A DNA stretch of 34,588 nt, from the NCBI GenBank assembly GCA_023266095.1, contig JAHFRV010000034.1, positions 1 to 34,588 of the forward strand, read 5' to 3'. Origin of the DNA: Gammaproteobacteria bacterium. GTDB lineage: Bacteria; Pseudomonadota; Gammaproteobacteria; DRLM01. Under the pieces are notes generated by a model, which saw nothing but the letters and a program-made list of their open reading frames with translations, was not told where the DNA came from and searched no databases. Shown piece by piece: positions 1 to 34,588 of the stretch. Both the position numbers and the translations under genes were made by a program. Each line of letters starts with the position of its first letter. Positions within the stretch are counted from its first letter, which is position 1.

Positions 1-1
1 A

Positions 2-3000
2 GCGCTTGCCTATAACGCCAATAACTTGTTATCCACCCTCAGCGATGCTTCGGGACAGACCACCACGTTCACCTACGGCGCGGACAACCGCATCAGCGCT
101 ATCACCGACCCGGCGGGGCGTACAGCGAGCTACCAATATGACAGCGCCGGCAACCTGGTCGCCGTCACCAACCCCGGCGGCTTTGCCACCACCTACGCCT
201 ACGACAGCAGTCACAACCCCACCAGCGTCACCGATCCGGCCGGCAAACAAACCTTCTTCACCGCCGACGCCAATGATCGCCTGGCTACTGTATCCGGCGC
301 TGGCGGCGCCAACAAGATGACTCTGGAATACGCCGTGCCCGCGGCGGACAAGATGACTATCACTGACAGCCTGGGCAACAAGACCGTCCTGACCTACGAC
401 AATTTCGCCAACGTCACCCACGCCGTAGACTCCATGCGGAACAGCACCAGCTTCACCTATGACGGCGATCTCAACCTCACCCGCGTCACCGATCCGAAGG
501 GGCGCCAGACGCTGTTGACGTATGACAGCCGGGGCAATCGGCTATCCAACACCGACGCCGCCGGCCATACGGTGAGCTTTACCTATGAGCCCCAGTTCAA
601 CCGCATGACCAGCTTGACGGATGCCAACGGCCACGTCACCGGCTTCCAATACGACACTGCGGGCAATCTGGCGGCGCAGATTTACCCCAACGGCGCGAAA
701 GAGTCCTACGGTTACGACGCCAAAGGGCAACTGACCAGCAAGACCGACCGCAAGAATCAAACTATCCACTACGCGTACAATGCCCGCGGCCTGCTCACCA
801 AGAAGACCTTCCCGGACAGCACCGCGCACGCCTTCACGTACGATAGTCGCGGCGATCTCACCGGCGCCACGGACGCGAACGGCGCCATCGTCTTCAGCTA
901 CGATGGCGCGGATCGCCTGACCAAGGTGCTCTACCCCGGAGGAGATGCCGTCTCCTATAACTACGACGCCGCCAACAACCGGACCAAGATAACCTATCCC
1001 GACGGAACAACGCTGAATTATGCCTACGACGCCCTCAATCGGCTGGTGAGCATCAGCTCCGCGGCGGGCCAGGTGGTGGCGAGCTACACCTATGACAACG
1101 CCGGCCGCGTCGTGCAGCGAAACTTGCAGAACGGCACCTACACTACCTACAGCTATGACCAGGCCAACCGCTTAACGGACCTGATCAACCGCAAGTCCAC
1201 CGCCGATATCATCTCGCGATTCGGATATAGCTATGACCCCCTGGGCAATCGCACCAGCATGACGACCTTGGCGGGGACCACGCAGTACACCTACGACGCC
1301 CTCGACCAGTTGACCAAGGTCGTCAATCCGGATAGCTCCTCGACCCGCTATGACTTCGATCCCGCCGGCAACCGTACCGCCGTCATCGGTAATCAGACGA
1401 CGAACTACAGCGCTAACATTCTCAACCAATACCTGACGGTCGGACCCGATAGTTATAGCTACGATGCCAACGGCAACCTCACCAAAAAATCGACATCCGT
1501 GGGCGACACGACCTATACCTACGACTTCGAAAATCATTTGGTGCAGGTCATCACGCCCACTGAAACGGTTCGCTACACGTACGACCCGTTTGGTCGCCGG
1601 ACCGCCAAGAGGACCTCAGTCGGCACCACCAAGTTCGTGCATGATGGCCTGCGGGTGATTATGGAAAAAGATGACGCGGGCGCGTTCGTCGCGATCTATG
1701 TCCATGGATTGGGCATCGATGAAGTGCTCGTTATGAAGCGCGGCGGGCAGAACTACTACTATGCGCAGGATGGGCTTGATAGCGTAGTCAATCTGACGGA
1801 CGCTACCCAGGTAATCACGGAATCGATCAGCTACGATGCGTACGGCGTACCGAGTCATTTGAGTACGGTCGGAAACCCCTATCTTTTTACAGGACGCGAG
1901 TATGAAGCTGAGTTAGCTCTCTATTTCTACAGAGCCAGATTCTACGATCCGTTCACCGGAAGATTTCTATCCGCTGACCCGATTGGAATCAGTGGGGGAG
2001 ATAGCAATTTCTACCGATATGTAAGTAACAGACCCACTACTTTTGTAGATCCTACTGGATTGGCGTGGGTGGGAACGACTAAGTGGTATAAGCTACCGGC
2101 GCACCGACATATTTTCTTTGACAAGCCTGTAACGATTGGTGGTCAAACATTTAATGACATAGGGTTTGCTCCTGCCTCGAATCCGTTTGGCGGGCCTGGT
2201 GGACATATCACAGGAGAAAATAGCAAATACTACAATCAAATATTGTCAGGTCTTGATGATGACCTATTGGCGAAAGCTGTCGAAGATATTAACTTCGATA
2301 AAAATTATTGCATGTTTAAGTATGATTGCACTCATTGGGAGGAACAGGTTTACAAGAGGTACAAGGAGTTGGCTGGCGACGGCGGAAGCGATCCTCGGAC
2401 CGGCGATAACGACAATTCTGCCTTTTGCAGTCTTTTTCCTCTTACCTGTCAAGAGTTGTGCACGGCGGGGCAGACGCAGTTTTGCAACGGCGGCAATCCC
2501 AGTTGTGAGACTTCCAACACCTGTGCGGGAGATCCCACATTTATCCAAATCGCGGTTGGCAACAATCCGGCGAATTCACGTGGGATCTTGTCAAAGCTGA
2601 AGCTGCCTTCCAATGAGTTAACGGCTAAGATAACCGCACCTGGCGATGGCGCACTTGTGCGCGCCACTGTTCCCATTTTCGGCCTTGGCTTCGGAGATGA
2701 TTTTAATGAGTACCGCCTGGAGTATGGGGCAGGCGACAAGCCGGAGAGCTGGACCACCATAGCCACATCCACCACGCCGCAATTGAAGGACGTTACAGGC
2801 GCCGACTTGGATGATACCGCCGACACCACCATACACGGCAACCTTGCCGATTGGGATACCGGCCTACGTAACTATATCTATCCGCCGCTCTACCCCAAGG
2901 ATCATCCCATCGATCTGAAGGGCACATACACCCTCCGTTTTGTGGTGACGGGCAAAGACGGCAAGACCGCGGAAGATCGCGTCAGCGTCACGGTGGCCGA

Positions 3001-5077
3001 CGTCATTCCCAACGCTTGGGGTGGTGAGGTCATCAGCACTGACAAGCGGCTGACACTAGTGGTACCCGAGCAAGCCATCCATGACAGCTTCCGGTTGATC
3101 GCGGCGCAGCCCGTGGAGAAATCTCCAGTGGCCTTGCCCGCGGACCGCAAGATGATCGGATCGGTGTACGAGCTGCGCGAGCCGGACGAGCGGTTTACCA
3201 AGGACGCGACGTTGGCGATGCAGCTCAGTGAGGCAGACATCACAGGTCTGACCCCGGACTCCGTCGGTATCTATGCCTATAACGACAAGACCAAGGCCTG
3301 GGAACATCTGAACTCTCGGCGGCCCGACGGCCGGTTTGAGGTTGAGACGACGATACGAACGCTTAGTCCCTACTACGCACTGATGGTGAGTGCAAAACCC
3401 GGTGAGGGTTCGGTGGCCGTCAGCGCGCGTGCCCCCAGCGCAGCTATGCAGAAGGTTGCCGCAACCAGCGCAGGCGCCGGACCGTACCTAATCAAAGAAG
3501 ACTTCGAGCAGGGTCCGGCAGGCTGGTCCAAGCGCGACAGTGATGTCGGCGCGACGCTGACGCTCGACAAGACAGCCACCTTCGACGGGTCGCAGGCCTT
3601 GAAGATCATGGATACCGATGGCGGAGGCAACTTCGCCATCAACGTTGGGGTGGCCGCCTTCGATGCCCGTGACTATCCGCTGGTGCAGTTCGACTACCGC
3701 ATTGCGGCCGGGGTCAAGACCAACTTCCTGGTGAAGGTGGCGGGACGCTGGTATGACATCGGCTTCACCGACGATGCCAAGGAACTTGAGAACAAGCGCG
3801 TCAACATCGCTCATATCGGTGATATCGCGGGCGTGATCGCGGACGGCCAATGGCATACGGCGCAGTTCAATCTTTACGACATGCTGCGGACCAAGACGGG
3901 CAACACTCAAGTCGAGACCATGATCATGGCCGACTGGGATGTGCCGGGTTATATGAAACTGACTTTCGGACACAATGCCAAGGGCGCGAGCTATTACATT
4001 GACAATTTCAGCGTCGCCCAAGAGCGTGCCGCTGGCCTGCGTTTGGATGACGATTCCGTACTGGTGGACAACTTCAACCAGAAGAAGGCCACCAATGCGC
4101 TGGGCGGTGTGACATCGGTGTTCACGGATGGGCAGCACGGTCATCTCAAGGTGGACTACGCCGCCGCAGACGCTGACGGCAAGGGTAGCGCGCTGGCGTT
4201 GAACTACGACGTCACCGCGGACAGTAGCTACGCCGGCTATGCCACCGCCTTGCCGCCGCTGGATTTGAGGGGATACCAGCTACTCACGTTTGCTTTGCGT
4301 GACTTGTCCGCCGACGAGGATATGACCCTCGGCCTCAAGGACGGCACGGGGCGCGAACACAAGGTCTCGATCCGCCGTTATGTTCAGTCGGCCCCGGTCG
4401 AGGGGTGGCAACATGTCAGCATACCGCTGGCGGCCTATACCGACCCGTTAGATTGGTCCGCCATCGCGAGTGTGAGCTTCTCCTTCGAGCATGGTCACAA
4501 CACCAAAGGCAATATGCTGCTTGATGATGTGGCGTTCCAGCGGTACTTGCTGGCGCTGCCGGTGCAAGACTTCGAAGGCAAGGACGGCCTTAACCTCCTC
4601 AGGGGCAAGAACTGGACCTTCAGCCGGGGTGCCGCGGCCGTGAACGGCGTGGAGGCGAAGGACGGTGGCAACGGCATCTACGGCATCGCTTACGGCGGTA
4701 ACATCGGCGACGTGTTCGGCTATGACAGCGGCCTCAACTTCGGCGGCTGGACCATGCAGTTGGGCGGCATAGACTGCTCGCGTTGCGGCACGTTGCGCTT
4801 CCGCATCCGCGGCGCCGAAGGCAGCGAGACGCCCAACATCTATCTCGGCGACGGCAATCTTCGCTGGCCGGTGGAGCTGGCCAAACGGGTTCAGGTGACC
4901 AAGGACTGGCAGGAGCTGGAGATACCCTTGGATGCGTACGCCGAGTACATCGATCTGACCCATCTGGAAGAGCTACAGGTGGTGTTCGAGTGGCAGAAGA
5001 TGTCGGGCACGGTGTACCTCGACGACCTGCGGTTTGGTGTTCGCCCTATTGAGATGCTTGGCCGCTCAGCGCACTGA
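2..5077 (+). CDS. YD-repeat/RHS core protein with C-terminal Ig-like and carbohydrate-binding-like modules (5' partial)
   Basis: The reading frame is open at base 2, so the N terminus lies outside the window and 1691 residues are visible. Bases 2 to about 1800 encode many YD repeats (pattern YDxxGNL or YDAxNRL, about 20 residues each), the building block of RHS shells. The RHS core follows (YDAYG, LYFYRARFYDP, GRFLSADPIG), ending at DPTGL, base 2062. Bases 2063-2365 encode a variable domain with His codons at 2102 and 2108 and a YDCTHW motif (Cys codon 2327), suggestive of a permuted papain-like fold. A six-Cys linker (about 2418-2525), an Ig-like segment (about 2610-3000), a ZU5-like segment (about 3020-3385) and three jelly-roll-like modules (about 3482-4030, 4055-4535, 4562-5050) complete it. 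RHS proteins are normally surface or secreted and end in a toxin tip, so this long tail is unusual. The stop is TGA at 5075. It could be an adhesin or polysaccharide-binding shell rather than a toxin. RHS identity is firm; function is inference. Confidence 0.9.
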   Translation, partial: ALAYNANNLLSTLSDASGQTTTFTYGADNRISAITDPAGRTASYQYDSAGNLVAVTNPGGFATTYAYDSSHNPTSVTDPAGKQTFFTADANDRLATVSGAGGANKMTLEYAVPAADKMTITDSLGNKTVLTYDNFANVTHAVDSMRNSTSFTYDGDLNLTRVTDPKGRQTLLTYDSRGNRLSNTDAAGHTVSFTYEPQFNRMTSLTDANGHVTGFQYDTAGNLAAQIYPNGAKESYGYDAKGQLTSKTDRKNQTIHYAYNARGLLTKKTFPDSTAHAFTYDSRGDLTGATDANGAIVFSYDGADRLTKVLYPGGDAVSYNYDAANNRTKITYPDGTTLNYAYDALNRLVSISSAAGQVVASYTYDNAGRVVQRNLQNGTYTTYSYDQANRLTDLINRKSTADIISRFGYSYDPLGNRTSMTTLAGTTQYTYDALDQLTKVVNPDSSSTRYDFDPAGNRTAVIGNQTTNYSANILNQYLTVGPDSYSYDANGNLTKKSTSVGDTTYTYDFENHLVQVITPTETVRYTYDPFGRRTAKRTSVGTTKFVHDGLRVIMEKDDAGAFVAIYVHGLGIDEVLVMKRGGQNYYYAQDGLDSVVNLTDATQVITESISYDAYGVPSHLSTVGNPYLFTGREYEAELALYFYRARFYDPFTGRFLSADPIGISGGDSNFYRYVSNRPTTFVDPTGLAWVGTTKWYKLPAHRHIFFDKPVTIGGQTFNDIGFAPASNPFGGPGGHITGENSKYYNQILSGLDDDLLAKAVEDINFDKNYCMFKYDCTHWEEQVYKRYKELAGDGGSDPRTGDNDNSAFCSLFPLTCQELCTAGQTQFCNGGNPSCETSNTCAGDPTFIQIAVGNNPANSRGILSKLKLPSNELTAKITAPGDGALVRATVPIFGLGFGDDFNEYRLEYGAGDKPESWTTIATSTTPQLKDVTGADLDDTADTTIHGNLADWDTGLRNYIYPPLYPKDHPIDLKGTYTLRFVVTGKDGKTAEDRVSVTVADVIPNAWGGEVISTDKRLTLVVPEQAIHDSFRLIAAQPVEKSPVALPADRKMIGSVYELREPDERFTKDATLAMQLSEADITGLTPDSVGIYAYNDKTKAWEHLNSRRPDGRFEVETTIRTLSPYYALMVSAKPGEGSVAVSARAPSAAMQKVAATSAGAGPYLIKEDFEQGPAGWSKRDSDVGATLTLDKTATFDGSQALKIMDTDGGGNFAINVGVAAFDARDYPLVQFDYRIAAGVKTNFLVKVAGRWYDIGFTDDAKELENKRVNIAHIGDIAGVIADGQWHTAQFNLYDMLRTKTGNTQVETMIMADWDVPGYMKLTFGHNAKGASYYIDNFSVAQERAAGLRLDDDSVLVDNFNQKKATNALGGVTSVFTDGQHGHLKVDYAAADADGKGSALALNYDVTADSSYAGYATALPPLDLRGYQLLTFALRDLSADEDMTLGLKDGTGREHKVSIRRYVQSAPVEGWQHVSIPLAAYTDPLDWSAIASVSFSFEHGHNTKGNMLLDDVAFQRYLLALPVQDFEGKDGLNLLRGKNWTFSRGAAAVNGVEAKDGGNGIYGIAYGGNIGDVFGYDSGLNFGGWTMQLGGIDCSRCGTLRFRIRGAEGSETPNIYLGDGNLRWPVELAKRVQVTKDWQELEIPLDAYAEYIDLTHLEELQVVFEWQKMSGTVYLDDLRFGVRPIEMLGRSAH

Positions 5078-5267
5078 GCTTAGGATGAATGTGGTCTCTG
5101 AATAGATGAGAGCATCGTCATGTTCACAGCGGATCGCCAGAATCTCCGGCGGTTTCATTGCCGGCAACACACTCTCCAGAAAAACAATTGCAAGAATCAA
5201 TGTGGCGAGGGCATCAAGCCAGCGACAGCCATTGCTCGATATTTTACGCGCGTGGCCTGGCCTTGCT

Positions 5268-6806
5268 TCATTTCATTGATGCCAGCACAAACGCCGGCAA
5301 CAACAACCAGGCGAACTCGTCGAACCAGCCAAACACCCATCCCTCAGCCGCATACATGCCGACGAAGATCACACACATAATGATGTGAACGGCGCGAACG
5401 GTGATGGAAGAGCGCGGCAACCCCACAGCCTGATCACGGTGATATTTCGGGGTTCGGAACCAATCGAGATTGAGGTGGAACAGACCCTTGATATTGCCTG
5501 TCACATAGGTTGGGATAACGCTCCAGGCATACCAAACCATCATGGGCAGGTGGAGCACATCACGGTAGCGTCGTGTCTTGGCGAGGATCATCACCAAGGG
5601 TTCGATGATATTGGACAAGAGGCAGAAATAGAGCAGGATCACGAAAGGTAGCTTCACCTGCCCGATGACGAACAAATAGAATTCGACCGGATAACTGTTC
5701 CAGGCGAGGATCAGCCAGAGGATGCTGATTATGCCGATGGCGATGGCCAAACCTGTGAGTAGGGTGGTTGTGAAATAAGCGTTCTGTCGGAATGCGGAGA
5801 GCTTTTCCACGACCGTCAAGCGGGATGAGGTGATGATGGGCCAGAAATAGTCTCTGAGCGCACGGGCGGAACCTGAGGCCCAGCGTTCTTGTTGGCGGCG
5901 ATAGTGGTCATAGGTAAACGGGACCTCGCCGTAGTTCACCACTGAGCCGTCGTACACGCCCTTCCACCCGGCAAGCCAGAGGCGGTCGGTCAAGTCCAGA
6001 TCCTCGGTCAGATGTCCGGGCGTGAAGCCGCCGACCGCGGCCACGGCGTCGAGACGGAATAAGGTGCAGCACCCGGAGAAAAGCGTCGGATGGCCGAGCC
6101 GCTGGCGTCCTTCGAAATCCACGTAATAGCAGCCTTCCTCTACGAAGGACACATACTTCTGGAACAGATTCATGCCCTGTGGGAAGGATATGCGTTTGGT
6201 CTGGACGAAGGCGGTGGTGTCGTTTGCCTCCAACACACCGAGCGTGCGCTCCAGCGCGTCGGATTGAGGGTGCCAGTCCGCATCCAGCAAATACATCAGC
6301 TCGATGTCCCGGCTGTGTAGATACTCTTGGACCTTACGTAGGCTACCTGCCTTGTAGCCCACGTTCTTGGGACGATGGAATAGCACGAAGCCTGGGGATT
6401 CCCATATCTCTATGGGTTCGCACGCGCCTGCGCGTCGCCCAAGTTCCATTTCTTGGATGAAGGGATGGCTATCCCTCAGTACGCAGCCCCGCTCCTTCGC
6501 GAGGGCTCTTAACGATTCGACGACCGTGGGATCAGTGGAATCGTCCGCCAGGACGATGAGCTTGTTCCGGTAGGTCAATGCTTCGCAGGCCTTGAGTGTC
6601 TTCTCGAGTACGTGTTCTTCGTTGAAGGAGACGATCACCACGGCGATGCGACGTCCGGAGTGAGGGACGCGTTTGATAACCAGGCTGCGCAGACTCCCCC
6701 AGCCATAGAGGAAATTGAAGAAAGCGAAAAACGAAAACGACACAAGCAACATGCCCTGGATGGCGAGTAAGAGGACGGCAAACCATGGCCATTCCGTTAT
6801 GGTCAT
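5268..6806 (-). CDS. Membrane glycosyltransferase family 2, cellulose/curdlan-synthase-like
   Basis: This is a processive GT2-type enzyme of 512 residues, likely polymerising a beta-glucan from a nucleotide sugar at the inner membrane. Visible motifs in order: an N-terminal membrane segment (residues 8-35), the VSFNE strand, DDS (88-90), DAD (175-177), TED (267-269) and the QxxRW signature as QQERW (305-309), then four or five C-terminal membrane helices. There is no PilZ domain, unlike BcsA. I chose ATG 6806 because it overlaps the upstream stop as ATGA and has GGGAG five bases before it; an ATG at 6830 has no ribosome site. It is the last gene of a four-gene operon and converges on the RHS gene. 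Its neighbour at 7462-8355 is GH17-like, which favours a beta-1,3 or mixed glucan over cellulose. The product linkage cannot be read from sequence. Confidence 0.88.
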   Translation of the reverse strand: MTITEWPWFAVLLLAIQGMLLVSFSFFAFFNFLYGWGSLRSLVIKRVPHSGRRIAVVIVSFNEEHVLEKTLKACEALTYRNKLIVLADDSTDPTVVESLRALAKERGCVLRDSHPFIQEMELGRRAGACEPIEIWESPGFVLFHRPKNVGYKAGSLRKVQEYLHSRDIELMYLLDADWHPQSDALERTLGVLEANDTTAFVQTKRISFPQGMNLFQKYVSFVEEGCYYVDFEGRQRLGHPTLFSGCCTLFRLDAVAAVGGFTPGHLTEDLDLTDRLWLAGWKGVYDGSVVNYGEVPFTYDHYRRQQERWASGSARALRDYFWPIITSSRLTVVEKLSAFRQNAYFTTTLLTGLAIAIGIISILWLILAWNSYPVEFYLFVIGQVKLPFVILLYFCLLSNIIEPLVMILAKTRRYRDVLHLPMMVWYAWSVIPTYVTGNIKGLFHLNLDWFRTPKYHRDQAVGLPRSSITVRAVHIIMCVIFVGMYAAEGWVFGWFDEFAWLLLPAFVLASMK

Positions 6807-7465
6807 GGCTGCTCCCGACGATGAACCCATCGGGAAAGGATGGCCCCAGCAACGAGGATCAGGAGCGCCGTGACGATGGGCAACAGGCTTCTATAGCTAC
6901 TGCCACCCAACAGCGCTCGGGCTGACGCTGCGCTAGGCGGATCGATGGTCGGGGCTGGACCGAACCAATAAAATCCGAGGCCTTGCGTCGTATAGGCCAC
7001 GACATCCAGCGGATGAGGGCCGTCATCGATATCGAGTACGGCGCGCAGGGGTTGGGGCTGATGAGCGAGCCATTGACCGTCTCTTAGCTCGAGCAGTGGG
7101 GAGTCGGCGTAGTGTTTGTCCAAGTAAATCGTTGCTCGCGTGACCCTGGTGGTGAGCCCATCGGGGGCGACGATCATCAGGGATCGGGTTCCATCCGACT
7201 TTTCCAACTCCCGCAGGATGAGATGTGCATGGTTCACGCCCGGGGCGGATATGGCGATAAGCCGCACCGATCCCGTGCGAGGTTGGCCAGTAAGCAACCC
7301 GTGCGTTCCAGTTAGCTCGACCCACTGTCGCGCGCCCGTATCACGGCCACCTGAACTGCTGAAACCACCTAGGCCGGGAACGGCGCTGCCAGACGCGGTT
7401 GCATCGCGGGCCTCTACCAACAGCGAGACCGTGAGGACACACAGCATTAGAATGCAGTGCATCAT
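6803..7465 (-). CDS. Secreted or membrane-anchored protein of unknown function in the glucan operon
   Basis: The protein has 220 residues and I do not recognise the family. It begins with a hydrophobic signal-like stretch (residues 1-24, MMHCILMLCVLTV and onward). A soluble, probably periplasmic region with beta-rich character follows. It ends in a transmembrane helix (SLLPIVTALLILVAGAIL) and a basic tail, RWVHRREQP. The topology is therefore periplasmic domain with a C-terminal anchor. The start is ATG 7465, which overlaps the GH17-like stop as ATGA, with AGGA ten bases upstream; an earlier in-frame ATG at 7537 would intrude 76 bases into the upstream gene. Its own stop overlaps the GT2 start. 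Position between a glucanase and a synthase suggests an accessory role in polymer export or remodelling; that is inference from context only. Confidence 0.75.
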   Translation of the reverse strand: MMHCILMLCVLTVSLLVEARDATASGSAVPGLGGFSSSGGRDTGARQWVELTGTHGLLTGQPRTGSVRLIAISAPGVNHAHLILRELEKSDGTRSLMIVAPDGLTTRVTRATIYLDKHYADSPLLELRDGQWLAHQPQPLRAVLDIDDGPHPLDVVAYTTQGLGFYWFGPAPTIDPPSAASARALLGGSSYRSLLPIVTALLILVAGAILSRWVHRREQP

Positions 7466-8355
7466 GGTGCGGTATTCCTGGTCATGAACCAGCGGGCCGC
7501 TATTTTCGGCGACCCATCCGAGCGATACAAACCCCAATGGGCCTCGACGTCGCCTCGGCTAAGGGCCGCGGGTTTCCAAGCTTGGTCGTAGGCCTCGAAG
7601 TAGAAAAAGGAAATGCGGGTCGATTCGAGTGCCTGGAAGAACTTGAGCTGTGTTTCTTCATCGGCACCCGGCACGCCCGCGCTGGGAAATCCCGCCTCCT
7701 TGAGAATCACCGGACGGCCGCTGGTGGAGGTCAGGAAATCGTAACGCGCGAGTATCCAATCAACCGCCTGGGTGGGATCCGCCTGCGCGGCCCAGAACGG
7801 GTGCGCGAGGGGAAAGAGCCAATCGGAGTGGGTCAGCAACCACGCCCGATAAGGGCCCTTCAGATAGCTGTCGATGGGTTCGGAGGTCGTCACGGGTCGT
7901 CCTGTCAGTTTGCGGAGTTCGGCCATCCTCGCAGCCAATTCTTCAGGTTGATAGCGGATGCCCAGCCCCTCATTCCCCAAGCAATAGCCATCGACAAAAT
8001 CCCGTTGCGCGAGGGCGTGTTGCCATTCCTCCCGATCGCGCGGATCCCAGATGCCCATGATAATCGTGCCATCGAAACCGACTTCGCGCGCCAGCTTCGG
8101 AATCAAACCGAGTGTCCCCGCCGCGCTGTAGGTTACCAGTCCCCTCACGCCCGCGGACCTCAACGCATGCAGATCTTGCAAAATTTGGCTAATGGTCTGG
8201 GCAGAGGGCTGCGCCGGAGAGAACATGCGGGGATTGTAAGCGACGGCAGGGGGGATGTGTTTCAGCGTAATGCGCACGTCTGCTCCAAACGCTGTGTGGC
8301 TCGCCACGAGCAGCACCAGCAATGACGCCACAAACTTCATAAGGCGGAATATCAC
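7462..8355 (-). CDS. GH17-like beta-1,3-glucanase or glucan transglycosylase
   Basis: The protein has 297 residues: a signal peptide (about 1-24, ending near AFG-A) and one TIM-barrel-sized domain. GH17 hallmarks are visible: YNPRMFSP near the N terminus, the acid/base motif GNEG with Glu129, and the nucleophile motif KEAGFPS with Glu220, which parallels E-x-GWPS of plant and fungal GH17 enzymes; FFYFEAYDQAWK and EAHWGLY follow. GH17 domains in bacteria such as the NdvB/NdvC-type systems act on beta-1,3 glucans made by a partner GT2, and the same pairing occurs here. The start is GTG 8355 (GTGA overlap with the upstream stop, AGGAG eleven bases before); ATG 8340 is an alternative that would keep most of the signal peptide. 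Whether it hydrolyses or transfers is not decidable here. Confidence 0.85.
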   Translation of the reverse strand: MIFRLMKFVASLLVLLVASHTAFGADVRITLKHIPPAVAYNPRMFSPAQPSAQTISQILQDLHALRSAGVRGLVTYSAAGTLGLIPKLAREVGFDGTIIMGIWDPRDREEWQHALAQRDFVDGYCLGNEGLGIRYQPEELAARMAELRKLTGRPVTTSEPIDSYLKGPYRAWLLTHSDWLFPLAHPFWAAQADPTQAVDWILARYDFLTSTSGRPVILKEAGFPSAGVPGADEETQLKFFQALESTRISFFYFEAYDQAWKPAALSRGDVEAHWGLYRSDGSPKIAARWFMTRNTAP

Positions 8356-9110
8356 TGGGCGTCGTTCTCCTCTGGCACCTTCTCAGCGGAAGACTCTGTG
8401 ATGCCGCATGATGATATATACCCAGTGAAGAATAACGCAGCGGTAGCACGCTTTTCCAAGTGCCACGCCAAGAATCCGGCTATAAGTGTCAGTGCCAACA
8501 ATAGCGCGGCTACCAGCCTGACGTCGCCGGCGAAATACGCCTGGCCGGGTGTTAATAGCATCATGATCAGCAATAGCAGGTATCCAACCACCAGTACTCC
8601 GCTCATGGGTTGCTCGGCCCGCAGCTTGGCAATGCGGGCCGCGGCGGTTGGACATTTGAGGTGAACGAAGTCATATAACAAGTCGATGCGAGCGTTACTG
8701 TAAGGGGATTTTTTCAGTTTATCCAAAAATGTGAATATCCTGCTGTCGCCAGCAAGACAACTGTTACTCGTATCCCTATTGGTTTGGTCAGGTTTAACGA
8801 CCATGGCAAGAAATGAATCGAGAGATGACTCGCCATAACTCGCTAACATCAAACGATAGATGCGAAACCAAATGCCACCCAGTAATGAACCAATAAGATA
8901 CGATATGAGCAGGTTGCCGAGTAATACGAACGCAAATGGTGCGGCAGTGTGACCAGGACTAAGAGCGCCTGTAGACCATGTTGTGACGACTTGTACGGTG
9001 ACGTCTGGCCCCAGTAGGAGCAGGGCGGTGAGGGATACCAAACCGGCACCGGGGATAATGCGGCCAATGAGGTCATAGAAGAGCTGCGGAATAATGACGC
9101 TAATGTTCAT
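8352..9110 (-). CDS. Polytopic membrane protein of unknown function, first gene of the glucan operon
   Basis: The protein has 252 residues. About four membrane helices are visible: roughly residues 20-45 and 58-83, then a cytoplasmic loop of about 100 residues, then two helices near the C terminus (VLVVGYLLLLIMMLL and LVAALLLALTLIAGF). The N terminus carries FYDLIGRIIPG, an amphipathic segment I have seen as a recurrent start of bacterial unknown membrane proteins but cannot name. The start is ATG 9110 with AGGTG six bases upstream; the frame stays open to an ATG at 9374, but that extension is polar, unlike a coding N terminus, and lacks a ribosome site. By hand count bases 8701-8880 hold 77 G+C of 180 (43%), lower than the flanking genes, hinting at acquisition. 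Its stop overlaps the GH17-like start. Confidence 0.7.
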   Translation of the reverse strand: MNISVIIPQLFYDLIGRIIPGAGLVSLTALLLLGPDVTVQVVTTWSTGALSPGHTAAPFAFVLLGNLLISYLIGSLLGGIWFRIYRLMLASYGESSLDSFLAMVVKPDQTNRDTSNSCLAGDSRIFTFLDKLKKSPYSNARIDLLYDFVHLKCPTAAARIAKLRAEQPMSGVLVVGYLLLLIMMLLTPGQAYFAGDVRLVAALLLALTLIAGFLAWHLEKRATAALFFTGYISSCGITESSAEKVPEENDAQ

Positions 9111-9526
9111 CCGTTGCACCTGTCCCTGGAGCGTGGCTGGCACAGTGATGTAGATCCATGCGTAGATGCGCGAGTTGATCTGTCGGTTTGACCCACGATA
9201 CTTATCGTGTCCCAATCGAGCTTTTGCGCCAGTAGGAACCGACCGCCATGAAGCACACCATAAATCGTCCTGCGGCATGCAAAGACAAATATCACGCGAT
9301 AAAATAACTGGCAAGAATTTTGAGGTATTGCTGGCGTGTTCTTTCAATGGTATTTCTGGCCGAAGTAGTTTCATGGGGTGTCACTGAAGAGCCAACTGAC
9401 GCGGCCGATGACGAACGGACGTATCACGCGCTCCACCCGATTATTATCAATGCAAATACGGGCTCGCGGTTGATTGCCATGCGCTGTTACCGCGCGGCCT
9501 CGGCGCGGCGGTCAATCGCCGGATGA
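9111..9526. other. Intergenic region with the presumed promoter of the glucan operon
   Basis: These 416 bases lie between the first gene of the minus-strand operon and the 3' end of the acetyltransferase gene. No convincing gene is seen. The best minus-strand promoter candidate is TTGCCA (9314-9309), a 17-base spacer and TATTTG (9291-9286). The -10 match is poor, so this is weak. The transcript leader would be about 170 bases. The part nearest 9527 is GC-rich and resembles the chromosomal background. Confidence 0.35.
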
Positions 9527-12205
9527 CTACAGCAGTTTGCTGATGCGTTTGACCGCGGGATCATCTGGGCTGCTGGTGGCGGTGAATCCCAGGCTAGTCA
9601 CCAAGCGCAGCATGGTCTGATTGGTGGCGAGCACCTCGCCTTCCATACGCTTCAAGCCTTTGGCGCGCGCCACGTCGATCAAGCATGTCATGAGCTTATG
9701 GCCTATCCCCTTGTGTTGCCACTGGTCCGCTATCACCAGGGCGAATTCGCAGGATTCCGCATCGGGATTGGTGGCGTAACGGGCGATGCCGAGTTCCAGC
9801 TCCTTGCCGTCTATGCTGGTGACGGCCATTAAGGCCATTTCCCTGTCGTAGTCGATTTGAGTGAAACGTGCCAGCAGGGTGGGAGTGAGTTCCTGCAGCG
9901 CCTCCATGAAGCGGAAGTATTTGGTGTCACTGGACAGTCCACACACGAAATTCTGTTCGAGTTCGGCATCTTCAGGCCGGATCGGGCGGATGGTGATGTC
10001 GGTGGCATCGGGCAGTTGCCAGAGGGTCTCGAGATGCGACGGGTAGGGGTGGATCGCCATATGTGCATACGGTTCGGCGGTGGCGGAGCGGTACGCCACG
10101 ACGACGCGCGCATCCGCGACCAAGACGCCGTTCTCGTCTAACAGGAGTGGATTGATGTCCATCTCCTTCAGCCACGGCAGTTCACATGCCATTTCGGATA
10201 CACGCAGCAGCACACTCAGCAGCGCCTCCCTGTCCACTGGCGGCATGTGGCGGAACTGGCCGAGCATTTTAGCCGCGCGGGTGCGACTGATGAGGTTGCT
10301 GGCCAGATAGCGATTGAGGGGCGGCAGCTCCACGGCGCGGTCCCCCAACACCTCGACGGCGACACCGCCCATGCCCAGGGTAATCACTGGCCCGAACACG
10401 GCATCCGTCGTCACCCCTATCATGAGTTCACGGCCGTTTGGCTTCACTATCATCGGTTCGATGGCGATGCCATCGATGCGCGCATCGGGCCGGTTGTGGT
10501 GCACGGCGGCGATGATTTCCTGATAGGCGGCGCGCACTGCCTGGGCATTGCTCAGGCTCAGCTTCACCCCGCCGGCATCGGATTTATGGGTGAGATCCGG
10601 TGAACTCACCTTCATCGCCACCGGAAATCCGAACTGCTCCGCCAAGAGCAACGCCTCGTTGGGCGTATGGGCCACGACTGTTTTGGTCACCGGGATGTGA
10701 AATGCCGCCAGCAAGGACTTGGATTCCATTTCACTTAATAGGTAACGGCGTTCAGCCAGGGCGTTCTCGATCAACAGCCGCGCGCCCTCTAGGTCGGGCC
10801 GCTCATGATGTGAAAGGGGGCCGGGTGTTTGCAGCAACATCTGCTGGTTGTGAACGTAGGCCGAGATAAAGGAAAACACCTCGACCGCCGGTTCTGGCGT
10901 GCGGAAGTTGGGGATGTGGGCGCGGGTGAAGGCGGCGCGCGCCTCGGCGACCTGCGCATCGCCCATCCAGCAGGCCAATAACGGTTTGCCCGATTGGTGG
11001 GCAATCTCGATCGCGATTTCGGCCACCTCCAGTGGTTTGGTCATGGCTTGCGGCGTGAGGATGACCAGCGCGCCGTCGACACCCGGGTCTCCCATGCAGG
11101 CGGTCAGCGCCTGGCGATAACGTTCTGCATCGGCATCACCGATGATGTCGACGGGATTGCGCTTGGACCAGGTGTAAGGCAATACCGCGTTCAGCGCCTC
11201 CAGGGTTGCGCTGGAGAGGGTGGCGAGTTCGATGCCGAGATCGGCGGCGCGGTCGGCCGCCATCACCGCCGGCCCGCCACCATTGGTGACGATGGCAAGG
11301 CGATTGCCGCGTGGGCGAAAACCGCAAGAAAGCGCCTGGGCCGCGGTGAACAATTGCGCCACCGTCATCACCCGCACCGCACCGGCGCGGCGCAAGCTGG
11401 CGTCGAAGACGTCATCCGCCACCACCATGGCATCGGTATGGGAGAGGGCGGCCTTCTTGCCCGCCTCGTGCCGGCCGACCTTGACCACGATCACCGGTTT
11501 GATGCGTGCGGCGGCGCGCAGGGCGCTCATGAAGTTACGCGCGTTACGGATGCCCTCGATGTAAAGCAGGACGGCTTCGGTGTGCCTGTCCGACACCAAA
11601 TAATCGAGAACCTCGCCGAAATCCACATCGGCTGAATCCCCCAGTGACACCACGCTGGAGAAGCCGATCTCGTTGGACTGTGCCCAGTCAAGAATGGCGG
11701 TGCACAAGGCACCGGACTGCGACACCAGGGCAAGCTTGCCCGGCAGCGCGCCGCCCTTGCTGAAGGTGGCATTGAGCCCGATGCTGGGGCGCATCAACCC
11801 CAGGCAATTGGGGCCGATCAACCGCATGCCATAGCGGCGAGACGCTTCCAGTAGCACCTGTTGCAGTGATGCGCCATGGGGGCCTATCGCAGCAAATCCC
11901 GCCGACAAAATCACGGCGGCACGTACCCCCTGTTTGCCGCAGGCCTCGATAATATCGGGAATCGTGGCGGCCGGCGTGGCAATGACGACGAGATCGATCC
12001 GCTCGCCAATTTGATCTATCGAAGCAAACGCGGGCTGTCCCTGAATTTCTGTGTGCTTTGGGTTGACCGCATAGAATTTACCCTGATAGCCGCCCATGAG
12101 CAGATTGGCGAAAATGATCCCGCCGACCGAGTCCGGGCGGTTACTGGCGCCGATCACCGCGATAGAGCGTGGAGAAAAGAGTGGACTGAGGTAGTGTTGG
12201 CTCAT
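9527..12205 (-). CDS. pat: Pat/YfiQ-type protein lysine acetyltransferase (acyl-CoA synthetase-like plus GNAT)
   Basis: This 892-residue protein has the full Pat architecture: a CoA-binding Rossmann domain (residues 5-130, SIAVIGAS), succinyl-CoA-ligase-like domains (about 130-450), an ATP-grasp domain (about 470-700, with ITLGMGGVAVE) and a C-terminal GNAT domain (about 735-892, acetyl-CoA loop QHKGIG). Pat enzymes acetylate lysines, classically the catalytic lysine of acetyl-CoA synthetase. At the position of the phosphohistidine of ADP-forming acyl-CoA synthetases it keeps His256 (SHTDAM), where E. coli YfiQ, as I recall it, has Asn. The start is ATG 12205, matching the family N terminus, with no clear ribosome site. 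It is divergent from an HDAC-like gene 96 bases away. An active ADP-forming ligase fused to GNAT is the main alternative. Confidence 0.88.
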   Translation of the reverse strand: MSQHYLSPLFSPRSIAVIGASNRPDSVGGIIFANLLMGGYQGKFYAVNPKHTEIQGQPAFASIDQIGERIDLVVIATPAATIPDIIEACGKQGVRAAVILSAGFAAIGPHGASLQQVLLEASRRYGMRLIGPNCLGLMRPSIGLNATFSKGGALPGKLALVSQSGALCTAILDWAQSNEIGFSSVVSLGDSADVDFGEVLDYLVSDRHTEAVLLYIEGIRNARNFMSALRAAARIKPVIVVKVGRHEAGKKAALSHTDAMVVADDVFDASLRRAGAVRVMTVAQLFTAAQALSCGFRPRGNRLAIVTNGGGPAVMAADRAADLGIELATLSSATLEALNAVLPYTWSKRNPVDIIGDADAERYRQALTACMGDPGVDGALVILTPQAMTKPLEVAEIAIEIAHQSGKPLLACWMGDAQVAEARAAFTRAHIPNFRTPEPAVEVFSFISAYVHNQQMLLQTPGPLSHHERPDLEGARLLIENALAERRYLLSEMESKSLLAAFHIPVTKTVVAHTPNEALLLAEQFGFPVAMKVSSPDLTHKSDAGGVKLSLSNAQAVRAAYQEIIAAVHHNRPDARIDGIAIEPMIVKPNGRELMIGVTTDAVFGPVITLGMGGVAVEVLGDRAVELPPLNRYLASNLISRTRAAKMLGQFRHMPPVDREALLSVLLRVSEMACELPWLKEMDINPLLLDENGVLVADARVVVAYRSATAEPYAHMAIHPYPSHLETLWQLPDATDITIRPIRPEDAELEQNFVCGLSSDTKYFRFMEALQELTPTLLARFTQIDYDREMALMAVTSIDGKELELGIARYATNPDAESCEFALVIADQWQHKGIGHKLMTCLIDVARAKGLKRMEGEVLATNQTMLRLVTSLGFTATSSPDDPAVKRISKLL

Positions 12206-12301
12206 GGCTGGTTTTGCTTAGCGATTACCGTTACATTTCACTTTATCACTCATCCTGACCAACCCAGCGCAGTTGCGTGACTTTATTTTTGGGGAAACGC
12301 C
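12206..12301. promoter_or_regulatory. Shared divergent promoter region of the acetyltransferase and deacetylase genes
   Basis: These 96 bases separate two divergent start codons and must hold both promoters. The part next to the deacetylase has an AT-rich run and GGGGA placed six to seven bases before its GTG. I find no convincing -35/-10 pair on either strand. Confidence 0.4.
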
Positions 12302-13225
12302 GTGCGAACCGCTTTCATCAGCCACCCCGCTTGTCGCAAACATGACATGGGTAGTTTCCATCCGGAAAGCCCGGCGCGGCTAGTAGCCATCGAAGATCAG
12401 CTGATTGCTAGCGGTCAATATGATCTCCTGCAGCACCACGAGGCGCCGCGCGCCAGCCGTGAGCAACTGGCGCGGGTGCATCGCCAACACTATCTCGACA
12501 AAATAGCCGCGGTCTCTCCCCGTGAGGGACTGGCCTACCTCGATCCCGATACGGCGATGAACCCGTTCACCCTGGAGGCGGCGTTGCGCGCCGCCGGGGC
12601 AGCGGTGCTGGCCACCGATTTAGTCATCAACGGCAAGGCTGAAAATGCCTTCTGTAACATCCGTCCGCCGGGGCACCATGCCACCCGTGATCACGCCATG
12701 GGCTTTTGCATCTTCAACAATGTGGCGGTGGGTGTGGCGCATGCCTTGGATGCGCATGGTTTGGAGCGAGTGGCCATCGCCGATTTCGACGTGCATCACG
12801 GCAATGGCACGGAGGATATTTTCGCCAGCGATCCCCGGGTGATGTTGTGTTCCACCTTCCAGCATCCGTTCTATCCCCATTGCGGCGCGGACAGCGGCGG
12901 TGACCGCATCATCAACGTGCCGCTGCCCGCCGGCACGGACGGCACAGGTTTTCAGGCCGCGGTACGGCAACGCTGGTTACCCGCGCTGGACGCATTCCGG
13001 CCGCAAATGCTGTTCATCTCCGCCGGTTTCGACGCCCATCTCGAAGACGATCTGGCGGGTTTGGCCTTGGTCGAAGCGGATTACGATTGGGTGACCCGGC
13101 AACTCAAGGCCGTGGCGCAGAGATGGGGGGAAGGCCGCATGGTGTCGGTGCTGGAGGGTGGCTACGCCCTCGGGGCCTTGGCGCGGAGCGCCGTGGCGCA
13201 TATCAAAGCGCTGAGCGGTTTGTGA
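12302..13225 (+). CDS. HDAC-family (class II-like) deacetylase
   Basis: This zinc-dependent deacetylase has 307 residues. The charge-relay pair is HH at 125-126 (RPPGHHAT). The zinc ligands are Asp163 and His165 in DFDVHHGNG and Asp244 in AGFDAH. The transition-state tyrosine is Tyr288 in EGGYAL. The family includes acetylpolyamine amidohydrolases and AcuC, so substrates may be acetyl-lysine in proteins or small acetylated amines. The start is GTG 12302, preceded by a GGGGA ribosome site; it yields the expected family N terminus (MRTAFISHP). Its divergence from a Pat-type acetyltransferase recalls the acetyltransferase/deacetylase pairing of Bacillus acuA and acuC, which favours a protein-deacetylase role; this is inference. 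Confidence 0.9.
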   Translation: MRTAFISHPACRKHDMGSFHPESPARLVAIEDQLIASGQYDLLQHHEAPRASREQLARVHRQHYLDKIAAVSPREGLAYLDPDTAMNPFTLEAALRAAGAAVLATDLVINGKAENAFCNIRPPGHHATRDHAMGFCIFNNVAVGVAHALDAHGLERVAIADFDVHHGNGTEDIFASDPRVMLCSTFQHPFYPHCGADSGGDRIINVPLPAGTDGTGFQAAVRQRWLPALDAFRPQMLFISAGFDAHLEDDLAGLALVEADYDWVTRQLKAVAQRWGEGRMVSVLEGGYALGALARSAVAHIKALSGL

Positions 13226-13545
13226 ATAACGCAACTTCCACCGCACCGGTCGCGGCGGCATATCGATGCGCGACGTTCATCACCTGCCAGACCTTCGTCA
13301 AATCGACGATGCCACGAATAAACTTGGTAAGCATCTCTCTTCGGCTGCGTTTAGATCTTCGTGACCAAGCGCGCCTACCCGCGCAGGGCGGGGTTGAGCA
13401 ATGCATCTGACGCAGAGCATCACCCGCTTGTAAGGTGATTTACCTGGGCAATGCCGGCGAATCACTCAAGAGCGTGATTCGCACATCGCCGCGGCACTTT
13501 CTGAAGTAAAATACCCGTTTTGATTAATAAGGCCCATCCCTTCTC
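13226..13545. other. Intergenic region upstream of truA
   Basis: These 320 bases hold no convincing gene; the short frames on both strands have no recognisable homology. Near its right end are two successive hairpins (listed separately) and TAAAAT (13507-13512), a possible -10 box for truA without a good -35. Confidence 0.4.
13419..13482. repeat. Two tandem hairpins sharing an ATCAC/GTGAT stem
   Basis: ATCACC (13419-13424) pairs with GGTGAT (13434-13439) over a nine-base loop. GCGAATCAC (13457-13465) pairs perfectly with GTGATTCGC (13474-13482) over an eight-base loop. No T-run follows, so this is not a classical terminator. It could be a protein-binding site, an mRNA structure in the truA leader or a decayed palindromic repeat. 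Confidence 0.6.
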
Positions 13546-14328
13546 ATGCGCATCGCTTTGGGTATCGAATACGACGGCAGCGATTTTGCCGGCTGGCAGT
13601 TACAGGACGGCGAGGTGCGCACGGTGCAGGGCAACGTGGAGCAGGCCTTGTCGAAGGTGGCGGATCATTCGGTGCGGGTGGTCTGCGCCGGACGCACCGA
13701 CGCGGGTGTGCATGCTACCGCGCAGGTCGTGCATTTCGACAGCGCATCTGAACGCACTGCGCGCGCCTGGATATACGGCGCCAACGCCAATCTGCCCAAG
13801 AGCATTAGCGTGCAGTGGGCGCGGGTGGTCGATGACGACTTCCACGCGAGGTTTTCCGCGGTGCGGCGCCGTTATCGTTACGTGATTCTCAATCGCGAAG
13901 TGCGCCCGACCTTTCTCGCCTGGCGGGTGGCGTGGGAGTACCGGCCGCTCGATGAGGCGCTGATGCAACGGGCGGCGGCTTATCTGCGGGGCGAGCATGA
14001 TTTCTCCGCTTACCGCACACTGGCCTGTCAGGCCAAAAGCCCGGTACGCACCCTCTACGAGCTCACTGTCAGCCGTGACCGCGATATGGTGTTCTTGGAT
14101 CTGGAGGCCAACGCCTTTCTGCATCACATGGTGCGCAATATCGCCGGGGTATTGCTGGACATCGGCGCCGGCAGACATCCGCCGGTTTGGGCGCGCGAGG
14201 TGTTGGAGACCCGCGATCGCACTCTGGGCGGGATCACCGCGCCGCCCCATGGTTTGTACCTTGCCGGGGTGACCTATCCCGCGCACTTCGGCCTGCCGCC
14301 GCTTTCCCCGTCCGGGGTGGTCTGGTAA
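13546..14328 (+). CDS. truA: tRNA pseudouridine(38-40) synthase
   Basis: TruA isomerises uridines 38-40 in the anticodon arm of many tRNAs. The protein has 260 residues, close to the usual size. The catalytic aspartate is Asp52 in AGRTDAGVHA, and the family start MRIALGIEYDGSDFAGWQ is intact. Later conserved elements include RRYRY and the C-terminal MVRNIAG. The ribosome site before ATG 13546 is weak. trpF follows after 33 bases, the usual order in gammaproteobacteria. The customary upstream partners (asd, fimV) are missing from the preceding region, where an HDAC-like gene lies instead. Confidence 0.97.
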   Translation: MRIALGIEYDGSDFAGWQLQDGEVRTVQGNVEQALSKVADHSVRVVCAGRTDAGVHATAQVVHFDSASERTARAWIYGANANLPKSISVQWARVVDDDFHARFSAVRRRYRYVILNREVRPTFLAWRVAWEYRPLDEALMQRAAAYLRGEHDFSAYRTLACQAKSPVRTLYELTVSRDRDMVFLDLEANAFLHHMVRNIAGVLLDIGAGRHPPVWAREVLETRDRTLGGITAPPHGLYLAGVTYPAHFGLPPLSPSGVVW

Positions 14329-14361
14329 CCTGTGGGCCTTTCGCCCCTTGTCACTGAGTTT

Positions 14362-14988
14362 ATGCGCACGCGTGTGAAAATCTGCGGTATCACCCGGGCG
14401 GAAGACGGCTTGGCCGCGGCGCGTGCGGGGGCGGATGCCATCGGTCTGGTGTTTTACGTCAAAAGTCCGCGGGCGGTGAGCATCGGGCAGGCGCGGGCCA
14501 TCGTGCGGGAGTTACCGCCCTTCGTCACCACCGTCGGCCTGTTCGTGGACGCCGCGCCGGAGGATATCCGCCAGGTGTTGCAGGCCGTGCCGTTAGATTT
14601 GTTGCAATTTCACGGCAACGAGTCTCCTGAGCAGTGTCGGATTCACGGCCGGTCTTATCTCAAGGCCTTGCGCATGCGCGAGGGTATGGATGTGGCGGCC
14701 ATGGCCCGGTCTTATGATGATGCGGCGGGGCTGCTGGTGGACACCTATGTGGACGGCGTGCCGGGCGGCACGGGGCGGTCATTTGATTGGTCGCGGCTGC
14801 CGGCGCGTCTGGCGCGGCCGCTGATCTTGGCCGGCGGCCTCAATCCCGACAACGTCGCCGCCGCCGTGGCGCAGGTGCGGCCCTGGGCGGTGGATGTGAG
14901 CGGCGGCGTGGAGGCGGCGCCCGGTTTGAAGGACGCCGCCAAGATCGCGGCTTTTATACGAGGTGTGAAGAGTGTCGAAACTGATTAA
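14362..14988 (+). CDS. trpF: Phosphoribosylanthranilate isomerase
   Basis: TrpF converts phosphoribosylanthranilate to the carboxyphenylamino-deoxyribulose phosphate in tryptophan synthesis. The protein has 208 residues. Cys8 in VKICGIT is the catalytic cysteine, and the motif LLVDTYVDG carries the general acid aspartate; QFHGNE and the phosphate-binding VDVSGGVE are intact. I chose ATG 14362 because the family starts directly at [11 protein letters not shown]; an upstream GTG at 14332 would add ten unconserved residues. The 3' end overlaps trpB by 17 bases, implying translational coupling. Confidence 0.96.
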
Positions 14989-16177
14989 CAGCCTGCCCGA
15001 CGCCAACGGCCATTTTGGTCGGTACGGCGGACGTTTCGTGGCGGAGACCTTGATGGAGCCGCTGGAAGAGCTGCGGCTGGCCTATGAAAAATACCGCAAC
15101 GACCCGGCGTTTCTCGCCGAGTTCGACGCCGATCTCAGCCACTATGTCGGACGACCCTCGCCGCTGTATTTCGCCGAGCGTTGGAGCCGCGAATTGGGCG
15201 GCGCCAAGATTTATCTCAAGCGCGAAGATCTGAATCACACCGGCGCGCACAAGATCAACAACACCATCGGTCAGGCCCTGCTCGCGAAGCGCATGGGCAA
15301 GACCCGCATCATCGCCGAGACCGGCGCCGGTCAACACGGCGTGGCCTCCGCCACGGTGGCGGCGCGACTGGGTCTGGAATGCGTGGTGTACATGGGCGCC
15401 GAGGACGTGCAGCGCCAGGCCGCCAATGTGTTTCGCATGAAGCTGCTCGGCGCGCGCGTGGTGCCGGTGACCTCGGGCTCGAAGACCCTCAAAGACGCGC
15501 TGAATGAAGCGATGCGCGATTGGGTGACCAATGTCGACAACACTTTTTACATCATCGGCACCGTGGCCGGACCCCATCCCTATCCGGCCATGGTGCGCGA
15601 TTTCCAATCCATCATCGGCCGCGAAGCGCGTGCGCAAATCATGCAAGCCGAAGGCAGACTGCCTAACACGCTGGTCGCCTGCGTTGGCGGCGGTTCCAAC
15701 GCCATCGGTCTGTTCTATCCCTTCCTCGATGATGAAGGCGTCGCCATGGTGGGTGTCGAAGGCGGCGGCGACGGCATCGCCAGCGGTCGCCACGCCGCGC
15801 CGCTCAGCGCCGGCCGGCCCGGTGTGCTGCACGGCAACCGCACCTATTTAATGGAAGACGCCGACGGGCAAATCATCGAGACCCATTCGATCTCCGCCGG
15901 CCTCGATTATCCCGGCGTCGGTCCCGAACACGCGTGGCTCAAGGACAGCGGCCGCGCCCAATACGTCGCCATCACCGACGACGAGGCCCTGGCCGCGTTT
16001 CATGCGTTGACCCGCATCGAAGGCATCATACCCGCGCTGGAGTCCAGCCATGCCTTGGCGCAGGCCGCCAAGCTGGCACCCACGATGAAAAAAGACCAGA
16101 TCATCCTGGTTAATCTCTCCGGCCGCGGCGACAAAGACATCCACACCGTGGCGGCGCGGGAGGGCATCACCCTATGA
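14972..16177 (+). CDS. trpB: Tryptophan synthase beta chain
   Basis: TrpB condenses indole with serine using pyridoxal phosphate. The protein has 401 residues, the normal length. Lys94 in the motif HTGAHKINN forms the Schiff base; the phosphate loop is GGGSNAIG, and the catalytic ETGAGQHG is present. The start is GTG 14972, with GAGG eight bases upstream, giving [16 protein letters not shown]. It lies within the end of trpF and its own stop overlaps trpA as ATGA, so trpF, trpB and trpA form one coupled unit. Confidence 0.98.
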
Positions 16178-16983
16178 GCCGCATCGCCGCTTGTTTTGCC
16201 CGCCTGCGCGCCGACGGACGCAAGGCGCTGATCCCGTATGTCACCGCCGGTGATCCCAATCCCGCGGTCACCGTGCCGCTGATGCACGCACTGGTGGAGG
16301 CGGGGGCCGACATCATCGAACTCGGCGTGCCGTTTTCCGATCCCATGGCCGACGGCCCGGTGATCCAGCAGGCCTGCGAGCGGGCGTTGCTGCATCACAC
16401 CAGTCTGCGTCATGTGCTGGAGATGGTGCGCGCGTTCCGCGCCGACGATGACACCACCCCGGTGGTGCTGATGGGTTACCTCAATCCCGTCGAAGTGATG
16501 GGCTACCCAACCTTCGCCCGCGCCGCGGCGGCGGCGGGGGTGGACGGCGTGCTCACTGTGGATCTGCCGCCGGAAGAAGGCAGTGAATTGGTGAGTCAGT
16601 TGCGCGGCCACGGGCTCGACCCCATCTTTTTGCTGGCGCCCAACTCCACCGCCGAGCGGGTGAAAAAGATCTGCGCTGCCGCCAGCGGTTTTGTTTATTA
16701 CGTATCGTTGAAGGGCGTTACCGGCGCCGCCACCCTCGACACCGAGGCGGTGGCGCGCAAGCTGCGCGAGATCCGCGCCGTCACCGAGCTGCCCATCGGC
16801 GTGGGCTTCGGCATCCGCGACGGCGATTCCGCGGCGCGGGTGGCGGCGGTGGCCGACGCCGTGGTGGTGGGCAGCGCGCTGGTGAGCGAGATTGGCGCCT
16901 TGGCCGCGACGCCTGATAAGATTCCGGCGCAAGGCGCGGCGGTGATCGCCGAGATGCGCCGGTCGATGGATGAAAAGAAGTAG
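16174..16983 (+). CDS. trpA: Tryptophan synthase alpha chain
   Basis: TrpA cleaves indole-3-glycerol phosphate and channels indole to TrpB. The protein has 269 residues with a TIM-barrel sequence. The catalytic Glu lies in [11 protein letters not shown] and the Asp in [10 protein letters not shown]; the phosphate-binding segments GVTGAA and VGFGI are intact. The ATG overlaps the trpB stop by four bases. A short gap of 51 bases to accD contains a weak A/T-rich hairpin (CAAAAA/TTTTTG near 17003-17019) that may attenuate readthrough but is not a strong terminator. Confidence 0.97.
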
Positions 16984-17034
16984 CAAGCAGCAAGTAATCA
17001 AAAAAGGGTTTTTGCTACTCGGGGTTTAAAAGAT

Positions 17035-17895
17035 ATGACGTGGTTTGAAAAACTCCTGCCTTCCAAGATCCGCACCGAAGGCAAGACTAAAAAATCCATA
17101 CCGGAAGGCTTGTGGACCAAGTGCGAGGCCTGCAGCGCGGTGCTCTACCGTTCCGAGCTGGAACGCAGTCTGGACGTTTGCCCGAAATGCGGCCATCACA
17201 TGCGCATCGGTGCGCGGCGGCGCCTCGATACCTTCCTCGACCCGGAGCCGCGGGTGGAGATCGGCGCCGACATCGAGCCCAACGACGTGCTGAAATTCCG
17301 CGACAGTAAAAAATACCGCGACCGGATCATCCTCGCGCAAAAGACCACCGGCGAGAAAGACGCCTTGATCGTGATGCACGGCAAACTCAAAAACATGCCG
17401 GTGGTCGCGGCGGCCTTCGAGTTCGGTTACATGGGCGGCTCGATGGGTGCGGTGGTCGGCGAGCGTTTCGTGCGCGGAGTCGATCTCTGTTTCGAAAAAC
17501 GCATGCCCATGGTGTGTTTCTCCGCCAGCGGCGGCGCGCGCATGCAAGAGGCCTTGTTCTCGCTGATGCAAATGGCCAAGACCAGCGCCGCCCTCGCCAA
17601 GCTCAGCAAAAAAGGTATCCCTTTCGTTTCCGTGCTCACCGATCCCACCATGGGCGGTGTCTCGGCGAGCCTGGCCATGCTGGGCGATATCAATATCGGC
17701 GAACCCAACGCCCTGATCGGTTTCGCCGGGCCGCGGGTGATCGAGCAAACCGTGCGCGAGACCTTGCCCGAGGGTTTTCAGCGCAGCGAATTTTTATTGC
17801 AACACGGGGCGATCGACATGATCGTCGACCGCCGTGAGATGCGCGACCGGATCGCCAGCATGTTGTCGCTGTTGACCCATCAAGCCCCGCCGTGA
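17035..17895 (+). CDS. accD: Acetyl-CoA carboxylase carboxyltransferase subunit beta
   Basis: AccD with AccA transfers carboxyl from carboxybiotin to acetyl-CoA, giving malonyl-CoA for fatty acid synthesis. The protein has 286 residues. The N-terminal zinc ribbon is complete (Cys30, Cys33, Cys49, Cys52). The crotonase-like carboxyltransferase core follows, with [10 protein letters not shown] and [10 protein letters not shown]. It sits between trpA and folC, the standard gammaproteobacterial arrangement. The intergenic segment after it forms alternative hairpins that include the stop codon (see 17886-17930). Confidence 0.98.
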
Positions 17896-17930
17896 CCGCG
17901 GCGTGAGGCGCGCCCGTGAAACACGGCGGG
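17886..17930. repeat. Inverted repeat across the accD stop codon
   Basis: CCCGCCGTG (17886-17894) is perfectly complementary to CACGGCGGG (17922-17930). The right arm can instead pair locally, CCGTG (17914-17918) with CACGG (17922-17926) over AAA. The two structures are mutually exclusive, and a ribosome finishing accD would block the longer one. No T-run follows. Confidence 0.5.
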
Positions 17931-17940
17931 TAATAATCTT

Positions 17941-19302
17941 ATGACCGTTAATCCATCAGCGGCTGACGCGCCCCACGGCAAACCCGCCTCTCCCACCGGA
18001 CGTTTCGCCACCCTTGAACAATGGCTGTGCTGGCAGGAGGGACTGCACCCCAACAAGATTGACTTGGGTTTGGATCGGGTGCGGACGGTGTGGCAGCGTC
18101 TCCACGCGGCAGCGCCGCCCTTCGTGGTGATCACCGTCGGCGGCACCAACGGCAAGGGTTCTTGCGTGGCGATGCTGGAGGCGATACTCGTCGCCGCCGG
18201 TTACCGGGTCGGTGCTTATACCTCGCCCCATCTGCTGTGTTACAACGAACGGGTGCGCGTGGCGGGCGAGACGATCGGCGATGAAGCATTGTGTGAGAGT
18301 TTCGCGCGAGTCGATGCGGCGCGCGGCGAGACCAGTCTCACCTATTTCGAATTCGGCACCTTGGCCGCCCTCGATATTTTTTACCGTGCGCGACTTGATG
18401 TGGTGATATTGGAAGTGGGCTTGGGCGGCCGCTTGGACGCGGTGAATATCCTGGACCCCGACGTGGCGCTGGTGACTACGGTGGACATCGATCACAGCGC
18501 CTGGCTGGGCGATAACCGCGAGGCCATCGGCCGGGAAAAGGCCGGAATTTTCCGCGGCGGCCGGCCGGCGGTGTACGGCGATGCCGATCCGCCGCGCAGC
18601 CTGGTCGAACACGCCCGCGTCATCGGAACCGAGCTGTATCTGGCCGGCCGCGACTATCAGGCCGAGCCCGATACCGCGGGCTGGCGCTGGGAAGGCGGGG
18701 CGCGCCGCCGTTACGCTTTGCCGTATCCGCGCTTGCGCGGCGTCTATCAACGCCACAATGCCGCGGCGGTGGTGATGGCGCTGGAAACGCTGGCGGCGCG
18801 TCTGCCGGTAGGGCAGCAAGCGCTGCGGCTGGGTTTGATGACGGCGGATGTGCCGGGGCGGTTTCAGGTGCTCGACGGCCAGGGCCTGCGCATCTGCGAC
18901 GTGGCTCACAATCCGCAAGCGGCGCGCAGCCTGGCCGGGCAGTTGTCGACCTTGCCCCGCGCCGGGCGTACCCATGCGGTGGTGGCCATGCTGGCGGATA
19001 AAGATCAGGCATCGGTGATCGAAGCCATGGCCGGCGCGGTGGATCATTGGCACGTGGCGGGACTGGCTGTCGAGCGCGGCACGACCGCTGCGGCGTTGGC
19101 CGCCGTGGCGCGCACGGTCGTCGGTGTGGCGGCGGTGAGCGAATACGCGGATGTCGCCGCCGCTTTGGTCGGCGTGCAGGCGGCGCGCGGCGAGCGCATC
19201 GTGGTGTTCGGTTCGTTTTATACAGTGGCGCAGGCATTGTCGCCCGAAAGGCGCGCCTGGTGGGACGCCACTCACGCAGCGCCGAAACAGCAGGTGGGAT
19301 GA
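17941..19302 (+). CDS. folC: Bifunctional folylpolyglutamate synthase/dihydrofolate synthase
   Basis: FolC adds glutamate to dihydropteroate and then to tetrahydrofolates. The protein has 453 residues, in the Mur-ligase-like family. The P-loop is GGTNGKGS (residues 67-74), and the dihydropteroate-binding TSPHLLCYNER and the Mur-type LGGRLDAVN are visible, with the C-terminal domain intact (DVAHNPQAA, LADKD). The last bases overlap the next start as ATGA, coupling it to the SPOR protein, as is typical for folC-dedD. Confidence 0.96.
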   Translation: MTVNPSAADAPHGKPASPTGRFATLEQWLCWQEGLHPNKIDLGLDRVRTVWQRLHAAAPPFVVITVGGTNGKGSCVAMLEAILVAAGYRVGAYTSPHLLCYNERVRVAGETIGDEALCESFARVDAARGETSLTYFEFGTLAALDIFYRARLDVVILEVGLGGRLDAVNILDPDVALVTTVDIDHSAWLGDNREAIGREKAGIFRGGRPAVYGDADPPRSLVEHARVIGTELYLAGRDYQAEPDTAGWRWEGGARRRYALPYPRLRGVYQRHNAAAVVMALETLAARLPVGQQALRLGLMTADVPGRFQVLDGQGLRICDVAHNPQAARSLAGQLSTLPRAGRTHAVVAMLADKDQASVIEAMAGAVDHWHVAGLAVERGTTAAALAAVARTVVGVAAVSEYADVAAALVGVQAARGERIVVFGSFYTVAQALSPERRAWWDATHAAPKQQVG

Positions 19303-19910
19303 AAATGGAACGCGGCTTACTCAAACAGCGGATAGTCGGCGGGGTAGTGCTGGTGGCGTTGGCGGTAATCGTCATTCCTTTCGTTTTGGACTTCGGCCAT
19401 GAGCGCGAATGGTGGGGCCATCGCGACAATCTTTCCGCGCCGCCGGAGCCGGGTTTCGTGACGCAGGTACTGCCGCTCGAGAATTGGGCGCGGCAGGCTG
19501 ACGCGGAATTGGCCGCGGGAATGGCAACTCTCGATAAGCCGCTCGCGCCGCCCGCACCGGCACCCGCGGCGATAGCGCCGTTCAGCCCCGCCGTTGCCCT
19601 GAAACCGCCGATGGTAAGCCCGTCGCCGCCCGTGATTCCCGCGCCGCCAGTGCCGGCCGTCCCCGCCGCCGGGAGCGCGGCCTGGGTGGTCCAGCTCGGC
19701 AGTTTCTCCAGTAAAAAGAATGCGGACGATCTGGCGCAGTTTCTGGTCAAACGGGCTTTTCGCGCCTTTGTTGAACGTAATCCGCCGGGCGGTGACGCGG
19801 TTTATCGAGTACGCATCGGTCCGGAAAAAGAACGGGCGCGGGCTGATGCACTGCGCGAGCGGGTGGAGCGCGAAACCCAATTGCGCGCCATCGTGCTGCA
19901 ATATCCGTGA
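19299..19910 (+). CDS. dedD: SPOR-domain cell division protein, DedD-like
   Basis: The protein has 203 residues: a short cytoplasmic start, one membrane helix (about 11-31, IVGGVVLVALAVIVIPFVL), a Pro/Ala-rich linker and a C-terminal SPOR domain (about 126-203, AAWVVQLGSFSSKKNADDL). SPOR domains bind denuded septal peptidoglycan and DedD aids constriction. I chose ATG 19299 because it overlaps folC by four bases and starts directly before the anchor; the frame is open further upstream inside folC. In most relatives cvpA and purF follow; here they do not. Confidence 0.9.
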   Translation: MKMERGLLKQRIVGGVVLVALAVIVIPFVLDFGHEREWWGHRDNLSAPPEPGFVTQVLPLENWARQADAELAAGMATLDKPLAPPAPAPAAIAPFSPAVALKPPMVSPSPPVIPAPPVPAVPAAGSAAWVVQLGSFSSKKNADDLAQFLVKRAFRAFVERNPPGGDAVYRVRIGPEKERARADALRERVERETQLRAIVLQYP

Positions 19911-19923
19911 GCGCGATACTTGA

Positions 19924-19950
19924 GGCACCCCTGATTTATTCAGAGGTTCC
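19924..19950. repeat. Short palindrome just after dedD, possible insertion-sequence end or hairpin
   Basis: GGCACCCCTGA (19924-19934) and TCAGAGGTTCC (19940-19950) are inverted repeats, 9 of 11 positions complementary, around TTTAT. There is no following T-run. The sequence resembles the terminal repeats of some insertion sequences, but no transposase is present, so it may be a footprint or simply an mRNA 3' hairpin for the dedD transcript. Confidence 0.4.
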
Positions 19951-20095
19951 TGTGGCACACGGATGTGCGCCAGCATCCGCAGCTCTTAGCCGACCAGCCA
20001 GCGATGATCCCCAATTATCGACGGCCTTCAGGCTCATTTCACGGTGGAATCATGCTTACCGTTGAGCTTCATAGGCCATAGGCGGAGACTCGGAC

Positions 20096-20124
20096 TTGTT
20101 GCGGAGCGGCATAACGCTTATCCT
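20096..20124 (+). promoter_or_regulatory. Candidate promoter of tRNA-Ser
   Basis: TTGTTG (20096-20101), a 17-base spacer and TATCCT (20119-20124) are followed by a GC-rich discriminator (GCGCC), as in stable-RNA promoters. Transcription would start near 20131, seven bases before the mature tRNA. Confidence 0.4.
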
Positions 20125-20137
20125 ATGCGCCTCTTCG

Positions 20138-20228
20138 GGAGAGGTACCGAAGCGGTCACACCGGCACCGACTCGAAATCGGTTGGGGCTTTACCGCCCAC
20201 GAGGGTTCGAATCCCTCCCTCTCCGCCA
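20138..20228 (+). tRNA. tRNA-Ser(CGA)
   Basis: A 91-base class II tRNA with all arms visible. The acceptor GGAGAGG (20138-20144) pairs with CCTCTCC (20218-20224); discriminator G and encoded CCA follow. The anticodon stem ACCGA/TCGGT encloses the loop CTCGAAA, so the anticodon is CGA (20173-20175), reading UCG. A long variable arm typical of serine tRNA precedes the T arm GAGGG-TTCGAAT-CCCTC. The gene is intact and is followed by an integrase stub, which suggests its 3' end was used as an integration site. Confidence 0.97.
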
Positions 20229-20324
20229 AATCCAGTAAGTGAGAACACCCTCGCCAATCGTCAATGTAATCGCTTACGGCTGTGGTGCACCTTAGGTACG
20301 CGTGATGTGTACCCGAAGTGGACC

Positions 20325-20430
20325 ATGGCCACTATTACCAGGAATTCCGCCGGCACTTGGCAGGCCGTCATCCGCAAGAGGGGATGGCCGAGCACGATAA
20401 AGACGTTCTGTACGCAACGTAATACCGGCA
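20325..20430 (+). pseudogene. Tyrosine integrase N-terminal fragment
   Basis: From ATG 20325 the translation runs MATITRNSAGTWQAVIRKRG then WPSTIKTFCTQRN, which matches the N-terminal beta-stranded DNA-binding region of phage and island integrases (typically MATIxKRxSGxWQAxVRRKGxPxxSKTFxTKxEA). After about 35 residues the similarity stops; a change of frame near 20430 would continue into an Ala-stop-Gly-type reading that resembles a mutated EAWA segment. The catalytic domain is absent. Its place 97 bases after a tRNA gene fits an integrated element that has since been deleted. Confidence 0.55.
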
Positions 20431-20484
20431 TAGGGTGCGGCGAAGATGAGCTCCACCCTCCCCGGCATTGTGTAGTTTCTTCTC

Positions 20485-20625
20485 CTAACCGGACATCAGC
20501 TCAAACTCAATCCGCATCTTTAATAGCCGGCTCAATTTGGAATAAAAGGGGTAGATCGCGGGGCGTACACATCCTGCAAGAAGCGCAGCCTTGCTCAGGT
20601 TGTCGCCATTCAGGATTTCTATTCT
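20485..20625 (-). pseudogene. Remnant of a Fis-type helix-turn-helix C terminus
   Basis: The final 46 residues of a minus-strand frame (stop at 20485) include NGDNLSKAALLAG followed by VRPAIYPFYSKL. This aligns by eye with the Fis-like DNA-binding end of sigma-54 regulators (GNxSRAAELLGxxRPTLYxLxKKL). The upstream part of the same frame, to ATG 20880, has no such likeness and is rich in Arg and Pro, like an out-of-frame reading. I read this as a truncated remnant; a chance match is possible. Confidence 0.3.
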
Positions 20626-20888
20626 GTAAAGCTTCTTTGCCACTTTCTCAGTCGCAGCCTGAATAAGCTGTTCCGTGATGCCATTACCGACGCTACCAGG
20701 ATGGCGAGTATCCCCACCAGGGCCAGGACGGCTCATCTGCCCAAATCGAAATGACGTATCAACACGCAAAGCTGCCGCAGCACACCAATCAGCATCAAGG
20801 CACCGCCGCCGACCAGGAGACTGGGCTGCTGTACCTGGTAACCGTGGAGCAGTACCAGACAGGCGCTTGATAGTGGACATGGGATCAC
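20619..20888 (-). pseudogene. Broken small membrane protein gene
   Basis: A minus-strand frame from GTG 20888 gives a hydrophobic 51-residue reading (SACLVLLHGYQ, then LLVGGGALMLIGVLRQLCVL) that hits TGA at 20735-20733. The same frame resumes with another helix-like stretch (VLALVGILAILVASVMA) and stops at 20619. An ATG at 20880, one base out of this frame, has an excellent ribosome site (AGAGGTG, 5 bases). That suggests a gene frameshifted near its start and interrupted by a nonsense codon. Confidence 0.35.
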
Positions 20889-20927
20889 CTCTCTATTCGT
20901 TGATTGGTTGTTAAGCGGGCGAGGCCG

Positions 20928-21542
20928 TTAGCGTGCGGCGAGTGGGCGCCGCGTCGTTACGTGGCCGTCAAACAGCGGATACAGGTGCGGACAACGGAGC
21001 AGACTGGCGGGTGTCACGGTCTGGCGCTGCCAGGGGATGTTGCCGAAATACCAGAGACGCCAAAACCTAAGATCGGCGTTGGGATGGCGGGCGAACAGCG
21101 TCGAGAAGTCCTCGATCTCGCCGACCTCGACGCCGGTGGCGTCGGCCAAGACCTCGCGCACGAAACGCGAACAGAATTGGCGATGGGAGTGTAGATCGAA
21201 GCCCGTGTCGTAGAGGACGCCCGAACGCCGGCGGGCCGCGTGCCGCACCGCGCCGCGTTGTTGCGCCGTCAGCGGCGCCCGCGGCCGGCTTATCGCTACT
21301 CGTCCCGCTTCGGAGCGTGCGACAAAACGCCGCAGGCTGGTCGTACCCGACCAGGGTAGCCGGCTCTCGGCGATCACCGGCTCCGGGCCGGAATGAGCGA
21401 TGACGATGCCGACGTGATTGGTCCAGCTTTGCGTAGTGCTGGCGATCTTTTCAAAGAGCGAAACCCGGATGCGGATGAAGACGACGTCACCCACCTCCAG
21501 GTGCGAAGCCAGCTGATCGACGGTGATGGTTAACTTGAACAT
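20928..21542 (-). CDS. yebB: YebB-family permuted papain-like protein
   Basis: The 204-residue product closely follows E. coli YebB along its length: VGDVVFIRI, WTNHVGIVI, VIAESRLPWS, the YDTGF...SRQFCSRFV-type block (here SHRQFCSRFV), VGEIEDF, and FWRLWYFGNIPW followed by RQTVTPASLL. In this circularly permuted NlpC/P60 class the His (His43, NHVGIV) precedes the Cys (Cys124, QFCSRF). The physiological substrate of YebB is unknown to me; amidase, peptidase or acyl-transfer chemistry is expected from the fold. ATG 21542 has GGGAG six bases upstream; the frame continues to 21668 but without similarity. It is divergent from an XRE-type regulator. Confidence 0.9.
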   Translation of the reverse strand: MFKLTITVDQLASHLEVGDVVFIRIRVSLFEKIASTTQSWTNHVGIVIAHSGPEPVIAESRLPWSGTTSLRRFVARSEAGRVAISRPRAPLTAQQRGAVRHAARRRSGVLYDTGFDLHSHRQFCSRFVREVLADATGVEVGEIEDFSTLFARHPNADLRFWRLWYFGNIPWQRQTVTPASLLRCPHLYPLFDGHVTTRRPLAAR

Positions 21543-21682
21543 GTTTATCTCCCGTGTTTGGATGCCGGGCCAGTGTCCGCCACGGGATCGGATAAATAAA
21601 CCGGATTGCAAGCCGTGCCGGCCGAATGTCCTCGTGGTATAAAAAGGCGATACCTGGTTGCGGAACAAGAAGAGGAAGCCCC

Positions 21683-22432
21683 ATGGCGCAGATTCCCGCC
21701 TTGATCGACACCTTGAAACTAGCCCTCAAAAACCACCGCCTCACTTACGCTGAGGTCGCGCGCCGCTTGAAAATGAGCGAGGCCAACGTCAAGCGCATGT
21801 TCGCTTCGAAGCGTTTCACCCTGGATCGTTTGGATGAGGTGTGCAAACTGATGCAGATGGAGCTGAGCGATCTCTTCCAGCTCTACGAGGAGTCGCGTCA
21901 GCGCATCACCCAGCTCAGCGAAGAGCAAGAAGCTGAACTGATGCGCGACCCTAAACTGCTGCTGGTGGCGGTGAGTGTGCGCAATCGACTTGGCTTCAAC
22001 GACATCATCACCCACTATCAGATCAGCAAAACCGACTGCATCCGCTTTCTCGCCAAGCTCGATCGCCTCAAGATCATCGATCTGTTAGCCAATAACCGCT
22101 ACAAACTGCGCATCGATGAAGACTTCCGCTGGCTGCCTGGCGGACCAATAGAGCGGTTTTTTGAAAAACAGATCCAGGGCCAGTTTCTGAAGTCGCGTTT
22201 CAACGGCGATTTGCAGCAACGCCTGTTCCTGTTCGGTCTGCTCAGCGATGCCTCGGCGCAGGTGCTGATCAACAAGATGCAGACGCTCGCCAAGGAATTC
22301 ACCGAGCTGCATCGCCAGGATGCCCGTCTGCCGTTGGACAAACGTCACACCATCGGTTTCATGCTGGCATTGCGGCCCTGGGAACTCGAGGTGTTTCAGC
22401 CGTTGCGCCGGCCAGTCGGCAAAAAAGTCTAG
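21683..22432 (+). CDS. XRE-family helix-turn-helix regulator
   Basis: The protein has 249 residues. A Cro/C1-type helix-turn-helix is visible at about residues 20-60 (TYAEVARRLKMSEANVKRMF), followed by a helical region that may bind a ligand or mediate oligomerisation; no known sensor domain is recognised. ATG 21683 has AGAGGAAG about five bases before it; upstream codons to 21626 are not conserved-looking. The 140-base gap to the divergent yebB could hold its operator, so yebB autoregulation is a reasonable hypothesis. It is followed by tandem hairpins that look like a terminator. Confidence 0.85.
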   Translation: MAQIPALIDTLKLALKNHRLTYAEVARRLKMSEANVKRMFASKRFTLDRLDEVCKLMQMELSDLFQLYEESRQRITQLSEEQEAELMRDPKLLLVAVSVRNRLGFNDIITHYQISKTDCIRFLAKLDRLKIIDLLANNRYKLRIDEDFRWLPGGPIERFFEKQIQGQFLKSRFNGDLQQRLFLFGLLSDASAQVLINKMQTLAKEFTELHRQDARLPLDKRHTIGFMLALRPWELEVFQPLRRPVGKKV

Positions 22433-22473
22433 TATCGATAGACTCATGAGCAACTATGGCGCTCATTATTTTT
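22426..22473 (+). terminator. Tandem-hairpin terminator after the XRE regulator
   Basis: AGTCTA (22426-22431) pairs with TAGACT (22439-22444), overlapping the stop codon. Then ATGAGC (22446-22451) pairs with GCTCAT (22461-22466) over a nine-base loop, followed directly by TATTTTT. The second hairpin with its T-rich tail fits an intrinsic terminator, although its stem is only moderately GC-rich. Confidence 0.5.
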
Positions 22474-22502
22474 AAATAGTTTATCTTGCCGCGTCCCGCG
22501 CC

Positions 22503-22545
22503 GATCATCTGCTTACGGGCGGTGCACGATCATGTACTGATCATG
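22503..22545. promoter_or_regulatory. Repeated GATCAT sites upstream of aas
   Basis: GATCAT occurs at 22503, and GATCATG at 22528 and 22539. The last two start 11 bases apart, one helical turn. They lie 41 to 83 bases before the aas start and could be a regulator-binding site. No -10/-35 pair is clear. Confidence 0.3.
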
Positions 22546-22585
22546 GTCAGCCGATAAAAACCAGGCTAAGAAGAAGGAGGCGGCG

Positions 22586-24745
22586 ATGCTGAAGGCGATA
22601 CTACGTGGGCTGCTGCGGGCCCTCTACCGGGTCGAGATAAAAGGCGAGGAGTATCTCGCCGAGTTCAGCGAACGCACCCTGGTGGTGGCCAATCACACCT
22701 CGTTTCTCGACGCCTTGCTGTTCTATGTCTTTCTGCCGGTGCCGGCGACCTTCGCCATCAACACCTACGTCGCCCGCAGCCGCATCGGTCGGCTGGCGGC
22801 CCTGTTCTGCAGCCTGTTCCCCCTCGATCCCGCCAACCCGCTTTCGATCCGTGCGCTGATCCGCCGCGTCGAACAGGGTGGCTGCGTGGTGATTTTTCCC
22901 GAGGGCCGCATCACCGTCACCGGTTCGCTGATGAAGGTCTACGCCGGTCCGGGCTTGGTGGCCGAACGCGCCCGCGCCACGGTGCTGCCGATACGCATCG
23001 ACGGTGCGCAATACACGCCGTTCTCCTACTTGCGTGGCCGCGTGCGCTTGAGCTGGTTTCCCAGGATCACGCTCAACGTCCAGCCGCCGCGTTGTTTGCA
23101 GGTGGCGCAGCACTACCGCGGCCGCGCCCGCCGCGAGCAGGCGGGACGTTTGCTCACCGAGCTGATGGCGGAGCTGATGTTCGAGACCGCCAACAAAGAG
23201 CAGACACTGGTCGAGCGCCTGTTGGAGGCGCGCCGTATCCACGGCGGCGCCCACCTCATCGCCGAAGACATCAACCGCGCACCGCTCAGTTACAACGCCC
23301 TCATCAGCCACGCCGTGGTATTGGGCCATCAGCTCGCGCAGCGTAGTGAATCTGGCGAAACCCTCGGCGTGCTGCTGCCGAGTACCCTCGCCACCGTCGC
23401 GACCTTCTGGGGTTTGCAACTGTATGGCCGCGTGCCGGCGATGCTCAACTACACCGTCGGAGAACAAGGCATGAGCTCGGCTTGCGAGACCGCGGTTGTT
23501 CGCCGGCTGATCACCTCCCACCGCTTCATTCAGCAGGCCAAACTCGAACAGGCGGTCGCCGTCCTTAGCGACACGCTGGAGGTGATATACCTCGAAGACG
23601 TTGCGGCGGCGATCGGCTGGCGGGATAAGCTGCCGGGTCTGCTGCGGAGCCGGTTCGACGGCGCACTGTTGCGTCTCGCGCCGCGCGATCCGTATCAGCG
23701 CGCCGTCGTGTTGTTCACGTCAGGTTCCGAAGGTACACCCAAAGGCGTGGTCTTGTCGCACCGCAACCTGCTCGCCAATATCCAGCAGCTGGTGTCGCGC
23801 ATCGACTTCAACGCCCAGGATGTTGCGCTCAACGCGCTGCCGCTGTTCCATTCCTTCGGGATGACCGCGGGCATGCTGCTGCCGCTCACCTCCGGTGTAC
23901 GGGTGTTCTTCTATCCTTCGCCGCTGCATTACCGCGTCATCCCCGAGGTCGCCTACGACATCAACGCCACCATCCTGTTCGGCACCAATACCTTCCTCGG
24001 TAAATACGCCCAGTTCGCCGATCCCTACGATTTTTATAGTCTGCGTTACGTGTTCGCCGGCGCCGAGAAACTGCAGGAAGAAGTGCGCCGCACCTGGCAG
24101 GACAAATTCGGCGTGCGCATCTTCGAAGGTTACGGCGCGACCGAGACCAGTCCGGTGATCGCCGGCAATACGCCACTCGCCAATCGGGCCGGCACCGTCG
24201 GCCGTTTCATGCCCGGCATGGAATACCGATTGATAAAAGTCCCGGGACTGGACGAGGGCCAGCGCCTGCAGGTGCGCGGTCCCAATGTAATGCTGGGTTA
24301 TCTTCTCAATAAACAGCCCGGCGTGCTGGTGCCGCCCGCGAGTGAATTGGGTGCGGGCTGGTATGACACCGGCGACATCGTCACCGTCGATGGCGACGGC
24401 TTCATCCGCATCCGCGGCCGCGCCAAACGTTTCGCCAAGGTGGCGGGCGAAATGGTCTCGCTGACCTCGGTGGAAGTGCTGGCGAGCAAGCTCTGGCCGG
24501 CCGCCTTGCACGCCGCACTCGCCATTCCCGATGCACGCAAAGGTGAGCAGGTGCTGCTGCTCACCAGCCACGCCGGTGCCACCCGCGCCGGCCTGTTGGC
24601 CCAGGCGCAGGCCGACGGGGTCGCCGAGATCTGTGTGCCGCGGCAGGTGATCCACGTTGCCGTCATCCCGGTGCTCGGCACCGGCAAGATCGACTACGTC
24701 GCCGCCGGCAAGCTCGTTGCCCACCTGGCCGAGGCCGTGACATGA
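22586..24745 (+). CDS. aas: Bifunctional lysophospholipid acyltransferase/acyl-ACP synthetase
   Basis: Aas reacylates lysophosphatidylethanolamine at the inner membrane. This 719-residue protein matches E. coli Aas in size and layout. The PlsC-like acyltransferase has NHTSFLD (His37, Asp42) and FPEGRIT (about 104). The acyl-activating domain starts near residue 230; its P-loop is FTSGSEGTPKG (about 377), followed by PLFHSFG, FEGYGATE and WYDTGD, with RAKRFAKVAGEMVS at the C-terminal hinge. AAGGAGG lies upstream of ATG 22586. The next gene, lplT, overlaps by four bases; the pair flips and repairs lysophospholipids. Confidence 0.96.
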   Translation: MLKAILRGLLRALYRVEIKGEEYLAEFSERTLVVANHTSFLDALLFYVFLPVPATFAINTYVARSRIGRLAALFCSLFPLDPANPLSIRALIRRVEQGGCVVIFPEGRITVTGSLMKVYAGPGLVAERARATVLPIRIDGAQYTPFSYLRGRVRLSWFPRITLNVQPPRCLQVAQHYRGRARREQAGRLLTELMAELMFETANKEQTLVERLLEARRIHGGAHLIAEDINRAPLSYNALISHAVVLGHQLAQRSESGETLGVLLPSTLATVATFWGLQLYGRVPAMLNYTVGEQGMSSACETAVVRRLITSHRFIQQAKLEQAVAVLSDTLEVIYLEDVAAAIGWRDKLPGLLRSRFDGALLRLAPRDPYQRAVVLFTSGSEGTPKGVVLSHRNLLANIQQLVSRIDFNAQDVALNALPLFHSFGMTAGMLLPLTSGVRVFFYPSPLHYRVIPEVAYDINATILFGTNTFLGKYAQFADPYDFYSLRYVFAGAEKLQEEVRRTWQDKFGVRIFEGYGATETSPVIAGNTPLANRAGTVGRFMPGMEYRLIKVPGLDEGQRLQVRGPNVMLGYLLNKQPGVLVPPASELGAGWYDTGDIVTVDGDGFIRIRGRAKRFAKVAGEMVSLTSVEVLASKLWPAALHAALAIPDARKGEQVLLLTSHAGATRAGLLAQAQADGVAEICVPRQVIHVAVIPVLGTGKIDYVAAGKLVAHLAEAVT

Positions 24746-25911
24746 ACGGCAAGCTCTATCGGGTCTTGACCACCCAGTTCCTCACCGCCTTCGCCGACAA
24801 CGCTGTGCTGTTCACCGCCATTACCATGGTGATGAAGGAAGGTGGCCTCGGCGGCTGGTATGTGCCGGCACTGCAGGCGTCTTTCTTGGTCGCCTATGTG
24901 TTGCTCGCACCCTGGGTAGGCCGCTACGCCGATGCCCGTCCCAAACCGCGTGTCTTATTCGGCGCCAATGCGATCAAGGCGGTCGGTGCCGGCATGCTCC
25001 TCCTGCATGTCGAACCGCTGCTCGCCTACGCGATCATCGGCCTCGGCGCCGCGGCTTACAGTCCGGCGAAATACGGCATTCTGCCGGAATTGGTAGACGA
25101 ACCGTCTCTGGTGAAGGCCAACGGCTGGATCGAGGGCTCGACTATTCTCGCCATCCTGAGCGGTACCTTGGTCGGCGCGATGCTGGCCGAGTACTCCATC
25201 CCCCTCGCACTGATCACCGTGATCGGCCTGTATATCGCATCGGCGCTGATCGCGCTCACCATCCGCCACACACTCGTCGTGGGGCCCGCCGCCGGCAGGG
25301 CGTTGAGTAATTTCATCGCGCAGATGCGCGGCTTACTGGCCACGCCGCGTGCGCGCTTCTCCACCTTGGGAGTGAGCTTATTTTGGTCGGCGGCGACGGT
25401 GTTGCGGGTGTTATTGGTCGCGTGGGCTCCGGCGGTGTTATTGATCCACTCCACCACCGACATCGCCATGCTCACCCTGTTCGTCGCGATCGGCATCGCC
25501 CTGGGCTCGGTGCTGGTGCCACGCCTGATCCCGATGGCCTACCTTCGGCGCGCCCGCCTCGCGGCCTATGCCATGGGCATGGTGATCATGCTGCTGGCCA
25601 CGCTGGACAACCTCTGGGCCGCGCGCGTCGCCCTGTTCCTCGCCGGTGTCTGCGGCGGCCTGTTCGTGGTGCCGATCAACGCCGCCTTGCAGGAGATCGG
25701 CCACAAGACCATAGGCAGCGGTGGGGCGGTCGCCATCCAGAACTTCTTCGAGAACTTTGCGATGTTGCTCGCCTCCGGGGTATACGCCTTGATTGCCGGT
25801 GCCGGTGTCAATCCCGTCATCACCATGGCATGGCTGGGCGTACTGGTGATACTTGCAACGGTGCTGGTATCGTGGCACCTGCCGCGCGACAGCGGCTCGT
25901 TGGAGGAGTGA
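24742..25911 (+). CDS. lplT: Lysophospholipid transporter
   Basis: LplT is a major facilitator flippase that brings lysophospholipids inward for Aas. The 389-residue protein has about twelve membrane segments and conserved early motifs (LTTQFLTAFADNAVLFTA, then YSPAKYGILPEL). The ATG overlaps the aas stop as ATGA, the same coupling known in enterics. The transcript probably ends in the 212-base gap before pyrG, although I see no strong terminator there. Confidence 0.95.
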   Translation: MNGKLYRVLTTQFLTAFADNAVLFTAITMVMKEGGLGGWYVPALQASFLVAYVLLAPWVGRYADARPKPRVLFGANAIKAVGAGMLLLHVEPLLAYAIIGLGAAAYSPAKYGILPELVDEPSLVKANGWIEGSTILAILSGTLVGAMLAEYSIPLALITVIGLYIASALIALTIRHTLVVGPAAGRALSNFIAQMRGLLATPRARFSTLGVSLFWSAATVLRVLLVAWAPAVLLIHSTTDIAMLTLFVAIGIALGSVLVPRLIPMAYLRRARLAAYAMGMVIMLLATLDNLWAARVALFLAGVCGGLFVVPINAALQEIGHKTIGSGGAVAIQNFFENFAMLLASGVYALIAGAGVNPVITMAWLGVLVILATVLVSWHLPRDSGSLEE

Positions 25912-26060
25912 CGCTCAGATAATTCAGGCGTCACAGTCCACGTTCATTCATACGGCTTCCTCGACGAAGAACGAGGGTAAAGCCCCCGATCCCGAGATGC
26001 GGCAGACCCAGTAAAAGCCAGAGGGGTACGGCGGTCTGAGGGCTGAAGTCCATTGAGTAA

Positions 26061-27758
<1,698 letters not shown>

Positions 27759-27763
27759 TCACC

Positions 27764-28600
27764 ATGAAGCTCTGTGACTTCACCGTGGGTCTCGACCGCC
27801 CACTGTTCCTGATCGCCGGTCCCTGCGTCATCGAGAGCGAGGCCCTGGCATTCGAAACGGCGGGCATGCTCAAGGAGATCACCGGTAAATTGGGCATCCC
27901 GTTTATTTATAAATCGTCCTTCGACAAAGCCAACCGCACCTCGATGACGAGCTTCCGCGGCCCCGGCCTGGAAGGCGGTTTGAAGATATTGGAGAAGGTC
28001 AAACAGCAACTGAAGGTGCCGGTGCTCACCGACGTGCACGAGGATACACCGCTCGAAGAAGTCGCGTCGGTAGTGGACGTGTTGCAGACGCCGGCGTTTT
28101 TGTGCCGCCAGACCAATTTCATTCAAAATGTCGCGCGCCAGGGTAAGCCGGTCAATATCAAAAAGGGCCAGTTTCTCGCGCCGTGGGATATGAAGCACGT
28201 TGCGGAAAAGGCCAAAGCGGTCGGTAATCAGCAGATCATGGTCTGCGAGCGCGGCGTATCCTTCGGCTACAATAATCTGGTGTCGGACATGCGTTCCTTA
28301 GCGGTGATGCGTGACACCGGTTGTCCGGTGGTATTCGACGCCACTCATTCGGTGCAATTGCCCGGCGGTGCCGGCGGCAAGTCGGGTGGTCAGCGCGAAT
28401 TCGTGCCGGTGCTGGCGCGTTCCGCGGTAGCGGCCGGTGTGGCCGGTGTGTTCATGGAGACCCATCCCGATCCGGATAAAGCGCTCAGCGACGGTCCCAA
28501 CGCCTGGCCGCTGGGACGCATGGAAGAATTGTTGTCGGTGTTGAAAGAGCTCGATCAGATCGTCAAGGCGCGCGGTTTCGCGGAAGCGGGTTTGAATTGA
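27764..28600 (+). CDS. kdsA: 3-deoxy-8-phosphooctulonate (Kdo-8-P) synthase
   Basis: KdsA joins phosphoenolpyruvate and arabinose-5-phosphate in Kdo synthesis for lipopolysaccharide. The protein has 278 residues. Family signatures are [33 protein letters not shown], the [10 protein letters not shown] segment and [13 protein letters not shown] 27764 has GGGAG about nine bases upstream; the frame stays open into pyrG but the family starts here. The pyrG-kdsA-eno order is common outside enterics. Confidence 0.97.
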
Positions 28601-30316
<1,716 letters not shown>

Positions 30317-30334
30317 ACCGCTGCTTGCTGCGGA

Positions 30335-30371
30335 CTCCCCGCCGCGTTAAAGTGACGCGAACCCGGGGAGG
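30335..30371 (+). promoter_or_regulatory. Hairpin covering the ftsB ribosome-binding site
   Basis: CTCCCC (30335-30340) pairs with GGGGAG (30365-30370); inside, CGCGT (30343-30347) pairs with ACGCG (30355-30359) over a seven-base loop. The right arm is the purine-rich GGGGAGG that would serve as ribosome site for ATG 30384. Folding would hide it. No T-run follows, so termination is less likely than translational control. Confidence 0.45.
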
Positions 30372-30383
30372 CCGCCAATCGCA

Positions 30384-30656
30384 ATGAAGTGGATCGTCTT
30401 AACGCTCAGCGTGCTGCTGGTGCTGCTGCAAGTTAAATTATGGGTGGGCGGCGGCAGCTTCGCCGAGGTGTATCAACTGCACCGCGCCATCGCAGCCCAG
30501 GAAAAGGAAAACGCCGCGCTCAAGGAGCGCAACCTGGCGCTGGATGCGGAAGTCACCGACCTCAAGCACGGCATGGACGCGGTGGAAGAACGTGCCCGCC
30601 TCGAATTGGGTATGGTCAAACACAATGAAAGTTTTTTCCGGGTCATCGACCGGTGA
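30384..30656 (+). CDS. ftsB: Cell division protein FtsB
   Basis: FtsB forms the FtsQLB complex that activates septal peptidoglycan synthesis. The protein has 90 residues: one N-terminal membrane helix (about 3-21) followed by a periplasmic coiled coil (about 30-70, rich in Glu, Lys and Leu heptads) and the conserved ERARLELGMVKHNESFFRV tail. The size and the position between eno and ispD match the family. The ribosome site is distant (12 bases) and may be sequestered by a hairpin. Confidence 0.95.
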   Translation: MKWIVLTLSVLLVLLQVKLWVGGGSFAEVYQLHRAIAAQEKENAALKERNLALDAEVTDLKHGMDAVEERARLELGMVKHNESFFRVIDR

Positions 30657-30705
30657 ATCGATTTTCGCTCCGGCCCGCCTGCTGAACATCACGCCAGACT
30701 GAACC

Positions 30706-31428
30706 GTGTCTCCGCACCGACATTCCACTGTAACGCGTTTCTGGGTAGTGATCCCCGCCGCGGGGATCGGTAGCCGCATGGGCGCCGCCTTGCCCAAACA
30801 ATATCTCCCTTTGTCCGGCACAACGGTGTTGGAGCATACGGTGCAGCGTGTCGCCCGTCATCCGCTCATCCAGGGGGTGCTGGTGGTGGTCGCGCCCGGC
30901 GATCAATACATTCACCATTTGCGGTTGCCGGAATCGAAAACCGAGCTGATCATGGCCGGGGGCGATGAACGCTGTCATTCGGTGTTCAATGGATTGAACG
31001 TTCTGGCGGAACAGGCCGCCGCCGACGATTGGGTGTTGGTGCACGATGCGGCGCGGCCCTGCCTGCGCGCAGCGGACATCACTCGGCTCATCGATGAGTT
31101 GCGCGATCATCCGGTCGGCGGGCTGCTGGGTTTGCCGGTGACGGATACCATGAAGCGCACCGACCGCGACGCTAATGTGCTGGAGACCGTGCAGCGCGAT
31201 GGCCTGTGGCGCGCGCTCACCCCGCAGATGTTTCGTCTCGGATTGCTGCGCAGCGCATTGGAACAGGCGTTGAGTAAAGGCTTGCTGGTTACGGACGAAG
31301 CGCAGGCGGTGGAGGCGGCGGGTTATGCGCCGCGTATGGTGGAAGGCCACGCCGACAATATTAAAATCACCCGCCCGCAGGACTTGGCTTTGGCGGAATT
31401 GTATTTGCAACAACAGGAGTCCGCCTGA
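30706..31428 (+). CDS. ispD: 2-C-methyl-D-erythritol 4-phosphate cytidylyltransferase
   Basis: IspD forms CDP-methylerythritol in the non-mevalonate isoprenoid pathway. The 240-residue protein shows the nucleotide-binding [20 protein letters not shown], the VHDAARPC motif and the C-terminal [11 protein letters not shown]. The GTG start at 30706 has no strong ribosome site, and no ATG lies between it and the conserved core, so the exact start is the least certain part. The stop overlaps the ispF start (TGATG). Confidence 0.95.
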
Positions 31429-31904
31429 TGCGTATCGGTCACGGTTACGATGCCCACCGTTTCGGCCCCGGCCGCCCCCTGGTGCTGGGCGGCGTTACCA
31501 TTCCATACGAGCGGGGCCTGCTCGCCCACTCCGACGGTGATGTATTGATCCACGCTTTGTGCGACGCCTTGCTGGGCGCCGCGACCCTCGGCGATATCGG
31601 CCGCCACTTTCCCGATAGCAGCAAGGATTATGAAAACATCGACAGCCGCATTCTATTGCGCAAGGTCGCCATCTTAGTGCGCGAGCAAGCGTTGCGGGTC
31701 GGCAATGTCGATATCACCGTCGTCGCGCAACACCCGAAATTAATGCCTTATGTGCCGGCGATGCGCCAATGTCTTGCCGCCGATCTGGCGCTGAATCAAG
31801 GCCAAGTGAACATCAAAGCCACCACCACCGAAGGCATGGGTTTCACCGGCCGCGGTGAAGGCATCGCCGCCCATGCGGTGGGCTTGCTTCTGCCGGCCGC
31901 CTAA
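31428..31904 (+). CDS. ispF: 2-C-methyl-D-erythritol 2,4-cyclodiphosphate synthase
   Basis: IspF cyclises the CDP-derived intermediate of the isoprenoid pathway. The protein has 158 residues. The metal ligands Asp8, His10 (GYDAHRF) and His42 ([10 protein letters not shown]) are present, as are GDIGRHFPD and the C-terminal [17 protein letters not shown]. Translation is coupled to ispD through TGATG. truD starts 23 bases after the stop. Confidence 0.97.
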
Positions 31905-31927
31905 TAAACTTTGAATTGGTTTCCACC

Positions 31928-32968
31928 ATGAATGCCGTACCTGAATTGCCTTATGCCTACGGCGTGCCGTCGCTCAGCGGTGTGTTGCGCGCGCGGCCGG
32001 AAGATTTCGTGGTCGACGAGCTGTTGGGTTTCGCGCCCTCCGGCGCCGGCGATCATGTCTTGTTGCAGGTGCGCAAGCGAGGCATGAATACGCCCGATGT
32101 GGCGCGTCTCATCGCGCGTCATGCCAAGGTGCCCTTGCGCGACATCGGTTATGCCGGACTAAAAGATCGTCATGCCGTCACCAGCCAATGGTTTTCAGTG
32201 CCCTTGCCGGGCAAGTCGGATCCCGATTGGGCGTTATTGAACAGCGAGCGGCTCACGGTGTTGGCGGCGCAGCGGCATCACCGCAAGCTGCGGCGCGGTG
32301 CCTTGAACGGCAACCGTTTCAGTCTCATGGTGCGCGAGCTGCACGGCGAGACCGCTGAGCTGCCGGTACGGATTCAACGTATCCTCGATGGAGGCGTGCC
32401 CAATTATTTCGGCGAACAACGTTTCGGCCATGACAACGTCAATCGCGCGCGGCAAATGCTGGCGGGAACCCTACAGATACGTGATCGCTTCGAACGCGGC
32501 ATTTACCTTTCAGCCTTGCGTTCGCACTTGTTCAACACGGTGCTGGCCCAACGGGTGTTGGATGGGACATGGTGCCGCGCCGTGGCCGGTGATGTGATGA
32601 TGCTGGAAGGTACGCGCAGTTTTTTCGTGGCCGAGACGGTGGATGAGGCGGTGCTGCGCCGCATCGCCGAACATGACATCCATCCCAGCGGTCCATTGTG
32701 GGGGCGCGGTGAATCAGCGAGCCGCGCGGAAGCACACCGTATCGAAGAAACGGCGTTGAGCCCATGGTCCGCAGATTGTGCGGTCTTGGCGCGTGAAGGT
32801 TTGGAGATGGAGCGGCGCAGCTTACGCTTGGTGCCGCGGCATGTCGAATGGGAGCAGGACGATAACATATTGCACTTCCGTTTCGATTTACCCGCCGGTT
32901 GTTATGCGACCGTGGTGATGCGCGAGCTGGTGAACAGCGATGCGGCTGACCGCGCCGCGCCGCTCTGA
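31928..32968 (+). CDS. truD: tRNA pseudouridine(13) synthase
   Basis: TruD modifies U13 of tRNA-Glu. The protein has 346 residues. The catalytic aspartate is Asp80 in GYAGLKDRHAVTSQ, the same position as in E. coli, and PNYFGEQRFG and the insertion domain are intact. I prefer ATG 31928 to the in-frame TTG at 31916, because the family N terminus starts near here. In many relatives surE, pcm, nlpD and rpoS follow; here dnaE follows after a repeat-bearing gap. Confidence 0.95.
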   Translation: MNAVPELPYAYGVPSLSGVLRARPEDFVVDELLGFAPSGAGDHVLLQVRKRGMNTPDVARLIARHAKVPLRDIGYAGLKDRHAVTSQWFSVPLPGKSDPDWALLNSERLTVLAAQRHHRKLRRGALNGNRFSLMVRELHGETAELPVRIQRILDGGVPNYFGEQRFGHDNVNRARQMLAGTLQIRDRFERGIYLSALRSHLFNTVLAQRVLDGTWCRAVAGDVMMLEGTRSFFVAETVDEAVLRRIAEHDIHPSGPLWGRGESASRAEAHRIEETALSPWSADCAVLAREGLEMERRSLRLVPRHVEWEQDDNILHFRFDLPAGCYATVVMRELVNSDAADRAAPL

Positions 32969-32991
32969 CGGAAATATTTCATTCCTGTAGG

Positions 32992-33007
32992 CCGCGACTT
33001 GTCGCGG
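32992..33007. repeat. REP-like stem-loop between truD and dnaE
   Basis: CCGCGAC (32992-32998) and GTCGCGG (33001-33007) form a perfect seven-base inverted repeat around TT, preceded by TGTAG and followed by another TCGCGA. This form resembles short palindromic REP elements of gammaproteobacteria. It could also stop the truD transcript, but no T-run follows. Confidence 0.4.
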
Positions 33008-33116
33008 AGTCGCGAAGGTGGGAATGTAGCCCAGCTGGAATTCATGAGTGAGTGACGTTCTCGACCGCCGCGCCGAATCGCCGCTTGTCAACGTCGCGGC
33101 GCGGGGAGGGCTGGGC

Positions 33117-33122
33117 TAGAAT
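33117..33122 (+). promoter_or_regulatory. Possible -10 box of dnaE
   Basis: TAGAAT differs from the consensus in one base and ends seven bases before the dnaE ATG, so a transcript starting from it would have almost no leader. No -35 is seen at normal spacing; TTGTCA at 33085-33090 is 26 bases away. Confidence 0.35.
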
Positions 33123-33129
33123 AGCCGCT

Positions 33130-34588
33130 ATGAATCCCAGCTTCGTCCATCTTCGCGTTCACACGGAATATTCCCTGGTCAACGGCATCGTGCGCGTCAA
33201 GCCGCTGGTGGCAGCCTGCGCGGCGGCGGGCCTGCCGGCGGTGGCGGTGACCGACCAGGGCAATCTGTTCGCCATGGTGAAGTTTTACAAGGCCGCGCTG
33301 GCGGCCGGGGTGAAGCCCATCGTCGGCGTCGATCTGTGGCAACACAATGATGCGGACCCCAATCAGCCCACTCGGCTGGTGCTGCTGTGTCAAAACCGCG
33401 AGGGTTATCTCAATCTCACCCGATTGATTTCGCGGAGTTACATCGAAGGCCAGGAACGCGGCGTGCCCATGATCCGCAAGTCCTGGTTGAGCGGCGCCAG
33501 CGCGGGCCTGATCGCCCTTGCCGGCAAGGCGGCCGATGTCGGGCAAGCCTTGCTGGCAGGCAGCCGCGCCGCCGCCGAGGCGGCTTTGGCGGATTGGATG
33601 ACGCTGTTCCCCGAGCGTTTTTATTTGGAAGTACAGCGCACCGGCCGGCCGCAGGACGAGGAGTATCTCCACGAGGCGGTGGCCTTGGCCACCGCCGAGG
33701 GCGTACCCCTGGTCGCCACCAACGACGTGCATTTTTTAAAGCGCGAGGACTACGACGCCCACGAGGCGCGGGTATGCATACACGACGGCCGCACCCTCGA
33801 CGACCCGCGTCGGCCGCGGCTGTATTCCGAGCAGCAGTATCTGCGCTCGCCGCAGGAGATGGCGGAGTTGTTCGCCGACCTGCCCGAAGCCTTGGAAAAC
33901 AGTGTCGAGATCGCCCGGCGCTGCAATCTGCAACTCAAGCTCGGCGAGGCCGTGCTGCCGGAATTTCCGATACCGGCGGGTATGACCACCGATGAGTACT
34001 TCCGCCAGCAGGCGCGCGAGGGGCTGGAGCGCCGGCTGCTGGTGTTGTTCCCCCAATCTTACGAAGCCGCGGCCGAAGGTCGCGCTAACTCCCTCTCTCC
34101 CGCCGGGCGTGGAGAACGAGGCGAAGAGAGCGCAGCCGTCGGGGTGAGGGCACTCGGAAGAGCAAGGACAGCTGAGGGCCCACCCACGGCCCCCGACTTT
34201 GCCATCCAACGCAACCCCTATGACGAGCGTCTTGAGACCGAACTCGGTGTCATCACCCAGATGGGTTTTCCCGGCTACTTTCTGATCGTCGCCGATTTCA
34301 TCCGCTGGGCGAAGAACAACGATGTGCCGGTGGGGCCGGGGCGCGGCTCGGGCGCGGGTTCGTTAGTAGCGTATGCGCTGGACATTACCGATTTAGACCC
34401 AATGCGTTACGATCTTTTATTCGAGCGCTTTTTGAATCCGGAACGCGTCTCCATGCCCGACTTCGACGTCGATTTCTGTATGGACGGCCGTGACCGGGTG
34501 ATCGACTATGTGGTGCAGCGTTACGGCCGCGAGCGGGTGTCGCAAATCATCACTTACGGCTCGATGGCGGCCAAGGCGGTGGTGCGTG
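33130..34588 (+). CDS. dnaE: DNA polymerase III alpha subunit (3' partial)
   Basis: This is the replicative polymerase subunit; 486 residues are visible and the frame runs off the window. The PHP domain begins [15 protein letters not shown]. Further matches to E. coli DnaE are [58 protein letters not shown] and [13 protein letters not shown], the last carrying two catalytic aspartates. The start is ATG 33130; there is no ribosome site at normal distance (GGGGAGGG lies 19 bases away). Between Pro308 (of LFP) and Tyr364 (of YDERLE) there are 55 residues where E. coli has 11, with low-complexity, repeat-like DNA. The frame stays open through this insertion. Confidence 0.97.
34078..34191 (+). repeat. 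Repeat-like in-frame insertion within dnaE
   Basis: This stretch corresponds to the extra residues of DnaE. It has CTCCCTCTCTCCCG near its left end, AGAGAG in the middle, and GGGGTGAGGGC near its right part. CTCTCT and AGAGAG are complementary, as are CCCTC and GAGGG. The pattern resembles the palindromic CCCTCTCCC...GGGTGAGGG repeats dispersed in many proteobacterial genomes. Boundaries are approximate. No second copy is seen in this window. Confidence 0.5.

Follow-up and report, generated by a model that had tools for sequence, protein, structure and literature searches.

A GT2 synthase with a GH partner is an already known kind of system. NdvB-type GH17-GT2 fusions have been proposed to be cyclic beta-1,3-glucan synthases, and the published model has their GH17 domain, which is periplasmic, act on the glycan chain that the GT2 domain produces (PMC10237404). 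As far as the part of PMC10514313 drawn on here goes, the group 4 osmoregulated periplasmic glucans provide a parallel to this model, and Bradyrhizobium NdvC has been hypothesised to be a beta-1,6-glucan synthase. The window analysed here, one entire contig of 34,588 bases from a 3.3-Mb genome, holds an operon of four genes, designated A to D, whose probable role is to produce and trim a sugar polymer, either of the envelope or secreted.

All four genes lie on the minus strand in the order A-B-C-D. Gene A (8352-9110) encodes a 252-aa membrane protein with four predicted transmembrane (TM) segments, at residues 14-32, 59-77, 169-187, and 197-215; gene B (7462-8355) has a GTG start and encodes a 297-aa secreted GH17-like protein with a signal peptide and no further TM segment; gene C (6803-7465) encodes 220 residues with an N-terminal signal peptide and a C-terminal TM segment; and gene D (5268-6806) encodes a GT2 synthase of the processive type, 512 aa long, with a TM segment at the N-terminus and a TM block at the C-terminus. 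These topologies are all predictions. Each junction is a 4-bp overlap, GTGA for A/B and ATGA for both B/C and C/D. Such overlaps are commonplace in this genome, occurring at trpB/trpA and ispD/ispF within the same window, and they are therefore unremarkable as such: they indicate an operon, nothing beyond that. Reading the sequence directly, Shine-Dalgarno-like stretches are found upstream of each start, including GAGGAG ahead of the GTG of gene B, AGGA ahead of gene C, and GGGAG ahead of gene D. A codon model was trained on the genes neighbouring the operon and used to score six frames per gene; the annotated frame was the best of six for A, B, C, and D, and an upstream extension of A to position 9374 had a poor coding score. 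The same model found codon usage to be atypical in A and C, and the GC content of gene A is 51%, against about 61-64% in the core genes of the window. Scans for promoters and terminators gave results no better than those from shuffled sequence.

Gene D matches Pfam PF13632 (Glyco_trans_2_3) at 72 bits, its matches to the NCBIfam CelA and PgaC models fall far under the cut-offs, and its closest solved structures in the PDB are those of the bacterial cellulose synthase BcsA (5ej1, E 1e-11). On alignment, the DD, KAG, DAD, TED, and QQERW motifs are all intact; the DAD (DxD, metal/UDP) is encoded at 6276-6284, the TED (catalytic base) at 6000-6008, and the QQERW (QxxRW acceptor site) at 5880-5894. 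In addition, FRTPK (5445-5459) sits where the gating-loop FxVTxK of BcsA sits, the NdvB form being FFRTPK. Synthases of the cellulose, curdlan, and mixed-linkage subfamilies are reported to have QxPH/Q and FxVTxK without exception (PMC6821405), whereas D has QTKR and WFRTPK at the respective positions. All NdvB proteins formed one clade in a GT2-domain tree (support 100/99), and D fell outside it on a long branch, weakly closer to GT2 proteins that are unassigned; its scores were 91 bits against other GT2 proteins and up to 49 bits against any NdvB. Searches of 398 phylum genomes and 185 class genomes turned up no close relative of D: the best match (E 5e-26) was 27% identical, and the genes adjoining its best sampled relatives differ from those adjoining D. 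A motif-guided pattern search of the collection, in which the other rows of the alignment were synthetic and made solely to steer the patterns, returned one generic match of 25%. A phage origin was considered and rejected, D having only weak, generic glycosyltransferase matches in PHROG and A-C none of note.

The score of B against Pfam PF00332 (20.1 bits) is under the gathering cut-off of 28.2, which the NdvB of the same genome itself barely passes at 28.3 bits. Despite the sub-threshold score, we consider the GH17 homology of B, as judged by sequence comparison, to be secure because B matches NdvB proteins at E about 1e-22 and the Rhizomucor GH17 glucanosyltransferase (PDB 4wtp) at E 6e-10, the latter match covering the barrel's second half. 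B corresponds to a full-length GH17 module, and matches to it at E < 1e-6 occur in 63 of the 398 phylum genomes, the genome of the window being counted, and mostly lie within frames of 850-1000 aa; those examined are GH17-GT2 fusions. Two glutamates of B align with residues invariant in 35/35 GH17 relatives: Glu129 in LGNEGL (7969-7971), the predicted acid/base, and Glu220 in KEAGFPSAG (7696-7698), the predicted nucleophile. The latter aligns with the E of ISETGWPSAG in 4wtp, which has been replaced by A in the related chain 4wtr. The alignment of the 35 relatives has 42 columns with conservation of 94% or more, and B retains 28 of them. Seven columns invariant in 35/35 are changed in B (R74V, N111W, E114A, E189A, W223F, E267R, and G271E), namely the R of VRTYS, the N and E before the acid/base, the E of PxWE, the W of GWP, and the E and G of EGxVG. 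Note that the comparison set was gathered using B itself and is mostly of NdvB type, so a subgroup sharing the changes in B could exist elsewhere. These comparisons suggest that in B the retaining-glycosidase machinery is kept and some of the site around it has changed, and a beta-1,3-glucan specificity therefore cannot be assumed. B could not be placed in a GH17 tree, where it had a very long branch, and a search of the genome-contig collection with B gave no match. Genes of similar size do occur in tandem: pairs of GH17-like genes, encoding about 300 aa each, are present on a Vibrio fortis plasmid (L056 6923-8735) and at three further loci (L034, L035, and L036). The annotated Vibrio locus lies beside arylsulfatase and sulfatase-maturase genes and has no GT2 alongside; it is possibly a laminarin-type degradation locus.

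Neither A nor C has a credible match in Pfam, NCBIfam, PADLOC, PHROG, or the PDB. Among 369 genomes of the class, A was found only as the copy in the window itself; C has no credible match in 319 phylum genomes, the matches obtained (E 4e-4 to 0.009) being short and attributable to chance. Both are absent from the plasmids searched, A is also absent from the phages searched, and viral contigs contained no match to C, A, or D. One-query scans of a collection detect only close relatives, so A and C may have homologues in other phyla or among close relatives that were not sampled. C is predicted to have, between its signal peptide and C-terminal TM segment, a beta-rich middle (a low-confidence prediction), and to end in a basic tail. 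AlphaFold single-sequence models of A and C were of too low a quality to search by fold (mean pLDDT 51.7 and 44.9, respectively). A defence function for either protein was discarded, there being no PADLOC match. The first-pass annotation of this DNA had described a four-gene, overlapping operon with intact GT2 and GH17 catalytic motifs and two uncharacterised membrane-associated proteins; the coordinates, strand, and three 4-bp overlaps bear out the operon, the motifs hold in the alignments of D and B, and the description of A and C stands, neither having a library match nor a homologue in the genomes searched, whether beside GT2/GH17 genes or away from them.

The same genome carries, elsewhere, a separate 996-aa NdvB-like GH17-GT2 fusion (L033 7353-10343; G000:C44) between a gene for a ChrA-type transporter and a pyruvate-kinase-like gene, and in both congeners the GH17 matches are in frames similar in size to NdvB (958 and 939 aa). 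Gene A, the tail of the neighbouring RHS gene, and the upstream acyl-CoA synthetase/acetyltransferase gene are in neither congener, nor was D found in G002, the sole congener searched for it. DNA homology between G002 and the window starts at position 13500, just before truA, with different genes beyond; the operon thus sits in a variable region that the congener available for comparison lacks, and window position 13500, left of truA, is likely the boundary of that region. The contig of the other congener, G001, ends at that same point near truA. No second copy of the operon was found among the genomes and collections searched. Within the window, on the minus strand at 9527-12205, an 892-aa fusion of an acetate-CoA ligase-like protein (CoA-binding, ATP-grasp) with a GNAT acetyltransferase is absent from the five order-mates examined. 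Separately, the Escherichia fergusonii IncI conjugative plasmid NZ_CP057682.1 carries a tight run of genes (L061 148-5113) in the order wecB, a YaiO-type outer-membrane barrel, an unknown, an acyltransferase, an unknown of 355 aa, and a GT2; the run has the look of a mobile exopolysaccharide operon of the synthase type.

With a single copy known, we infer the function of the operon from gene anatomy, which provides what a synthase-dependent polysaccharide operon would need: a processive GT2, an enzyme predicted to act on the product in the periplasm, and putative accessory proteins of the envelope. With confidence a little above even, we interpret the operon as a lineage-specific, synthase-dependent polysaccharide system. 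D would polymerise a nucleotide sugar at the cytoplasmic face, the likeliest substrate being that of glucose (UDP-glucose) or of a hexose related to it, and would thread the growing chain through its own membrane channel; secreted B would then cut or transglycosylate the emerging chain in the periplasm, performing as a separate protein the role thought to belong to the periplasmic GH17 domain of NdvB. C, predicted to be periplasmic with one membrane anchor, and A, a predicted four-helix membrane protein, are each probably accessory subunits of the synthase/export complex. The predicted export signals of B and C and the predicted membrane location of A and D support this scheme, and polymer synthesis followed by periplasmic remodelling is its well supported part. 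Against the scheme are the single known copy, the seven GH17 invariants lost from B, and the absence of QxPH/Q from D, and the structure predictions are too poor to back roles for A and C. The favoured product is a beta-1,3- or mixed beta-glucan, a tentative choice that falls somewhat short of even confidence; beta-1,3-glucan itself is a lean only.

Adjacent to the operon and convergent with it, 191 bp away, is an RHS/YD-repeat gene (2-5077, plus strand) whose 5' end lies beyond the contig; we do not assign it to the system. In place of a recognisable toxin domain, its C-terminal part has galactose-binding/CBM30/CBM11-like domains. The first-pass annotation had read the whole as a locus for synthesis, remodelling, and display of a beta-1,3-glucan, with the RHS protein as its glycan-binding surface partner. 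GH17 enzymes do act on beta-1,3-glucans (PMC10237404), and the tail of the RHS protein matches CBM30 (E 9e-10) and Exop_C. What survives of it is that the GT2 and the GH17-like enzyme share one operon with translational coupling, but the beta-1,3 assignment is weakened because B has a divergent site with seven invariants lost, D is not within the NdvB clade, and D lacks QxPH/Q. The idea of display fares worse: the RHS gene and the operon are on opposite strands with adjacency as their sole connection, both are absent from order-mates, and no second locus links the two. We regard the complete reading as doubtful. A further departure from described glucan synthesis, in which the operon represents an undescribed class of synthase complex, with a GT2 outside the glucan subfamilies, a GH17-like site rebuilt for some polymer that is not beta-1,3-glucan, and A and C as dedicated subunits from two new protein families, is rather unlikely.

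That B and D arose by fission of an NdvB-type cyclic-glucan synthase might be suspected from the fact that the two domain types, and their genetic order (GH17, then GT2), are those of NdvB, and B is closest to NdvB GH17 domains. However, the 100/99 clade of NdvB GT2 domains excludes D, for which other GT2 proteins give higher scores (91 bits) than any NdvB does (no more than 49); gene C sits between the two supposed halves; and B is on a very long branch. A full NdvB is encoded elsewhere in the same genome, and on that count together with the GT2 tree we rejected fission, which we consider highly improbable. Also unlikely is a role for D as a glycosyltransferase that forms no polymer and instead decorates a lipid or other membrane-bound acceptor, with B trimming or recycling the glycan: the TM segments of D are limited to one at the N-terminus and a short block at the C-terminus, and the sampled GT2 proteins that match it best have no assigned product, but QxxRW, TED, KAG, and an RTPK loop typify processive synthases (PMC10237404, PMC6821405). 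Atypical codon use in A and C, the lower GC content of A, and absence from the congeners would all fit a recently acquired island that is decaying and has no present function; yet four intact frames with exact overlaps, together with the retention of catalytic residues in B and D, make decay improbable.

Our preferred reading, a synthase-dependent polysaccharide system, thus involves familiar enzymes in an arrangement that we did not find in the literature searched: the genes are separate, the GH17 site is altered, and two orphan proteins are present as putative accessories. If correct, the coupling of a GT2 polymerase to a GH17 remodeller, known from the NdvB fusions, has also been assembled from separate genes that differ in ancestry and that bring two new accessory proteins. 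A separable two-enzyme system would then allow a gene-by-gene test of the question posed by NdvB, namely whether, and how, the GH17 module acts on the product of the GT2.

D resembles the beta-glucan synthases BcsA, CrdS, and BgsA in having DD, KAG, DxD, TED, QxxRW, and channel-type TM segments, but it is shorter than they are, has QTKR and WFRTPK rather than QxPH/Q and FxVTxK, has no PilZ domain, and has no BcsB, PgaB, or HlyD-type partner adjoining it. B shares both catalytic glutamates with Rhizomucor Bgt17A, a GH17 beta-1,3-glucanosyltransferase (PDB 4wtp), but, unlike enzymes of that type, it is under the Pfam gathering score and several otherwise invariant residues are replaced. The Bradyrhizobium NdvB/NdvC system for beta-1,3;1,6 cyclic glucans combines GT2 and GH17 by the same logic and yields periplasmic glucans, whereas the part of its description drawn on here (PMC10514313) contains nothing resembling A or C. 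Closest of all are the NdvB-type "Orphan" GH17-GT2 fusions, exemplified by Pseudomonas NdvB (PMC10237404), which likewise combine GH17 in the periplasm with GT2 in the membrane; the catalytic Glu motifs in B are the same, and FxRTPK is at the gating-loop position in D. In those proteins, GH17 and GT2 form one chain of about 800-1000 aa, whereas here they are encoded by separate genes of 297 and 512 aa with C between them. The operon would work like an NdvB system and yet is not a member of that group, because there is no fusion, D lies outside the NdvB GT2 clade, and B lacks seven residues that are invariant there.
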